Assembly: GCA_030066665.1 (NCBI GenBank)
Contig: JASJBD010000004.1
Span: 1-64,000, forward strand
Source of the DNA: Gammaproteobacteria bacterium
GTDB lineage: Bacteria; Pseudomonadota; Gammaproteobacteria; Steroidobacterales; GCA-2729495
DNA length: 64,000 bases
Direction: 5' to 3'
Positions 1 through 64,000 of this stretch are shown in pieces. The stretch's first letter is position 1; each line of letters starts with the position of its first letter. Both the position numbers and the translations under genes were made by a program. The notes beneath the pieces are model-generated. The model saw only the letters and a program-made list of their open reading frames with translations, ran no database searches and was not told the origin of the DNA.

Positions 1-2
1 AC

Positions 3-848
3 ATGGAGTTCTACTGCAATCACAATACCGCCAAGACGGGTGACACGTTCTTGCGGGTCGAGACATATGACTCCGACAAGCTGTCCCGGGTGGTGCTCGA
101 GGAATATGCGGTGCGTGATCAGATGCGCGGCTGCGTAATCATGGCGCTCCCGAAGCCCGACAACAATGTGCCAATCTTTTTCTTTCAGCTGGGCGGTAAA
201 GGTGATCGATCGATTGGCGTGCTCGATATCGCCAGCCTGACAGACAATATTGACTATTCGCCGCTAATGCCGGTGCACGAGAAATACAGCCGGCTCCTCG
301 GGCTTGGCCCCACGAAGGTCGACTGGCTAACAAAGTGCTGCTCACCGTACCTGTTGTCCTGCCAGTACGATCGCCTGGACTGCGACCTGTACATCGAGGC
401 CATGGAGGCGTATTTCGACGTGTGGGTCGAGCACTACCTGAAGCCTGGTGTGACGATCGACGATCCTGGCGAGATCGATCGGACCCGCAACGCGCTGTAC
501 AAGTTCAAATACGTTCTGCATCACTACGATCCGGCTTACGGCATTTTCGCCAAGTCCTGGGGCAAGCCGGTTGCCGACGCCTTTGTCTATCTGGAATGCC
601 ACGATGATCCTGGCTACCGACCGCCGCGGGACCTGCAGAACAAGCTCAAGATGTGGGACAACCGTGAGTTGGGCGTCATCTGGTCCGAAGATGCCCAGCG
701 CTTGGCGATGGCAGCGCCGGAGGCGAGTCAGCCCGATCTGAGAAGACGTCTGGAGCAGCAGGCAGCTGATGCCCGCCTCGGCATCATTACGCCGGATATC
801 TACCACCGCTTCGAAGGAAATGAGGAAACAGCCGTCCGGACGAGATGA
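3..848 (+). CDS. Uncharacterised protein, faint bilin-reductase-like pattern
   Basis: This 281-residue soluble protein has no signal peptide or membrane segment. I do not recognise it firmly. A stretch FFFQLGGKGDRSIGVLDIA (about residues 59-77), an SPYLL motif near residue 115 and HHYDPAYGIFAKSWGKPVADAF (about 178-199, last part AKSWGKPVADAF) recall the layout of ferredoxin-dependent bilin reductases and red chlorophyll catabolite reductases, which have a DPA...F...G...A segment late in the fold. That is a weak pattern match, not an assignment. The start lies two bases inside the window edge, so the true N-terminus could lie upstream. No terminator is visible between its stop and the next promoter. 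Coding is convincing from length and composition; function is open. Confidence 0.6.
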   Translation: MEFYCNHNTAKTGDTFLRVETYDSDKLSRVVLEEYAVRDQMRGCVIMALPKPDNNVPIFFFQLGGKGDRSIGVLDIASLTDNIDYSPLMPVHEKYSRLLGLGPTKVDWLTKCCSPYLLSCQYDRLDCDLYIEAMEAYFDVWVEHYLKPGVTIDDPGEIDRTRNALYKFKYVLHHYDPAYGIFAKSWGKPVADAFVYLECHDDPGYRPPRDLQNKLKMWDNRELGVIWSEDAQRLAMAAPEASQPDLRRRLEQQAADARLGIITPDIYHRFEGNEETAVRTR

Positions 849-912
849 GAAATTGCGACGGATATAACAAATTGTTTTTAGGAGTTTTTATTCTGAGATC
901 AACATCGCAGTT

Positions 913-941
913 TTGACGGGAGTCGAGTCTATACGTATAAG
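913..941 (+). promoter_or_regulatory. Sigma70-type promoter of the PhaF-like gene
   Basis: TTGACG (913-918) and TATAAG (936-941) are separated by exactly 17 bases, one mismatch each from the sigma70 consensus. Transcription would start near 948, inside the palindrome at 944-961, which is the usual geometry for repression by a TetR-family protein. The inferred 5' leader is about 70 bases long. Confidence 0.6.
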
Positions 942-943
942 TC

Positions 944-961
944 AGTATACAAATGTACACT
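944..961. promoter_or_regulatory. FabR/DesT-like operator, copy 1
   Basis: AGTATACAAATGTACACT is an 18-bp palindrome with arms AGTATACA and TGTACACT (one mismatch) around AA. TATACGTATA lies four bases upstream. The same arrangement with the same spacing recurs at 2755-2772 and 4766-4783, always in front of a phasin-like paralogue. Binding by the TetR-family protein at 2092-2715 is inferred. Confidence 0.65.
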
Positions 962-1019
962 TTGGAGCTATAGGATAATGTTGTTCGGTGGCACAGGCGC
1001 TGCCGACAAGGAGAGCACC

Positions 1020-1661
1020 ATGGCTGAGGGTAAATCGAAAAAACCGGCCAAACAGAAGGCACAGGCGAAAGCCGTTGCAAAGCCGCGACCAGAGGCGAAA
1101 AAAGAAGCCGCCGTAAAATCAGAAGCGGTTGCGAAGTCGCGAGCAGAAATGAAGCAGGCTGTTACCGAGTTGACGCAATCAGTCACTGAGGTGAAAGGGT
1201 TCTTCCAATCGCCATACCGTTGGACCATGCAAACGGGCGAGAAGCTCAGCATGGTAACGCTTGATATCCCCTGGGTCGTCCTGCAGGAAATCGGTCTGTC
1301 GGAAGAGCGGGCATCGGCGGCGAAGGATTTCAACCACAGATTCGTCAGAGGTCTCTACGGAGGTGTGGACAAAGTTGCCACCAAGATGGGCAGTGCGCTT
1401 TCGTATCCCTTCCGGGCGATCGGTTCGGCAGTAAGCAAGGCAGGTTCCGGGAAGGCGGAGAAGAAACCGGCCGCGAAGCCAAAGGAGAAAGTAGCTAAGG
1501 CCGAGAAGAAAGTGGCTAAGGCAGAGGAGAAGGTAGCTGCGAAATCAACCAAGGCTGCGAAGTCAAAAAAGGCCACAGTCGAAAAAAAAGCGACCGAAAA
1601 AAAAGCGAAGGTTGAAAAGGTAGCGGCCGAGGTAAAAGAAAAAATGGATGAGGCCGCATAG
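1020..1661 (+). CDS. Phasin-like protein with H1-like Lys/Ala-rich tail (PhaF-like)
   Basis: The 213-residue product has a Lys/Ala-rich N-terminus (1-45), a predicted helical core (about 50-135) and a long C-terminal tail of AEKKVAK/AAKSKKA-type repeats (about 145-205). The histone-H1-like tail is the hallmark of PhaF-type phasins, which coat PHA granules and tether them to the nucleoid. The core carries DIPW (82-85), GLSEER (92-97) and Tyr113 at the same spacing as the three small neighbours, so it belongs to the same paralogue family. I chose the ATG at 1020 because AAGGAG sits six bases upstream; the ATG at 978 has a weaker site. A promoter and operator lie upstream and a strong terminator downstream. 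The granule/DNA role is inferred. Confidence 0.75.
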   Translation: MAEGKSKKPAKQKAQAKAVAKPRPEAKKEAAVKSEAVAKSRAEMKQAVTELTQSVTEVKGFFQSPYRWTMQTGEKLSMVTLDIPWVVLQEIGLSEERASAAKDFNHRFVRGLYGGVDKVATKMGSALSYPFRAIGSAVSKAGSGKAEKKPAAKPKEKVAKAEKKVAKAEEKVAAKSTKAAKSKKATVEKKATEKKAKVEKVAAEVKEKMDEAA

Positions 1662-1689
1662 CTTAGACGGCACCAGCCTCCAAAGATCA

Positions 1690-1718
1690 GGGCAAACTTA
1701 GTGTTTGCCCTTTTTTTT
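1690..1718 (+). terminator. Rho-independent terminator
   Basis: Perfect 8-bp stem GGGCAAAC (1690-1697) / GTTTGCCC (1703-1710) with a five-base loop, followed by eight T. It ends the PhaF-like transcript. The convergent gene on the other strand has its stop codon in the loop at 1698-1700 and reads the T tract as part of its lysine-rich C-terminus. Confidence 0.85.
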
Positions 1719-2066
1719 CCGCTTCGATTTCTTGCCTTCGGCAGATTTCTTTGGCCCAGCGCCGGAATTTGTGGGCGGCGGACTGCTTTGATCTTCGATC
1801 AAATCGCGCAGCTCGCCGGCCTGCTTGACGGCCAAATCGCTGAATTCATCGAATGAGGAACAAACGCTGCCGTAAACGCGGTCAAGTATCCTGCGGTGAG
1901 ATGCCTTTAGAGCGCTGGCCTTCTCCTCCGGATAGCCGAACTCCCGGGCAATATCGACTGGTACTTCCACCATGGTCTGATGCACGTTGCTCACGGCATC
2001 CATCCCATTCTTAAAAGCGCTTTGGGCAAAGTCCCTGAATCGGGAGATTCTTTTTGTTTTACTCAT
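1698..2066 (-). CDS. Small phasin-like paralogue B with basic C-terminus
   Basis: This 122-residue protein has a predicted helical core with EVPVD (34-38), GYPEEK (44-49) and Tyr65, matching the three neighbouring paralogues without gaps. Its C-terminus is strongly basic (KKSKRKKKGKH), reminiscent of the longer basic tail of the PhaF-like protein opposite. It has no signal peptide or membrane segment. It follows the TetR-family gene on the same strand after 25 bases and is probably co-transcribed with it from the operator region near 2755. No strong ribosome binding site precedes ATG 2066. A granule- or membrane-surface role is inferred from family resemblance only. Confidence 0.65.
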   Translation of the reverse strand: MSKTKRISRFRDFAQSAFKNGMDAVSNVHQTMVEVPVDIAREFGYPEEKASALKASHRRILDRVYGSVCSSFDEFSDLAVKQAGELRDLIEDQSSPPPTNSGAGPKKSAEGKKSKRKKKGKH

Positions 2067-2091
2067 TTGTCAGGCTGTAGCTTTGATAGCG

Positions 2092-2715
2092 TCAAACTGT
2101 GTCACTGTGTTGCCAGTATTGCGCACCGGCCATAATCAATTCGATTTCCCGCTTGGTTCGCTCCTTGTGTTCCTGCAACAGAGCGGGCTTGTCTGGCGGT
2201 ATTGCAAGCAGCGTGGTCGTATCTTCGAGTAGCGTTGACACAATGAGACCCGCAGCGACATCTCGGTCGGCCGCCTTCAGGTCCGGCAGTACCAGCGACA
2301 GGTCGCTGGCGATCCGACTCCGCACGAACCCTAATTCATTCCGAATGGCATCCTGCAATGCTTGAGTACCACCCGTTCGCGACTGGTTCATGAATTGCAC
2401 GACGTTGGCATTTTCGAGTACGTATTGGTGATAGACGTCGAGGCTACGTCCTATGATCTCGTCCAGCGGCCGTTCTGAATCAAAGCTGCCGCGCATCAAT
2501 CGGCGCAGGTTCAGGCCGAGCTCATCGACCATGGCCAGCCCCAGTTCCTCCATATCACCGAAATGTCGATAGAAAGAGGTCGGGACGACGCCGGCATGCT
2601 TCGCCACTTCACGCAGACTGATGGATGCAAAGTTGGCACCGTAGCCCACGATTGACAGCACGGCGTCCATCAGCGCATTCCTGGTGCGAGCTTTTTTTTC
2701 GGCCCGGGACGGCAT
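2092..2715 (-). CDS. TetR-family regulator, FabR/DesT-like
   Basis: The 207-residue protein has a TetR N-terminal HTH (SLREVAKHAGVVPTSFYRHF, about residues 33-52) in which TSFYRHFGDMEELGLAMVDE closely follows FabR and DesT, regulators of unsaturated fatty acid synthesis that sense acyl-thioester composition. The all-helical C-terminus (about 70-205) ends in GAQYW, like FabR's GAYYW. It diverges from the phasin-like gene at 2825 with an 18-bp palindrome between them, so autoregulation is likely. Two more operator copies precede the other phasin-like genes, suggesting a dedicated local regulon. The gene is not next to fabA, fabB or a desaturase here, so a direct fatty-acid role is unproven. The acyl ligand is inferred. 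Confidence 0.8.
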   Translation of the reverse strand: MPSRAEKKARTRNALMDAVLSIVGYGANFASISLREVAKHAGVVPTSFYRHFGDMEELGLAMVDELGLNLRRLMRGSFDSERPLDEIIGRSLDVYHQYVLENANVVQFMNQSRTGGTQALQDAIRNELGFVRSRIASDLSLVLPDLKAADRDVAAGLIVSTLLEDTTTLLAIPPDKPALLQEHKERTKREIELIMAGAQYWQHSDTV

Positions 2716-2754
2716 CGATCACCAGATTCCTGTTAGTCTTTATAGGTATTTGTC

Positions 2755-2772
2755 AGTATACAACCGTTCACT
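2755..2772. promoter_or_regulatory. FabR/DesT-like operator, copy 2 (divergent)
   Basis: AGTATACAACCGTTCACT: the left arm equals that of copy 1, and the right arm CGTTCACT (AGTGAACG on the other strand) resembles the half-site I recall for DesT. It lies midway between the divergent TetR gene and the gene at 2825. TATAGGTATT precedes it at the spacing seen in copies 1 and 3, and TATATACGTA follows at 2783-2792, so both promoters could be occluded. Confidence 0.6.
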
Positions 2773-2824
2773 ATCACCTGATATATACGTAACCCAGTTT
2801 TGAACCACCGACAGGGGAAAAATT

Positions 2825-3085
2825 ATGAGCGACAAGAAACAGGAATCAGGCGGGGGCGGGACCCATCTTCTCGGGGTAGCTTTCAGGGCCGGCCTGGGTG
2901 CCTGCGAGAAAATGCAGCGGACCGCGATTGAGATCCCGCTGGACATCCTCGCCAAAGCTGGTTTCGATGAGGAAAAAGTCACGAGTATCCGTGAGCAGGC
3001 TGGCCAGAAAATCCACGAGATGTATGAATTGATCGACTCGGCTGCGACCAAGACCGGTCTCGTCGACGATAAGTCGAAAGAATAG
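2825..3085 (+). CDS. Small phasin-like paralogue C
   Basis: The 86-residue protein is essentially the bare family core: FRAGLGACEKM, then EIPLD (36-40), GFDEEK (46-51) and Tyr67. The distances from EIPLD to the G of GFDEEK (10) and on to Tyr (21) are identical in the paralogues at 1020, 1698 and 4829. It is predicted helical and lacks membrane segments. GGGGA just before ATG 2825 serves as ribosome binding site. It is monocistronic, with the shared operator upstream and a strong bidirectional terminator downstream. The family name is unknown to me; a phasin-like role is inferred. Confidence 0.7.
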   Translation: MSDKKQESGGGGTHLLGVAFRAGLGACEKMQRTAIEIPLDILAKAGFDEEKVTSIREQAGQKIHEMYELIDSAATKTGLVDDKSKE

Positions 3086-3112
3086 TTTCGCGCGGAGCAA
3101 ACCGACCGCAAT

Positions 3113-3148
3113 AAAAAAGCGCGCCCCTCAGGGCGCGCCTTTTTTTTC
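3113..3148. terminator. Bidirectional rho-independent terminator
   Basis: Perfect stem GCGCGCCC (3119-3126) / GGGCGCGC (3131-3138) with loop CTCA, flanked by six A upstream and eight T downstream. It terminates the gene ending at 3085 on the plus strand and the ATP-grasp gene ending at 3168 on the minus strand. Confidence 0.9.
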
Positions 3149-3167
3149 CAAACTGTGTTTTGTCTTG

Positions 3168-4529
3168 CTACGGGATCTGCTCCGGCACGCCGGGCGGCAT
3201 GCCCGTCGGTACGCCCAGCAGACGCCGTCGCAGCCACAGATAGTTTTCATACTTCTTGAAGATCGACAGCTTGTAATCGCAGCCCGGCGGGAAAATGTTC
3301 CCTTCCAGGTAGACCGGTCCTTCATTAGTGAAAATCACGTCCCAGCTGATTTCCACGTCGCCGTACATCTTGTTGTGCATTGCGATGCAGGCTTCGATAA
3401 CGTCGTTCATCTCCGGTACCGGAATGCCGGTGTATTTGCCGTCGCTGTGCGGGCGGATCGGCTGGCCGATCGTGCTGTCCTCGTAGTTCATCAGGTACGT
3501 ATCGAGATCGAAGTACGCGGTTGAATTCGAACCTTCCGGCGCAGGCAGGAACACGGCTGCCATCAGTTCGGCGTTGCCGTCGGCGTTCAATGTCATGATG
3601 CGGAAGCTACTGACCGGGAACGGCTCGCGCGTGCGATGCAATTTCTCGATCACGCCATTGTCATAGATCTTCAGGATGAATTCCTTCAGCTCGTCCTTCG
3701 TATAGGTGGTGGCCTCATCGGGTTGTTTCTCCGGGTCCTCGCAGATATAGACCTGGTTCTCTGCATCCCAGGTCATGGTGCGCAGGAATACCCCGGCACC
3801 ACCATGGGTCGGTTTGATGACAATGTCATCTTCCGGCAACTCGCCACGAACATGACCATGAACGATGACCGCGTATTCCTTTGTCGCGTGATGCCCTTCA
3901 GGCAGGTGGTTTTCGAAAACCTCGTGCCAGAAAATCTTGGATGAATGCTTCAGCGCGCGACTGGGATGCAGGCCGGCCTTGTGTTGCAGATAAGCATGCA
4001 AGGTAAACATGGTCATCAGCATCACGTTGTAGTTGGCCCAGCCCATGAAGCTGAACGGCTGGAACAGGGGCGGGATTTCGATCTTCTTCACATGTTGCAG
4101 ATAGGGTGGTGCGATAGCGACGGCCAGCAACGAGAAGATTGGTGCAAACAGCATCAGGATCGGTGTCAATACGACGATCAGCGGCAGCCATGCCCGACCG
4201 TGCGACTCATCCGAAATTCGATAAATCAGGCTCTGGAAGAAATGTTTCAGACCCAGGAAGCTCTTGACCGGATGCAGGAACATCAGCGAGTAGAACGCCC
4301 GCCAGCAATTGAAGGTATCGCTCCAGTAGCCCTGGTACTGCCAGTTGGCCGCATCGGGCTGACCGAGGCGCGCAAAATAATCGGGCCAGATCGGTGTCCG
4401 TGAGATGCCTGCGCCTTTTTCGGCGCCAGGTCCGCTGCCGGTCTTGGTCAGATCGACAGGCTCGATTGTCGCGTCGGCCGTGGCTTCGGCTTTAGCCTGG
4501 CCAGCGCTCATTTCGACGGATGCACTCAT
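3168..4529 (-). CDS. Membrane-associated ATP-grasp protein (sugar-transfer-associated type)
   Basis: The 453-residue product has one or two hydrophobic helices (about 115-145, WLPLIVVLTPILMLFAPIFS) and a C-terminal ATP-grasp domain. KPTHGGAGVFL (about 240) resembles the nucleotide-binding loop, SSFRIMTLN the central strand, and SWDVIFTNEGPVYLEGN (about 405-421) the metal-binding Asp/Glu/Asn set. The pattern fits the ATP-grasp_ST group found with polysaccharide and lipid-linked sugar genes, although no glycosyltransferase adjoins it. The substrate is unknown. I chose ATG 4529 because AGGAGG lies just upstream; the frame stays open to 4649. It is divergent from the phasin-like gene at 4829 and shares its control region. 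Confidence 0.65.
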   Translation of the reverse strand: MSASVEMSAGQAKAEATADATIEPVDLTKTGSGPGAEKGAGISRTPIWPDYFARLGQPDAANWQYQGYWSDTFNCWRAFYSLMFLHPVKSFLGLKHFFQSLIYRISDESHGRAWLPLIVVLTPILMLFAPIFSLLAVAIAPPYLQHVKKIEIPPLFQPFSFMGWANYNVMLMTMFTLHAYLQHKAGLHPSRALKHSSKIFWHEVFENHLPEGHHATKEYAVIVHGHVRGELPEDDIVIKPTHGGAGVFLRTMTWDAENQVYICEDPEKQPDEATTYTKDELKEFILKIYDNGVIEKLHRTREPFPVSSFRIMTLNADGNAELMAAVFLPAPEGSNSTAYFDLDTYLMNYEDSTIGQPIRPHSDGKYTGIPVPEMNDVIEACIAMHNKMYGDVEISWDVIFTNEGPVYLEGNIFPPGCDYKLSIFKKYENYLWLRRRLLGVPTGMPPGVPEQIP

Positions 4530-4734
4530 TGTTGGATTCCTCCTGGTCCTCCCCCGCGGAGGCCTCCTGGCGGGGAAGTTTCGGTTACACGGCGGTTGCC
4601 AAAAATCCGGAAAAACCGAGACGGTTACGCACGGCCCCAATGACAACACAATTGTACGGTTTCGCAGCCATTTCGATGGTCAATCTTAACACATTGATAA
4701 TATTGTATATATAGTCGAATCGCGGCTATTTCTT

Positions 4735-4763
4735 ATGTCAAAATGGCGTCTATACGTATATGT
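4735..4763 (+). promoter_or_regulatory. Probable promoter of paralogue D
   Basis: ATGTCA (4735-4740) and TATATG (4758-4763) are 17 bases apart, and the -10 element ends two bases before the operator, exactly as at 913-941. The -35 element is weak (4/6). The rest of 4530-4734 is AT-richer than the genes and carries no ORF that I can support. Confidence 0.45.
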
Positions 4764-4765
4764 CT

Positions 4766-4783
4766 GTATACAAGTGTGCACTA
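4766..4783. promoter_or_regulatory. FabR/DesT-like operator, copy 3
   Basis: TGTATACAAGTGTGCACT matches copy 1 at 15 of 18 positions, and TATACGTATA lies four bases upstream in both. It could also affect the divergent ATP-grasp gene. Confidence 0.6.
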
Positions 4784-4828
4784 AAAATGCTATATGTAAT
4801 GCAGGCGTTGGCAAAGGAGGGCAGGACG

Positions 4829-5155
4829 ATGACCACCAGTGGAAACAACGTGAGTAAAGACAGGAACGATAGCGGTTTCGTAGGATTCCTGCGCGAGTCC
4901 TTCCAGGCCGGCATGAAAGGTGTTGAAGGCATTCATCGGACGATGGCGGAAATCCCGCTCGATATGCTGGAAGGCCTCGGAGTCTCTGAAGAGAAAACCG
5001 CCGGCGTGCGCGAGAAACATCGCGGGATGCTGCGCGGCCTGTATGGTTCGATCGATTCCATCGCTGGCCAGCTGGCCGATTCTGCGACGGATCAAGTCGA
5101 GCGAGTCAGCGAGGCAGTCAGCACGTCGGATTCCGACGCTGAGAAAGCCCGCTAA
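4829..5155 (+). CDS. Small phasin-like paralogue D
   Basis: This 108-residue protein has FQAGMKGVEGIHRTMAEIPLD (core, about 25-45), GVSEEK (51-56) and Tyr72, the best match to the shared family pattern, followed by a short polar, helical C-terminus. It has no signal peptide or transmembrane segment. AAGGAGG eight bases before ATG 4829 fixes the start; the in-frame ATG at 4760 would lie inside the promoter/operator. The operator at 4766 and the similar leader length suggest co-regulation with the genes at 1020 and 2825. The role is inferred to be granule- or membrane-surface binding. Confidence 0.7.
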   Translation: MTTSGNNVSKDRNDSGFVGFLRESFQAGMKGVEGIHRTMAEIPLDMLEGLGVSEEKTAGVREKHRGMLRGLYGSIDSIAGQLADSATDQVERVSEAVSTSDSDAEKAR

Positions 5156-5183
5156 GTCAGTGTGAACAAACCGACAGAGGAGA

Positions 5184-5214
5184 TCCTGCCAGCGGCAAAA
5201 GGTCGTTGGCAGGA
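5184..5214 (+). repeat. Strong hairpin without T tract
   Basis: TCCTGCCA (5184-5191) pairs perfectly with TGGCAGGA (5207-5214), and inner wobble pairs extend the stem to about 13 bp around AAAAG. No T run follows, so it is not a standard terminator. It could be an mRNA stabiliser or attenuator between paralogue D and the gene at 5299. Confidence 0.5.
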
Positions 5215-5298
5215 GCGGGGTTGATGCGTCGGTAAGTCACAGGTAATTTCCACAGCACGACAGCCAGGACTGCCACGAGACAGGGGAAGGAGAAACGC

Positions 5299-5553
5299 AT
5301 GCCCGATTTCAAGTGGATTGAGAATGCCGAAGCCGTATACGAGAAAACGATCTCGGCGACGCCATTTCCATTTCGTCGCACGACGAAGGATGGTCTGGAC
5401 GAGCTCTTGATGGAGCAATTCGGCGAAAACACGGAAATCAGCGAAGCAGATCTTGTAGCCGTAATCAAAGAGCACACGCCGTCGCCGTTTCTCGGACGTG
5501 GGATGAAAGCCATCGCACCGCTGCTGTCAGACCCTTCGCTCGCCGAATACTGA
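5299..5553 (+). CDS. Small PCP_red-domain-like protein
   Basis: This 84-residue soluble protein follows the pattern FKWIENAEAVYEK...PFPFRR...EISEADLVAVIKEH, which resembles the PCP_red domain (W..eAe..l..iP..vR......It.e) at the C-terminus of light-independent protochlorophyllide reductase subunit B. That domain also occurs alone or fused in non-photosynthetic bacteria. AAGGAG six bases upstream supports ATG 5299. It lies 28 bases before a small membrane protein in a run of plus-strand genes. A second PCP_red-like domain ends the protein at 7068-8054. The chlorophyll link is only through domain ancestry; the actual role is unknown. Confidence 0.5.
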   Translation: MPDFKWIENAEAVYEKTISATPFPFRRTTKDGLDELLMEQFGENTEISEADLVAVIKEHTPSPFLGRGMKAIAPLLSDPSLAEY

Positions 5554-5581
5554 CGCCCCAGACGCTAACGGGATCCCTGTC

Positions 5582-5833
5582 ATGACAAACCCCTACTGGG
5601 TGATTGCCCAGTGTGGCATTCTGCTCGAGATTTTTGGCGCGCTCTATATTTTCGTGGCATCAATATCGGCGCATCGCCAGATTGAGAGAATCTTTCGCGG
5701 TCTGGATGGCTGGAAAGAAATTCCCAAGCTGGTGGCCACCATTCAGCACCAGACCCGGACCGACATTACTGGCTTCGCCCTGCTGGGCAGTGGACTGATC
5801 ATGCAATTCATCGGCGGCTTCGGCACGCTGTGA
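5582..5833 (+). CDS. Small membrane protein, two helices
   Basis: The 83-residue protein has two hydrophobic segments (about 6-26 and 63-80) flanking a charged loop (IERIFRGLDGWKEIPKL). No family is recognised. Its stop overlaps the GTG start of the following MFS gene in a GTGA, so the two are translationally coupled, and it may assist or accompany that carrier. Confidence 0.55.
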   Translation: MTNPYWVIAQCGILLEIFGALYIFVASISAHRQIERIFRGLDGWKEIPKLVATIQHQTRTDITGFALLGSGLIMQFIGGFGTL

Positions 5834-7023
5834 GTGCTGGCGGCGACGGGCGCCTGCGCGGCATTCCCCGCGGTGTCTGGGCGCTTGGGCTGGTCAGCTT
5901 GTTCATGGACATCTCGTCGGAGATGGTCCATAGCCTGCTGCCGGTGTTCTTTGTTACCGTCATCGGGCTGAGCTATACCAGCGTCGGCCTGATCGAAGGT
6001 GTTGCGCAAGCGATTGCGCTGATCACCAAGATGTTCTCCGGTGCGCTTAGCGATGTGTTGCGGCGGCGTAAACCACTGGCGCTGCTGGGCTACGGCCTGG
6101 CCGCGCTGACCAAGCCGGTCTTCGCATTGGCGACCACGGCGCAAATTGCCGTATCGGCACGCTTCGTCGACCGGCTTGGCAAGGGCATTCGCGGCGCGCC
6201 ACGCGACGCGCTCATCGCTGACATCACGCCGGACGCCGTCCGCGGCGCCAGTTACGGCTTGCGCCAGTCGTTGGATTCGGTCGGTGCTTTCGTCGGGCCG
6301 CTGCTGGCGCTGGTGCTGATGGCACTGCTGGCGGACGACATTCGCGGCGTGTTCTGGTTTGCGTTGGCGCCGGCGCTTCTATCGGTGCTGATCCTGTGGT
6401 TTGGTGTCTCTGAGCCGGAGCACGACCCCGAAGATGATGCCGCAAGATCGCCACTGCAGATGCGCGAAATACGGCAGCTGGGCGCGTCCTACTGGGCCAC
6501 GGTGTTCATCGGGGCGATCCTGATGCTGGCCGGCTTCAGCGAAGCATTCCTCGTCTTGCGTGCCCAGCAGCTTGGCCTGTCATTGACGCTTGTGCCGCTG
6601 GTCTTCATCGTGATGAACGTCGTCTACGCCATGTCCGCGTATCCCGCCGGTGTGATGTCGGACCGGTGGGGACGCTCCGGCTTACTGGTTGCCGGGTTCA
6701 TCGTCCTGATTGTCGGCGATTTGGTGCTGGCAGCAGCCGATGACATCTGGCTCGTAATGCTGGGTGTCGTGCTGTGGGGGTTGTACATGGGCCTGACGCA
6801 GGGCGTCCTGGCAGCGCTGGTTGCCGATACCGCGCCGGCGCAACTGCGTGGGACCGCCTTCGGACTGTTCAACCTCGTCAGCGGGATCGCCTTTCTGTGT
6901 GCCAGCGTTATCGCGGGTTGGTTGTGGGATCAATACGGTCCATCCGCGCCGTTCATTGCGTCCGCTGTATTCGCCAGCGTCGCGCTCGCTGCATGGACGG
7001 TACGTAGTATCCGCAGTGTTTAG
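5830..7023 (+). CDS. MFS transporter
   Basis: The 397-residue inner-membrane carrier has about 12 predicted helices. DVLRRRKPLALLGYG after TM2 is the MFS loop 2-3 motif, and RLGKGIRGAPRDALIAD is typical of a widespread group of uncharacterised bacterial MFS proteins. The GTG start overlaps the previous stop. Substrate is unknown and the neighbours give no clear hint. Confidence 0.85.
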   Translation: MSAGGDGRLRGIPRGVWALGLVSLFMDISSEMVHSLLPVFFVTVIGLSYTSVGLIEGVAQAIALITKMFSGALSDVLRRRKPLALLGYGLAALTKPVFALATTAQIAVSARFVDRLGKGIRGAPRDALIADITPDAVRGASYGLRQSLDSVGAFVGPLLALVLMALLADDIRGVFWFALAPALLSVLILWFGVSEPEHDPEDDAARSPLQMREIRQLGASYWATVFIGAILMLAGFSEAFLVLRAQQLGLSLTLVPLVFIVMNVVYAMSAYPAGVMSDRWGRSGLLVAGFIVLIVGDLVLAAADDIWLVMLGVVLWGLYMGLTQGVLAALVADTAPAQLRGTAFGLFNLVSGIAFLCASVIAGWLWDQYGPSAPFIASAVFASVALAAWTVRSIRSV

Positions 7024-7067
7024 CGCATAGCGACACCCTAGACTCGTTGGCAGGAAGCGGACGAGCG

Positions 7068-8054
7068 ATGACAATCTTCCAGGATCTTCACGACGTGCTC
7101 CATGGCAAGGTGCGCGGCCACCCGGTCGGCATCAGCCTGTTTGTCGACGATATCCCGGAACGGTACCGCGCCAGGCGCGTCGATCCCTGCGCCATTGTGC
7201 GTCTCGCCATGGACGATGGTGAAATCGTTTATATCGATCGCGAGCATCATGATTGCACGGTCGGGGTGTTTACCGGCGGCATGCATGAAGGTACGGCAGA
7301 TATCCGCACCGGCGCCTACCTGTCCAAAAACATTCCGGCATATACCGACGAGGCGGCTGCCCGCACCAAGTCTGGCAAATTCGTGTTGCCGCCGGGTACG
7401 GTCAGGGCAATCGGGGCTGCGCCGCTGAATCGCATCCCGGACGGCGTCCGCGTCGACTGGATTGTGTGCGTGTGCATTCCACACTGGGTGCATTTCATTG
7501 GCGGTGCCCGCACGGTCATCGACGGCACACCGCCACATGGTGCAGCCGGCACGTCCTTCTGCAGCGAGCTGTTCGCGACTCCGTGGCACGAAGACAATGT
7601 AGTAATCACTCCGGCGGATATTGGCGGGCGAATGATGAATCGCATCAAGCCGGAGGAAATGTTCGTCATCGTGCCGATGAAATACACTCATACCCTGGTG
7701 AGTTTGCTTGCCGACCAGCCGGATGCGCGCGCGATGCTGGAAGCGACGCGCCCGCCGGATTCGCCCTACTGGGAAAAGCGCAAGCGCGCCGCGGAAAAGC
7801 AGCAGCGGCGTAAGCCAGAGACCGGTAGCGATGATGACGACAGATCGTTGGTTATTACCATGCCATGGCAGGAGGAGGCCAAGGCGCTGATTCGGCAGGC
7901 GCCGGCCGGCATGCTGGATATGGCGATCGGCTATGTCGAGGACTTTGCGCGCGAGAATGGCTACGAGGTCGTAACGGCTGAAGTGATTGCAGAGCAAATG
8001 AGATCGGTCGGGATGGATCCGGCCATGCTGAGCGGAGGCACCAATGCAAGTTGA
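7068..8054 (+). CDS. DUF169 protein with C-terminal PCP_red domain
   Basis: The 328-residue protein has an N-terminal region (about 1-235) that looks like DUF169 (ArCR): GHPVGISLFVDDIPERY near the start, a WIVCVCIPHWVHF stretch, and SFCSELFATPWHEDNVVITPADIGGR. A charged linker is followed by MPWQEEAKALIRQAPAGML...EVVTAEVIAEQM (about 262-310), a good PCP_red domain. DUF169 proteins are poorly characterised and occur in anaerobes and archaea. ATG 7068 is preferred, with AGGAAG upstream; a TTG at 7047 is the alternative. The 3' end overlaps the LLM gene by 11 bases, so the two are coupled and probably act in one reaction. Function is unknown. Confidence 0.6.
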   Translation: MTIFQDLHDVLHGKVRGHPVGISLFVDDIPERYRARRVDPCAIVRLAMDDGEIVYIDREHHDCTVGVFTGGMHEGTADIRTGAYLSKNIPAYTDEAAARTKSGKFVLPPGTVRAIGAAPLNRIPDGVRVDWIVCVCIPHWVHFIGGARTVIDGTPPHGAAGTSFCSELFATPWHEDNVVITPADIGGRMMNRIKPEEMFVIVPMKYTHTLVSLLADQPDARAMLEATRPPDSPYWEKRKRAAEKQQRRKPETGSDDDDRSLVITMPWQEEAKALIRQAPAGMLDMAIGYVEDFARENGYEVVTAEVIAEQMRSVGMDPAMLSGGTNAS

Positions 8055-9060
8055 CCTGATTCTGCACCCGAACAGTCCGCCGGAAATGTTCGCGGAGCTG
8101 GCCGTGCTTGCGGAAAGTTACGGCGTGGGAGGCATCTGGACGTCGAACATGCACGATGGCCGCGATCCTTTCGTGAACTTCGTGGATGCGGCGCGGGCGA
8201 CCAGCAAGATCCGGTTCGGCCCGGTGGCGGTGTCGCCGTATGAACTGCATCCGCTGAAAATGGGCAACGCACTGCTGACTCTGAATGAAATCGCCGGGGG
8301 TCGCGCGGGCATCGGCGTGGCGGCCGGTGATGGCGGCACTGCCTACGCGATGGGGGAGGTCGCGGAACATCGGCTGACGGCCGTGCGCGAGTGCGTCGAG
8401 ATCATCAACGCGATGGCCACCGGCGAAATGGTGCAATACCACGGCAAGATGTACATGGTGCGCTGGTATCACGCATCCTGGGTGAGCCAGCCGAAGCCGT
8501 CGGTGTATGTCTGTGCCGGTGGTCCACAGATGCTCCGGTCCAGTGCCAAGTACGCCGAGGGGATCTTCCTCGGTGATCACTTGCCGGAGCACGTTGCGGA
8601 AGTGCGTGCCGCTATCAATCCCGAAATCGAGGAACACAACCCGCACAAGGATGAATTCAAACTATTGAACTTCTGGGCCTGGCACGTCAAGGAAGACCCT
8701 GAAGAAACGCTGGCCGAATCACGCATGTGGCTGGCCGCGCGGGTCACGCCGTGGCCGACCTACTACCATCGCGGCATTCTGCCGGACGAAGAGATGCAGG
8801 TGGTCTGGGACAACACCGACGCGTTGAATCGCGCGTTCTATGCGCAGGACCCGAATATTCCGGAAATTCCGCGCGATATCCTGGACAGACTGTGCAAGCG
8901 GTGTACCGCGGCGTCACCGCTCGATGAAATCGATCACGAGATCGATCGCCTGCGCGAATTCGAGGCGGCCGGTTTGACGAATATTTGCCTGCGGGTCTAC
9001 GCCCAACCCGAGGAAACGATCCGGGTCATCGGCGAGCGCGTCATCCCCGCGCTCCGCTGA
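8044..9060 (+). CDS. LLM-class flavin-dependent oxidoreductase (Mer/luciferase-like)
   Basis: The 338-residue TIM-barrel protein shows family features: GGIWTSNMHDGRDPFVNF at the N-terminus, RFGPVAVSPYELHPLKMGNALLTLNE (first part RFGPVAVSPYELHP), then GRAGIGVAAGDGG, and a closing EAAGLTNICLRVY. Members use FMN or F420 and include 5,10-methylene-tetrahydromethanopterin reductase, monooxygenases and F420-dependent dehydrogenases. The cofactor cannot be told from sequence here. It is coupled to the DUF169/PCP_red gene and has two closer-spaced paralogues at 40516-42545. It converges with the oxidase operon. Confidence 0.85.
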   Translation: MQVDLILHPNSPPEMFAELAVLAESYGVGGIWTSNMHDGRDPFVNFVDAARATSKIRFGPVAVSPYELHPLKMGNALLTLNEIAGGRAGIGVAAGDGGTAYAMGEVAEHRLTAVRECVEIINAMATGEMVQYHGKMYMVRWYHASWVSQPKPSVYVCAGGPQMLRSSAKYAEGIFLGDHLPEHVAEVRAAINPEIEEHNPHKDEFKLLNFWAWHVKEDPEETLAESRMWLAARVTPWPTYYHRGILPDEEMQVVWDNTDALNRAFYAQDPNIPEIPRDILDRLCKRCTAASPLDEIDHEIDRLREFEAAGLTNICLRVYAQPEETIRVIGERVIPALR

Positions 9061-9063
9061 CGG

Positions 9064-9387
9064 CTAGCCGCCGAACACCTCGAGGCGCGTGAAGAAAGTG
9101 TAGCCGCCTTCCACGGCCATCAGAAATACCAGTACGGCAATCGCGATTGGCGGCAACAGTATTGCGGTAATCAGGGCCATGCGCTCCCAGCGCATGTGCA
9201 TGAAGATTGCGACGATAAAAGCCGCTTTCAGCCACATGAAGACCACGATCAGGAACCAGCGCAGTTCTCCCTGCAGCTGCATGTAGTCGACCATGTACGA
9301 GCCGGCGCTGAACACAAAGAGCAGCAGCCAGACCTTGAGGTACAGCCCAATCGGATGTTGTTGGCCCTCGGCCGCGACTTCGCTCAT
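9064..9387 (-). CDS. Cytochrome c oxidase subunit IV
   Basis: The 107-residue protein has three hydrophobic helices and fits the bacterial COX4_pro (CyoD/CtaF-like) subunit, including FMWLKAAFIVAIFMHMRWE, in which K/H residues bracket the second helix. It is the last gene of the oxidase operon, 10 bases after subunit III. ATG 9387 is preferred, with GAGGGGA upstream, although the frame is open to 9501. It helps assemble or stabilise the haem-copper oxidase. Confidence 0.85.
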   Translation of the reverse strand: MSEVAAEGQQHPIGLYLKVWLLLFVFSAGSYMVDYMQLQGELRWFLIVVFMWLKAAFIVAIFMHMRWERMALITAILLPPIAIAVLVFLMAVEGGYTFFTRLEVFGG

Positions 9388-9397
9388 AACTGTCCCC

Positions 9398-10072
9398 TCA
9401 CCACAGATAGAAGAATGCGAAAATGAAAACCCAGACCAGGTCGACGAAGTGCCAGTAGAGCCCGGCGACCTCCACGGTTTCGTACGTACCCTTGCGGTCA
9501 TAGAAACCTGACCAGACGCGCCAGGCCGTCACTAACAGGTAGATCACTCCAGCAGACACGTGCAGGCCGTGGAAGCCGGTGATCATGAAAAAGCTCGATC
9601 CGAATTGCGGTGCGCCCATCGGGTTGCCCCAGGGGCGCACGCCTTCCTCGATCAGCTTGGTCCATTCGAAGGCCTGCATGCCGACGAAGGTCGCGCCAAA
9701 GAATGCCGTGATGAGCAACATCGCCGCCGTCTTCGCACGGTCCTTGCGATAGCCGAAATTCACCGCCATCGCCATCGTGCCGCTGCTGGTGATCAGGATG
9801 AAGGTCATGATGGCGATCAGAATCAGCGGGATACTCTGGCCAAACAATGTCAGCGCAAAGACCTCGCTGGCATTCGGCCAAACCTCGGTCGTCGAGACCC
9901 GCACGGTCATGTAGGACGTCAGGAAAACACTGAAAATGAATGTGTCGCTAAGGAGGAAGATCCACATCATGGCTTTCCCCCACGGCACCTGGAAGGTCTG
10001 TTTGTCGTTGGCCCAGTCCTGGACTACACCTTCCATTCCTCTGGGCATGTCTGCTGCAGCATCAGTCGCCAT
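9398..10072 (-). CDS. ctaE: Cytochrome c oxidase subunit III (first of two)
   Basis: The 224-residue, multi-helix protein has GFHGLHVSAGVIYLL and the C-terminal GLYWHFVDLVWVFIFAFFYLW that mark COX3. It acts in the inner membrane with subunits I and II. A shorter second COX3-like gene lies immediately upstream in the same operon. The first TM (WIFLLSDTFIFSVFL) and helix pattern fit the short SoxM-type COX3. Confidence 0.9.
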   Translation of the reverse strand: MATDAAADMPRGMEGVVQDWANDKQTFQVPWGKAMMWIFLLSDTFIFSVFLTSYMTVRVSTTEVWPNASEVFALTLFGQSIPLILIAIMTFILITSSGTMAMAVNFGYRKDRAKTAAMLLITAFFGATFVGMQAFEWTKLIEEGVRPWGNPMGAPQFGSSFFMITGFHGLHVSAGVIYLLVTAWRVWSGFYDRKGTYETVEVAGLYWHFVDLVWVFIFAFFYLW

Positions 10073-10085
10073 TTACAAATCCTTC

Positions 10086-10721
10086 TCAAGTCACCAGGAG
10101 CAATCCCAGCAGCACCAGCCAGATCAGCAGCAGGTAATGCCAGTAGGTCGTGCACAACTCGACACTCAAGCGCAGTTCGCGCGCCTGGTCGGCGTCATCC
10201 TGGCCGAAGCCACGCAGCACTCGCACCGAGTTGCGCGCCCAGACATAAAGCCCGCCGACCAGGTGCAGGCCGTGGGCACCGGTCAACAAAAAGAAAAACG
10301 CGTTCGCGGGGTTAACCTGGATCACCTGGCCTGTCGCGGTCATTTGCTGCCAGCCGATCACCTGGCCGACGAGGAAGGCGGCGGTCAATAACCCGGCGGC
10401 GACGAAACCCCTCTTCAGGCCCGCCAGGTTACCGCCGTCTGCCGCAGCCTTCGCGTACTGCATGGCGAGACTGGCACCGATCAGCAGCAGCGTGTTCAGC
10501 CCCAGGATCGACGGCAGGGCCGTGATCGGTTGCCAGTCCGGCAGTGCCTCGCGCTGATGCTGCGCCATGACGAACAGGAAGAACAGGCTGCTGACGACAC
10601 CGAGAAAAACGAATAGCGCCGTCCGCTTGGTATTGGCCGCGATCACGTACGGATCGGGCAATTCCTCGAGCTGCCCCGTCGTCGTCCAGGGCTTCTCGGT
10701 CAGTTTACGGAGCAGACTCAA
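10086..10721 (-). CDS. Second cytochrome c oxidase subunit III-like protein
   Basis: The 211-residue protein has five or six helices, with FLLTGAHGLHLVGGLYVW and a C-terminal LCTTYWHYLLLIWLVLLGLLLV, both COX3 signatures. It differs clearly from the next gene, so this operon encodes two subunit III proteins. Its start overlaps the subunit I stop by four bases. The pair may form a heterodimer or a split subunit; that is inference. Confidence 0.85.
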   Translation of the reverse strand: MSLLRKLTEKPWTTTGQLEELPDPYVIAANTKRTALFVFLGVVSSLFFLFVMAQHQREALPDWQPITALPSILGLNTLLLIGASLAMQYAKAAADGGNLAGLKRGFVAAGLLTAAFLVGQVIGWQQMTATGQVIQVNPANAFFFLLTGAHGLHLVGGLYVWARNSVRVLRGFGQDDADQARELRLSVELCTTYWHYLLLIWLVLLGLLLVT

Positions 10722-12484
10722 TGGGCCTTACCGTGGTCACGGCCGGCCGGATGCAGCGCGTCCGGCGGCGTATTCTGCGGAATGAAGTCTTCGGGCGCGC
10801 CCGGTACGTTGTAGTCATAGGCCCAGCGGTAGACAACCGGCAGGTCCGGTCCCCAGTTGCCGTGTTTGGGCGGCGTGTCCGGCGTCTGCCATTCCAGGCT
10901 GTTCGCTTTCCACGGGTTCGGGTCGGCTTTCTCGCCACGGAAGATGCTCCAGGCTATGTTCACGAGAAACACGAGCTGCACGACGCCGACCAGAATCGCC
11001 GAGTAGGTGATGCCGATATTCATCGCCTGTGCCGATTCGGGGACGAAGTCCGTCGTGCCCATGGAGTAGTAGCGCCGCGGCACACCGAGGATGCCCAGGT
11101 AATGCATCGGCAGGTAAATCGAATAGGCACCGAGGAAGGTCAGCCAGAAATGGATCTTGCCCAGTGTCTGGTTGAACATGCGGCCGGTCATCTTTGGGAA
11201 CCAGTGATAGATCGCCGCGAACACCACCATGATCGGTGAAATGCCCATAACCATATGGAAGTGGCCGACGACGAAATAGGTGTCCGATAGCGGCAGATCG
11301 ACGACCACGTTACCCAGGAACAGGCCGGTAAGGCCACCATGAATGAAGGTGAACAGGAAACCGATCGAGAACAGCATTGGCACCGTGAGGTGAATATCAC
11401 CGCGCCAGAGCGTCAGCACCCAGTTGTAGACCTTGATAGCCGTCGGTACCGCGATGATCAGCGTGGTGGTCGCGAAGAAGAACCCGAAGTACGGATTCAT
11501 GCCGCTGACGTACATATGGTGCGCCCAGACGATGAAGCTCAAGCCCCCGATCACGACAATGGCCCAGACCATTTGCCGGTAGCCGAAGATGTTCTTGCGG
11601 GCATGGGTGCTGATCAGGTCCGACACGATCCCGAAGGCGGGCAGGGCCACGATGTAGACCTCCGGATGCCCGAAGAACCAGAACAAATGCTGGAACAGGA
11701 TCGGGCTCCCGCCATCGAACGCGGTCTGCTCGCCACGATCCAGGATGGCCGGCATGAAGAAGCTGGTGCCGAGCAGGCTATCGAAGACCATCATCACGGC
11801 GCTGACGAACAACGCCGGGAAGGCCAGCAGGCCGAGCACGGTCGCGACGAAGATGCCCCAAACCGACAACGGCATACGCATCAGCGTCATGCCGCGACAC
11901 CGGGCCTGCAACACGGTCGTGACGTAGTTCAGGCCGCCCATCGTGAAGGCAACGATGAACACAGCCAGCGACGCCAGCATCAGCATGATGCCCCAGCCCG
12001 CGCCAGGCGTGCCGTCGGTAATCGCCTGCGGTGGATACAGGGTCCAGCCGGCGCCGGTCGGTCCGCCCGGTACGAAGAAGCTCGCCAGCAGGATGATGAC
12101 AGACAGCAGGTAGACCCAGTAGCTGAGCATGTTCATGAACGGGAACACCATGTCCCGGGAACCACACATCAGCGGAATCAGGTAATTGCCGAAACCACCG
12201 AGCAATAGCGCCGTCAGCAGGTAGATCACCATGATCATGCCGTGCATGGTTATGAACTGGTAATACTCGATCGGCGCGATGAACGAGAACACGTCCGGGA
12301 ATGCCAGTTGCAGGCGCATCATGCCTGACAGCACCAGCGCGACCAGGCCGACGAAGATTGCCGTCAGTGAATACTGGATCGCGATGACCTTGTGGTCCTG
12401 GCTCCAGATGTACTTGGTGATGAAAGTCTGCGGATCATGCAGATGCTGTTCATGATCGCGGTCGGCAATTGCTACATAGGCCAT
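10718..12484 (-). CDS. ctaD: Cytochrome c oxidase subunit I
   Basis: The 588-residue catalytic subunit has about 12 helices. FWFFGHPEVYIVALP carries the Cu_B His and the cross-linked Tyr; VWAHHMYVSGM, with the tandem Cu_B His pair, and YFVVGHFHMVMG, with haem-ligand His residues, are all present. It reduces O2 to water while pumping protons. A polar C-terminal extension follows the last helix. It sits between diheme subunit II and the two subunit III genes, in caa3-type order. Confidence 0.95.
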   Translation of the reverse strand: MAYVAIADRDHEQHLHDPQTFITKYIWSQDHKVIAIQYSLTAIFVGLVALVLSGMMRLQLAFPDVFSFIAPIEYYQFITMHGMIMVIYLLTALLLGGFGNYLIPLMCGSRDMVFPFMNMLSYWVYLLSVIILLASFFVPGGPTGAGWTLYPPQAITDGTPGAGWGIMLMLASLAVFIVAFTMGGLNYVTTVLQARCRGMTLMRMPLSVWGIFVATVLGLLAFPALFVSAVMMVFDSLLGTSFFMPAILDRGEQTAFDGGSPILFQHLFWFFGHPEVYIVALPAFGIVSDLISTHARKNIFGYRQMVWAIVVIGGLSFIVWAHHMYVSGMNPYFGFFFATTTLIIAVPTAIKVYNWVLTLWRGDIHLTVPMLFSIGFLFTFIHGGLTGLFLGNVVVDLPLSDTYFVVGHFHMVMGISPIMVVFAAIYHWFPKMTGRMFNQTLGKIHFWLTFLGAYSIYLPMHYLGILGVPRRYYSMGTTDFVPESAQAMNIGITYSAILVGVVQLVFLVNIAWSIFRGEKADPNPWKANSLEWQTPDTPPKHGNWGPDLPVVYRWAYDYNVPGAPEDFIPQNTPPDALHPAGRDHGKAH

Positions 12485-12522
12485 CAGTGCTGCCTCTCAG
12501 CTGGGTTTCCTGCCAGTCGGGC

Positions 12523-13911
12523 TCATTGCGCCTGGCTGACACGTGCCGGTGAATTCACCGGGAAAGTATTGATATAGGCGACCAGGTCGTTAATGACCGC
12601 TTCGTTGGAGAGTCGCTTTGCCATCTGTGCCATTTGCGCGCCATAGAAATCGCCGGGCTCGGCGCCGCGCACCCCGTCGCGGAAATGCGCCAGCAATACC
12701 GCGAGGTACCAGTCGCTCATGCCGGCCAGCCGCGGGGCGTTGAGTGCCCAGATGCCTTGACCGGACTCGCCATGACAAACGGCACAGGTCTCGTAGGTTC
12801 GCGCGCCGCGATCCGCATCACCGGTAACGGTGACCGGAGCCGGTTCATCCGGCAGCGTTTCGATATAGGCGATCACATTCGCAATGGCCTGGTCGTCGAC
12901 TAGTGTGCCGGCCATGGCCGCCATCTGCTGCCCGTAGATATCGTCAGGGTGCACGCCGCGCAGCTTGTTCTTGTAATTACGAATCTGCCGCGCCATGTAC
13001 CAGCCTTCCTGACCCGCCAGTTTCGGTGCGTTGAGTTCCTTGCGGCCCTCGCCGGCAAAGCCGTGGCACGCGGCGCAGGCCTGGTACAGGCCCTGACCGA
13101 TGTCCCGGTTGCCGGCCGCGCGCGCCGCCGTCTCGGCATAGGTCGGATGCGCATTCAGCCAGGCTTCGAATTCCGGCCGTTCCACGACGGTGACTTTGCC
13201 GCGCATCGCGTGATGCGCAATGCCGCAGAGCTCTTCGCAGAGCACATCGAAGCTGCCGAGTCGCGTTGGCTCGAACCACATGAAGGTCACCATGCCCGGT
13301 ACCAGGTCCATCTTCACGCGGAACTGCGGCACCGTGAAGTTATGCAGCACGTCCTTGGACCGCAGGTTCAGGCGGATTGGCTGGTTCAACGGCAAATAGA
13401 CTTCAGGATTCGATACCAGGATGTCGTCCTGGCCGTTCGGGTCGTCCGGGTTCATGCCGAACGGATTGTCCGGCGTGATCAGGCTCGCATTCACCGTGCC
13501 CATCACGCCATCCTCGCCCGGGAAGCGATAGCTCCAGTGCCATTGCTGGCCAACGGCCTCGACGATCGCGGAGTTATCGGGCGGGCGGACGAATTGGCCC
13601 CAGACGAACAAGCCCGGCGCGAGCATTGCCGCAACGCCGATCGCGGTGATGACGGTCAGCCAGATTTCGAGTTTCTTGTTCTCGGGCTCGTATTCGGCTT
13701 TCTGGCCCTTCTTGTGGCGGTACTTGTAAATCGAGTACGCCATGAAAAGGTTGACCAGGATGAACACGATGCCGGTCACCCAGAAGGTGATATCCACCGT
13801 GGCGTCGATCATGCCCCAGTTCGAGGCGAGTTCAGTGAAATACCAGGGGCTGGCGAAGTGGAAGATAACAGAACCAATGACCAATAAGACCACTACGATT
13901 GCTATCGCCAT
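12523..13911 (-). CDS. ctaC: Cytochrome c oxidase subunit II with two cytochrome c domains
   Basis: The 462-residue protein starts with two membrane helices (about 1-25 and 45-65; a third near 85-105 is weak). A cupredoxin domain carries the Cu_A motif CEELCGIAHHAM (about 225-236). Two fused cytochrome c modules follow, with CAACH and CAVCH haem sites (about 281 and 376). One fused haem domain defines caa3 oxidases; two are less usual and suggest direct electron entry from a membrane or periplasmic donor. It is the first structural gene of the oxidase operon. Confidence 0.95.
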   Translation of the reverse strand: MAIAIVVVLLVIGSVIFHFASPWYFTELASNWGMIDATVDITFWVTGIVFILVNLFMAYSIYKYRHKKGQKAEYEPENKKLEIWLTVITAIGVAAMLAPGLFVWGQFVRPPDNSAIVEAVGQQWHWSYRFPGEDGVMGTVNASLITPDNPFGMNPDDPNGQDDILVSNPEVYLPLNQPIRLNLRSKDVLHNFTVPQFRVKMDLVPGMVTFMWFEPTRLGSFDVLCEELCGIAHHAMRGKVTVVERPEFEAWLNAHPTYAETAARAAGNRDIGQGLYQACAACHGFAGEGRKELNAPKLAGQEGWYMARQIRNYKNKLRGVHPDDIYGQQMAAMAGTLVDDQAIANVIAYIETLPDEPAPVTVTGDADRGARTYETCAVCHGESGQGIWALNAPRLAGMSDWYLAVLLAHFRDGVRGAEPGDFYGAQMAQMAKRLSNEAVINDLVAYINTFPVNSPARVSQAQ

Positions 13912-13963
13912 AAACCAGTCCCTCTGAAGGTGCGACCTTCGAGAATTTCTTTAAAAGGTTAGC

Positions 13964-14563
13964 TCACGAGTTGATCAATCCCTGATCTTGCTGTCGGCTC
14001 GCCTCCTGGCGCTGCTCTTCTCTCTGCCGTCGTCTGCGGCGTACGACCCCAAATGGGTTAACGAATTGCCGGTCGGTCGCGACATGCTGCGCTTCCGGGT
14101 GCTTCTGGCGCATCATGTCCTTGACGGTTTCGCCCATGCCCTTGCGGGCATAGATCAATATGAGATATTTGCCCGCTTCGATATCGTCATGAAAGCGGTT
14201 CAGTTTTTGATTCTCGGTGGCTACTCCGTAGAGTCCGCCCTCCCAGGCGCCAAACAGCGTCGAGACGAGTACGACGATCAGGTAGACCCACCAAGGCAGC
14301 TCGCGCTGGAAGGGATCGAAATACGCCATCATGGCAGCGCCGATCACACCGACGATGAAACCGATGTTGGCGCCGATCAGGCCGCCCCGGACGACATCCA
14401 GGGTCTCAATGTAGTTGCTGGACTGAATTTGCTCGCGTTTGAGCCCTGCCTCGTCCTTGGTGACTACGTGCACCATCCATTCGCCGATCCCCAGCTCCTG
14501 CAAATCGTCCGAAATGCTGTGAGTGCTATCGAGTGTTGGCGTGACGTAGTAGAAGCACTTCAT
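13964..14563 (-). CDS. Uncharacterised two-helix membrane protein
   Basis: The 199-residue protein has a cytoplasmic N-terminal domain, a Gly-rich hydrophobic pair (about 75-95 and 108-128, GLIGANIGFIVGVIGAAMM then WWVYLIVVLVSTLFGAWEGG) and a basic C-terminal tail (RRRRRQREEQRQ). The layout recalls DUF1269/YflT-like stress proteins, but the match is weak. ATG 14563 is chosen because it begins the conserved-looking MKCFYYV; the frame is open to 14602. It lies 52 bases before subunit II on the same strand and may be the first gene of that operon. Confidence 0.55.
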   Translation of the reverse strand: MKCFYYVTPTLDSTHSISDDLQELGIGEWMVHVVTKDEAGLKREQIQSSNYIETLDVVRGGLIGANIGFIVGVIGAAMMAYFDPFQRELPWWVYLIVVLVSTLFGAWEGGLYGVATENQKLNRFHDDIEAGKYLILIYARKGMGETVKDMMRQKHPEAQHVATDRQFVNPFGVVRRRRRQREEQRQEASRQQDQGLINS

Positions 14564-14771
14564 CCAGTTTCCCCCGCCCTCCCTACAGGGCGCCCTATGC
14601 AAAAAATACTAGCATAACTATCAGGGATTCCCGAACCGGCCGTGCTATGTTGAATTGGGGCCGCGGCCACGCGGAAACGCCCGGCCGGCTTCGGTTTTCA
14701 CTCACGATCGCCCCAGTCCATTTGTGTAGCATTGGCCGGGTCGCCAAGCTGACCCCCGGGAGGCAAGAAAC

Positions 14772-15638
14772 GTGCTCGTGCTGACCGCAGTTGGCGCCCT
14801 TGGCGGCCTCACGCTGCTGCTCGCCACTGGCCTGGTGCTCGCCAATCGGCGCTTGTACGTCGAGGAAGACGAGCGCTTCGACGTGGTCGAGGACATGCTG
14901 CCGCTCTCGAATTGTGGGGCCTGCGGTTATCCGGGCTGCCGGGCCTTTGCCGAGGCGCTGGTGACCGGCGAGTCCCAGCCCGGCAAATGTACGGTCAGCA
15001 CTGATCTGGCGCGGGAAGCAATCGCCGGCTATCTCGGGGTGGATGTCGGCGCCGAGGAGCGCCAGGTGGTGCGGCTGGCCTGCGCTGGCGGCAGCAATGT
15101 GGCCAGGAACCATGCGCACTACTCGGGTCACCAGTCCTGCCAGTCTGCGGCACTGGTTGCGGGCGGCGGCAAGGGTTGTTTCTGGGGTTGCCTGGGGCTG
15201 GGTGACTGCGAGCGGGTCTGCGAGTTCGACGCCATAAATATGAGTCGCGACTCTCTGCCGGTGGTCGATGAGGAGCTGTGCACCGCCTGCGGCGATTGCA
15301 TCGAGATTTGCCCGAAGGATTTGTTCAGTCTGCATCCGGTCAGCCACCGTCTGTGGGTACCCTGCAGCAATAAAGAGGCCGGTGACGAATTACTCGCTGA
15401 CTGCGAAGTGGCCTGTACCGCGTGTGAACGCTGCGTCATGGATGCCCCGCCCGGGCTGATCACAATGCGCGATAATTTGCCGGTGGTGAATTACGAAGGT
15501 CCGCATGCGACGACCAAGCCGATAGAGCGTTGCCCGACCGGGGCGATCATCTGGATTGAGCCGGATGGCCGCGTCGTCAAGGGCGACGCGGCGGTCCGCG
15601 TGCTACGTCATGCGCCGCTGCCCGATGCGCCCACGTGA
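14772..15638 (+). CDS. rnfB: Rnf complex subunit B, extended ferredoxin form
   Basis: The 288-residue protein has an N-terminal membrane anchor (about 3-24), the Fe4S domain CGACGYPGC (Cys48, 51, 56, with Cys73), and then several 4Fe-4S sites including CTACGDCIEICP and a partial CTACERC. It is the ferredoxin-input subunit of the ion-translocating Rnf complex. At 288 residues it is much longer than E. coli RsxB (about 190) and resembles the multi-cluster forms of anaerobes. It opens the operon and is separated from rnfC by the giant oxidoreductase gene. No clear promoter was identified in the 208-base gap upstream. Confidence 0.9.
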   Translation: MLVLTAVGALGGLTLLLATGLVLANRRLYVEEDERFDVVEDMLPLSNCGACGYPGCRAFAEALVTGESQPGKCTVSTDLAREAIAGYLGVDVGAEERQVVRLACAGGSNVARNHAHYSGHQSCQSAALVAGGGKGCFWGCLGLGDCERVCEFDAINMSRDSLPVVDEELCTACGDCIEICPKDLFSLHPVSHRLWVPCSNKEAGDELLADCEVACTACERCVMDAPPGLITMRDNLPVVNYEGPHATTKPIERCPTGAIIWIEPDGRVVKGDAAVRVLRHAPLPDAPT

Positions 15639-15686
15639 CCGATCGGCAGCGCCGACGAGAGAATTTGAATAATCAGAGAAGTATCG

Positions 15687-18600
15687 ATGAGCAAGACCGA
15701 AAAATCGGTGAAGTACCCCGGGACTCGCGCGGCGATGGACGGCAACACGGCTGTAATCATGTGCGAGCGCGAAGCCAGCGACGCGGCCGGCGCCTATCCG
15801 ATCACACCGTCGACGCAAATGGGGGAGTACTGGGCGGAAGCTGCAGCGGCCGGGCATGTGAACGTTTCCGGACGCCCGCTGATTTTCATCGAACCGGAGG
15901 GCGAGCATGCGGCAGCCGCAGTGACCGCCGGCATGTCCATGACCGGACTGCGCGCGGCGAATTTTTCGTCGGGGCAGGGTATTGCCTACATGCACGAGTC
16001 GCTTTACGCGGCGGCCGGCAAACGACTGACCTACGTGCTGAATATCGGCGCCCGCGCCATTACCAAGGCCACGCTGAACGTGCATGCCGGCCATGACGAC
16101 TATCATTGCATCGACGACACCGGCTTCTTCCAGCTCTTTGCGACGAACGCCCAGAGCGCGGCCGATCTGAACATCATCGCGCACCGCATTGCGGAACTCG
16201 CGTTGACGCCTGGCGCAATCGCGCAAGACGGTTTCCTGACTACTCACCTGATCGAATCGCTGCTGGTGCCGGAACGTGCCTTGATCGAGGAGTACCTGGG
16301 TCGGCCGGACGACATCATCGACACACCCACGCCCGCGCAACGCATCATCTACGGCGATACGCGCCGGCGCGTCCCGGAATTGTGGGATGTGGACAATCCG
16401 GTCATGGCCGGGCTGGTGCAGAACCAGGATGCCTACATGCAGAGCGTCGCCGCGCAGCGACCGTTTTTCTATGACCATCTGCAACCGCTCGCGGATCAGG
16501 CCTTTGCCGAATTCGCGGAATTGACCGGCAGATCGTATTCGCGGGTCACGACATATCGCGCCGACGACGCCGACTATCTGATTCTCGGTCAGGGCAGCCT
16601 GATCCCCAGTGCCGAGGTGGTTGTCGACTACCTGCGTGAGTCACGCAAACTGAAGGTCGGCGTGGTGGGTGTCACAATGTTTCGGCCATTTCCGGCGGAT
16701 CAGCTTTCGCAGGTGCTGGCGGGCCGCAAAGGCGTGGTCGTGCTGGAGCGCCTGGATCAGCCGTTGGCCGGTGATTTGCCGCTGATGCGAGAAATCCGGG
16801 CGACTGTCAGCAAGTGCCTGGAAAATGGCCGCGACCGCAAGGAGACCCCGTATCCGGAGCTGGCCAGCTATGGCGACGCAGCCGATGCGCCGCCGCTGTA
16901 CTCGGGGTCTTTCGGGATGGGCAGCCGCGATTTGCAGCCTGAGGGCCTGATCGGCGCGGTCGAGAACATGTTGCCGGATGGCAAGCGTCGCAAGTTCTTT
17001 TACCTGTCGGTCGACTTCCTGCGCGAAAAACCGTTCACACCCAAGCAGGAGATTTATCAGCAGACGGTCGAGGATGCGTATCCGCACGTCCGCGAACTGG
17101 CTGTGCATGGCAGTGAGAATCCGAACCTCATGCCCAAAGACAGCATCACGGTGCGGTTCCACTCGGTCGGTGGCTGGGGCGCGATCACGACTGGCAAGAA
17201 CCTGGCGATGACGCTGTTTGATCTGCTTGGCTATCACATCAAGGCCAATCCGAAATACGGTTCCGAGAAGAAAGGCCAGCCCACCACGTTCTACCTGTCC
17301 GCTGCGCCGGAGCCCATCAAGGTCAACTGCGAGTACTTCTACGTCGACGTGGTGCTGTCGCCGGATCCCAACGTGTTTCATCACACGAATGCGCTCGCCG
17401 GGCTCCAGGAGGGTGGTGTCTTCATCATTCAGAGCGATCTCAAGAAACCGGAGGATGTCTGGGCAACAATTCCGATCAACTTCCAACAGCTGATCGTCGA
17501 AAAGGACATCCGAATATTTTTCCTGGATGCATTTCGCATTGCGCGCGAGGAAGCAACTGACCCCGACCTGCAGCTACGCATGCAGGGTGTCGCTTTCCAG
17601 GGTGCGTTCTTCGCCGCGTCGCCGGTGATGGAGAAATGCGGTCTGGACGAGCCGGCTTTGCTTGAGGCGATCCGGGACCAACTCGAGCATAAATTCGGCG
17701 CGAAGGGCGCCCGCGTGGTGGCAGACAACATGCGCGTGGTGCGGCGCGGTTTCGACGAGGTGCAGGAAATCGTCGATAAACCGTTCACGCTCCAGACCCG
17801 GCAGCTGCCGGAGCTGCCGCCGGAGCCGCCGGTGCCGATCATGCTCAAGCGGCAGCCGCAGAGCCAGGCACCGGCTACTGACATCCATCGATTCTGGGAG
17901 CAGACCGGCAACTTCTATGCGCGCGGCATGGGCAACGACAACCTGACCGACCCGTTCATCGGTCTCGGCGTGATGCCGGCCGTCACGTCGCTGTTCCGGG
18001 ACATGACGGGCATTCGTTTCGAACACCCGGAGTGGATCGCAGAGAACTGCACGGCCTGTGGTGATTGCTACACGGTCTGTCCGGACACGGCGATTCCCGG
18101 GTTGGTCAACGATCTGGGCCAGGTGATGGACACGGTCGTCAAACGTGTCAGGAAACAGGGCGAACCGCTCGAGCATCTACCGCGCGCCGTGCGCCAAATG
18201 GAGGGTCATTTGCGCCGGGCGATGAACGAGACCGAGGAGGGTGCCTCCGTGCAGGCCCTCATGACGGCGGCGATCGACAAGACTATCGGTGACAGCGACC
18301 TGGATGCCGACGGGCGGGCGGCCCTGAAACACGAGTTCGAGTTATTCACTGAAGAACTGGACGGCTTCCAGTTTTCGCTGACCCGGCCCTACTTCACGTT
18401 ACCCGAGAAGAAAGCGCCCGGCAGTGGCGGCTTGCTGTCGATCACTGTGGACCCGTATACCTGCAAAGGCTGCATGGAGTGCGTGGCGGTGTGCGACGAC
18501 GACGCGCTGCGGCCCATGACGCAGACGCCGGACAGCATCAAGCAGCTGCGCAAGCAATGGGAGTTCTGGCTGGATCTGCCCAACACGCCACGCAAATTTA

Positions 18601-20615
18601 TCCGGATCGACGATCTCGAGGAGCGTATCGGCGCGCTGGAAACGCTGTTGCTCGACAAGGACAACTACCTGTCCTTCGCCAGCGGCGACGGTGCGTGTCT
18701 CGGCTGTTCGGAAAAGACCGTCATTCACCTGTTCGTGGCAACCGTCGAAGCATTGATGCAGCCGCGCATCGCCGAGCACGTCCGGCAGCTTGAGGATCTG
18801 ATCGCGCGACTGAAGACGAAGGTGCAGGCGAAGCTGGTCGGTGAGATCGATCTGGACGAACCGGCGGAGATGGCCCGACTGGTGGAAGGCCTGGGCGACC
18901 GGGACCTGACGCTCGCTGCCATCGCGGACCAGATCGAGCACGACAAAGGCGGGCAGCCGATCGATCCGGAGTGGCTCAAGCATGTCACCGGCCTGATTGG
19001 CAGGCTTGAAGACCTGCGCAAGCGCTACACCGTGGGCACGGTCGGTCGTGGCCGCGCGCGCATGGGCGTGTTGAATGCGACCGGCTGCAGTTCAGTCTGG
19101 GGCAGTACCTATCCGTTCAATCCTTACCCGTTCCCGTGGGCGAATCACCTGTTCCAGGATTCGCCCTCGCTCGCCATGGGCGTGTTCGAAGGGCACATGG
19201 CCAAGATGGCAGCAGGTTTCAAGGCCATTCGCATGGCCGAACTGGAACTCACGGATGAATACCGGCCGTCCGAGCACGACGAGTTCTTCACGTACTTCAA
19301 CTGGCAGCAGTTCAGCGAAGAGGAGTTCAAGCTCTGTCCACCGGTGGTCGCGGTCGGCGGCGACGGCGCCATGTACGACATCGGCTTCCAGAACCTGTCG
19401 CGCCTGATGATGTCGGGCATGCCGATCAAAGTCGTGGTTCTCGATACCCAGGTGTATTCGAATACCGGTGGCCAGGCCTGCACGTCGGGTTTCTTCGGCC
19501 AGGTTTCCGACATGGCGCAATTCGGCAAAGCAATCCAGGGCAAACGCGAAGCGCGCAAGGAGATCGGCCTGATCGGCATGGCGCACCGCACGACTTACGT
19601 CCTGCAAAGCACGATCGCCTACGCCAGCCACATGATCGAAGGCTTCATCGAGGGTCTGCTCACGCGCCGGCCCGCACTTTTCAACCTGTACACCTCCTGT
19701 CAGCCGGAACACGGCATCGGCGATGACATGGGCGAGCAACAGGCGAGGCTGGTCGTCGAGTCGCGGGCCTATCCGCTATTCAAGTACGACCCGGACCTGG
19801 GCACGACGCCGGCCGAATGCCTCGACGTGTCCGGCAACCCGGATCCGGATGCCGCCTGGCCCACGTATTCACTGACCTACCTCGAAGGCAACCGCGAAAA
19901 GCAGCTGCAGCTGCCGATGACGTTCGCTGATTTCGCCATTACCGAAGTCCGTTTCCGCAAGCATTTCCGGATGGCACCACACGATACCTGGAACGAGCAG
20001 ATGATCCCGCTGCACGAATTCCTCGAACTCAGCGATGCCGATCGCGAGGGCCGCTATCCCTACATCTGGACGGTCGATCGCAAGAATCATTTGAGTCGCT
20101 TGCTGGTTGACGAAGCCATGGTGCGCTCCTGCGAGGACCGGCGGGATTTCTGGCAGACGCTGCGGTCGCTGGCCGGGGTGGATCGCAAGGAACCTCCGCT
20201 GGCGGAGATCGAACAGCGCGTCCGCCAGGAGGTAATCGGCAAGATTGCGGCGGGCCTGGCGCAGTTTGCGGACGGTGACGTCGCGGCGTTGGCAACCGAC
20301 GCCGTGGTTCCCGCCGTCGCGCCGGATGCAGCCACGGCCGAGGCTGCACCCGCGGCGGCCGGCGACTACATGGCGCCGTGGATCGATACCGAGGACTGCA
20401 CGGCCTGCGACGAGTGCACTCGGCTGAACTCCGCCATCTTCGAATACAACGAAAACAAGAAGGCCTTCATCAAGGATCCGGACGGCGGTCCGTACAGCGA
20501 TCTCGTCAAGGCTGCCGAGAAATGTACGGCTCAGGTAATTCACCCGGGTCTGCCGAGGGATCGTTCCGCCGCCGACATCGACAAGTGGATCGCCCGCGGC
20601 AGCAAGTACAACTAG
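15687..20615 (+). CDS. nifJ: Giant pyruvate/2-oxoacid:ferredoxin oxidoreductase
   Basis: The 1642-residue product shows the NifJ domain order: domain I with YPITPSTQMGEYW (about 35-47), a gamma domain with RFHSVGGWGAITTGKN (about 487), a ferredoxin domain with CTACGDCYTVCP (about 787) and CKGCMECVAVCDDDA (about 928), and a TPP domain with CLGC and GATGCSSVWG-like sequence (about 1005-1140). It oxidises a 2-oxoacid with CoA to acyl-CoA, CO2 and reduced ferredoxin. Usual NifJ length is about 1170-1200. The extra mass includes a roughly 100-residue insert between the two ferredoxin clusters, an insert after the TPP CxxC, and a C-terminal extension with another CTACDEC cluster (about 1570). Its place between rnfB and rnfC implies direct ferredoxin supply to Rnf. 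The substrate (pyruvate or another 2-oxoacid) is not proven. Confidence 0.9.
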   Translation: MSKTEKSVKYPGTRAAMDGNTAVIMCEREASDAAGAYPITPSTQMGEYWAEAAAAGHVNVSGRPLIFIEPEGEHAAAAVTAGMSMTGLRAANFSSGQGIAYMHESLYAAAGKRLTYVLNIGARAITKATLNVHAGHDDYHCIDDTGFFQLFATNAQSAADLNIIAHRIAELALTPGAIAQDGFLTTHLIESLLVPERALIEEYLGRPDDIIDTPTPAQRIIYGDTRRRVPELWDVDNPVMAGLVQNQDAYMQSVAAQRPFFYDHLQPLADQAFAEFAELTGRSYSRVTTYRADDADYLILGQGSLIPSAEVVVDYLRESRKLKVGVVGVTMFRPFPADQLSQVLAGRKGVVVLERLDQPLAGDLPLMREIRATVSKCLENGRDRKETPYPELASYGDAADAPPLYSGSFGMGSRDLQPEGLIGAVENMLPDGKRRKFFYLSVDFLREKPFTPKQEIYQQTVEDAYPHVRELAVHGSENPNLMPKDSITVRFHSVGGWGAITTGKNLAMTLFDLLGYHIKANPKYGSEKKGQPTTFYLSAAPEPIKVNCEYFYVDVVLSPDPNVFHHTNALAGLQEGGVFIIQSDLKKPEDVWATIPINFQQLIVEKDIRIFFLDAFRIAREEATDPDLQLRMQGVAFQGAFFAASPVMEKCGLDEPALLEAIRDQLEHKFGAKGARVVADNMRVVRRGFDEVQEIVDKPFTLQTRQLPELPPEPPVPIMLKRQPQSQAPATDIHRFWEQTGNFYARGMGNDNLTDPFIGLGVMPAVTSLFRDMTGIRFEHPEWIAENCTACGDCYTVCPDTAIPGLVNDLGQVMDTVVKRVRKQGEPLEHLPRAVRQMEGHLRRAMNETEEGASVQALMTAAIDKTIGDSDLDADGRAALKHEFELFTEELDGFQFSLTRPYFTLPEKKAPGSGGLLSITVDPYTCKGCMECVAVCDDDALRPMTQTPDSIKQLRKQWEFWLDLPNTPRKFIRIDDLEERIGALETLLLDKDNYLSFASGDGACLGCSEKTVIHLFVATVEALMQPRIAEHVRQLEDLIARLKTKVQAKLVGEIDLDEPAEMARLVEGLGDRDLTLAAIADQIEHDKGGQPIDPEWLKHVTGLIGRLEDLRKRYTVGTVGRGRARMGVLNATGCSSVWGSTYPFNPYPFPWANHLFQDSPSLAMGVFEGHMAKMAAGFKAIRMAELELTDEYRPSEHDEFFTYFNWQQFSEEEFKLCPPVVAVGGDGAMYDIGFQNLSRLMMSGMPIKVVVLDTQVYSNTGGQACTSGFFGQVSDMAQFGKAIQGKREARKEIGLIGMAHRTTYVLQSTIAYASHMIEGFIEGLLTRRPALFNLYTSCQPEHGIGDDMGEQQARLVVESRAYPLFKYDPDLGTTPAECLDVSGNPDPDAAWPTYSLTYLEGNREKQLQLPMTFADFAITEVRFRKHFRMAPHDTWNEQMIPLHEFLELSDADREGRYPYIWTVDRKNHLSRLLVDEAMVRSCEDRRDFWQTLRSLAGVDRKEPPLAEIEQRVRQEVIGKIAAGLAQFADGDVAALATDAVVPAVAPDAATAEAAPAAAGDYMAPWIDTEDCTACDECTRLNSAIFEYNENKKAFIKDPDGGPYSDLVKAAEKCTAQVIHPGLPRDRSAADIDKWIARGSKYN

Positions 20616-20649
20616 TCGATCAAGTGGTCGACCGAGCCGGCGAGCGACG

Positions 20650-21987
20650 ATGCTGAGTCTGCTGCGACGCTATCCCAGCTTCACGCACGGTGTGCATTTG
20701 CCGGATGCGAAGGACGATACCTGCCAGGAGGCTATCCGGCAGTTTCCGTTCGCGCCCGTGCTCGTGGTGCCTCTGTCGCAGCATGCCGGCAAGCCTTCGG
20801 TGCCGACCGTGCGGGAAGGCGAGGAGGTGAGTCGCGGGCAATGCATTGCCGCGGCCGATGGCTTCGTGTCAGTGCCGCAACACGCGCCGGTGACCGGCAC
20901 TGTGCGGCGCATTGGCCTGGCGCCGAGTATTGCCGGTGCGATGACGCCCGCCATCTACCTGGAACCCTACCCGGGTTCATCCCAGGAGGTAGCCGAAGGC
21001 GAGCCCTGCAACATCGACCAGTCCACACCCGACGACATCGTCGCAGCGATCCAGGCGGCCGGGATTGTGGGGCTTGGCGGCGCTGCGTTTCCAACGCACG
21101 TGAAGCTGCGACCGCCCGACGGGAAGGTGATGGAAGTCCTGATGATCAACGGCGTGGAATGCGAACCCTATCTCACGACCGATCACCGCGTGATGCTGGA
21201 GCAAACGGATGACGTCCACACCGGTATTCGCTATTTGCTGAAAGCGACCGGCGCCACGCGCGCAATCATCGGCATCGAGGCGAACAAGCTGGACGCCGTC
21301 GATGCGCTGCGCGCGGCGATACCCGCTGATCTGCCAGTCAGCGTCGAGCCCGTGGCGGTCAAGTATCCGCAGGGCGCGGAGAAAATGTTGATCACCGCCC
21401 TGCTGGATCGGGAAGTGCCGTCCAGCGGATTGCCGCTGGATGTTGGTGTCGTGGTGGTCAACGTGGCGACGACCGCGGAAATCGGTCGTTTACTGCCGCA
21501 CGGCCGCGGCATTCAGGAGCGCGTGGTAACGATCTCCGGGCCGGCCGTCGGCCGCAAGGGCAATTACCGCATTCCGATTGGCACGCCGTTGCGGTTCGCG
21601 CTGGAGCAGGTGGACTTGAGTCCGGACGTCAGCCGGGTATTTCTGGGCGGGCCAATGATGGGCCAGGCACTGTCGAGCCTCGATATTCCGATCACCAAGG
21701 GAACGTCGGGTTTTGTCGCATTCACGTCGGCTGAAACTCGTGCAAGTCCGAGCGAGCAGCCGTGCATTCGCTGTGCCTACTGCGTCGATGCCTGCCCGAT
21801 ACATCTCAATCCGTCGCAGTTGGGGCTGCTGGCGATGAACGCCGAATACGACCGGATGGCCGACGAGTTCAATCTGATGGACTGCTTCGAGTGTGGCTCC
21901 TGCGCGTATGTGTGTCCGTCGCATATTCCGCTGGTGCAGCGTTTTCGCGTGGCCAAGGCGATTGTCAGAAAACGGCGGGCCGCCTGA
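20650..21987 (+). CDS. rnfC: Rnf complex subunit C (NADH-dehydrogenase-like)
   Basis: The 445-residue protein begins with GVHLPDAKDDT, has a flavin/NADH-binding core (GIVGLGGAAFPTHVKL, about 137-152) and ends with two 4Fe-4S sites, CIRCAYCVDACP (about 374) and CFECGSCAYVCP (about 414). It carries out NAD reduction or NADH oxidation on the cytoplasmic side. Its stop overlaps the rnfD start (TGATG). It lacks the long Ala-rich tail of E. coli RsxC. Confidence 0.95.
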   Translation: MLSLLRRYPSFTHGVHLPDAKDDTCQEAIRQFPFAPVLVVPLSQHAGKPSVPTVREGEEVSRGQCIAAADGFVSVPQHAPVTGTVRRIGLAPSIAGAMTPAIYLEPYPGSSQEVAEGEPCNIDQSTPDDIVAAIQAAGIVGLGGAAFPTHVKLRPPDGKVMEVLMINGVECEPYLTTDHRVMLEQTDDVHTGIRYLLKATGATRAIIGIEANKLDAVDALRAAIPADLPVSVEPVAVKYPQGAEKMLITALLDREVPSSGLPLDVGVVVVNVATTAEIGRLLPHGRGIQERVVTISGPAVGRKGNYRIPIGTPLRFALEQVDLSPDVSRVFLGGPMMGQALSSLDIPITKGTSGFVAFTSAETRASPSEQPCIRCAYCVDACPIHLNPSQLGLLAMNAEYDRMADEFNLMDCFECGSCAYVCPSHIPLVQRFRVAKAIVRKRRAA

Positions 21988-23009
21988 TGCCGGAACCAGG
22001 CAAGACACTCGATATCGACACGTCGCCGCATCTCAAAAGCGGCGCCAGTGTCGACATCATCATGCGCAATGTCGTAGTCGCGCTGCTGCCCATCTCCGTG
22101 TTCGCCATCTACCTGTTCGGGCTGGCAGCGCTGGTCACACTGATTGCGGCCACGCTCAGCTGTGTGCTGACTGAGCATCTGCTATGCCGTGCGAACGACA
22201 AGCCGTCGACCGTTGGCGACTGGTCCGTCGTGGTGACCGGCGTCATTTACGGTCTGACCCTGCCGCCGGGCCTGCCGGTCTGGATGGTTATTGTTGGCGG
22301 TGTAACCGGCGTGGGCCTGGGCAAGTTCCTGTTCGGCGGTCTCGGTTATAACGCCTTCAACCCGGCGCTGATCGGGCGGGCCTTCCTGCAGGCGGCCTTC
22401 CCGGTGGCCATGACATCCTGGTATGCCCCACTGGCGGCTGATCGTTTCGTGACCCTGCCGTCATCGACCTTGACGTTGCCGTTTGCGACGCCGGTTTACG
22501 ACGTGCTCACGGGACCGACGCCGCTGGCAGCGCTGAAGTTCGACGGGGACGTCACGGCGACGGGTGACCTGTTGCTCGGACTGACCAGCGGTTCGACGGG
22601 TGAAACCGGGGCCGTGCTGATTCTGGCCGGGGGCTTGTACCTGATCGCGCGAAACATGATGAACTGGCGCATCCCCGCCGCGATTCTGCTGACGGTTTTC
22701 GTGTTGAGTTGGATCTTTCACCGGATCGATCCGGGCAGCTACCCCGACCCCGTGTTCATGCTGTTTGCCGGTGGCCTGATGCTGGGCGCGGTCTTCATGG
22801 CGACCGACATGGTGGCGTCACCAATGACCGGGCTCGGCTGTGCGTTGTACGGCCTGCTGATCGGCGCGCTGGTCGTGGTCATCCGGCTTTGGGGTGGCAT
22901 GCCGGAAGGCGTGATGTACGCGATCTTGCTGGCGAACGCGTTCTCGCCGCACATCGACAACCTGATCCGTCCGCGGGTCTACGGCACGCAACGGCGGGAA
23001 TCACCGTGA
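21987..23009 (+). CDS. rnfD: Rnf complex subunit D
   Basis: This 340-residue membrane protein has about nine or ten helices. The motif DVLTGPTPL (about 170-178) matches the region where RnfD/NqrB carry covalent FMN on a Thr (usual SGAT); here Ser is Thr and Ala is Pro, but the acceptor Thr is present. It forms part of the ion path. It is coupled to rnfC by a one-base overlap and to rnfG by GTGA. Confidence 0.95.
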   Translation: MPEPGKTLDIDTSPHLKSGASVDIIMRNVVVALLPISVFAIYLFGLAALVTLIAATLSCVLTEHLLCRANDKPSTVGDWSVVVTGVIYGLTLPPGLPVWMVIVGGVTGVGLGKFLFGGLGYNAFNPALIGRAFLQAAFPVAMTSWYAPLAADRFVTLPSSTLTLPFATPVYDVLTGPTPLAALKFDGDVTATGDLLLGLTSGSTGETGAVLILAGGLYLIARNMMNWRIPAAILLTVFVLSWIFHRIDPGSYPDPVFMLFAGGLMLGAVFMATDMVASPMTGLGCALYGLLIGALVVVIRLWGGMPEGVMYAILLANAFSPHIDNLIRPRVYGTQRRESP

Positions 23010-23692
23010 CCGAGACAACCCAGCCCGCGCGTCCGCCAGTGTGGCCGATGTATCGGTCACTGGTCGGGATTGGCGTATTGTGTGCGGTGCTGATCGTGCT
23101 GGTGTTCGATGGGACCCGCCCGATCATCGCGCGCAATCGCGCCGAAGCCCTCGAACGCGCCGTGTTTACCGTTTTGCCCGACGCCACGCGCCGCGTGACT
23201 TTCGCGTTGGTCGACGAGCGGCGGTTCGAACCCGTGACCAATGGTTCGGGTAGCCTGCTGCATGCCGGCTTCGATGCCGATGACCGGTTGGTCGGGGTGG
23301 CGGTAGAAGCCGGTGGCATGGGTTACGCCGACACCATCAGCCTGCTTTACGGGTACAGCCCGGCCGCAGAAACCATCGTCGGCATGCAGGTGCTGACCAG
23401 CAAGGAGACCCCGGGTCTGGGCGACAAGATCCAGACGGACGAAGACTTCCTGGCTAATTTCGCTGCGCTGGACGTAAAACTTGACGAGACCGGCACGACG
23501 CTGCGGCACCGGATCGAGACCGTCAAGCAGGGCACCAAGTCCGAGCCCTGGCAAATTGACGGCATCACCGGTGCCACCATTTCGTCGGAAGCCATCGGCG
23601 ACATTCTCGCCGCGAGCAGCGCTTACTGGGTGCCGTTGATCCGGCGCCGGCTCGAGGATCTCGAGACGGGGGGCATTGATGCCGCTCCCTGA
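23006..23692 (+). CDS. rnfG: Rnf complex subunit G, flavoprotein
   Basis: The 228-residue protein has one N-terminal membrane helix (about 15-33) and a periplasmic FMN-binding domain. DGITGATISSEA (about 184-195) holds the S/T-G-A-T motif with the Thr that receives FMN from ApbE. SKETPGLGDKI is also typical. It starts at GTG 23006, overlapping the rnfD stop, and overlaps rnfE by 14 bases. No apbE gene lies in the window. Confidence 0.95.
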   Translation: MTETTQPARPPVWPMYRSLVGIGVLCAVLIVLVFDGTRPIIARNRAEALERAVFTVLPDATRRVTFALVDERRFEPVTNGSGSLLHAGFDADDRLVGVAVEAGGMGYADTISLLYGYSPAAETIVGMQVLTSKETPGLGDKIQTDEDFLANFAALDVKLDETGTTLRHRIETVKQGTKSEPWQIDGITGATISSEAIGDILAASSAYWVPLIRRRLEDLETGGIDAAP

Positions 23693-24329
23693 TCTGCCAC
23701 CAACCACGCCCACCGACGAGTTCGTCAAAGGCCTGTGGCGAGAGAACCCCGTGTTCGTGCAGGTGCTCGGCATGTGCCCGGTGCTGGCGGTCAGCAACTC
23801 CGCCGTTAACGCGCTGGCCATGGGGCTGGCCACGACTTTCGTGATGCTGATGTCGAACCTGCTGGTGTCGTCGTTACGAAACTTTATTCCCAAGCAGGTG
23901 CGGATCGCCTCCTACATTCTGATCATCGCGACGTTCGTGACTATCGTCGACTACGTCATCGCGGCTATCAGCCTCGAGTTATACAACGCGCTGGGCGCGT
24001 TCATTTCGCTGATCGTCGTGAACTGCCTGATTCTCGGCCGTGCCGAGGCCTTTGCGTCGAAGCACGGTATCGGTATGGCGGCGCTCGACGCGCTCGGCAT
24101 GGGCATCGGGTTCACAGTCGCGCTGCTCTGCCTCGGCGGGGTCCGCGAAATCCTTGGCAGCGGCTCGCTGTTTGGTGTGGCGTTGTTTCCGGAGGCCTTC
24201 CAGCCGTGGGTGGTGATGATCCTGCCCGGCGGCGGATTCTTTACGCTGGCCGGCTGGTTGCTGCTGATCAATTATCTGAAAGAACGCCGCGAGGCCGCGA
24301 GCGTCATGTTGCAGGAGACTCCGGAATGA
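23679..24329 (+). CDS. rnfE: Rnf complex subunit E
   Basis: The 216-residue integral membrane protein has six helices and the typical NPVFVQVLGMCPVLAVSNS near the N-terminus, with LIVVNCLILGRAEAFA mid-sequence; Cys in these motifs binds the membrane [2Fe-2S] shared with RnfA. I chose ATG 23679 over the TTG just before it. ATGA overlap couples it to rnfA. Confidence 0.95.
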   Translation: MPLPDLPPTTPTDEFVKGLWRENPVFVQVLGMCPVLAVSNSAVNALAMGLATTFVMLMSNLLVSSLRNFIPKQVRIASYILIIATFVTIVDYVIAAISLELYNALGAFISLIVVNCLILGRAEAFASKHGIGMAALDALGMGIGFTVALLCLGGVREILGSGSLFGVALFPEAFQPWVVMILPGGGFFTLAGWLLLINYLKERREAASVMLQETPE

Positions 24330-24907
24330 ACGGCGAATCGCTCTGGTCGATCTTCGTGAATGCGGCGCTCGTGAATAACTTCGTGTTGGCCTACTTCCTG
24401 GGGATCTGCCCGTTCCTGGGTGTCTCGGCCAAACTGGAAACCGCGGTCCGCATGGGCGGCGCGGTGATGTTCGTCATGCTGGTGAGTTCGGTTTGCGCCT
24501 ACGGAATCAACCTGGTCCTGCTCGCCATCGGCGCGCCGTTCCTGAAGCTCATCTCGTTCATCGTGGTCATCGCGTCCACGGTCCAGCTGGTGGAGATGTT
24601 CATCAAGAAGACCAGCCCGACGTTGTTTCGCGCGCTCGGCATATTCCTGCCGCTCATCACTACCAATTGCGCGATTCTCGGGCTCGCCCTGTTTCAGACG
24701 AACAAAGGCTACGACTTCGGCCAGGCGATCGTGTATGCACTGGGCGCCGGTGCGGGCTTCGCACTGGCGCTGATACTGATGGCCGGTGTGCGCGAGAAGC
24801 TGGAACTTGCCAGCATGCCCAATGCCGTGCAGGGCACGGCTGTCGCGTTGCTGGTGGCCGGCATCCTGTCGCTGGCGTTCATGGGTTTCGCGGGGCTGGG
24901 GGCGTGA
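24326..24907 (+). CDS. rnfA: Rnf complex subunit A
   Basis: The 193-residue membrane protein has six helices, with NNFVLAYFLGICPFLGVS and LPLITTNCAILGLAL, the Cys-containing repeats that mirror those of RnfE. The length matches E. coli RsxA (193). It ends the canonical B-C-D-G-E-A set and is followed immediately by a Cys-rich small protein. Confidence 0.95.
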   Translation: MNGESLWSIFVNAALVNNFVLAYFLGICPFLGVSAKLETAVRMGGAVMFVMLVSSVCAYGINLVLLAIGAPFLKLISFIVVIASTVQLVEMFIKKTSPTLFRALGIFLPLITTNCAILGLALFQTNKGYDFGQAIVYALGAGAGFALALILMAGVREKLELASMPNAVQGTAVALLVAGILSLAFMGFAGLGA

Positions 24908-24909
24908 AC

Positions 24910-25116
24910 ATGCTCTTCGACTATCTGCCCGCGGTGCTGCTGCTGCCAATACTGTTGCTGGCCTGGGTCGGCGTGCAGCAAGCGTGGGGGCGAATGTTCC
25001 CGACGCCGGACGGCCACGGTGACACGCTCGCCGGGCGGGTGGACTGCGGCAATTGCAGCTGCCTCCAACCCTGCCGGCGAAAACAGGCTATAAATACAAC
25101 CAGGAGGAGATCCTGA
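24910..25116 (+). CDS. NqrM-like Cys-rich maturation protein
   Basis: The 68-residue protein has one N-terminal helix (about 6-24) and a C-terminal cluster of four Cys (46, 49, 51, 55; DCGNCSCLQPC). NqrM, needed to assemble Na+-NQR, has the same size, topology and a CxC..PC ending, so this is probably an Rnf counterpart that inserts the RnfA/E iron site. The N-terminal GSCGG of NqrM is not obvious. It follows rnfA at once; a GTG at 24904 overlapping the rnfA stop is an alternative start. The ribosome binding site of the next gene lies inside its 3' end. Confidence 0.6.
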   Translation: MLFDYLPAVLLLPILLLAWVGVQQAWGRMFPTPDGHGDTLAGRVDCGNCSCLQPCRRKQAINTTRRRS

Positions 25117-25118
25117 CG

Positions 25119-25979
25119 ATGAGGCTCGACGACTACGACAAGAGCAAACCCTTCGACGCAACGGTCATGTCGACCGTGCGGATTACGCCCGACGAGGCTG
25201 ATGCCGAGATTCGCGAAATCGTGCTCGAGATCAACCGGCACGATTTCGACTACAAGCCGGGCCAAAGTATCGGTGTACTGGTACCCGGGCCGCATGAATT
25301 CGGGCACGAGCACCATTTCCGTCTGTACACGGTTGCGGACACGCATTCGCGATCAATTGAAGGTCGGCCCTGGATTACGATCGCGGTACGACGGTGCGCC
25401 TATATCGATGAATTCAGTGGTGAACGGTACAAGGGCATTGCCTCCAACTTCCTCTGCGATCGCAAAGCCGGTGATCACATCGAAATTACCGGGCCTTACG
25501 GCTACGCCTTCGAGGTACCCCAGGACAAGAACGCCAACCTGATCCTGATTGGGGCTGGCACAGGCATCGCGCCTTTCCGGGCATTCGTGAAACACATCTA
25601 TCAGGACGTCGGCAACTGGCGGGGCAAGGTTCGGCTGTTTTACGGGGCGCATACGGGGCTCGAGCTTGTCTATATGAACGAGCATCGCGACGACTTCACC
25701 CAGTACTACGACGAGGACACCTTCCAGGCTTTCAAGGCGTTGTCGCCGCGCCCGCATTGGGCGGACCCGATTGCCTGGGACTATTGCCTGGAGAAGCGGT
25801 CGGAAGAGATCGTTGAGCTGCTCGGGAATCCCGCCACCTATGTTTACGTCGCGGGTCTTGAAGCCACGCGTGACCAGCTGGACGAGGTATTCGGCGACTT
25901 CATGGGCTCCAGTGAACGGTGGCAACGCCGCAAGGCCGAACTGGTGGCCGGCGGTCGCTGGACCGAGTTGCTGTACTGA
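25119..25979 (+). CDS. Ferredoxin-NADP reductase (plant/Box type)
   Basis: The 286-residue flavoprotein has an FAD-binding RLYTVAD (about 69-75), an NADP-loop GAGTGIAPFRAF (about 145-156) and a C-terminal aromatic residue (WTELLY), all features of the plant-type FNR fold. It transfers electrons between ferredoxin or flavodoxin and NADP(H). AGGAGG upstream supports ATG 25119; the frame runs open to 25053. It directly follows the Rnf genes, so it would link the same ferredoxin pool to NADPH. Confidence 0.85.
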   Translation: MRLDDYDKSKPFDATVMSTVRITPDEADAEIREIVLEINRHDFDYKPGQSIGVLVPGPHEFGHEHHFRLYTVADTHSRSIEGRPWITIAVRRCAYIDEFSGERYKGIASNFLCDRKAGDHIEITGPYGYAFEVPQDKNANLILIGAGTGIAPFRAFVKHIYQDVGNWRGKVRLFYGAHTGLELVYMNEHRDDFTQYYDEDTFQAFKALSPRPHWADPIAWDYCLEKRSEEIVELLGNPATYVYVAGLEATRDQLDEVFGDFMGSSERWQRRKAELVAGGRWTELLY

Positions 25980-26015
25980 GCGCCACTTGGGCGTCCGTCA
26001 CTCCCGGGCACCAAC

Positions 26016-26969
26016 ATGAGAGCAGCGGTGCTGAGCAGTTTCGGACCGGCGTCAGTGATGGAGATCGCCGAGATCGCCCGACCCACGGCCGGCGTCGGTC
26101 AGTTACTGGTCGAAGTCCACGCTGCGGGCGTGAACCCGATCGACTGGAAGATCCGCAACGGCTGGATGAGCGAGCGCTACGGTTGCGACTTTCCGATGAT
26201 CCTCGGTTTCGATGTATCCGGCGTGGTGGCGGAAACCGGGGCCGGCGTTGCGAACTTTCGGCGGGGTGACCTGGTATTTGCCCGCTCCGACGTGGGCGCT
26301 GGCGGTTGTTACGCGGAGTACGCGGTGCTGAATGCGTCCACCGTCGTGCGAAAGCCGGACGAACTGAACCATGAGGAGGCGGCCGCGATGCCCCTGGCGG
26401 CGCTGACCGCTTTGAATGGGCTGCGGGAACCGGGCCGGCTGCAGGCCGGGCAGCGCGTGCTGATCAACGGCGCGTCGGGCGGCGTGGGCATCTACGCGGT
26501 GCAGATTGCAAAGAACCTGGGTGCGCATGTCAGCGGAGTCTGTAGCGCTGGCAATGTGGACCTCGTGCGGGAGCTGGGCGCCGATGAGGTGATCGATTAC
26601 ACGTCACGGCAGCCGCTCCAGACGGATGGTTCCTGGGATCTCATTTATGACGCGGTGGGCTCGCTGTCTTGTGCGGAAGCCCGGGACAAGCTCGGGCCCG
26701 ACGGCGTGTACCTGACACTTGTGCCGGCGGACGGCATCGAATTCTTCTTTGCGGGACAGACCGAGCGCCAGCCGCGCGGTGGTTATTTCCTGGTCTGGTC
26801 GCCCACGGCGGCGGACCTCGAGACGCTGGCGGATTGGGTCCGCGCCAGCAATCTCCGTTCCGTCATTGACAGTGTCTATCCACTGGAAGAGATCAGGGCA
26901 GCTCACGAGCGCAGTCAGACCGAACGGTCACGCGGCAAGATCGTGCTGCGGATCAAGGCTGATGCCTGA
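26016..26969 (+). CDS. Zinc-independent quinone oxidoreductase (MDR family)
   Basis: The 317-residue protein has the GroES-like N-terminal domain (EVHAAGVNPIDWKIRNG, about 30-46), AAAMPLAALTA and the Rossmann motif NGASGGVGIYAVQIAKNLGA (about 151-170). Structural-zinc Cys residues are absent, which places it with NADPH:quinone reductases or enoyl reductases. Its stop overlaps the next gene's start by eight bases, so it is coupled to the acyl-CoA synthetase. Confidence 0.85.
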   Translation: MRAAVLSSFGPASVMEIAEIARPTAGVGQLLVEVHAAGVNPIDWKIRNGWMSERYGCDFPMILGFDVSGVVAETGAGVANFRRGDLVFARSDVGAGGCYAEYAVLNASTVVRKPDELNHEEAAAMPLAALTALNGLREPGRLQAGQRVLINGASGGVGIYAVQIAKNLGAHVSGVCSAGNVDLVRELGADEVIDYTSRQPLQTDGSWDLIYDAVGSLSCAEARDKLGPDGVYLTLVPADGIEFFFAGQTERQPRGGYFLVWSPTAADLETLADWVRASNLRSVIDSVYPLEEIRAAHERSQTERSRGKIVLRIKADA

Positions 26970-28872
26970 CAACTGGGAAGACGATTACCGGCGGTCGCTC
27001 GCCGATCCGGAACAGTTCTGGACGGCTGCCGCCGGCGGCATCGATTGGCACGGTGCCTGGAACACGGTCCTGGATACGAGCGAGTCGCCGGTCGGTCGCT
27101 GGTTCACCGGCGCCACACTGAATACCTGTCACAACGCCGTCGACCGTCACGTCGTCGCGGGTCGTGGCGAACAACCCGCGCTGATTTACGACAGCGCCAT
27201 GACCGGCACGACGCGGATTCTCGACTTCGCCGGGCTGCAGAACGAAGTTGCACGCTTTGCCGGCGCGCTGGCGCGGTTCGGCGTCAGTCGGGGTGACCGG
27301 GTCATCATCTATATGCCGATGGTGCCGGAGGCGGCGATCGCGATGCTCGCCTGCGCGCGCCTTGGAGCTGTGCATTCTGTGGTGTTCGGAGGCTTTGCAG
27401 CGCGGGAACTCGCGACACGTATCGACGATGCGCAGCCAAAACTGATCCTGGCGGCGAGCTGCGGGCTGGAGCCGGGCCGGGTTGTCGAGTACAAGCCTTT
27501 GCTGGACGAAGCCATTGCGTTGGCTTCGCATCAGCCGGACGCTTGCATCATCCTGCAGCGCGAGCAACACCCCGCGAGTATGGGTCCGCGGGATCACGAC
27601 TGGCAGTCCGAAGCAAGCACGGCCGAACCGGCGGATTGTGTGCCCGTCGCGGCTACCGACCCGCTCTATATCCTGTATACGTCCGGCACCACCGGTCAGC
27701 CGAAGGGTATCGTTCGTGACAATGGTGGCCACGCCGTTGCGCTGCATTGGAGCATGCAGGCCATCTACGGTGTCGATGTCGGCGACGTCTTCTGGGCGGC
27801 ATCGGATGTCGGCTGGGTGGTCGGGCACTCCTACATCGTGTACGGGCCGCTATTGCGCGGCTGTGCCACCGTCATGTTTGAGGGCAAACCGGTTGGCACC
27901 CCGGATGCGGGCACTTTCTGGCGGGTGATTGCCGAGCACGGCGTCAAGGCGATGTTTACCGCGCCAACCGCGTTTCGCGCGATTCGGCGCGAGGATTCAG
28001 CAGGCGCGTTGTTGAAGGACTATGACCTCGCGCATTTCGATACGCTTTTCCTGGCGGGTGAACGCTGCGATCCGGAAACCCTGCAATGGGCGCGCGAACA
28101 GCTGCAGGTTCCGGTGATCGATCACTGGTGGCAGACCGAAACGGGCTGGGCCATCGCGGCAAACCCGGTTGGTCTGGGCCGGTTCGAGATTCGCCCGGGT
28201 TCGGCGGGCAAACCAATGCCCGGCTGGGACGTGCGGTTCCTGGATGATGGCGGGCAACCGGTGTCCGACGGCGAAACCGGCGCGATTGCATGTCGTCTGC
28301 CGCTGCCACCCGGCGCGCTCCCGACCCTGTGGAACGCGCCGGAGCGTTTTCGGCAGTCATACCTGGAACGATTCCCCGGTTACTACCAGACTGGTGATGC
28401 GGGGTATTGCGATACGGACGGCTATGTCTACGTGATGAGCCGGACGGATGATGTGATCAATGTGGCCGGGCACCGGTTGTCCACGGGCGCCATCGAAGAG
28501 GTGCTCGCCGCGCATCCCGATGTGGCGGAATGTGCCGTCACCGGTATTCGCGACGGCGTGAAAGGCCAGGTACCGCTGGGCTTTCTGTGCCTGAAGGCCG
28601 ACAGCAGGCGACCGCATGCCGACGTGTCGGCCGAGGCTGTCGACCTGGTGCGGGAGCGCATCGGTCCGGTCGCGGCCTTCAAGCAGGCGCTGGTCGTCAA
28701 GCGACTGCCAAAGACCCGATCCGGCAAAGTCCTGCGGGGCACGATGCGTCGGATGGCCGACGGTGAACCTTATACGACTCCGGCAACGATCGACGATCCG
28801 GCGATCCTGGACGAAATTGCTGCGGCCCTCGCGACGATCAATCTGCCGGCAGGTATCATGCGCCCAGGTTAA
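26962..28872 (+). CDS. prpE: Propionyl-CoA synthetase (acetyl-CoA synthetase family)
   Basis: The 636-residue adenylate-forming enzyme has the family layout: DLFGKL-type N-terminus replaced by NWEDDYRRSLADPEQFW, P-loop YTSGTTGQPKGIVRD (about 236-250), DHWWQTETGWAI (about 388), YQTGDAGY and the Lys-containing C-terminal PKTRSGKVLRG (about 579-589). PKGIVRD and WWQTETGW with the short length favour PrpE over Acs. It activates propionate or a similar short acid with ATP and CoA. The start at ATG 26962 overlaps the preceding reductase. Confidence 0.85.
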   Translation: MPDNWEDDYRRSLADPEQFWTAAAGGIDWHGAWNTVLDTSESPVGRWFTGATLNTCHNAVDRHVVAGRGEQPALIYDSAMTGTTRILDFAGLQNEVARFAGALARFGVSRGDRVIIYMPMVPEAAIAMLACARLGAVHSVVFGGFAARELATRIDDAQPKLILAASCGLEPGRVVEYKPLLDEAIALASHQPDACIILQREQHPASMGPRDHDWQSEASTAEPADCVPVAATDPLYILYTSGTTGQPKGIVRDNGGHAVALHWSMQAIYGVDVGDVFWAASDVGWVVGHSYIVYGPLLRGCATVMFEGKPVGTPDAGTFWRVIAEHGVKAMFTAPTAFRAIRREDSAGALLKDYDLAHFDTLFLAGERCDPETLQWAREQLQVPVIDHWWQTETGWAIAANPVGLGRFEIRPGSAGKPMPGWDVRFLDDGGQPVSDGETGAIACRLPLPPGALPTLWNAPERFRQSYLERFPGYYQTGDAGYCDTDGYVYVMSRTDDVINVAGHRLSTGAIEEVLAAHPDVAECAVTGIRDGVKGQVPLGFLCLKADSRRPHADVSAEAVDLVRERIGPVAAFKQALVVKRLPKTRSGKVLRGTMRRMADGEPYTTPATIDDPAILDEIAAALATINLPAGIMRPG

Positions 28873-28884
28873 TTGGGGTTGATC

Positions 28885-29652
28885 ATGCGAACGAGCCATT
28901 TACTCGCCGCGGTATTGGTGGCAGCCAGCATTACTTTGGCGTCATCGCCGGCCAGCGCCGGTTGGCTGGAGGACCTGTTTGGCTTTGGCAAGAAAAAGGA
29001 GAGTGCGCCGGCCGAATCGGCGGAAAGTGCGCCGGGCGCGTCCCTGACCACCAGCCAGATTGCCGCGGGACTGAAAGAGGCGCTCGAAGTCGGCACCGGG
29101 CGTGTCGTGACAAATCTCGGTCAGGTCGATGGTTTCAATGCCGATCCGCTGATCCGCATTCCCTTGCCTGCTGAACTCGATACGGTGCGGGATGCGCTGG
29201 GCAAGATCGGCATGTCCGGCATGCTGGATGATCTGGAGACGAGTCTGAACCGCGCTGCCGAGACGGCAACGCCGCAAGCGAAAGCATTGTTCGTGGATGC
29301 GATTCGTAATCTGACCATCGACGATGTGATGGCGATCTACAAAGGTCCCGATGACGCCGCGACCCAATACCTGCGCGGGCAGATGTCGGACCCGCTGGGC
29401 GCTGCCATGCGACCGATTGTGTCTGACAGCCTGGACCAGGTTGGTGCGGCGCAGCTCTATGAAGACAGCGTGGGGCGCTACAACGCGCTGCCGTTCGTGC
29501 CCGAGGTCGACGCTGACCTCGACGGCTACGTGGTCGACATGGCGCTGGACGGTATCTTCCTGTACCTGGCAAAGGAGGAGGCGGCAATTCGCGAGGATCC
29601 GGTCGCGCGCACGACCGACCTGTTGAAACAGGTCTTTGGCGCGGCGTTCTAA
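28885..29652 (+). CDS. Secreted DUF4197 family protein
   Basis: The 255-residue protein has an N-terminal signal peptide (hydrophobic 6-20, ASA|GW cleavage) and a DUF4197 domain with GWLEDLFGFGKKK, AAGLKEALEVGTGRVV, GFNADPLIRIPLP and FVDAIRNLTIDDVMAIYKGPDDAAT. The family is periplasmic and uncharacterised. ATG 28885 is chosen over a TTG 12 bases upstream because it begins the signal peptide. It converges with the Rieske oxygenase, overlapping by four bases. Confidence 0.85.
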   Translation: MRTSHLLAAVLVAASITLASSPASAGWLEDLFGFGKKKESAPAESAESAPGASLTTSQIAAGLKEALEVGTGRVVTNLGQVDGFNADPLIRIPLPAELDTVRDALGKIGMSGMLDDLETSLNRAAETATPQAKALFVDAIRNLTIDDVMAIYKGPDDAATQYLRGQMSDPLGAAMRPIVSDSLDQVGAAQLYEDSVGRYNALPFVPEVDADLDGYVVDMALDGIFLYLAKEEAAIREDPVARTTDLLKQVFGAAF

Positions 29653-30794
29653 CTCGCCGCCTGTAATTTTCCGCGGCCCGTGCCGTGCAGGAGCGGTACG
29701 GTCTTGTGCACCCAGTTCTTCGGATCGCTTTTGTGACCCGGGCAGGGAATCACGCGAATATGGGTATCTTCCAGCTCGCTCAGGGCTGCGGTGTCGATAC
29801 CGCCGTGCTTTTGGCCGTAGTCGAGCGTCATCTGGCGGACTTGCACCAAAGTGCGGTCCGTGTCGACCAAAAGTTCTTCCGTCGTTGATGCGGCCTGACG
29901 TGGCCGGGTGGTTTGCAGCACCGCGTAGTCCTCGTCCATGACGGTGTCGCGCGTCATGTTCACCATCATCTCGTGTTCCTCGGCCGTCGCGCCGCGCACG
30001 GTGCTGCCATCGAGCGACGTCGTTTCGCCTTTCGGCATCAGGATCACCATGTGAATCTGCGTATTCCGCGCGTCGATCGGCGTGACATAGGCAGTAACAA
30101 TCTGCGATGGATACTCCGGTTGATAATTCGTGTTGCGTGACACGCAGCTGATTACGTCGTATTCCATCATCAGGCCGGAGCTTTCGCCGAAATTGCCCTG
30201 CGCATCCCATGCCGCGTGCCACGCCCGCACGTACCGGTCAGTCAGCTCGTGATCAATGATAGTCACGCCTTTGGGTAACCACTTGGCGAATTCATGGATG
30301 TAATGCACGTGGCAGGGATCGTTGTAATTCTCGGCCATGCGCAGGTAATTGATGTCCTTGCGGCGGGTAATGACACCCTTGTGCCAGTCGCCGGAGTCCC
30401 ATTCCGGCATGATGTCCGGCACTGCCGGCCGTGCGTCTTCGCCGAGATCGCCCAGGAACACGAAAATCAGGCCGTATTTCTCTGCGACCGGGTAGGCGGG
30501 CACGCGGGCGCGCTTTGGCGGCTCCGTCGGTGTCTTCGTGCCGGCCGGGATCAACCTGCAGCGACCGTCGCCACTGAACTCCCAGCCGTGCTGGGGGCAC
30601 ATGATGCCGCCATTCTTGCACTCGCCGACCGACAGCGAAGCGCCGCGATGGACACACAGATCACTCAGGCAATGAATGCGGGCATCGGCATCGCGAAACA
30701 GCACGAAATCGCAACCGAGCATCGTGACCCGTTCAGGATCGTCACCGAGCTCGGCGGCGACGCCCGCCACATACCAATTGTTGATCAACAGCAT
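29649..30794 (-). CDS. Rieske non-haem iron oxygenase, alpha-type
   Basis: The 381-residue protein has a Rieske [2Fe-2S] centre (C47xH49 and C66xxH69) followed by a catalytic domain with EN..D..H....H (Asp159, His162, His167), the mononuclear iron site. It resembles single-component or two-component oxygenases acting on aromatic or macrocyclic rings. No reductase or ferredoxin partner adjoins it. The substrate is unknown. It heads a minus-strand gene; the aminotransferase lies 28 bases upstream on the same strand and may share its transcript. Confidence 0.85.
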   Translation of the reverse strand: MLLINNWYVAGVAAELGDDPERVTMLGCDFVLFRDADARIHCLSDLCVHRGASLSVGECKNGGIMCPQHGWEFSGDGRCRLIPAGTKTPTEPPKRARVPAYPVAEKYGLIFVFLGDLGEDARPAVPDIMPEWDSGDWHKGVITRRKDINYLRMAENYNDPCHVHYIHEFAKWLPKGVTIIDHELTDRYVRAWHAAWDAQGNFGESSGLMMEYDVISCVSRNTNYQPEYPSQIVTAYVTPIDARNTQIHMVILMPKGETTSLDGSTVRGATAEEHEMMVNMTRDTVMDEDYAVLQTTRPRQAASTTEELLVDTDRTLVQVRQMTLDYGQKHGGIDTAALSELEDTHIRVIPCPGHKSDPKNWVHKTVPLLHGTGRGKLQAAS

Positions 30795-30822
30795 CGCGCA
30801 ATTATACGGCGGCGGTGAATCG

Positions 30823-32121
30823 CTAACTAGCGAGCCACTGGCATAGCCGTGCCATGCCGTTCATGACCGGCTGGCAATACTGCTCGAGAAACTCCGCGTC
30901 CGCCTCGGCGTTCAGGGCCCGCAGGGCCACGTCGCCATCGAAATCGACCAGTGCAATGCGTGCGCTGGGCTGCGCCGCCGGGAAACCAAACTCGTCTCCC
31001 GGCAGAATTGCGACGCCGGTTTCCGTGAGAATGAGTTCGCAGAATTCGGCGGCGGTACAGTTTCCGCCAAGGCGTCGGTAGGCCGGCGTGTCGGTGAAAT
31101 CCGGAAAGATGTAGAAGCCACCCTGCGGCTCGCAGACGCGGACGCCAGCTTCCCGCAATGCTCTGCAGGCCCGTTTCATCAGCGCGCCAAGTATGGTTCG
31201 GGATCCCGCCAGGTATTGCGTCATTGCCGGCTCGTCACCGAAGCCCCGAATAGCCGCGTGCTGGATCGGCGCTGCGACCGACGAGTAGGTTTCACTGGCG
31301 ACCGCAACCATCGCGTCACGTAGCTGCTCGCGACCGGGTGGCAGTATGAAAGCACCGAGTCGCCAGCCACCGGCGCCGCACCATTTGCTCAATCCGTTGC
31401 TGATAATCGCGCCTTCCGGGTAGAACCGCGCGATGGAAACGTGGTCGCCTGAATAATTGACGCCGCCGTAAATCTCGTCAGACAACACCAGAATATCGAA
31501 CTGGCGGGCGACGGCCGCGAGTTCTGCCAACTGATCAGCGTCATAGGTAACGCCGGTCGGATTACTGGGGTAGTTCAGGATCAACAAGCGTGGCCGATCG
31601 GGATTCTCGCGGCAGGCATCTGCCAGCTGCGCCGGCGTGAGGCGCATATTGGAGTCATAGCTCGTTGGCAGCCAGGTGACCTGGCGCTGGAACAGTCCCG
31701 CTTGCGGGGCATAGGACACCCAGCTCGGGGCCGGGATCAGGACCTGTGCTTCACGCACGAGCTGCAGGATGAACATGAGCTCCTTGCTGCCAGGCGCGAC
31801 AACAACTTGCCTCGCATCGACCTGGATGCCTTCGTGACGCGTTACATACGCGGCGATGGCCTGGCGCAACTCGGGCAGGCCGGCGGTCGGCAAATACTCT
31901 TTGCGATCGGCGAAGCGCCGCAGGTCTGCCACCATTGCGGGCGGCACCGGGAAAGGTGACTGGCCCAGGCCGAATGAGAAGATCTGCCGGCCCTGAGCCC
32001 GCAGCTCCGCGCAGCGTTCATTGATCGCGAGCGTTGAAGAATGGCCCAGGTTCCGGACCAGCGGATTGAGCTGGCGTGCCGCATTCGCCTGCGCCAACTC
32101 GATATTGCGGACTGCACACAT
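30823..32121 (-). CDS. Class I/II PLP-dependent aminotransferase
   Basis: The 432-residue protein shows the AspAT fold I pattern: YLPTAGLPELRQAIAAY, NYPSNPTGVTY (about 187), the Asp/Tyr pair in VLSDEIYGGVNY, the PLP Lys in SNGLSKWCGAGGWRLG (about 242-257) and a C-terminal Arg in ARIALVDF. It resembles the aspartate or alanine aminotransferases. No strong ribosome binding site was seen; the frame continues open to 32205 (MTGPAS), but ATG 32121 better fits family length. Confidence 0.85.
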   Translation of the reverse strand: MCAVRNIELAQANAARQLNPLVRNLGHSSTLAINERCAELRAQGRQIFSFGLGQSPFPVPPAMVADLRRFADRKEYLPTAGLPELRQAIAAYVTRHEGIQVDARQVVVAPGSKELMFILQLVREAQVLIPAPSWVSYAPQAGLFQRQVTWLPTSYDSNMRLTPAQLADACRENPDRPRLLILNYPSNPTGVTYDADQLAELAAVARQFDILVLSDEIYGGVNYSGDHVSIARFYPEGAIISNGLSKWCGAGGWRLGAFILPPGREQLRDAMVAVASETYSSVAAPIQHAAIRGFGDEPAMTQYLAGSRTILGALMKRACRALREAGVRVCEPQGGFYIFPDFTDTPAYRRLGGNCTAAEFCELILTETGVAILPGDEFGFPAAQPSARIALVDFDGDVALRALNAEADAEFLEQYCQPVMNGMARLCQWLAS

Positions 32122-32239
32122 TGCAACTGACCGTCGGCCTGCCGTGTCCTCATCCCTGCGGACATTTTCCGGGCCGCGAGGTTCCCGAGAAGCGGGACCG
32201 GTCATCCGGATACCCGAATGACCGGTCCGTCGTCAAGAC

Positions 32240-34837
32240 CTACAGACCGTGCATGAAGCTCCAGTTCAACGACGCGTAGTAGTAGCCGCCGTTGAAGCCA
32301 AACGGCGTGGTGCGGCGGTTGTACGGGAAAATGCCGTTGAAGCTCGTTTCCGGCCGCTGTGTGTCCGGTTTCTGGTCAAAGACATTATCGATGCCGACTG
32401 TCAGTCGCAGATTGTCCGTGAAGCTCCAGCCGGCGCGGACGTCGACCAGCCACTTACCGGCAAAAGTCTGGTCCAGGCAGGTCTGGGTTGCTTCGCAGCT
32501 AACGCCGGACGATTCTGTCGATGTCACTTCGCCAAACCAGTTGGCGCGGGCCAGGAAGCTGAACGGGCCGCGGTCATACGTGCCCGTCAACACGAAGTGC
32601 TCCTGCGGCTGTGCCTCCTCCGTGTAGATCACTTCCTGTCGGCTGAACAGCGTGTTCTCGGCACCGGGCGAATTGACGAGTGTCTGCGGAATGCGGATTT
32701 CCTTCACGTCGACCTGGTTGAAGTTCAGCGCCGCGGTCAGATTGAATGCCCCACCGGCATACTCGAAACTGTAGTTTGTGATGATGTCGAGACCATAGGT
32801 TTCGGTATCGATGGCGTTCGTGAAGAACTGCGCTTGACTTACATTGAGAGGTGTCAGGATCGCTGTAATTGGGCAATTACTGGTTTGCGGATTCGGATCA
32901 CCGTCGCACGGATTGCCGTCGTTGCCAATCGACTCAGGTGAGAAGCGTCCGGACAACACGACGCGATCTTCGACCTCTATGTAGTAGCCGTCAACGGTCA
33001 GCGAGAAAGCGTCGGTCGGCTGCCACGTGAAGCCGAGGCTCACGTTAGTCGATTCCTCCTCCTTCAGCGCCGGCACCCCAAATCCGTTTCGAACTGCGTC
33101 GCTATCATTTCTGAGTGTCGCGACCTCTTGCGGAACGGGCGGTGAGCCTACGAATTGCGTGCTGATGTTATTAAAGAACTGCTGTTGTAGCGACGGCGCG
33201 CGGAAACCCGAACTGACGGCACCGCGGATTGCGACAGATTCCACCACGAACCAGCGGGCCGATAGCTTGCCGTTGATGGTGTCGCCGAAGTCGTCGTAGT
33301 CCTCGTAGCGTAAGGCCGCGCCAACTAGGAACCTGTCGTTCACATCAGTTTCAACGTCCGCGTACAGGGCGTACGCATCGCGATCCGTATCCACTGCATT
33401 TTCAGGGCGAAAGCCAGGGAATACCTGGATACCGGCCGCGCCCGGTCCGCCGTATTGGTTCAGTTCGGTTGCTGGTGGGGAGGTCGTCGGTCCCGCATAG
33501 GATGGATAGTCACCCGCGTCAATCTTATAGCCGTCGCGTCGGAACTCGAAGCCGAAGGCCGTACTCATGCCATCCGCGACATCCCACTCGCCGGCGACAT
33601 CGACATTGAACACCACCAGGTCCGACGTCAGCGTGCCGGCATTGGCGCTGGTCGGGCTGGCCGATGGCCCGAGCGCAACGTTGTTCGAGTTCGAAATGAA
33701 GAACTCGAATTCGTTTTCGCCCCAGACCACGCTGGCATCGTAGATCCAATTGTTGCCAATGTCGCCTTTCAGGCCGAGCCCGGCTGAGCCATCGATGACC
33801 TCTGTGTTGATCAGCGGCAGGAAGCCTTCCGGGTGAATCGATGGGATGCTGCGCGCATCGTAGTTACGACGATAAAAACCGCCGGACTGCCCTTCGCGTT
33901 TCGCATAACCACCGAAGGTGTAGATCTCGGACGTACCGAATACCGGGAGCCCGGCATTCCAGGAGAAATAATAGTTCTCGGAATCCGGGTCGCCGTAACG
34001 ATGATTACGCCGGTTAAAGGTGGCTTCACGTGGATCCGGCGTGCCAGTGGACAACTGTGGCGAGCCAAGTACCTGTTCCTGGAAGTTGAACTGCTGCCGC
34101 GGGTCCCGGCCGGAATGATTGGTTGCCTCGCGATCGCGGTATTCACCAGTCAGGTTGATGAAGCCGTCGTCACCGATCGGGAACCCGGCATTGGCACTGA
34201 TTACCGCCTGGTCGCCGTCACCGTTGTACGTTGAACCAAGCTGGAGATAGGTATCGATGGCTTCGGTCTGATCCTTCAGGATCACGTTGATCACGCCGGC
34301 AATGGCGTCCGAACCATATTGCGCCGCTGCCCCGTCGCGCAGCACCTCGATGCGCGCGATGGAACTCGGCGGAATCGCGTTCAGATCGACTCCAGCGGTG
34401 CCGCGGCCGATGGAACCATTTACATGCATCAGTGCTGTCGCATGGCGACGTTTGCCGTTCAAAAGCACCAGCGTCTGGTCCGGTTGCATGCCACGCAGCG
34501 TCGCCGGGCGCACAATGTCGGTACCGTCACTGATCGTCGACGTCGAGAAATTGAACGATGGTGCTGTGTACTGGAGCATGCGCGCGGTTTCGGTCTGGCC
34601 GAAAGCGCGCAGGTCCGCTTCGTTCAGGACATCGATCGGCACCGCCGATTCGACCGCCGTGCGTTCCTTCGCGGCGCGACTGCCGAGGGTGACGATTTCC
34701 TCGATCGGGCCTTCGTCCTGGGCGACCGCGCCGGTGAAGCCCAGACACAGGCTCGCGGAAAGTATCAGACAGAAGAATTGTCGGGTGCGGCGCGCGTTTT
34801 CCCCCTGGGCGCCGGCCGAAGTGGTTTCTACAGGCAT
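32240..34837 (-). CDS. TonB-dependent outer-membrane receptor
   Basis: The 865-residue protein has a signal peptide (hydrophobic about 20-38, ending AVAQ), a TonB-box-like EEIVTLGSR, a plug domain with LRGMQPDQTLVLLNGKRRH and IPPSSIARIEVLRDGAAAQYGSDAIAGVINVI (core IARIEVLRDGAAAQYG), and a long beta-barrel. It imports an iron chelate, cobalamin or carbohydrate; the ligand is not evident. The C-terminus NWSFMHGL departs from the usual terminal Phe. It is monocistronic, with two palindromes in the leader. AAGGGGGC precedes ATG 34837. Confidence 0.9.
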   Translation of the reverse strand: MPVETTSAGAQGENARRTRQFFCLILSASLCLGFTGAVAQDEGPIEEIVTLGSRAAKERTAVESAVPIDVLNEADLRAFGQTETARMLQYTAPSFNFSTSTISDGTDIVRPATLRGMQPDQTLVLLNGKRRHATALMHVNGSIGRGTAGVDLNAIPPSSIARIEVLRDGAAAQYGSDAIAGVINVILKDQTEAIDTYLQLGSTYNGDGDQAVISANAGFPIGDDGFINLTGEYRDREATNHSGRDPRQQFNFQEQVLGSPQLSTGTPDPREATFNRRNHRYGDPDSENYYFSWNAGLPVFGTSEIYTFGGYAKREGQSGGFYRRNYDARSIPSIHPEGFLPLINTEVIDGSAGLGLKGDIGNNWIYDASVVWGENEFEFFISNSNNVALGPSASPTSANAGTLTSDLVVFNVDVAGEWDVADGMSTAFGFEFRRDGYKIDAGDYPSYAGPTTSPPATELNQYGGPGAAGIQVFPGFRPENAVDTDRDAYALYADVETDVNDRFLVGAALRYEDYDDFGDTINGKLSARWFVVESVAIRGAVSSGFRAPSLQQQFFNNISTQFVGSPPVPQEVATLRNDSDAVRNGFGVPALKEEESTNVSLGFTWQPTDAFSLTVDGYYIEVEDRVVLSGRFSPESIGNDGNPCDGDPNPQTSNCPITAILTPLNVSQAQFFTNAIDTETYGLDIITNYSFEYAGGAFNLTAALNFNQVDVKEIRIPQTLVNSPGAENTLFSRQEVIYTEEAQPQEHFVLTGTYDRGPFSFLARANWFGEVTSTESSGVSCEATQTCLDQTFAGKWLVDVRAGWSFTDNLRLTVGIDNVFDQKPDTQRPETSFNGIFPYNRRTTPFGFNGGYYYASLNWSFMHGL

Positions 34838-34850
34838 GACAAGCCCCCTT

Positions 34851-34882
34851 GTTGCTTAGAAGCAACAGCCGGCGGGCCCGCC
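34851..34882 (-). repeat. Two palindromes in the TonB-receptor leader
   Basis: GTTGCTTAGAAGCAAC (34851-34866) has perfect 7-bp arms; GGCGGGCCCGCC (34871-34882) is a perfect 12-bp palindrome. Both sit just upstream of the receptor's ribosome binding site, within the 148-base gap between phaC and the receptor. They could be operators or leader hairpins. No T tract follows, so they are not standard terminators. Confidence 0.5.
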
Positions 34883-34985
34883 AACCGAACCCCCCGTCCG
34901 ATTGCGTGTCGCCGAGCATACACCTTTTGTTAAGTGGCCGCGACAGATGCTCCCGTCGGTCAGAGCAATCGCGGCTGCGGCGCAG

Positions 34986-36794
34986 TTATTGGCTGCGGTT
35001 GGCTACGTAGCTGCCGGGCGCGTTTTCGATGACGTCGAGTTCGCCGTCACCCGGCACGCGGGCCGGCACCATTTTGCCGGAGTGCTCGCTCAGCCAGGCG
35101 TCCCAATCCGGCCACCAGGAGCCGGGATGTTCATCGGCGCCATCGAGCCACGCGTCAAGATCCCTCGGCTGTGCTTCGTTGATCCAGAACTGGTATTTCT
35201 GTTTCGCTGGCGGGTTGATCACGCCGGCGGTATGGCCAGAGCCCGACAGCATGAAGCGCACCGGGCCCGCGAAGTGTTGCATCGCCTTGAATACCGACGG
35301 GTAGGGCGCAATGTGGTCTTCCTTGGATGCCTGCAGATAGATCGGAATCTCGACTTTGCGCAGATCCACCGGCGTGCCATCCAGTTTCAGCGCGTTCGGC
35401 TTCACGAGATTGTTATTCATGTACATCTCGCGCAGGTAGTACAGGTGACAGGCACGCGGCATTCGTGTGGAGTCGGCGTTCCAGAAGAGCAAGTCAAATG
35501 GCATCGGGTCGCGCCCGAGCAGGTAATTGTTTACATAGAAGGACCAGATCAGGTCATTTGAGCGCAGCATGTTGAACGTCTGGAACATGTATTTGCTGTC
35601 CAGGTAGCCCTTGTCGGCGCTCAGGCGTTCCACATTTTCCACTTGCTTGTCATCGACAAAAATTTGCAGGTCACCAGGTTCGGAAAAATCGACCTGCGCG
35701 GTAAAAAACGTCGCGGCACGGATGCTCTTGTCCTGTCGGGCAGCCATCACCGCCAGCGTTGCTGCCAGCAGCGTTCCGCCAATGCAGTAGCCGATCGCCG
35801 TCATGCTCTTGACACCCGTGGCTTTCTTCACGGCGTCGACTGCCGTCAGAATGCCCTCGGTCATGTAGGCCTCAAATGGTTTTTCGGCAAGGTCGCTATC
35901 CGGATTGACCCAGGACATGACGAACACCGTGTAGCCGCGTTCCACCGCCCACTTGATGAAGGAGTTTTTCGGCGCGAGGTCCAGGATGTAGTACTTGTTG
36001 ATCCACGGCGGCACGATCAGCAGCGGGCGCTTATGCACCTGCTCCGTGACGGCCTCGTACTGGATCAATTGGAACAGATCGTTCTGGAACACGACCTTGC
36101 CAGGCGTGGTCGCGATATTCTCGCCGAGCACGAACGCTTCCGGATCCGTCATCGAGATCTCGAGTGAGCCGCCACCTTTTTCGACATCGCGCTTGAAATT
36201 CTCCAGACCGCGCAACAGGTTCGCGCCATTGGTCTTCAGCGTCTCTTCTGCGACTTCCGGGTTGGTCCAGATGAAGTTGGTCGGCGAAAATGCGTCGGCA
36301 AACTGCTGCGTGAAGAATCGCACCTTGCGCGCGGTGTCTTCGTCCAGGTCCTCGGCGCCGGCCATCATGTCGACCAGCCAGCGACTGGTAATCAGGTAGG
36401 ATTGCTTGATCAGGTCGAACAGTGGATTGGTTTGCCAGGCTTCGTGGCGGAAGCGCCGGTCGCCTTTACCGGGCTTCGCCACCGGTTCGGCCTCACTGCT
36501 ACCCAGCAGGCCGGCGCTGGCCTGCTGCCAGAGCTGCATATGGTCTTGCCACAGGCGCATGTTGGCCTGCATCACGCGCGCCGGGTCCGTCCACAGTTTT
36601 TGCCCGGCCTTCGCGAAGGCTTCTCCGAGATTGAAGGGATCCGCCGAATCGGCGCCGGGCGGCTGTCCCAGCTTGCCGAACAGCGCCTGGCTTTCCAGCG
36701 CAAATTTCATGAGTTCGTTGGACAACCGCGCGTAATCGTCGGGTCCGAACCCCGGCGGCATTTGCGTGAAGGCGTCGTGAGGATTCGTGCTCAT
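34986..36794 (-). CDS. phaC: Class I polyhydroxyalkanoate synthase
   Basis: The 602-residue enzyme polymerises 3-hydroxyacyl-CoA into PHA. The alpha/beta-hydrolase core has the lipase-like box GYCIGGT with the catalytic Cys (about 337), Asp in KEDHIAP (about 493) and His in GSGHTAG (about 517), and NADSTRMP typical of PhaC. Its size suits class I (homodimer, short-chain monomers). ATG 36794 overlaps the phaR stop by one base (TAATG), so it is coupled to phaR. The frame is open upstream to 36854, but that lies within phaR. Confidence 0.95.
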   Translation of the reverse strand: MSTNPHDAFTQMPPGFGPDDYARLSNELMKFALESQALFGKLGQPPGADSADPFNLGEAFAKAGQKLWTDPARVMQANMRLWQDHMQLWQQASAGLLGSSEAEPVAKPGKGDRRFRHEAWQTNPLFDLIKQSYLITSRWLVDMMAGAEDLDEDTARKVRFFTQQFADAFSPTNFIWTNPEVAEETLKTNGANLLRGLENFKRDVEKGGGSLEISMTDPEAFVLGENIATTPGKVVFQNDLFQLIQYEAVTEQVHKRPLLIVPPWINKYYILDLAPKNSFIKWAVERGYTVFVMSWVNPDSDLAEKPFEAYMTEGILTAVDAVKKATGVKSMTAIGYCIGGTLLAATLAVMAARQDKSIRAATFFTAQVDFSEPGDLQIFVDDKQVENVERLSADKGYLDSKYMFQTFNMLRSNDLIWSFYVNNYLLGRDPMPFDLLFWNADSTRMPRACHLYYLREMYMNNNLVKPNALKLDGTPVDLRKVEIPIYLQASKEDHIAPYPSVFKAMQHFAGPVRFMLSGSGHTAGVINPPAKQKYQFWINEAQPRDLDAWLDGADEHPGSWWPDWDAWLSEHSGKMVPARVPGDGELDVIENAPGSYVANRSQ

Positions 36795-37249
36795 TAGTCG
36801 TTCTTGCGCTGCGGTTTCATCGCGTCCAGAAACGCTTTCTGCATTTGTTGCCACAGTTCCATGTTCTGTTTCGCCAGATCTGGCATCGACGCACCGGGCG
36901 TCATCGACATGGCTTGCTGGAACTGGTCCTGCATGGCTTTCTGCTGGCGCAGGAACGCGGTCATGCTCTGTTCCAGGTATTGACCCATGAAGCCCTGCAT
37001 CGGGTTGCCGTAGAAGCGAATAATGTGTTTCAGCATTGCCGTGCTCAGCACCGGCTGACCGCCCTGTTCCTGGTCGGCAATAATCTGCAAAAGGATGTTG
37101 CGGGTGATGTCCTCGCCGGTGGCGTCATCGGTGACCACGACGTCCTCGCCGGACGCGACCAGCTCCCGGACACCCTCCAGCGTCACATGGCGGCTCGCCT
37201 CGGCGTCATACAGGCGGCGATTGGCGTATTTCTTGATGACTCTTGGCAT
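36794..37249 (-). CDS. phaR: PHA synthesis repressor
   Basis: The 151-residue protein has the conserved N-terminal DNA-binding domain (KKYANRRLYDAEASRHVTLEG, about 6-26) and the PHB_acc domain (MLKHIIRFYGNPMQGFMGQYLEQSM, about 72-96; KHIIRFYGNPMQGF is diagnostic). PhaR binds both phasin promoters and PHA granules, derepressing phasin when polymer accumulates. It is coupled to phaC downstream. A strong terminator separates it from the phasin gene upstream. Confidence 0.95.
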   Translation of the reverse strand: MPRVIKKYANRRLYDAEASRHVTLEGVRELVASGEDVVVTDDATGEDITRNILLQIIADQEQGGQPVLSTAMLKHIIRFYGNPMQGFMGQYLEQSMTAFLRQQKAMQDQFQQAMSMTPGASMPDLAKQNMELWQQMQKAFLDAMKPQRKND

Positions 37250-37289
37250 ACGGACTTCCCACTATGGAACCACCGCATTCTAGCGGACG

Positions 37290-37323
37290 AAAAAAAGGGC
37301 GGCGATGCGCTGCATCACCGCCC
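37290..37323 (-). terminator. Rho-independent terminator after the phasin gene
   Basis: On the minus strand GGGCGGTGATGC (37323-37312) pairs with GCATCGCCGCCC (37308-37297) through a three-base loop, with one G-U wobble, followed by seven T. It separates phasin and phaR transcription. Confidence 0.9.
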
Positions 37324-37357
37324 TCGAGTCCGGCATTGCCGGTGTCAAATGCGCTGC

Positions 37358-37696
37358 TCAGGCAGCTTTCTTGACCTCGGCGGCGACAACGTCAGTGGTC
37401 TGAGCCTGTGCGGCGCGGGCCAGGTCGGCGAAGCCGAGGAAACGCTCGACCATTTTGGCGCCGAAGTTACGCGTGACCTCAACTTCCTTGTTGACGTATT
37501 CGTTCACGTTCTCGACCTCGGTGGGCAGCTTGGCCTGCTGCACGGCAAAATCCACGAAATCGCCGGCCACGGCGTAGCTCTGACGGGCGAATTTCTCGAA
37601 GATGTCCACGCCGTTGGCGTAGAAATCCGCGACGGGCCTGAGATTCTGGACCTGGAAGTCGAAGAATTGCTTGATCTGGTCATTCTGGTCGCTCAT
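37358..37696 (-). CDS. phaP: Phasin (granule surface protein)
   Basis: The 112-residue helical, amphipathic protein (IKQFFDFQVQNLRPVADFYANGVDIFEKF...) fits the Phasin_2 family and lies just upstream of phaR and phaC. It coats PHA granules. It does not carry the EIPLD/EEK/Tyr core of the four paralogues at 1-5 kb. The C-terminus is Ala/Lys-rich. The promoter region (37697-37911) has no copy of the 18-bp operator. Confidence 0.85.
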   Translation of the reverse strand: MSDQNDQIKQFFDFQVQNLRPVADFYANGVDIFEKFARQSYAVAGDFVDFAVQQAKLPTEVENVNEYVNKEVEVTRNFGAKMVERFLGFADLARAAQAQTTDVVAAEVKKAA

Positions 37697-37843
37697 GGCG
37701 GGGTCTCCAAATTAGGGGTTGCGATCCTTGTGCACTGCATACTACAGGGAAAAGTTGTGCGTCGCAAGAGGAACTGAAGCGGAGCCATAAAGACTCTAAG
37801 GAATTGTTTTAAATGATAAGATTCTATGGAAATGCGGCGTCTT

Positions 37844-37871
37844 AAAAGCGACGCAGCATGTATTGCGTCGC
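37844..37871 (-). terminator. Probable terminator of the alpha/beta-hydrolase gene
   Basis: GCGACGCA (37848-37855) and TGCGTCGC (37864-37871) form a perfect 8-bp stem with an 8-base loop; on the minus strand it is followed by TTTT. The T run is short, so efficiency is uncertain. Confidence 0.5.
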
Positions 37872-37911
37872 ACAGGTGCCGGATTCGCGGGGCGATCTTG
37901 GGAATGCCTGA

Positions 37912-39207
37912 TCAGGGGGCTCGAGCGCGGAGCTCTTGCACCGCACTGATGGATCGCTCCGGGTAATCCTCTGGGAAATACCAGACTTCGTAGCCGTCAT
38001 CGGTCTCGTAACGGGCCAGGCCGCGCTCGGCGGGCGGCGCCTGGCTCAGCATCTGGATGATGATGTCCGTGCTCACGCGCGGGTTGCTGTACCAGTAATC
38101 GTGGGCCGAAAACGCCGCATAGGGTGCAACGGCGGTGCCGACCTCGATGACATCAAAATTCTCCGTCCGGCTGGCTTCGATCAGCCAGCGAGATTCCTCC
38201 GCGGTCAGTTCATCGGTATCCGGTCGTCCGGCGCGCGATACGCCGGCCACAAATGCCGAGAAGCCCAGCGCGGAGTCGTCCATGTTCACCGTCAGACTGA
38301 CCCGGCCCACGATGTCTTTGTAGCTCTGTAACTGCTGGACGAAGCGCTGGAAATCCACATCGGCGGCGGCGAAGTAAACCTCGCCGATTCGCAGACGAGC
38401 CTTGAGTTCGGCCGGGTCTTCGTCGCGGTTGTTGTTGCGCAGCTCCTCGAGCGCGCTGGTCACGACTTTTGCACCGAGGCTGTAGGCCATCAGGTTGATG
38501 TACCGCGCGTTGGAACGGGTTGCCGTGAGTTCAATCAGCTGGGCCAGCAACGGCGCAGCCGCCATGGCGTTTCTGACATCCGCACCGTACCGCAGGATGT
38601 TCTCCATGGACGGCCAGACGAAAGCCAGCACGACTGTGTGCCGGCCGGAAAAATGCCGGTACTGCGCGGCTTGTGCCGTCGAGCGATAGAAGTTGTTGTT
38701 GGCACCGTGGACGAAGATCAATAAATCCGGATCCTCGTGTTCGGCGAGCAGCTCGTTCAGGGCCGTAAACAGTTCTTCGACCTTGGCGGCTCCCACGTCC
38801 GCCTTCATTTCGGGTGACAACTCGAAGTACTCGGTAACCTGGTGGAGGCGCAGCGGCACGTCCTCCGGTCGTTCCTCGATCGTGGAGATCGCGTCCAGAT
38901 CTTCCCAGCGCGCATCCGGGTCATCGCCGACGAATATGCGGGTAATGCCAAGACGCAAGCTATCGTCGAACTGCCGCGAGTAACCATTTCTGTCCAGGTC
39001 ATTGGCGGGCAACCGGTTTGTCGCATAGGCAACCGGAATCGTCAGATTGCGTTCCCATTCCGGGGTCGATTCGAAGGGACTGACCTCGCCGGTCCGAAAC
39101 GCTGCGGGTGTTGGCATCAGGTACAGGGTGCTCTGGCAGGCGCCCAGCAGGCACGCCGCCAGCAGGCTGGCGAGCACGCGGAATGACTGTCGGTGCACGA
39201 GTTTCAT
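37912..39207 (-). CDS. Lipoprotein alpha/beta hydrolase (DUF900-like)
   Basis: The 431-residue protein has a lipoprotein signal (LLAACLLGAC, Cys24) and an alpha/beta-hydrolase fold of the DUF900 type: IPVAYATNR early, FVHGANNNFYRSTAQAAQ (about 170-187), VVLAFVWPS and the nucleophile-elbow-like LMAYSLGAKV (about 247-256). Anchoring in the outer or inner membrane is likely. The substrate is unknown; such proteins act as esterases or phospholipases in a few cases. Confidence 0.8.
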   Translation of the reverse strand: MKLVHRQSFRVLASLLAACLLGACQSTLYLMPTPAAFRTGEVSPFESTPEWERNLTIPVAYATNRLPANDLDRNGYSRQFDDSLRLGITRIFVGDDPDARWEDLDAISTIEERPEDVPLRLHQVTEYFELSPEMKADVGAAKVEELFTALNELLAEHEDPDLLIFVHGANNNFYRSTAQAAQYRHFSGRHTVVLAFVWPSMENILRYGADVRNAMAAAPLLAQLIELTATRSNARYINLMAYSLGAKVVTSALEELRNNNRDEDPAELKARLRIGEVYFAAADVDFQRFVQQLQSYKDIVGRVSLTVNMDDSALGFSAFVAGVSRAGRPDTDELTAEESRWLIEASRTENFDVIEVGTAVAPYAAFSAHDYWYSNPRVSTDIIIQMLSQAPPAERGLARYETDDGYEVWYFPEDYPERSISAVQELRARAP

Positions 39208-39290
39208 GGCGCACGCAGTGTATCGGAACCGGGGCGACCGATTAAGGTACTTGTGCCGACGTTATCGGGCTTTGTTGACGCTATGGTCTA

Positions 39291-40496
39291 ATGCGGCCAG
39301 TTCATGATGCCCGGTCACTATCGATGCTCCGCCACCGACTCGACGCCTGCCTGAACATCCGGGACTTGCGTGATCGCGCGCGAGCGGCCTTGCCATCACC
39401 GGTGCTGGGCTACCTCGAATCGGGCGCCGATGACGAGTACAGCCTGGATCGCAATCTGGGCGCGTATCGAGACTACGAGTTGTTGCCGCGATTCCTCGTT
39501 GACGTCAGTCATATCGATACCCGTACGACAGTCCTGGGGGTCGACGTGGAGTTGCCGGTGCTGCTATCACCAACCGGTATGTCCCGTTTGTTCCATCCCG
39601 CGGCGGAGCTTGCTGCCGCGCGGGCTGCGACAGCGTCTGGCACCTTATATACGTTATCGACGCTGGCGACCGAGACGATTGAGTCGGTTGCAGCGGTTGC
39701 CGCCGGCCCGAAAATGTTCCAGATCTATGTGCTCAAGGACGAGGGTCTGAATCGCGAATTCATTCAGCGCAGTCGGGAGGCGGGCTACCGGGCGCTCTGT
39801 CTCACTGTGGACGTACCGATCGGTGGCAACCGGGAAACCGATCTGCGCACCGGTATGGCCGCAGGCACGCCATTTCCATGGAGCAGCCGGCTGAGTTTCG
39901 TCACGCATCCCCGCTGGTCACTGTCCCGGCTGACCGGGCCGGCATTTGCACTAGCCAATATCGGGCACCGGACCCTAGGCGAGAGAGCCGGTCTCAACGA
40001 ACAAATGGAATATGTATTCAGCCAGTTCGTGCCGACGGTGACCTGGGATGACGCCGCGAGCATTGCTCGCGAGTGGGGTGGCCCGTTTGCGGTCAAGGGC
40101 ATCATGTCGGCGGCCGATGCGCGCCGGGCCGCCGACATTGGCGCGACTGCCGTGATCGTATCGAATCACGGCGGCCGACAGCTCGACACCGTGCCGGCCA
40201 CCGTCGACTGCCTGGCGCCGATTGTCGATGCCGTCGGCGATCGTCTCGAAGTCATCCTGGATGGCGGCATCCGACGGGGTACGGACGTTCTTAAGGCCAT
40301 GGCCATGGGGGCCCGGGCCTGCATGATCGGCCGCCCTTACCTGTATGGCCTGGCCACAGCCGGTGAGGCGGGCGTCACGCACGCGCTGGACATCTTCCGC
40401 GCCGAAATCCAGCGCGACCTGGCCTTGCTGGGATGTCCGCGGCTCACCGATGTCGATCACAGCTTCGTGCGCCGCGCGCGGCGCGGTAATACCTGA
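39291..40496 (+). CDS. FMN-dependent alpha-hydroxy acid dehydrogenase (LldD-like)
   Basis: The 401-residue protein has the alpha-hydroxyacid oxidase fold: YLESGADDEYSLDRN, LSPTGMSRLFHP, the catalytic His in VSNHGGRQLDT (about 289-299), DGGIRRGTDVLKAMAMGARACMIG (core DGGIRRGTDV) for FMN phosphate. It oxidises lactate, mandelate or a similar 2-hydroxy acid. No lactate permease or regulator adjoins it. ATG 39291 is used; the next in-frame Met is at 39324. It converges with the LLM pair. Confidence 0.85.
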   Translation: MRPVHDARSLSMLRHRLDACLNIRDLRDRARAALPSPVLGYLESGADDEYSLDRNLGAYRDYELLPRFLVDVSHIDTRTTVLGVDVELPVLLSPTGMSRLFHPAAELAAARAATASGTLYTLSTLATETIESVAAVAAGPKMFQIYVLKDEGLNREFIQRSREAGYRALCLTVDVPIGGNRETDLRTGMAAGTPFPWSSRLSFVTHPRWSLSRLTGPAFALANIGHRTLGERAGLNEQMEYVFSQFVPTVTWDDAASIAREWGGPFAVKGIMSAADARRAADIGATAVIVSNHGGRQLDTVPATVDCLAPIVDAVGDRLEVILDGGIRRGTDVLKAMAMGARACMIGRPYLYGLATAGEAGVTHALDIFRAEIQRDLALLGCPRLTDVDHSFVRRARRGNT

Positions 40497-40515
40497 GTCG
40501 CGCGCGAGGCTGTGT

Positions 40516-41523
40516 TCAAACCGCCGGCACGAGGTGCTCGCCGATATTGCGGATTGCCTGTTCCGGATTGCTGTAGACGCAAAGTGCTATTTCAGTCAGG
40601 CCGGCGGCACTGAAATCGCGCATGCGCTCGACTTCCCGGTCGATGTCACGGGTAGCCGACGCCGATGTGCCGCGATCGACGATTTTGTCCAGAACATTCT
40701 CCGGAACACCAGCGATCTCGCCCGACTTCGCCTGGTAGGCCTTCAGGAACGAGCTGATATTGGCATTGACGATTGCGGCTTCATCCGGATTCACCACGTC
40801 GCCGATGTAGTCAGGATAAATCGTGCCGCGCACGGCCAGAAACTGCCGGGCTTCGCGATGGGCTGCCTCGCGACTTTCCTGTACATGCCATGCCCAGAAG
40901 TTGTTCAGGGGAAAGTTCGTCGGTTCACGCCCGTGTTCCGTGAGCACCGGGTCGATAATGTTGCGGGCCCAGCGAACTCGCGCCGCGGTGAAGTCACTGA
41001 CCATGATGCCCGCGGCATAGGCAGCCGCGGCATGCAGCATCTGCGGCCCGTTGGCGCCGACGTAAATCATGGGTCGGTTGACGCTCACCCAGCTCGTGTC
41101 CATCCAGCCGACTTTATACATCTCGCCCCGGTAGCTGCCGGGCTTGCCGGCGGCTGCCTGGTTCAGGACCTCCACGCATTCCCGCACGGCGCGGACCATG
41201 CGCCGGGGTTTGCAGCCCAGGTTTTCGGCAGTGCCACCGCCACCGCCGACCACGATCTGCGCCCGACCGTGTGCAATCTCGTTGAGGCTCAGCAGCGAGT
41301 GCGCCATTTTCTGTGGATGCAATTCGAAAGGACTCACGGCGATTGGTCCCATCCGGATTTCCCGGGTTTGCATCGCCAGGGGCACAAAATTTACGAAAGC
41401 GTCCCGTGTATTGATGTTATTCGCGATCCAGACGCCGCCGAGGCCATATTCTTCGGCCATCCGGCCGAGCCGCAGCATGTCGTCGGCCGACAGGTCCGAA
41501 TAGAGAATGACGTCAAAGCGCAC
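40516..41523 (-). CDS. LLM-class flavin-dependent oxidoreductase, paralogue 2
   Basis: The 335-residue TIM-barrel protein has GGVWIANNINTRDAFVNF, IRMGPIAVSPFELHPQKMA (core MGPIAVSPFELHP), GRAQIVVGGGGG and AAGLTEIALCVY at the end. It is closely related to the neighbouring gene at 41538 and to the one at 8044. Redox cofactor (FMN or F420) cannot be assigned. It follows the upstream paralogue by 14 bases in one operon. Confidence 0.85.
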   Translation of the reverse strand: MRFDVILYSDLSADDMLRLGRMAEEYGLGGVWIANNINTRDAFVNFVPLAMQTREIRMGPIAVSPFELHPQKMAHSLLSLNEIAHGRAQIVVGGGGGTAENLGCKPRRMVRAVRECVEVLNQAAAGKPGSYRGEMYKVGWMDTSWVSVNRPMIYVGANGPQMLHAAAAYAAGIMVSDFTAARVRWARNIIDPVLTEHGREPTNFPLNNFWAWHVQESREAAHREARQFLAVRGTIYPDYIGDVVNPDEAAIVNANISSFLKAYQAKSGEIAGVPENVLDKIVDRGTSASATRDIDREVERMRDFSAAGLTEIALCVYSNPEQAIRNIGEHLVPAV

Positions 41524-41537
41524 GCGCCACGCTCCGA

Positions 41538-42545
41538 TTACAGGGCCGGCGCGACCCGTTCGCCGATGAGCCGAATGGCGGCGGCCGGATCGTCGTGTAC
41601 GCGCAAGGCGATTTCCGTGAGACCGGCATCAGCGAATTGTCGCAAAGTGTCGATCGCCGGCTCGAGCTGGTCCAGGCCGCCCACGAAGGAAATGTTCTCG
41701 ATCATCTTGCTTACCAGATCGGGTGGCACGTTCTCGATTACGTCCGTGCCGCGCAGGAAGGCGTTCAGGAAGTCCTGTTCGTGATCTCGCATCACCTTGA
41801 GTTCATCTGCGTCCAGGAAGGGTGCGAAATATTGCTCACCCAACCAGCCGCGCAGCATCAGTTCCCGGCGCGCTTCGGCCCACGAGGCCTCGGCGTCCTC
41901 CTTGATGTGCCACGCCCAGAAATTACTGATGCGAAACTCGTCCGGCGAGCGGCCGGCTGCGATCAAGTCGGCATGGGTTGCCGCGACGAAGTCCCGCATT
42001 AACGGCACGACGAAGTCACTGGTGATCAGCCCGTCGGCCAATTCCGCCGACAGGCGGCGACTCTGGGGGTGATTTGAACCGTAGTAGATCAGTGGCGGTG
42101 CATCCGTATACCACCTGGGCTGGTAGCCATAGACTTTGTACAGCTCGCCGGTGTAGTTCAGCATCGTGTCGGGCGAGGCGGCCTTGAGTATCTCCAGGCA
42201 CTCGCGCGTGTGCCGGATCATGCGTTCGCGTTCACCGCCAATGCTCTGCAGCACGGCACCGCCGCCGCCTACCATGATCATGGCGCGGCCCCGGCTGAGC
42301 TCGTTCAGGCTGAACAGCAGGTTGGCCATTTTCAGCGGATGTAATTCGGCAGCGCTCACAGCCATCGGGCCCAGGCGAATACTGCGCGAGCGCTCGGCGA
42401 GCAATGCCAGGGTCATAAAGGGGTCGCGCGACCAGCCGTAGTTGCTGGCCCAGACGCCACGCAAGCCATAATTTTCTGCCAGCAGGCCCAGTTCGCAGGC
42501 CTCCTGCGGCGATGCAAACTCATTCAGGATGATGTCGATTTCCAA
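41538..42545 (-). CDS. LLM-class flavin-dependent oxidoreductase, paralogue 3
   Basis: The 335-residue protein has GVWASNYGWSRDPFMTLALLAE (core YGWSRDPFMT), LGPMAVSAAELHPLKM, GRAMIMVGGGGAVLQ and DAGLTEIALRVHDDPA. It is the same length as the downstream paralogue and shares the end pattern (AGLTEIAL), implying tandem duplication. It is the first gene of a two-gene operon. Confidence 0.85.
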   Translation of the reverse strand: MEIDIILNEFASPQEACELGLLAENYGLRGVWASNYGWSRDPFMTLALLAERSRSIRLGPMAVSAAELHPLKMANLLFSLNELSRGRAMIMVGGGGAVLQSIGGERERMIRHTRECLEILKAASPDTMLNYTGELYKVYGYQPRWYTDAPPLIYYGSNHPQSRRLSAELADGLITSDFVVPLMRDFVAATHADLIAAGRSPDEFRISNFWAWHIKEDAEASWAEARRELMLRGWLGEQYFAPFLDADELKVMRDHEQDFLNAFLRGTDVIENVPPDLVSKMIENISFVGGLDQLEPAIDTLRQFADAGLTEIALRVHDDPAAAIRLIGERVAPAL

Positions 42546-42650
42546 CGGTTTTTCCTGATGCGACGCAGAGGCGAATCCGGTATCTTCGATGCGCTCGGTG
42601 GCTTCACCAAGAGCGATTCGTGATCAAGCCTGTTTCGGAGGATACTGAAC

Positions 42651-43106
42651 ATCGCCAATAAATCAGAGTGGGTATTAACCGCAAACGCAGCGGAGTGCCG
42701 AATATTTTCGCATGACAAGAAATTTGCGCCGCTGACCAGGATTCGGAGCCTGCAGTGGCCCGGCGGTCGAACGCCGGCCCGCGACCTGAATGCCGATCGG
42801 CCCGGGCGGTCGTTCGATAGCGGCGGGCAGGGACGCCACGCTATGGAGCCGCGAGGAGATGTGCACGACGAGGAGGCGGCCAGGTTTACTCGCGAGATCG
42901 CCACGGTCCTGGCAGACGCCGAGCGCGCGGGTGCCTTCAGTCACATCATCATCATTGCAGCGCCAAGATTACTCGGCCAGTTGCGTGACGCGCTGCCCGA
43001 CGCGGTGAAGCGCTGCGTGACGACTGAGATTGCCAAAGACCTCACTGCCTACGATGCCGCGCAGCTCACGGATTGGCTGCGCAAGGAGCTGTGGGAGAAA
43101 GGCTAG
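42651..43106 (+). CDS. Host-attachment-family protein, apparently non-ATG start
   Basis: Only 87 residues follow the first ATG (42843), but the reading frame is open from 42624 and its upstream part continues the family: SEWVLTANAAECRIFSHDKK, DLNADRPGRSFDSGGQGRHAM, then the EEAARFTREIA and KDLTAYDAAQL seen in proteins of the host-attachment family (PF10116). The frame has no ATG, GTG or TTG before 42843. GGAGG at 42637-42641 lies nine bases before ATC at 42651 (three before CTG at 42645), so a rare start codon is likely; ATC gives 151 residues, the family's usual length. A sequencing error is the alternative. Cytosolic; biochemical role unclear. Confidence 0.6.
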   Translation: MANKSEWVLTANAAECRIFSHDKKFAPLTRIRSLQWPGGRTPARDLNADRPGRSFDSGGQGRHAMEPRGDVHDEEAARFTREIATVLADAERAGAFSHIIIIAAPRLLGQLRDALPDAVKRCVTTEIAKDLTAYDAAQLTDWLRKELWEKG

Positions 43107-43142
43107 GCCGGCGGGGGCCACCAACAACAAGGGAGATTCAGA

Positions 43143-44303
43143 ATGCCGCGATTCGTGCTGTCAATCGTTACGCTGTCGCTGTTGGTCGTGCTGGTCAGTG
43201 CCTGCGGTCCCGACGGCGGTGGCGGAAACGCGACCGAATCCGCGAGACCAACCGACGCCGCTGCGCCGCCCGTGCCGCAACTGGTCCGCCCGGATGGCAG
43301 TTATCCCACGAAGCCGCTCGAGAAAGACACCGTGGTCGTCAAGGTCATCCAGAATGGTGTGACCAATCTGCAGGAAGCAGAAACGATTGAGGTGGGCCTG
43401 GAGCGCAATCTCAATCATATGAGCAGCTTCGCCAGGCAGGCCTGCAGCGAGGGCGCCAAGCCTGACTTCCTGCTGTTCAACGAATTTCCGTTGACCGGCT
43501 ACTCGACCGGCACGCGGCAAGAAAAGCTGCAGTTCACGATCCAGGTGCCGGGCCCGGAAACGGAACGCCTTGGCGAGATCGCCCGTGAATGCGATACCTA
43601 CATTATTTTTGGCAGCTACGCCCAGGATGACGAATGGCCGGGCCATATCCTGAGCATCAATGTCGTTATCGGGCGCGATGGTCAGGTGGCAGAGAAGTAC
43701 TGGAAGACCCGCAATATCAAGCGACTCACGCCGGGCGCCGAGATTCCGACGACGACGATCGAGAGCGTCCGCGACAAGTATCGCGCGCGCTACGGGATCG
43801 AGGAAGAGTTCCCGGTGTTACAGACCGAGTACGGCAACATCGCGGTTAGTACCGTGCAGCTCGATCCGTTCGTATTCGCGGCATTCGCGATGCGGGGTGT
43901 GGAAATCATGTTCCGCACCTCGACACTGTTCTCGCCCATCGACGTCAGGATGACGGCCTGGTACCACAATTTCTATTCGGCCATGTCGAACATCACCTTT
44001 CCGCCCGACAGCGAAGCGGCGCCGTTTGGTGGCGGGTCGCTGATTGTCAGCCCGCGCGGCGAGGTGCTGGCCGAGGATCCCAGCAACAACGAGAGCATCA
44101 TCGCCGCCGAAATCCCGATAGCGGAGTTTCGTCAGAACCGGCGGATCCCGCGGTATCCACTCGAAGTCGTCGCGCCCGTGTTCGAGCAATACCAGCAGGA
44201 AGTGCCCCTGAATCATATGGACATCCCACCGGAGGAAATGCCGCGGACGCGTGAGGAAATGAGCGACTGGCTGGACACCAATAGTCGCTGGCTGAATCCG
44301 TAG
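43143..44303 (+). CDS. Nitrilase-superfamily lipoprotein lacking the catalytic Cys
   Basis: The 386-residue protein has a lipobox (LVSAC, Cys21) and a carbon-nitrogen hydrolase domain. Glu114 (NEFPLTGY) and Lys188 (YWKTRN) of the E-K-C triad are present, but the Cys position, two before Asp241, is Gln (TVQLD). It may therefore be a non-catalytic relative or use another nucleophile. GGxSLIVSPRGEVLAE near the C-terminus is typical of the fold. It lies 36 bases after the host-attachment-type gene, with GGGAGA upstream of ATG 43143. Confidence 0.75.
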   Translation: MPRFVLSIVTLSLLVVLVSACGPDGGGGNATESARPTDAAAPPVPQLVRPDGSYPTKPLEKDTVVVKVIQNGVTNLQEAETIEVGLERNLNHMSSFARQACSEGAKPDFLLFNEFPLTGYSTGTRQEKLQFTIQVPGPETERLGEIARECDTYIIFGSYAQDDEWPGHILSINVVIGRDGQVAEKYWKTRNIKRLTPGAEIPTTTIESVRDKYRARYGIEEEFPVLQTEYGNIAVSTVQLDPFVFAAFAMRGVEIMFRTSTLFSPIDVRMTAWYHNFYSAMSNITFPPDSEAAPFGGGSLIVSPRGEVLAEDPSNNESIIAAEIPIAEFRQNRRIPRYPLEVVAPVFEQYQQEVPLNHMDIPPEEMPRTREEMSDWLDTNSRWLNP

Positions 44304-44339
44304 ACCCGGACGCCGATCTACGGTGACGACAGCGAGAGA

Positions 44340-44801
44340 TCAGAAGATACCAGCCTCCAGTCCCGCAGCCAGCGTCATGCCCAGCTCCCGGCAGTCGTCC
44401 AGCCAGGATTCCTGAAACCTGCCGACCATCAGCAGCGGCTCGGCGACGGGCTTGAGTTCGAGGCCGGTGACAATCCGCTGGACGCTACTGAGCGTCCCGG
44501 TGCCGTCATTGCCAGCCTTGACGAACAGCGCATACGGTCGCGCGTTGACCTTGTCGAGGCAGGGATAGTAGCTGCGCTCGAAAAAGTCTTTCAGTGCGCC
44601 ACTCATGTAGCCGAAGTTCTCCGTGGTGCCGAATATGACGCCGTCGCACCACAGCAGATCGTCCGGCCCTGATGCCAGCGCATGACCCGCCCTGACGGTA
44701 ACGTGGTCGATTTCCGGCGATTGCGCGCCGTCGATCACTGCGTCAGCGAGTCGCTGCATATTCGGCGACGGCGCGTGGTAGACGATCAGCAGATTGGCCA
44801 T
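44340..44801 (-). CDS. Flavodoxin/NAD(P)H-dependent FMN reductase-like protein
   Basis: The 153-residue protein has the flavodoxin-like fold: LLIVYHAPSPNMQRLADAV at the FMN phosphate loop and GVIFGTTENFGYMSGALKDFFER (core GTTENFGYMSG) at the isoalloxazine loop. It resembles WrbA-like or flavodoxin-family reductases. It probably heads its own transcript, 19 bases upstream of which the glycosyltransferase gene ends on the same strand. Confidence 0.75.
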   Translation of the reverse strand: MANLLIVYHAPSPNMQRLADAVIDGAQSPEIDHVTVRAGHALASGPDDLLWCDGVIFGTTENFGYMSGALKDFFERSYYPCLDKVNARPYALFVKAGNDGTGTLSSVQRIVTGLELKPVAEPLLMVGRFQESWLDDCRELGMTLAAGLEAGIF

Positions 44802-44820
44802 GGGTCAGCCGGCGGGGACC

Positions 44821-45579
44821 TCAGACGGCCTGGCGCCGCTGATGAAAGATGGCTTTGCTGTACTTCAGATACGTGTAGACCATTGACAGATAGCAGGCCG
44901 TGAAACCGGCAAAGCCGTCGAGAAAGCCGCCACGGACGAGGTACATGCGGAGGAAAGCCCACGCGGCATGGGTAAACGGGGTGACCAGGCTGACCCGCTT
45001 GCCGCTGGCGATGATTTCCCGTGCGGCGGTATCCGTGTACTTGTCGATGACCTGCATGTGCTGCGACAGGTTGTCGTAGGAGTAGTGCAGGATATCGCCC
45101 GGCAGGTCCTTCACGATCAGGTCATCGATCATGATCCTGTCATGCGGACTGACGCCACCGTGTCGCGTCTTCTGCCGGTTGAACAGTCGCACCGTGCGAT
45201 CGGGATACCAGGTGTGGTTCAGCCATCGATACACATAAAAAGTCTTGCGCGACATTCTGTAGACACAGGTATCGTCGAGCTGTTCCTTGAGGTTCCGGAG
45301 AGCGGTCGTCAGCTGCGAATCGAGCCGCTCGTCACAATCGACGTTGAGAATCCAGTCATGCGTGGCCTTGCTGGCCGCAAGGTTTTTCTGGTCAATAAAG
45401 CCGAGCCATTCCTGTTCGTAGATCTTGTCGGTGTATCGCCGCGCAATGTCGAGCGTGGCATCGGTGCTCAGCGAATCGACGACGACGATTTCATCGACCA
45501 CGGGCTGCAGGCTCGCGAGACAGTCCTCGATTTTGTCTTCCTCATTGAAGCAAACGATGGTGGCGCTGATTTTCGGCAT
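44821..45579 (-). CDS. Family 2 glycosyltransferase (WaaE/KdtX-like)
   Basis: The 252-residue protein has ISATIVCFNEEDKIEDCLASL, DEIVVVDSLSTDATLDIAR, NVDCDERL for the DXD-like site and TVRLFNRQKTRHGG, the pattern of WaaE-type LPS core glucosyltransferases. It probably transfers a sugar to lipid A-core in the inner membrane's cytoplasmic face. ATG 45579 begins the domain; the frame is open to 45726 without domain content. It lies five bases after the lipoprotein gene on the same strand. Confidence 0.85.
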   Translation of the reverse strand: MPKISATIVCFNEEDKIEDCLASLQPVVDEIVVVDSLSTDATLDIARRYTDKIYEQEWLGFIDQKNLAASKATHDWILNVDCDERLDSQLTTALRNLKEQLDDTCVYRMSRKTFYVYRWLNHTWYPDRTVRLFNRQKTRHGGVSPHDRIMIDDLIVKDLPGDILHYSYDNLSQHMQVIDKYTDTAAREIIASGKRVSLVTPFTHAAWAFLRMYLVRGGFLDGFAGFTACYLSMVYTYLKYSKAIFHQRRQAV

Positions 45580-45583
45580 GCAG

Positions 45584-46033
45584 CTAGTCGGCCAGGTCGC
45601 GGGCAGCGAACAGCATGGTGCCGTGGTCATGGTCGCCGCGCCAGTGCAGCGTAAGCCGGCCCGCGCGGAATGAGTAGCGACGCACCTGCCGCAGGGCTGT
45701 CTGAAAGCGCCGTTCGATCGCATCATCGATGCCGTTCCCGGTTACATCGCCTGTCACTCGAAACCCGGATGCGAGGCTGATTGCCGGTCGCGCCGCGCCA
45801 CCTGCGACGTACGGCTGACCTTCCCAGCGGCCGTTGCTGAGTGTGACCGGCGCCGCGCTGATACCTTGGTACGTGGCGTTTTCCAGCTCGTTCATTGAGG
45901 GCGCGTGGCCCGAGCTTGCAGGCGTAGTGTCTTCCGTAGTGCGAGCTGGCGGTGGGCTATCAGGGCTCGGCGGCTGGCAGGCGACGACGACCGCTGCCAT
46001 ACCCAATAGTCCCAGTTCGGGTAGTCGTTTCAT
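45584..46033 (-). CDS. Uncharacterised lipoprotein
   Basis: The 149-residue protein has a lipobox (AVVVAC, Cys19), a Pro/Ser/Thr-rich linker (about 20-50) and a small C-terminal domain with GDVTGNGIDDAIERRF, which looks like an FG-GAP/EF-hand-type Asp/Asn loop. No family is recognised. Its ATG overlaps the stop of the upstream kinase gene (ATGA), so it is translated in coupling with it. Confidence 0.6.
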   Translation of the reverse strand: MKRLPELGLLGMAAVVVACQPPSPDSPPPARTTEDTTPASSGHAPSMNELENATYQGISAAPVTLSNGRWEGQPYVAGGAARPAISLASGFRVTGDVTGNGIDDAIERRFQTALRQVRRYSFRAGRLTLHWRGDHDHGTMLFAARDLAD

Positions 46034-47601
46034 ACCCTGTCGAACGAACCGATGCGCCGCAGTAATTGCGGATAATCAACCGGGCTATCAGTGTCGACCC
46101 GGATGGCGTGGGGTTCTTCCGCGGGGTCCAGGGCGCGCCATGTTGCCAATTGTTTTTCCAGCACTGCCAGACCGGCATCCGAGACTCCCTTGCCGCGCCC
46201 AGTAATTCGCCGACGCAACGTCTCCGGTGGCGCATGGGTTTCCACGATGCAGTAGGGCAACGCGCGCGTGCGCGCCAGTTGCCGAAACGGGGTGCGCTGG
46301 TCGGCGTCGAGACTGGCAGCGTCGATGACCACGGTGAAGCCAGCATCCAGTACCAGCTTCGCCAACTCCAGCAGGTGCGCATAAGTCTTTGCGGTAGCTG
46401 CGGCGTCATAGATGCCTTCGCCCGGCAAGGCTGCGGCCGACTGCCTGGCGTCAAGGCCGTGCAGTCGCTTGCGCTCGACGTCGGAGCGAATTCGGATCGC
46501 GCCCAGATTCACGGCCAGGTCCAGGCTGACGCTGCTTTTGCCGGACGCGGACAAGCCACGCATGAGCACCACGCGTGGCTGGGCAAGCTCCGTATATTGG
46601 CGGGCGAGTTCCAGGTACTGGACGCATTCCTGCTCGGCGGCGTGTTTTTCACCCGCCGCTATGCCTGGCTGCGTGACCCGAATTGCGTCGACTTTGGCGC
46701 GCACAATGGCGCGGTAGGCGAGGTAGAAGGGCAGCGGTGCGAGGCCCGCGTAGTCGCCCGTATGTTCCAGGTAGCGGTTCAGAAAGCGCGCCGCCAGATC
46801 GGGACGACTGCGTGCCTCTAAATCCATCACCAGGAATGCAATATCGCTGATCACATCGATCCAGCGGAGTTCAGCATTGAACTCGATGCAATCAAAGGCG
46901 AGCGGACGGTCATCGACCCAGGCGAGATTGCGCAGGTGCAGGTCGCCATGACATTCGCGTACGCAGCCGGAGGCCTTGCGGCGGTCGAAACAGTCTCGCA
47001 AGTCCGCGAAGCTGTCCTGGCTCCAGTTTTCCAGCGCATCGAGTCGGGCGCGGTTCGCCGGCTTGTGAATACACTCCCGCAGCGCGACGAAATTCTCCGC
47101 CACGGCCGCATACACTGCGGCAGCGGTGCCGTAGTCAGAACCAGTCGCCGCGCTTTCGATACGGCTGTGGAAATCGGCGATCAGTTCAGCGAACGCGTCG
47201 ATGTGCTCCGCTTGTAACGCGTCCTGTTCCAGCACCCGGTCCAGCTGGGCGGACTGCGGAAACTGGCGCATTTTCACTGCAAATTCAATGGGTTGAGCGC
47301 TATTCCAGCAAGGTTCCGCCGGGCTGCCGCCGATGCCGACCACGTCGAGATAGGTGTCCGGTGCGAGGCGCTGGTTGAGCCGCAATTCGTCGTGACAGGC
47401 GAGCTGCCGCTTTTCCAGCGAGGAGAAGTCGAGGAACCCGAGATCGACTGGTTTCTTGATTTTATAAGCGAAATCCCCGGTCAAAATGATCCAGGAGATA
47501 TGCGTTTGAACGACGTCGAGCGAGCGAACCGGGTGATCGTACAGCTGCGGGTCGAGCAGACCTGCGATCAGGGGAGGGAGCGAGTCATCCGCCGGGGTCA
47601 A
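46030..47601 (-). CDS. APH-like/AAA bifunctional kinase-type protein
   Basis: The 523-residue protein has two parts. The N-terminal half has an aminoglycoside-phosphotransferase-like core (RECHGDLHLRNLAW, about 217-230, and FDCIEFNAELRWIDV). The C-terminal half is a P-loop kinase-like ATPase (LMRGLSASGKSSVSLDLA, about 343-360; GKS Walker A). This two-domain arrangement is common in proteobacteria as an uncharacterised kinase pair; resistance should not be inferred. It is coupled to the ABC ATPase upstream and the lipoprotein downstream through four-base overlaps. Confidence 0.8.
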   Translation of the reverse strand: MTPADDSLPPLIAGLLDPQLYDHPVRSLDVVQTHISWIILTGDFAYKIKKPVDLGFLDFSSLEKRQLACHDELRLNQRLAPDTYLDVVGIGGSPAEPCWNSAQPIEFAVKMRQFPQSAQLDRVLEQDALQAEHIDAFAELIADFHSRIESAATGSDYGTAAAVYAAVAENFVALRECIHKPANRARLDALENWSQDSFADLRDCFDRRKASGCVRECHGDLHLRNLAWVDDRPLAFDCIEFNAELRWIDVISDIAFLVMDLEARSRPDLAARFLNRYLEHTGDYAGLAPLPFYLAYRAIVRAKVDAIRVTQPGIAAGEKHAAEQECVQYLELARQYTELAQPRVVLMRGLSASGKSSVSLDLAVNLGAIRIRSDVERKRLHGLDARQSAAALPGEGIYDAAATAKTYAHLLELAKLVLDAGFTVVIDAASLDADQRTPFRQLARTRALPYCIVETHAPPETLRRRITGRGKGVSDAGLAVLEKQLATWRALDPAEEPHAIRVDTDSPVDYPQLLRRIGSFDRV

Positions 47602-48296
47602 TGCATGTGCTGCAGGTAAATCTGCTCCAGATCGGCATGTGAGACTTCATCTGTGCTCAGCTCCTGGACCAGTTGGCCTTCCCGCATGATGCCAATGCGC
47701 GTGCCGGTTTCCTTGGCACGAAACAGATCGTGGGTTGCCATTAGAATCGCGGCGCCGTCGGACTTCAGCCGCAATAGCAGTTCGGAGAACTCGTTGCTGG
47801 CCTTCGGGTCGAGTCCGGAGGTGGGCTCGTCGAGCAGCAATGCCTTGGCCTGCTTGGCCAGCGCAATCGCGACGCCGACCTTTTGCCGCATACCTTTTGA
47901 AAAAGTCTTCACACGGCGGTCTACTGCATCGCCTTGCAAGCCGACCCGCCCGAAAAAACCATGATACTCAGCGTCCGCATAGTCATGACCACCCAGCCGC
48001 GCGAAATAACGCAGGTTTTCCAGCGCGCTGAGATTGCTGTAGAGCATGACCTGTTCGGGAATGTACGCAAGGTATCGCTTGGAATCGAGCGGCGCTTCGC
48101 TGACATCCAGGCCATTCACAATGGCCCGACCATCGCTGGGGGTGATGAAATTGAGGAACAGGTTGATCGTCGTCGTCTTGCCGGCCCCGTTGGCGCCCAG
48201 CAGGCAGTAGATGTCGCCGCTATCCACGGTCATGTTCAGGCCTTTCAGAGCCTGCTGGTCGCCGTAACTCTTGCTCAGTTCAATCGCCTGCAGCAC
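47598..48296 (-). CDS. ABC transporter ATP-binding protein
   Basis: The 232-residue protein has Walker A GANGAGKTT (about 34-42), a degenerate signature FSKGMRQK (about 138), Walker B ALLLDEPTSGLDP and the H-loop MATHD. It resembles the NosF/CcmA-like ATPases that pair with a six-helix permease; no permease lies in the window, so it is an orphan here. Its stop overlaps the kinase start by four bases. Confidence 0.85.
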   Translation of the reverse strand: MLQAIELSKSYGDQQALKGLNMTVDSGDIYCLLGANGAGKTTTINLFLNFITPSDGRAIVNGLDVSEAPLDSKRYLAYIPEQVMLYSNLSALENLRYFARLGGHDYADAEYHGFFGRVGLQGDAVDRRVKTFSKGMRQKVGVAIALAKQAKALLLDEPTSGLDPKASNEFSELLLRLKSDGAAILMATHDLFRAKETGTRIGIMREGQLVQELSTDEVSHADLEQIYLQHMH

Positions 48297-48300
48297 TGGC

Positions 48301-49734
48301 TTAGCTCCTGGTAACGCTGGGGGCTAATTTCTTGTCATCGGACGCGCGGCGCTCGGCAGCGATATCCAGCCCTGGGGCTACAATTCTAATGACGATTGCG
48401 ACGATTAACAGCACTCCCTGGTACGCGCCTGCGAGGACGAAGGGTGCCCACGGTCCCCAGGCATCGAATACGCGACCGCCGACGACCGTGAATATGAGAA
48501 TCCCGAGCGCCCCGAACATTTGCGCCGTGGCAATGACGCTGCCGCGTTCCTTCACGGGCGCTTCCTGACCGATCAGTGCCATCGACGACTTCGTCATGAA
48601 TCCCGATCCCAAGGTGAGGATGACCAGGTAGGGCAGCATGGAGAACTCCAGCGGCGAGCTCATGATGCGCATCGACAGATAACCCGCCGTGGCGAATACC
48701 AGGGCCACGATGGTTGCCGTCATCCGGTTGACCTGGTCGATGAACCAGCCGAACAACGGCGCGGACGCGAGGCTGACGATGTACATGATTGCGATCATGG
48801 TGCCGAAGCGTGCCATGGCCTGGCCGGGATTGAGGCCCAGCTGATCGCCGGCCTGTATGGCCCAGAGCGCGAGAAAGAGCCCCTTGATGACGACGTCCGA
48901 ACGTGCCGCGAAGGCGCCTGCGTACGCAATGCTTATCCGCGGATTGCGCATGGCGCGCAGCCCGCTGGTCAAGAGCTCCCCGGTGGGCGGCCGCTGCCGC
49001 GCCTTTACCGGCGTACCTGCCTTCAGGGCTGTCAGGACGACGACAACGGTAATCGCGCAGATGCCCGCCATGGTCAGGAACATCACCTTGCCGCCGGTGA
49101 CGGGGTCAACGCCCCGCTCACCGAGCGCGGCCGGGATGCTGCCAATGATTCGGGCCACGAAGATTGTGCCCAGCACATTACACATCGACGTAAAACCAAT
49201 GAATTTGCCGCGCGACCGTTCCTGCGGATAGTCGTTGACGAGCGTCGCCAGGATACCGGCCGTAGCCGCCACGCCGACCGCGTAAATAATCCGGAAGACC
49301 AGCAGATGGGTGACGGATGTCGCAAACGGATACAGTCCCCATCCCAGACCGAGCATGAACAGGCCGAAGGCGATGATTGGTCGCCGGCCGATCCGGTCCG
49401 CGAGAATGCCGAAAGGTACGAACAGCGCCAGGGTGATGATTTCCGTCCAGAAAGCCAGGTCACCGGAGATCGTGCCCTGTGTGCGCCGCGGTATGTCCAG
49501 GTGCTCGGTCAGGATATAGCCCTGCAATAGCGACATACCGGTAAGGCAGGCGATCGTTACGAAGGAGGCGTACAGTTTTGCGACTGCATTGCCGGTGCTG
49601 ATCCCCGGCGCCAGTTGCACCGGGCCGAGGCGGGCGGTCTCAGGGCTTGTTGTGCTTGGCTGCGTCAACGATTTCCGTGTCTTGGTGGCCCCTCGTTCAG
49701 GGTGCACCGATTTCTTGCGACAGCTTCTTGTCAA
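48301..49734 (-). CDS. MFS transporter
   Basis: The 477-residue protein has about 12 helices, with GILADRIGRRPIIAFGL (motif A) after the second helix. The first predicted helix starts near residue 54, so the basic, Ser/Thr-rich first 50 residues may not be translated; I kept ATG 49734, but it overlaps the upstream oxidoreductase's 3' end by 38 bases. It is followed after four bases by the ABC ATPase. Substrate unknown; C-terminal DIAAERRASDDKKL is cytoplasmic. Confidence 0.75.
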   Translation of the reverse strand: MTRSCRKKSVHPERGATKTRKSLTQPSTTSPETARLGPVQLAPGISTGNAVAKLYASFVTIACLTGMSLLQGYILTEHLDIPRRTQGTISGDLAFWTEIITLALFVPFGILADRIGRRPIIAFGLFMLGLGWGLYPFATSVTHLLVFRIIYAVGVAATAGILATLVNDYPQERSRGKFIGFTSMCNVLGTIFVARIIGSIPAALGERGVDPVTGGKVMFLTMAGICAITVVVVLTALKAGTPVKARQRPPTGELLTSGLRAMRNPRISIAYAGAFAARSDVVIKGLFLALWAIQAGDQLGLNPGQAMARFGTMIAIMYIVSLASAPLFGWFIDQVNRMTATIVALVFATAGYLSMRIMSSPLEFSMLPYLVILTLGSGFMTKSSMALIGQEAPVKERGSVIATAQMFGALGILIFTVVGGRVFDAWGPWAPFVLAGAYQGVLLIVAIVIRIVAPGLDIAAERRASDDKKLAPSVTRS

Positions 49735-50692
49735 CTTCGGCGAGAAACTCCGCGTGGGCCTGCAGGCTCTCGCTGACCCGCATCGCAGCTTCGATGGCGC
49801 GGCGTCCGTCCTCGCCCGACACGAGCGGTGTGCTGTGATCGCGCACGGCCGTCACGAACGCCGCAATTTCGCGCTCCAGCGTATCGCCTTCGCTGTAGTT
49901 TTCGTCCTGCATGTCGACCCCGGGTAGTCCCAGCAGGCCGGGTTTACCGGTAGTCGATACCGTGCGCAGGCTCCGCTTTTCGAGATCCACCATCACGTAT
50001 TTGTTGTGCTCGAAGATGCGCATGGTGCGTTCGGATTTCAGGCTGATCCGGCTGGCCACGATATTGGCGATGCAGGCGTTTGCAAACTTCAGTCGCACGC
50101 TGGCGATATCTGCGGAATCGGAGAACACTGGCGCGCCGGCGGCATCCACCGACACGATGTCCTCCTTGAGCAGCGCGAGTATCAGGTCCAAATCATGAAT
50201 CATCAGGTCGAGGATGACACTGACGTCCATGCTGCGTCCCTTGAAGGGTGCGATGCGCACCGATTCGATGAAAAGCGGGCGTTGAATGTGCCGTTGCAGT
50301 GCTTCGACGACGCCGGAAAATCTCTCGAGGTGACCAACCTGCAGAATCCGATCGTGCCTTTTTGCGATAGAGACCATTTCCTCGGCGCTGGCCAGGTCCG
50401 GTGTCATTGGCTTCTCGACAAGCACGTCGATATCGTTTTCCAGCAGTTCCCGGGTAATGTCGAAATGGAATTGCGTCGGGGCGACGACGCTGACCGCGTC
50501 TACTGAACCGAAGAGTTCGCGATAGTCGGCGACGGCACGCGCGCCGTGCTGCCGGGCAACTTCACTGGCCCGCGCCGTGTCTGCATCGGCAATCGCGACC
50601 AGCTCGGCACCGGGTAGATTCGCAATTTTTTCCGCATGAAAGCGGCCGAAATGTCCGGCGCCGATAACGGCCATGCGAACCGGTGACTGCAT
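49697..50692 (-). CDS. Gfo/Idh/MocA-family oxidoreductase
   Basis: The 331-residue protein has a Rossmann N-terminus (MAVIGAGHFGRFHAEKI), the VEKPMTPDLASAEEM motif with the catalytic Lys, and HLERFSGVV. It is an NAD(P)-dependent sugar or inositol-type dehydrogenase; VGHLERF recalls UDP-sugar 3-dehydrogenases. ATG 50692 is used; 50701 and 50728 are also in frame. It is followed directly by the MFS gene and may share its operon. Confidence 0.8.
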   Translation of the reverse strand: MQSPVRMAVIGAGHFGRFHAEKIANLPGAELVAIADADTARASEVARQHGARAVADYRELFGSVDAVSVVAPTQFHFDITRELLENDIDVLVEKPMTPDLASAEEMVSIAKRHDRILQVGHLERFSGVVEALQRHIQRPLFIESVRIAPFKGRSMDVSVILDLMIHDLDLILALLKEDIVSVDAAGAPVFSDSADIASVRLKFANACIANIVASRISLKSERTMRIFEHNKYVMVDLEKRSLRTVSTTGKPGLLGLPGVDMQDENYSEGDTLEREIAAFVTAVRDHSTPLVSGEDGRRAIEAAMRVSESLQAHAEFLAEVDKKLSQEIGAP

Positions 50693-50731
50693 CGTCAGCA
50701 TGGTAATGCCGCAGCCAAACTGCCGCAATCG

Positions 50732-52153
50732 TCAGGTCGCGAGGATCTCCAGCGCGGCATGTTCGCCCGACTCCATTGCCGCTTCCATGCCAATCTCCAG
50801 CCGCCGCAGATGTTCGCCGGCAAAGAACAGGCGTTCGTGCGATTCGAACATTGCCGGGACAAAGCGAGACACTGTTCCGGGTGCAAAATCATGCCGGCAG
50901 CCGCCAATGAGTTCCTGCTGACGCCACGAATGATTCATGACAGGGCGCAGTTTGCCGCGCAGAACGGGCCGCTGTTGCTCCAGGTCCCTGATCACGAAGT
51001 TGGCGCGCTCTTCCGGTGCCAGCCGGTCCAGCGCGTCGGACTTGCGGCCGACGATCACAGCGGTGATCAGATCGCTGTCGATTCGCTGTCGATACAGATT
51101 GACCGGGCCGTCGGACCAAAGTGAGGCTGCAAAGCCATCCTGTTCCCAGTACTCGCCGGCGTCGTGACGCAAAAACACCTGGCTCGTATTGGCCCAGCGC
51201 ATACGAGTGACAGCCTCGGCCTGCGCACCGCGCAATGCCGGCTCGATGGCGATTCGCCGCAGTGACGGAAACGGCGCAGTCGCGATCACGAAGTCCGACT
51301 CGTAGGTCGAACCATCGGCGCAGCGGGTCACTGCCCGCGCACTGGTCAAATCGACCGCTGTCACGCGACGATTCATCAGCACGTGATCGTCCAGCAGGTC
51401 TATCATGCCGGTTATCAGTTTCGACGTGCCGCCCACGACTCGATCCACACCGCCGCTAGCCTGACTACCGGCCATACGGCGCGATATGTCCATCCGCAAA
51501 CCGTCCTGCAGGCTTGGCAGTATCGAAGTGGCGCCGGCGTCTGCCGTGAGCAGGCCTTCATTGATCAGGCGCAAGGCTTCATCCGAGGCGCCAATCGAGC
51601 GCAGCCAGTCGCGCACCGACACATCCAGCGCACGAGCGTCCGGCTCGAGCCAGTCGTCCGGTCGGGCCAGCGGATTACGACGCGTGACAAAGCTCTGCAA
51701 CAGCGCGGGCGGCGGCACCGTGCGTTCATCACCGACGGTCCGGTTGAACTCCGAGACCGGCCAGTCCTCAATCGATATCAGTTGACCCCGCACCGCGAGC
51801 GCAAACGGTGCCACGGGATCGCCCCGCGGCTCCAGGGTCAGCTTCAGCCGGCGGGCAACATCGCGAACACGCGCATACAACGGGCCGATCTCTGTGGCGC
51901 CGAGTTCGGGTGCTTCCGGCATGTCGCCTGATGTGTGGACACGCCCACCGGCACGCGAGCTGCCTTCCAACACCGTGACACGCAAGCCGGCGTCGGTCAG
52001 GAGTAGAGCGGCATACAGGCCGGACAGGCCCGCGCCGATGATCACCACATCCGACCGGTTCGCCGCATACAGGCGCGGCACCAGGGCGGCGCCAAAGCTC
52101 GCGGCCAGGCCGGCGATGACACGACGACGGTGATACAGATGACTCGTTGACAT
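50732..52153 (-). CDS. Flavin amine oxidase with probable Tat signal
   Basis: The 473-residue FAD protein has a dinucleotide motif VVIIGAGLSGLYAALLL (about 28-44), EGSSRAGGRVHT and the C-terminal FFAGEHLRRLEIG typical of monoamine oxidases and polyamine oxidases. An N-terminal RRRVIAGLAASFGAALVPRL looks like a twin-arginine signal, so it may act in the periplasm. The ATG at 52153 starts that signal; the frame is open to 52300. Confidence 0.85.
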   Translation of the reverse strand: MSTSHLYHRRRVIAGLAASFGAALVPRLYAANRSDVVIIGAGLSGLYAALLLTDAGLRVTVLEGSSRAGGRVHTSGDMPEAPELGATEIGPLYARVRDVARRLKLTLEPRGDPVAPFALAVRGQLISIEDWPVSEFNRTVGDERTVPPPALLQSFVTRRNPLARPDDWLEPDARALDVSVRDWLRSIGASDEALRLINEGLLTADAGATSILPSLQDGLRMDISRRMAGSQASGGVDRVVGGTSKLITGMIDLLDDHVLMNRRVTAVDLTSARAVTRCADGSTYESDFVIATAPFPSLRRIAIEPALRGAQAEAVTRMRWANTSQVFLRHDAGEYWEQDGFAASLWSDGPVNLYRQRIDSDLITAVIVGRKSDALDRLAPEERANFVIRDLEQQRPVLRGKLRPVMNHSWRQQELIGGCRHDFAPGTVSRFVPAMFESHERLFFAGEHLRRLEIGMEAAMESGEHAALEILAT

Positions 52154-52270
52154 GTCCTCGTGCAATGACAGGGAATGGTCACGACGTTGCCGGACGCAGC
52201 TGACGTGGTCAAGGGCTCTGATAGACTGCGGCGCCGCAGAATCATGCTGACCACGGCTGGAGTTTTCCGT

Positions 52271-53164
52271 ATGGGCTTTTTCGATCTGTTCCGCCGTCAC
52301 CCGAACACGATCAATGAGCGCCTCGTCGAGAGCCCGATGCGGGACAACTGGTACCAGGCCAGCGCCTACTGGCCATCACCGTTCGCGCTGATTACTACGG
52401 TCAGTGACGACGGGCAGACGAATATCGGGCCCTATCAACTGACGTTCCCGTTCGAAGTCATCACCGGCCGTTCGTTCATTGTCTGTAGCCGGCAAAACTC
52501 CAATACCGATCGGCACATAAAGCGTGCCAAGGTCTGTGCGCTCAATTACGTGGAGTTCGACAAATCCAGGATCAAGAAGATCGTCCGCCTCGGCTACCCT
52601 GGTCAAACGACCGCGGAAAAGATGGTCGACAACCCCTACACGCTGATCGATAGCCCGACACCGGACCGCAAGTTCGATGGCAAGCGTTTCCCGCACATCA
52701 TCAAGGAGGCCTTCCAGGTGTTCGAATGTGTCTGGGATGAATCCCAGCCCATTCGTGACGACGGCAAAACGCCCGAGTATTTCGTGCTGCGAATTGAACG
52801 CATTCTGATGAAGGAGACCTGGGCGCAGAATCTTGCCGACGGCGTTAAACGTCTGCCGAAAGTGCCGCTGGCCTACGGCTTCAGAGACGCGTCAAAGTTC
52901 TGGTTTGCGGCCCACAAGAAGCCCTTCTGGTTGCCGATTCCAACCGACAAAGGCCCCCAGGAGGAGGCGATCCTGTACGAAGCCAATCGGCTGGATCCTG
53001 ACAATGTGCAATTCACGCGGGATGCCTGCAAGAAACTCACCGGTATCCCGAAACCATTCGTCAAGACTGCCTTGAAGGGAATCATCAAGCGCGCGAAAGA
53101 GGACGGCATTAGCCTGGTCGACGTCGACTATATCGACAAGCTCAATGCGGAGCGCGACGGCTGA
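52271..53164 (+). CDS. Flavin-reductase-like split-barrel protein
   Basis: The 297-residue protein has an N-terminal flavin-binding split barrel: PFALITTVSDDGQTNIGPYQLTFPFEV (core TVSDDGQTNIGPYQ), then FIVCSRQNSNTDRHIKRAKVCALN (core SRQNSNTDRHIKR). Such proteins bind FMN as reductases or decarboxylases. A C-terminal region (about 200-297) has no recognised motif. ATG 52271 is preferred over in-frame starts at 52175 and 52244. It is divergent from the amine oxidase and overlaps the AlgH-like gene tail by 23 bases. Confidence 0.75.
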   Translation: MGFFDLFRRHPNTINERLVESPMRDNWYQASAYWPSPFALITTVSDDGQTNIGPYQLTFPFEVITGRSFIVCSRQNSNTDRHIKRAKVCALNYVEFDKSRIKKIVRLGYPGQTTAEKMVDNPYTLIDSPTPDRKFDGKRFPHIIKEAFQVFECVWDESQPIRDDGKTPEYFVLRIERILMKETWAQNLADGVKRLPKVPLAYGFRDASKFWFAAHKKPFWLPIPTDKGPQEEAILYEANRLDPDNVQFTRDACKKLTGIPKPFVKTALKGIIKRAKEDGISLVDVDYIDKLNAERDG

Positions 53165-53759
53165 CTCGTACCTGCTCGCCTGACGCTGCCTGATAGAGGC
53201 GCGGTGGAATCAACTCTTGCCAGACCTGGTCCGGGTCACTGGCGAATACCTGCTCCTCGGTGGCCGGACGAATATGCCAGTCACCGCGCGCGAGTTCATT
53301 CTCCAATTGACCGGGTGCCCAGCCGGCATAGCCGACATAAAGCCGCAGAAAAGCCGGGTCCGACGACGAATCCGTCAGCAGGGCTTCCTCGAGCGAGGCG
53401 AGATGAACACCCTGGAGTATCTCCACGGCAGGTTGCGGCGGGTTGTTCATGCGCAGCAGCGTATGCATCGTGCCGGTTTCGACCGGCCCACCGAGATACA
53501 GGTTGCCGCGGTATTCGGCCAGGCCCTCGACGCGCGGCAGCGCGTCGCTGGGCTTCACATCCATTGGTTTATTGATGATCAGGCCGAGCGCGCCCGAATC
53601 GCCGTAAAACAGCAACAGGATGACGGTCTCGGAGAAAGTCGGACTGCGTAGATCACGGGATGCGACCAGGAACTGGCCCCTGGCGAGCACCTGTTCAGCT
53701 GCGTAGCTGTTAGTGACACACGTGCCCGCAAGCAAAATCAGTAAGACCGCGTTCCGCAT
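53142..53759 (-). CDS. UPF0301 (YqgE/AlgH) protein with signal peptide
   Basis: The 205-residue protein has the UPF0301 pattern: GQFLVASRDLRSPTFSETVILL, GALGLIINKP, LYLGGPVETGTMHTLLR and YVGYAGWAPGQLENELARGDWH. Uniquely it starts with a signal peptide (MRNAVLLILLAGTCVTNSYAA); AlgH proteins I know are cytoplasmic. It therefore seems to be an exported variant, and the role is unknown. It converges with the gene before it. Confidence 0.8.
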   Translation of the reverse strand: MRNAVLLILLAGTCVTNSYAAEQVLARGQFLVASRDLRSPTFSETVILLLFYGDSGALGLIINKPMDVKPSDALPRVEGLAEYRGNLYLGGPVETGTMHTLLRMNNPPQPAVEILQGVHLASLEEALLTDSSSDPAFLRLYVGYAGWAPGQLENELARGDWHIRPATEEQVFASDPDQVWQELIPPRLYQAASGEQVRVSRRAPH

Positions 53760-53808
53760 TGCCGGCTGATTATACGCGCCGCCACGGCCGGCTCGGGTTC
53801 GGTGGTGT

Positions 53809-54381
53809 TTACCAGAGGGTGATTTTCCAGCCGCCGGTTTTGTCCTCGCCTTTCTGCCGGCGCTCCCGGATCCGGTGATGCAACAGGGCCCGCTGGTCAG
53901 CCAGCCAGTCTTCCTTGGAAATGTCCGTGGGCAATCCCTGGTTTTCGCGACGTTGCCGCTCCGCCGCCCGGAACCCGCAGAAGCTCTGATAGGCGGACAA
54001 TTCGGGCTCGAAATCGCGCAGCGTCAGTTCGATCATGATGGCGTCATCGAGATACCCGAGCACGGGCACGCGGTCCGGGATAACGTCGACCGGCTCGCGG
54101 AAATAGTACAGCGCGCTGTGGATGCGCGTGGTTTCGTCCTCCTCGAGACCCCACTCGGTGTCGGCGAGCATGTCCGCGAGCTGTTCCAGTTGCTGAATGC
54201 GCACCGCAATAAAGTCCGGTAAGTCATCCGCATCTTGCGCGCGCCGCAATTTCTCCCGCACCTCTATTGCTATCTTCTCGTGATTGACTTTTTGCGGCAC
54301 GCGGCTTTTGACCTGCCGGGCCATGGCTGCAAATCGCGCCAGGTCATGCTCGTCAAGTTCGATCGATATTTGCAGTGACAT
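53809..54381 (-). CDS. YkvA-like (DUF1232) protein
   Basis: The 190-residue protein has a DUF1232 domain around ALYYFREPVDVIPDRVPVLGYLDDAIMIEL (core YYFREPVDVIPDRVPVLGY). The rest is charged and helical. The family is uncharacterised and usually membrane-associated. GGAGGAAGC before ATG 54381 fixes the start; the frame is open to 54411. It follows the MtrA-like gene by 19 bases on the same strand. Confidence 0.75.
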   Translation of the reverse strand: MSLQISIELDEHDLARFAAMARQVKSRVPQKVNHEKIAIEVREKLRRAQDADDLPDFIAVRIQQLEQLADMLADTEWGLEEDETTRIHSALYYFREPVDVIPDRVPVLGYLDDAIMIELTLRDFEPELSAYQSFCGFRAAERQRRENQGLPTDISKEDWLADQRALLHHRIRERRQKGEDKTGGWKITLW

Positions 54382-54400
54382 GCTTCCTCCCGTGGCGGTG

Positions 54401-55264
54401 TCAGCCGCCATCCTGCAGAAATGGAAAGCCGTGTTTCATGCTCAGCTCGGCTTTGGTCAGTTCCTTCCCGATGTACGCGGCATGATCGAGCTTGGATATC
54501 CAGCCATTGCGCACCAGGGTCAGGTAGATGCTGCGGGCATCCGTGCCTTCGATGACCCGTAACAGTTTTTCCTTGTAGGAATAGTGTTCGACCAGGATCG
54601 CGCCAGCTTTGATGTTGATGACGAAATAGCCTGTCTTGTCGAGCTTAATTCGCTGCGGATCTTCGCCCGTGGCAATCACGTGATCGACAGTCTCGGCCTC
54701 GACCATGCCGGCCGGCGGTGCGAATTTCACTGCTACAGGGTCGGGCGCCCGGGCCGCGAGTTCGCGGATCTTGTCATGGATCTTGGCGACATTGGTGCAG
54801 CCAACCATCAGGACGGGCTCGATCTGGCGGCGAAAAGCTTCAACCTCCGTCGTCTTGGTATTGGGCAATACCGGTCGCATACCCGGCGACCCTGAAATAC
54901 GATTGTTCTCGTCGATGCCGTTTTCGAACAGCGCCACCATGGTCGCACCCGTGAGATGTTTCGGCGGCTCATTGCCGACACACAGGAGGAACCGGATAGC
55001 GTTATTGGAAATCACGTTTTTGATGATTTTCTCGATGCCGATGTTCTCGGTCTCCACCTTGCCTGTAATGCACAGACCTGCCGGCGGATCCGCCGCGATT
55101 GCCGGGGCCAGATCGACACTGCCAAGGGTGCATACCGCGACCGGTGCCTCCGGGTCGGACACAAAATACGTACCCGGCACGTACGGCCAGTTCGGCATTT
55201 TTGCATGGGTACTGGCAAACGTACGGCTCAGAAAAAAGCCGAAGTCTTCCATGATGGGTGGCAT
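54401..55264 (-). CDS. MtrA-like corrinoid-domain protein
   Basis: The 287-residue protein has an N-terminal MtrA-like domain (about 20-140): PVAVCTLGSVDL, GLCITGKVETENIGIEKIIKN (core ITGKVETENIGIEKII), RFLLCVGNEPPKHLTGATMVAL with His103 at the cobalt-ligand position, and ISGSPGMRPVLPN. The C-terminal part (about 175-280) fits the DUF4346-like extension. Archaeal MtrA carries the methyl-corrinoid in the methanogen Mtr complex; soluble relatives occur in some bacteria. No other Mtr subunit lies here. It probably binds a B12-type cofactor; substrate unknown. Confidence 0.75.
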   Translation of the reverse strand: MPPIMEDFGFFLSRTFASTHAKMPNWPYVPGTYFVSDPEAPVAVCTLGSVDLAPAIAADPPAGLCITGKVETENIGIEKIIKNVISNNAIRFLLCVGNEPPKHLTGATMVALFENGIDENNRISGSPGMRPVLPNTKTTEVEAFRRQIEPVLMVGCTNVAKIHDKIRELAARAPDPVAVKFAPPAGMVEAETVDHVIATGEDPQRIKLDKTGYFVINIKAGAILVEHYSYKEKLLRVIEGTDARSIYLTLVRNGWISKLDHAAYIGKELTKAELSMKHGFPFLQDGG

Positions 55265-55379
55265 GGCCCATAATGCTCCGTCGGCCCAGTGCTCGCGGGA
55301 ATAGGTGTTTTCCGTGGCTCCGGGCGGCCAGGGCCGGTATCATGCGAATAAGTCTTTGAAAACAGGCATCCTGTCGATT

Positions 55380-56048
55380 ATGCACGTGGAACTCACCACG
55401 CTGATCCAGAGCTTTGAAAACCGCACCGAGTCGCTGACCGGCCGGACCGTTGCGCTCGTCGCGGCCATCATTGCCGACCCCGTCTTGCATGCGCGCTTCA
55501 TGAACACGCTGTCGATGCTGGAGCATATGGGCAGCTACAAGATCCTCGAGACGCAGCGCGGCGCAGCCATCGATCAGCAGACGCTGAAACATGTCACGGA
55601 AGAAGCCCGGCACGCGTGGTTTTTCAAACGCCAGGCCGAGCGCCTGGCCGGTCGTGCGCTCGATTACGCACCTGCCGAACTCGTCGCACCGGCATCGGCA
55701 TGGCTGTACTTCCAGAAAGTGGAAGCCAGCGTCTGTCGCGCGCTCGGCGCTGATGCCGGCTCGCCGGCAATCTACCTGTTGACTTCGATGATCGTGGAAT
55801 TTCGCGCGATCTGGTTCTACCGGCTATATCAAACGGCGCTGGACGACGCGGGTTTTGCGTTGTCCCTGAAAAAGCTCACCGGTGAAGAGGAAGTCCACCT
55901 GCGCGACATGGCGGCGCGCTTGACCGATACCGCGACGCCCTCTCAGGTTTGCCTGCCGAGTTTGCTGGATGCCGAGCAGGCACTGTACGGGCGTCTGCTG
56001 GCAGGATTCGAACGCCACTGTCGGCGGCCCGCTTCCATCGCCGCCTGA
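55380..56048 (+). CDS. Ferritin-like/diiron helical-bundle protein
   Basis: The 222-residue all-helical protein has spaced acidic/His motifs: MLEHMGSYKILE (about 48), EEARHAWFFKRQ (about 74), MIVEFRAIWFYRLY (about 140) and GEEEVHLRDM (about 170). These recall the two ExxH pairs of a ferritin-like diiron bundle. I do not recognise a specific family. ATG 55380 is the likely start, with no strong ribosome binding site. It is divergent from the MtrA-like gene. Confidence 0.55.
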   Translation: MHVELTTLIQSFENRTESLTGRTVALVAAIIADPVLHARFMNTLSMLEHMGSYKILETQRGAAIDQQTLKHVTEEARHAWFFKRQAERLAGRALDYAPAELVAPASAWLYFQKVEASVCRALGADAGSPAIYLLTSMIVEFRAIWFYRLYQTALDDAGFALSLKKLTGEEEVHLRDMAARLTDTATPSQVCLPSLLDAEQALYGRLLAGFERHCRRPASIAA

Positions 56049-56055
56049 CGGCGGT

Positions 56056-56685
56056 CTATTGCGGTCTGGCGGTCAACTGCTCGCGCCGCAGGCGTCGGTC
56101 GATCGCCTCGGTCACGTCGACGAGCAAATCAAATTCCGAGTCCTTGTCGCGCGTCGTCGTATCAATCGTCAACAGCAACCTGCCGGCGCGCGTCTCGAAC
56201 ACATCGGTAGTCAGACGCACAGTGGTCGACAGCAGCACGTAGCCCGGTTCTTCGTATTCCTTGTAGTCGTAGCGAAAGAAGTCGATGACCGGGTTTTCAG
56301 TCTTGCGTTGCGTTTTTGCTCCCGTGTAGCCCTGTACTTCGGATGCCTTGACATCTTCGCGCACGAGGCGAGTCACTAGCACCAGGTCGGCGCCGGATTC
56401 TTCGACCACCGGAAGGATTGTTTCACGGCTGAGGTCGGTGGTGGGATCCATCAGGCTCGTGCTGGCCCAGGCCATCATGCCGCTGCGTCGCAGGGTATCC
56501 GCCATCACCGTTTCCCAGCGGTCACGCCGATTGCGGCTGTTGCTAAGCCCGATGATCAGTATCCTCGAGTGGGGTTGGTCCCATTGCTGGCCATACCGTG
56601 TGACGTCTACCGTGGTCGACTGGCTGCAGCCTTGCGCGAATGCGGCAAACGTTAGCAATAGCAGAATCCGAACGGGAGCGGGCAT
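56056..56685 (-). CDS. Uncharacterised lipoprotein
   Basis: The 209-residue protein has a lipobox (AAFAQGC, Cys20) followed by a soluble domain with RILIIGLSNSRNRRDRWETVMADTL (core GLSNSRNRRDRWE), GADLVLVTRLVRE and a C-terminal beta-rich part. The pattern suggests a GNA1162/CsgG-like accessory lipoprotein, but I cannot assign it. It converges with the gene at 55380. Confidence 0.55.
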   Translation of the reverse strand: MPAPVRILLLLTFAAFAQGCSQSTTVDVTRYGQQWDQPHSRILIIGLSNSRNRRDRWETVMADTLRRSGMMAWASTSLMDPTTDLSRETILPVVEESGADLVLVTRLVREDVKASEVQGYTGAKTQRKTENPVIDFFRYDYKEYEEPGYVLLSTTVRLTTDVFETRAGRLLLTIDTTTRDKDSEFDLLVDVTEAIDRRLRREQLTARPQ

Positions 56686-56810
56686 CAGGAATTAATCGGG
56701 GTGACGAAAACGGGCGCGATTATTTCACCCGAATTGCAAACCGAGCAAGGCGCGGCTTTGCCTGGCGCAACTTTGCTTGCTGATTGCCGGGCCACCGCAT
56801 ACCCTTCACA

Positions 56811-56920
56811 GGGGTCCGCGCTGGTCCCCCCGCGGCGGCTACCCGTGAACCCCGTCAGGCCCGGAAGGGAGCAGCGGTAGCGGCGACGCCGGGCGCCGGG
56901 GTGTGGCTGGCGCGGATCCT
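56811..56920 (+). ncRNA. ffs: Signal recognition particle RNA (4.5S)
   Basis: The conserved apical core CAGGCCCGGAAGGGAGCAGC (56856-56875), including the GGAA tetraloop and symmetric loop, is nearly identical to E. coli 4.5S RNA. GGGTCCGCGC at the 5' end pairs with GCGCGGATCC at the 3' end to close a single long hairpin of about 110 bases. TTTTT follows at 56920-56924. TTGCTT (56773-56778) and GCATAC (56797-56802) could be its promoter. Location just before dnaX is typical for gammaproteobacteria. Confidence 0.95.
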
Positions 56921-56953
56921 TTTTCGAAGAATGACTCCAAGTTCCAAACTGCA

Positions 56954-58579
56954 ATGAGCTATCTGGTCCTGGCCCGCAAGTGGCGCCCCAAGAACTTCGC
57001 CGAAGTCGTCGGCCAGGAGCACGTGGTGCGCGCACTCGAAAACGCCCTCGACGGTGACCGCGTGCATCATGCCTACCTGTTTGCGGGTACGCGCGGCGTC
57101 GGCAAGACCACCATTGCGCGGATTCTCGCCAAGGCGCTCAATTGCCTCGAGGGCGTCTCGGCTCAGCCCTGCGGTCAATGCGAAGCCTGCACCGCGTTGG
57201 ATGAGGGTCGCTTTGTCGATCTGATCGAAGTCGACGCGGCGTCCCGGACGGGTGTGGACGATACCCGGGAGTTGCTGGAAAACGTGCAGTACACACCGAC
57301 CGTCGGTCGCTACAAAGTCTATTTGATCGACGAAGTGCACATGTTGTCGCGGCAATCCTTCAATGCGCTTTTGAAGACTCTCGAAGAACCGCCGCCGCAC
57401 GTGAAGTTCCTGTTTGCCACCACCGACCCCCAGAGACTGCCCGTCACGGTGCTGTCGCGCTGCCTGCAGTTCAATCTCAAGCGTCTGCCCACCGGCCTGA
57501 TCGCCGAGCGTATGCAGCTGATCTGTGACGCGGAGGATGTCACCGTGGAGCCCGGTGCAATCAGTCGGCTTGCCCGGGCGGCTGCCGGAAGTGTCCGGGA
57601 TGGCTTGAGCCTGCTCGATCAGGCGCTGGCGTATGGTGACAACCGACTGGCCGAGACCGAAGTTACCGCGATGCTTGGCACGATGGATCGGCATCGCGTG
57701 CTGGGACTGATCGATGCGATCGCGACGGGGGAGGGGTCGGCGCTGTTGCGGCAAATCGACGAGCTGGATCAGGATGTGCCGGATTACGAACGGGTGCTGG
57801 ACGATCTGGCAACCGCTCTGCAACGCGTTGCCGTGATTCAGCTGGCAGGTCGGGACGCGGTCGAGGAGGAAGAGGAACTCGACCGGCTGGCCGGCCTGGC
57901 TGACGCGCTGGATCCCGCGATCGTGCAACTGTATTACCAGGTTGCGATCACCAGCCGCCGCGATCTCAGCCTCGCGCCGGAGCCGCGCCTCGGATTTGAA
58001 ATGGCGCTGCTGCGGATGCTGGCGTTCCGACCGGACGATGGGTCCGGCACCGTGCCTATCGACGCGTACCGGGGTGGCACCGCGCCGATTCGCGGGCGAA
58101 AGCCGCGGTCGGCGTCAGCCGAAAACCGGCACGTTGTGCCGGACAAGTCGTTGCCGGGCGAGCCGGTTTCGACGCGCGCCGACCTGTCCGACTGGCCCGC
58201 TTTCGTGTCCGGTCTTCAATTGAGTGGGGCTGCGCGTCAGCTGGCCGAGAACTGTGCCCTCGAAGCTGCATCCGATAATGCCCTGCAGCTGCGCGTTGAA
58301 GCACGCAATTCTCACCTCGTTACACCGAAGCTGGTAGAGCGGCTGACCGAAGCTTTGCGCGACCGACTCGGCAGTGCCCTGGCGGTCCGGATCGACAAGG
58401 TCGAGCAAGTTGGTGACACTGCGGCAGTGCGGGCCCGCGCCGAGGCTGACGCGCGTCACGAAGATGCGCGCACGGCAATCGAACAGGATCCGCAGGTCCA
58501 GCAACTCGTCGATATCTTCGACGGCCAAGTTATCAGCGAATCAGTGCGACCAAAAGACGATACACCCCCGGCCGATTGA
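56954..58579 (+). CDS. dnaX: DNA polymerase III subunit gamma/tau
   Basis: The 541-residue clamp-loader ATPase has Walker A GTRGVGKTTIAR (about 43-54), a four-Cys zinc module around CGQCEAC (about 76-82), LIDEVHML and the arginine finger SRC. The C-terminal tau region (about 380-541) is present but short compared with E. coli (643). No slippery frameshift site was noticed. ATG 56954 has only a weak ribosome binding site. It heads dnaX-ybaB-recR. Confidence 0.95.
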   Translation: MSYLVLARKWRPKNFAEVVGQEHVVRALENALDGDRVHHAYLFAGTRGVGKTTIARILAKALNCLEGVSAQPCGQCEACTALDEGRFVDLIEVDAASRTGVDDTRELLENVQYTPTVGRYKVYLIDEVHMLSRQSFNALLKTLEEPPPHVKFLFATTDPQRLPVTVLSRCLQFNLKRLPTGLIAERMQLICDAEDVTVEPGAISRLARAAAGSVRDGLSLLDQALAYGDNRLAETEVTAMLGTMDRHRVLGLIDAIATGEGSALLRQIDELDQDVPDYERVLDDLATALQRVAVIQLAGRDAVEEEEELDRLAGLADALDPAIVQLYYQVAITSRRDLSLAPEPRLGFEMALLRMLAFRPDDGSGTVPIDAYRGGTAPIRGRKPRSASAENRHVVPDKSLPGEPVSTRADLSDWPAFVSGLQLSGAARQLAENCALEAASDNALQLRVEARNSHLVTPKLVERLTEALRDRLGSALAVRIDKVEQVGDTAAVRARAEADARHEDARTAIEQDPQVQQLVDIFDGQVISESVRPKDDTPPAD

Positions 58580-58643
58580 GCCGGGTTCGACTCATCAACC
58601 GGTCTTCGCAGCGGTTGCGGGCCGTAAAGAGGGATAACGCCAG

Positions 58644-58967
58644 ATGAAAGCAGATCTCGGTCAGATCATGAAACAGGCTCAGAAAATGCAGGCCCAGATG
58701 CAGGAGGCCCAGGAACAACTTGCTGCGCTGGAAGTTCAGGGTGAGGCTGGTGGCGGCCTGGTGCGGCTCACCATGACCTGTCGGCATGAAGTGCGCAGCA
58801 TTACTATCGATGACTCATTGCTCGGCGAAGATCGCGATATGCTCGAAGACGTGCTTGTGGCTGCCTTCAACGATGCATTGCGCAAGGTCGAAAGCACGGT
58901 CCAGGAGAAGATGGCCGGCCTGACCGGTGGTCTCGGACTGCCGGGCGGTATGAAACTGCCGTTCTGA
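58644..58967 (+). CDS. ybaB: Nucleoid-associated protein YbaB/EbfC
   Basis: The 107-residue DNA-binding protein has the helical [18 protein letters not shown] start and [21 protein letters not shown]. It lies in the dnaX-ybaB-recR block, 13 bases before recR, as in most gammaproteobacteria. Confidence 0.95.
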
Positions 58968-58980
58968 GGAACAGGAGTCG

Positions 58981-59589
58981 ATGAGTTTCTCGCCACTGCT
59001 GCAGCAGTTGCTGGCGGCGCTGCGGTGCTTGCCGGGCGTTGGACCAAAATCTGCCCAACGCATGGCATTTCATCTGTTAACCAAGGACCCGGACGGCGCG
59101 CGCCAACTCGCCGGCACGCTGACCGCGGCGCTGGAGCGAGTCGGGCAATGCGCGCGTTGCCGGATGCTCGCGGAGGTGGAGCTGTGCCCCATCTGTGCCG
59201 ATCAGACTCGCGATGCGAGCCTGCTCTGCGTCGTCGAATCACCTTCCGACGTTGTCGCAGTCGAGGATTCCGGCGCTTATCGAGGCCGCTACTTCGTTCT
59301 CATGGGACGCCTGTCGCCGCTGGACGGCATCGGCCCGGACGAACTCGGCATCGATCTGCTGGAAGCACGCCTGGCGTCGGGCGAGGTGCGTGAGGTCGTA
59401 CTGGCCACCAGTGCGACCGTGGAGGGTGAGGCAACTGCCGCCTTCATAGCGGGCCTCGCCGCTGATCACAAACTGAGTGCAACGCGCATTGCTCACGGCG
59501 TGCCGATGGGTGGTGAGCTGGAATTCGTCGACAGCAACACGCTGTTTCGGGCGATTGCGGCACGCACGACGGTGGATTCCTCGACCTGA
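58981..59589 (+). CDS. recR: Recombination mediator RecR
   Basis: The 202-residue protein has an HhH N-terminus ([17 protein letters not shown]), a zinc finger ([16 protein letters not shown], about 57-72), and a Toprim domain ([15 protein letters not shown]). RecR loads RecA with RecFO at gaps. Confidence 0.95.
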
Positions 59590-59592
59590 GCA

Positions 59593-60525
59593 TCACCCGG
59601 ACCACTGCTCCGCCGCGCTGCGCAGCAGGCGGCGGTAGCTCTCGTAACGCCGCGCCGTAATCCGCTCCGCCTGCACCGCAGCCTTGACGGCGCAGCCTGG
59701 TTCGCGGAGATGCCGGCAATCGGTAAATCGACAGTTATCCGCGGCGGCGAGGATCTCGGGAAATCCGACCTGGACGGCCACGCCAGCGCGAATGGCGGGA
59801 ATAAAATCCCGCACGCCGGGGCTGTCGATCAGGCGTCCGCCGCCGTCAATCCGGTGCATGATCGACGCAGTGGTGGTGTGTCGGCCCTCGTCGGTACTGC
59901 GCGACAGGGACGCGGTCGCAAGATCTGCCCCGGGTAGCAGCGCGTTGATCAGTGATGATTTGCCGACGCCGGATTGTCCGACCAGAATCGCCGTGTTGCC
60001 GGCGAGGGCAGCCCGCAACTCGGACAGGCCTTCTAGCGTCGTCGCCGAAGTTGGCAACACCCGATATCCCACGGCCCGGTAGTTGGCGAACTCGCCCACG
60101 ATTTCGGCCGGGGTCTTGAGATCCGATTTGTTCGCGACCAGCAGCGTCGCGGCGCCCATCGTCGCTGCGGCACAGAGATAGCGATCGATCACGAACCAGT
60201 CCGGTTTCGGGAGTCGCGCGACGACGACCACCACCAGGTCGATATTGGCGGCGAGTGTCTCGGTAGTTGCGCGCACCGTGTCGAGGCGCTGGAGGCTGTT
60301 TGACCTTGGTTCGATCGTAGTAACGGTGACGCGGTCATCGTGCTGCGATGATTCCCACTGCACCCGATCGCCGCAGACGACCTTGGTTCGCCGACCCTTG
60401 ACGACGTAGGCTTGCAGCCGGCCGTCGCTGAATTCGAGCTGACCCCGCTGGCCGTGTGCAGCGACGACGAGTGCTGCGTCAGGCGAGTTCATGAACCGGG
60501 ACAGCGTTTTTTGCTTGCCGATCAC
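59593..60525 (-). CDS. rsgA: Ribosome small subunit GTPase A
   Basis: The 310-residue protein has an OB-fold, the circularly permuted GTPase order (G4 NKSDL before G1 [15 protein letters not shown] and G3 DSPG), and a C-terminal zinc domain ([14 protein letters not shown]). It matures the 30S subunit. ATG 60525 or 60492 could be the start. It diverges from orn with 56 bases between. Confidence 0.95.
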
Positions 60526-60581
60526 CGAGCCGCGGCGACCGTTTGCTAGAATCGCACTCGCGCCGGGAGCCAGTAGCCAGG

Positions 60582-61145
60582 ATGAATTCGATGGACAGCA
60601 AGGCGGGTCGCCTGATCTGGATTGATCTCGAAATGACGGGTCTCGACACGCAGCGGGATTCTATCATCGAGATTGCGACGATCGTGACCGACGCGGATCT
60701 CAATACGATCGCCGAGGGACCCGTGCTGGCCCTTCACCAGCCCGATGAAGTGCTCGACGGCATGGATGATTGGAATACCAATCAGCACGGCAAATCGGGG
60801 CTCACCGAGCGGGTTCGCGCCAGCGCGGTTACGGCCGCGGAGGCCGAACAGGCGACCCTGGATTTCCTCGGCGGACTGGTCACGGCGGGCTCGTCCCCGA
60901 TGTGTGGCAACAGCGTGTGTCAGGATCGTCGCTTTCTGGCGCGCGAGATGCCGACACTCGAGGCTTTCTTTCATTACCGCAATCTCGATGTCAGTACGCT
61001 GAAGATCCTCGCCGGTCTGTGGGCGCCGACGGTGCTCGATGGTGTGAAAAAGAACACCGAACATCTCGCACTCGCCGATATTCGCGATTCGATCGCTGAA
61101 TTGCGCCACTACCGCGAGCATCTGCTGCAGTCCCGCGTGTCGTGA
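60582..61145 (+). CDS. orn: Oligoribonuclease
   Basis: The 187-residue 3'-5' exonuclease has DEDDh motifs: [12 protein letters not shown] (Asp/Glu), the [13 protein letters not shown] segment and the ExoIII region [11 protein letters not shown] with its Asp. It degrades 2-5 nt RNAs and pGpG. ATG 60582 follows AGCCAGG; 60591 is also in frame. Confidence 0.95.
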
Positions 61146-61209
61146 TTGGCTGACTGATTGGCCGGTTGGCTGCTTTGCTGATTGTGCTAGAGTCGCGGTC
61201 CTGGGGTTA

Positions 61210-61938
61210 GTGGGTGCAGGCGTGGTGCGGGTCAGGCCGGTGGATTTCTCCTGTTCAGTTGTCGCGAAGTGGCGCGCTTGCGCGCTGCTCGCCCTGCTGT
61301 TGCCGCTCCTGGCGGCTGCCCAGGATGCCGAGAATCGGTGGGTCACCGACAGTTTCGAAGTCACCATGCGCTCCGGCAAGAGCACCCGGCAGAGTATCGT
61401 GAGGATGTTGGCGAGTGGCACTCGCGTCGAGCTTCTCGAAGTCGACGCCGAGGCCGGGTATTCGCGGGTGCGTACTCGCGGCGGGGCCGAGGGCTGGGTG
61501 CTGAACCGTTACCTGCTGCGGTCGCCGCCGGCACGCGTGACGCTGCCCGATGTCGAACAGCGGCTGTCCGCCAGTGAGTCGAAGCGCCGCGAATTACAGC
61601 AGAGTAACCAGGCGCTGGAGCAGGAGACGAGGCAACTGAAACGACGCATCGCCGAGCTGGAGAGTTCCGGATCGGATCTGCAGACTCAGCTCAGCGACAT
61701 TCGCCGGCTGTCCTCGAACGCAATCGAAGTCGATGAGCAGAACAAACAGCTGCGGGACAGGCTCGGCGAGACCGAGCGCGCGCTGACAGATCTGCAGCTC
61801 GAGAACCAGCGCCTTGCCAGTCGCTCCAGCCGTGAATGGTTCGTCGTCGGCGCCGCCGTTGTGGTTTTCGGCGTGCTGCTCGGCCTGATCCTGCCGCGGA
61901 TTCGCTGGCGCAAGAAGTCCAGCTGGAGCGACTTCTAG
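61210..61938 (+). CDS. SH3-domain, coiled-coil membrane protein (TIGR04211-like)
   Basis: The 242-residue protein has a signal-like N-terminus (about 18-36), a bacterial SH3 domain (about 45-105), a coiled coil (about 115-205, RRELQQSNQALEQETRQLKRR core) and a C-terminal membrane helix (about 210-228) with a basic tail. E. coli YgiM has the same order. GTG 61210 is the start used; no ribosome binding site decides it. It converges with ppsA. Confidence 0.8.
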   Translation: MGAGVVRVRPVDFSCSVVAKWRACALLALLLPLLAAAQDAENRWVTDSFEVTMRSGKSTRQSIVRMLASGTRVELLEVDAEAGYSRVRTRGGAEGWVLNRYLLRSPPARVTLPDVEQRLSASESKRRELQQSNQALEQETRQLKRRIAELESSGSDLQTQLSDIRRLSSNAIEVDEQNKQLRDRLGETERALTDLQLENQRLASRSSREWFVVGAAVVVFGVLLGLILPRIRWRKKSSWSDF

Positions 61939-61951
61939 GGCCGCGCGCGAG

Positions 61952-64000
61952 TCAGGCGGCGGCGGCCTCCTCGCCGGCCAGGAACAGCCAGGTTTCCACA
62001 ACGCTGTCCGGATTGAGTGACACACTCTCGATGTTTTGCTCGAGTAACCACCGGGCGAGGTCGGGATGATCCGACGGGCCCTGGCCGCAGATGCCAATGT
62101 ACTTGCCTTGTTTGCGGCACGCATCGATGGCCATTTTCAACAGGGCGCGCACGGCATCGTCACGTTCGTCGAACAGATCCGCCACCAGTCCCGAGTCGCG
62201 ATCGAGTCCCAGTGTCAGTTGTGTCATGTCATTCGAGCCGATCGACATGCCGTCGAAGTACTCGAGATAATGATCTGCCAGCAACGCATTCGTGGGCAGT
62301 TCACACATCATGATCAGCTTGAGGTCATTCTGACCACGCTTCAGGCCATTGCTCGCCAACAGGTCTACGACGCCCCTGGCTTCATCAACCGTACGTACAA
62401 AGGGCACCATGACCTGGACGTTGGTCAGTCCCATGTCTTCACGCACTCGCCGCAGCGCCGCGCATTCCAGGTCGAAGCAGGGCCGGAAACTCTCTGCGAG
62501 ATAACGGGAGGCGCCCCGGAATCCCAGCATCGGATTTTCCTCGTGTGGTTCGTATTGCTCACCACCAAGGAGATTCGCGTATTCGTTCGATTTGAAGTCT
62601 GACAGGCGCACGATAACCGGGTTGGGTGCGAACGCTGCGGCAATACTGCCAATGCCTTCGGCCAGTTTCGCAATGAAGAATTCCACCGGATCGGCGTACC
62701 CGGCGATCTGTTCACGGATTTCTTCCTGCAAGTTCGGCCGGAGCTGGTCGAATTCGAGCAAGGCCCGCGGATGGACGCCGATCATACGGTTCACGATGAA
62801 TTCCAGCCGTGCGAGCCCGACGCCGTGATTCGGTATTTTGCAGAAATCGAAGGCGCGGTCCGGATTGCCGACATTCATCATGACCTTCAGTGGCAGATCC
62901 GGCAGTTCGTCGAGTTGGATTTCTGTCTCGTCGAATTCGAGCTGGCCGGCGTAAACGTAACCTTCGTCGCCCTCGGCGCAGGATACCGTGACGGGTTTAC
63001 CGTCCTGGATCCGGCTGGTCGCATCACCACAGCCCACGACGGCGGGTATGCCCAGCTCGCGCGCAATGATGGCGGCATGACAGGTCCGGCCACCGCGGTT
63101 CGTGACGATGGCCGACGCGCGTTTCATCACCGGTTCCCAGTCGGGATCGGTCATATCCGCAACCAGCACGTCGCCGGGTTGCACGCGATTCATCTCGCGG
63201 ACATCGGTGACGAGTCGGGCAGGTCCGGCGCCGATCCGTTGGCCGATACTGCGGCCCTGCACCAGAACTTCGGAACGTTTCTTCAGTTCAAAGCGCTGGA
63301 TGCTGCTGCCGGAGCGGCTCTGCACGGTCTCCGGGCGCGCCTGCAACAGATAGAGCTCGCCATCACCTCCGTCCTTGGCCCATTCGAGGTCCATCGGCCG
63401 ACCGTAGTGATCCTCGACGATCAACGCGTAGCGCGCCAGCGTTGCCACCTCGTCGTCGGTCAGAGAGAAACGATTGCTGTCGGCCGGGTCGACGTCGACC
63501 GTCATGACGGTCTTGCCGGGTGAATTCTCGTTGGCGTAGACCATTTTGATTGCTTTCGTGCCGAGCTTCTTGCGCAGGATCGGCAGCTTGCCAGCACGCA
63601 GCGCGGGCTTGTACACGTAGAACTCATCCGGGTTGACCGCGCCCTGAACGACGGTCTCACCGAGGCCCCAGGCAGCAGTAATAAACACCATGTCTCGGAA
63701 ACCGGACTCGGTATCCAGCGTGAACATCACGCCACTCGTGCCGATATCACTGCGCACCATGTGCTGGATCCCGGCAGACAACGCCACCTGGTCATGCGGA
63801 AAGCCCTGATGAACGCGGTACGCGATGGCGCGGTCCGTGTACAGCGAGGCGTAGACCCGATGAATTGCCTTGATCAGGTTGTCGAGCCCGCGAATGTTGA
63901 GAAACGTTTCCTGTTGCCCGGCGAAAGAAGCCTCCGGCAAATCTTCTGCCGTCGCCGACGAACGGACGGCGACGGCTGAATCGACGCCGTACTCGTCGGT
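61952..64000 (-). CDS. ppsA: Phosphoenolpyruvate synthase, N-terminus outside window
   Basis: About 682 residues are visible from the C-terminus; the frame continues past 64000, so the ATP-grasp N-terminus is cut by the window. [20 protein letters not shown] is the PpsA ATP-binding motif. [21 protein letters not shown] carries the phosphorylated His, and [10 protein letters not shown] and the CxxCGQ ([11 protein letters not shown]) mark the PEP-binding C-domain. It makes PEP from pyruvate and ATP, linking to the pyruvate:ferredoxin oxidoreductase at 15687. Confidence 0.95.

Follow-up and report, generated by a model that had tools for sequence, protein, structure and literature searches.

The first 5.2 kb of a 64,000-nucleotide stretch of a gammaproteobacterial contig (the window) carry four small genes whose products share a core, together with a gene for a TetR-type regulator. 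This raises the question of what this protein family does and which signal controls it.

Four paralogs with a common core

All four open reading frames were found where the initial annotation had placed them, and their translations confirmed the tails it had described. Family member A (positions 1020–1661, + strand) encodes 213 aa with a net charge of +23, in which the core hairpin lies between a Lys/Ala-rich N-terminal stretch and an H1-like C-terminal tail; a Shine-Dalgarno sequence, AAGGAG, at 1007–1012 supports its ATG at 1020. Member B (1698–2066, − strand), convergent with A, consists of the core followed by a short basic tail, and a terminator-like hairpin (1682–1718) is situated between these two genes. 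B lies 25 bp downstream of the regulator gene (2092–2715, − strand) on the same strand, in an apparent operon with it. Members C (2825–3085, + strand, 86 aa) and D (4829–5155, + strand, 108 aa) are bare cores, divergent from the TetR gene and from an ATP-grasp gene, respectively.

The four cores align without gaps, and P, G, EE and Y are the same in each of them. G comes 10 residues after the acidic residue and Y 21 residues after G, so that the spacing claimed for all four proteins is exact. In a leave-one-out analysis, profile HMMs built from three cores were searched against the 564 ORFs of the window. The remaining member was recovered with E-values of 6.7e-10 (A), 2.3e-15 (B), 5.3e-13 (C) and 9.9e-20 (D), compared with 0.74–2.5 for the best unrelated ORF, and a profile made from members in other genomes alone detects each of the four with an E-value no higher than 1e-17. 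A–D are homologous, well past chance. The motif as such is invariant in A–D, whereas among all 17 family members only G is strictly conserved, P is present in 16, and EE and Y vary.

Scans of these 17 members against Pfam and NCBIfam gave no credible family match, only scattered weak or low-complexity ones, in agreement with the earlier claim that the core belongs to no described family in these collections. The NCBIfam matches below 0.01 (GltJ and LIC_12096) were few and involved between one and three members; low-complexity tails are their probable cause. Viral contigs, plasmids and PDB sequences searched with the family also yielded no credible relative.

A fifth paralog in the same genome is unlinked (contig C80) and adjoins smpB; B-type copies group with smpB-linked copies in the phylogenetic tree. 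All tailed members fall into one clade (support 91/94), while the deep forks are only partly resolved. From this grouping, the division of labour between the types is older than the species. The tailed members, among them A (A1020) and proteins of two other genomes (G2_5880 and G16), end in a Lys/Ala/Pro repeat, with the strongest AAPKAKAK-type repeats in the congener G002, and carry net charges of +10 to +33. Another G002 member (L030:445–957) has part of the N-terminal core duplicated (SIGFLRASKK...FEVPSTMLKDLGFSKE, twice).

The charge of these members would also suit an AlgP-like role in organising the nucleoid or polyphosphate granules, in which the basic tails do the work and the hairpins serve only for oligomerisation; AlgP likewise has a Lys/Ala/Pro tail and acts on polyphosphate granules (PMC9239181). 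We consider such a role improbable, because two of the four cluster members, the bare ones, are acidic and polyphosphate would be oddly controlled by an acyl-sensing repressor.

The repressor and its operators

The regulator proved to be FabR/DesT-like, as had been proposed for the gene embedded among the paralogs. It matches DesT (PDB 3lsj) over residues 3–202 with an E-value of 1.9e-28, and aligns along its full length (residues 3–204) with the FabR model NF008402 at 133.9 bits and an E-value of 5.9e-39. Because this score is below the equivalog cut-off of 151 bits, the protein is best described as a relative of FabR and DesT rather than FabR itself. It shares 33% identity with E. coli FabR, including an identical PTSFYRHF in the helix-turn-helix, and the remaining TetR proteins of the genome match FabR weakly. 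The gene is also present in the congeners G001 and G002; in the latter, it is followed by a B-type gene in the same order as in the window (L028:4658–5272 and 5283–5717). An oxyR–fabR pair was also seen in a sequence labelled Pseudomonas stutzeri NCTC11607 (L043), with a FabR almost the same as the Rodentibacter protein, so the label may be wrong.

Three near-identical 18-bp palindromes, as initially annotated, lie at 944–961 (AGTATACAAATGTACACT), 2755–2772 (AGTATACAACCGTTCACT) and 4765–4782 (TGTATACAAGTGTGCACT), with none expected in shuffled sequences. At up to one mismatch, they are absent from the rest of the 3.64-Mb genome except for one weaker site on contig C149, and none was found at the phaC, phaR and phaP genes of the window or at the unlinked family copies of G001, G002 and this genome. 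The first operator directly follows a −10-like TATAAG, with TTGACG 17 nt upstream of the latter. The second lies in the divergent intergenic region between the regulator gene and C, where autoregulation is presumed. The third lies upstream of D, in the intergenic region from which D and the ATP-grasp gene diverge, and the latter gene is a possible further target. Member B has no operator of its own and is presumably served by operator 2, given its position 25 bp behind the regulator gene. Since operator 2 can serve both the regulator gene and C, all four members can fall under the three operators, and the co-regulation that had been claimed is thus borne out at the level of gene arrangement.

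Seven operators from four genomes could be aligned, each 46–105 bp ahead of a family gene. Five of the seven are preceded by a common TATACGTATAAT-like element, for instance TATACGTATAATTC in G016 and ATACGTATAATAC in G001. Operator and element together stand ahead of family genes in G001, G002 and G016, which are independent genomes. In the window, a conserved element containing the −10 box (930–942, + strand, TATACGTATAAGT) abuts operator 1 and a −10-like one (4751–4764, + strand, TATACGTATATGTC) abuts operator 3. These −10 elements were not among the hits of a simple promoter scan that applied stricter rules. In the combined arrangement TATACGTATAATTC-AGTATACANNTGTACACT, which resembles E. 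coli FabR sites, the operator stands directly after the −10 box and would therefore cover the transcription start; repression by blocked initiation would be the natural reading.

Comparison with the E. coli sites places the palindrome (AGTATACANNTGTACACT) in the FabR kind. With a matrix of the window sites, the top-scoring site in the regulatory region upstream of E. coli fabB is AGCGTACACTTGTACGCC and in that upstream of fabA AGCTAACACGTGTACGCT; in Cognaticolwellia and a betaproteobacterium, the matrix also picks sites next to FabR-type genes. The fabA site scores 10.8, and since shuffles of 64 kb score up to about 14 under the enlarged matrix, it would not stand out alone; it counts because it falls in a short regulatory region known to be bound (PMC3462791).

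In E. coli and Pseudomonas, FabR and DesT govern membrane unsaturation (PMC3462791, PMC8872791), and they sense whether long acyl-CoA is saturated or unsaturated (PMC8872791, PMC4418694). A search of the present genome (87% complete) did not find fabA, and no operator occurs in the 3.6 kb around its sole PF00487 desaturase locus. Together with the operators being unique to the cluster, this suggests that the regulator is dedicated to the cluster here. The pairing of such a repressor with such a family is unusual, and our literature search found no paper that ties FabR to PHA proteins. In sum, one repressor gene and four paralogs, all downstream of three operators that overlap the presumed transcription start, make a regulon that is well supported by the sequence.

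Neighbouring genes and distribution in relatives

Besides this genome, the family was found in three others among 147 relatives and 396 genomes sampled from the order: two congeners, G001 (CP070671.1, ‘Chromatiales bacterium bin74’) and G002 (CAKZWQ010000024.1, an uncultured gammaproteobacterium with seven family matches), and G016, a member of the same taxonomic family. Among 369 genomes of the class it occurs in this genome alone. Judged from this sampling, the family is lineage-restricted. Each of the three relatives has the operator, a tailed member and, adjoining the cluster, a gene of PF09650 (PHA_gran_rgn), which is counted as a phasin family (PMC5658603). In the present genome the start of contig C29 truncates the PF09650 gene, in an orientation that, judged by synteny with G001, would fit a junction with the start of the window's contig.

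The ATP-grasp gene (3168–4529, − strand; weak PF14397 match) and a gene for an 84-aa protein with no family match (5299–5553, + strand) are kept with the cluster in both congeners. At the contig start, which truncates it, lies a gene for a protein like ferredoxin-dependent bilin reductases (3–848, + strand; PF05996). The C-terminus of this protein resembles PCP_red, with a PF08369 score under the cut-off. A copy stands beside the cluster in G001 (L027:4032–4925; PF05996 61.3 bits, PDB 6qwq E 3e-4). A second protein near the cluster with a PCP_red-like C-terminal stretch is encoded at 7068–8054 (+ strand), a DUF169 protein (PF02596) scoring 29.6 bits against PF08369, for which the cut-off is 32.5; it is followed by a luciferase-like monooxygenase (8044–9060). 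The conserved neighbourhood allows the family to be read as accessory proteins, such as scaffolds, of a lipid or cofactor pathway formed by these five genes. That would be very improbable, given that neither a bilin-reductase-like nor a DUF169 gene was found in the part of G002 covered, and that the operators precede family genes and not the neighbours, save in the region shared with the ATP-grasp gene.

The classical pha locus of the window (phaC 34986–36794, phaR 36794–37249, phaP 37358–37696) is separate from the cluster, as had been noted initially. The congener G003 possesses phaP, phaR and phaC but not the family, while in G002 the family is present, its whole genome contains no PF09361 gene, and phaC was not found in the 2.12 Mb examined out of about 3.0 Mb. 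G002 also has a PhaR-like gene (L232:7755–8186; 49% over 76 aa to the PhaR of the window) with no phaC beside it. Since the pha locus here lacks the operator and the two congeners separate the family from the pha genes found, the surface that the family serves may be another lipid inclusion or a membrane.

A rival reading is that the proteins have no granule role and bind the inner membrane, adjusting it as the acyl-chain composition shifts. The membrane targets of FabR and DesT elsewhere, the absence of a recognisable PHA synthase from the G002 sequence covered and the long hydrophobic segment of the neighbouring ATP-grasp protein would agree with this. We nevertheless regard it as unlikely, since a Lys/Ala-rich tail of the DNA-binding type fits a membrane less well and the PF09650 neighbour points to PHA.

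Phasin-like architecture and likeness to known systems

The structure of member D predicted by AlphaFold is a two-helix hairpin (H14–49/H54–107) with a mean pLDDT of 73. Foldseek returned no match to this model at E 0.001 or better; VIA-align gave Z-scores up to 9.4, within the tool's range for unrelated helical bundles, and the structural matches in the PDB were unspecific helical bundles. The prediction thus gave a helical hairpin but no informative structural match, and because such hairpins are common, the predicted fold says little. The second helix is amphipathic, with a hydrophobic moment of 0.42–0.65, similar to the 0.59 of the PhaP of the window; the highest moments in the members computed were 0.45–0.65. 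Phasins have such a helix, as do many unrelated proteins.

Membership in the known phasin families found no support. With the PF05597 HMM, no match at E up to 1 was obtained among the 17 members, and none in the whole genome; hhalign of the family against PF05597 gave a score of 18.2 with a probability of 2.4%, a weak colinear similarity that one of 150 heptad-preserving shuffles equalled. The PF09361 HMM also matched none of the 17 members, and in hhalign the family scored 14.0 while the best shuffle reached 13.6, which indicates no similarity. By architecture, the proteins appear phasin-like; these tests did not place them in a known phasin family. The sequence comparisons point to a new, small family under a real and conserved FabR-type regulon.

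Taken together, the best reading, which we hold to be about as likely as not, is that the cluster is a FabR/DesT-type, acyl-responsive regulon of lineage-restricted, amphipathic, phasin-like lipid-surface proteins, with PhaF-like tailed and PhaI-like bare members. The lipid surface as the target of the family is inferred from these features, and the link to PHA is contextual. A change in the acyl-CoA/ACP pool, in the manner of the saturated/unsaturated switch of DesT, would cause the repressor to leave its operators, whereby the paralogs would be induced together with the repressor itself through autoregulation. The hairpin proteins would then settle via the amphipathic second helix on a hydrophobic lipid surface, either PHA, another lipid inclusion or a membrane. 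The Lys/Ala-tailed member could tether this surface to the nucleoid like PhaF, while the bare members would form a coat like PhaI, an arrangement with precedent in PhaF, PhaI and PhaD (PMC9049629, PMC5658603, PMC9239181). A bolder and rather doubtful version is that the sensor was shifted from membrane lipid genes to a new, non-PHA lipid-surface family, so that coating follows acyl-chain composition. If the lipid-surface reading is true, a membrane-lipid sensor has been recruited to control a new family of lipid-surface proteins, and there is a direct link between acyl-chain composition and the production of a coat on an inclusion or membrane.

Among known systems, PhaD-PhaI-PhaF of Pseudomonas putida likewise has a TetR-type regulator close to small helical proteins, one type bare and the other with an H1-like tail, under carbon-source-dependent control (PMC9049629). 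In contrast, PhaD is an activator within the phaC cluster, whereas the regulator described here is of the FabR/DesT type and lies away from phaC; moreover, PhaI and PhaF are PF05597 phasins, which the present family does not match. With E. coli FabR and P. aeruginosa DesT, the regulator shares similarity over its whole length, the 33% identity to E. coli FabR, the PTSFYRHF motif and a similar operator, but the targets found here are small helical proteins instead of fabA, which was not found, or the desaturase locus, which has no operator. The Phasin_2 (PF09361) proteins, including the window's own PhaP, are also small, helical and amphipathic, yet they show no HMM or profile similarity to the family, and phaP belongs to a separate locus without the operator. 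AlgP, by its description, also joins a Lys/Ala-rich tail to a helical N-terminal portion (PMC9239181), and differs in that here the cluster includes an acyl-type regulator.
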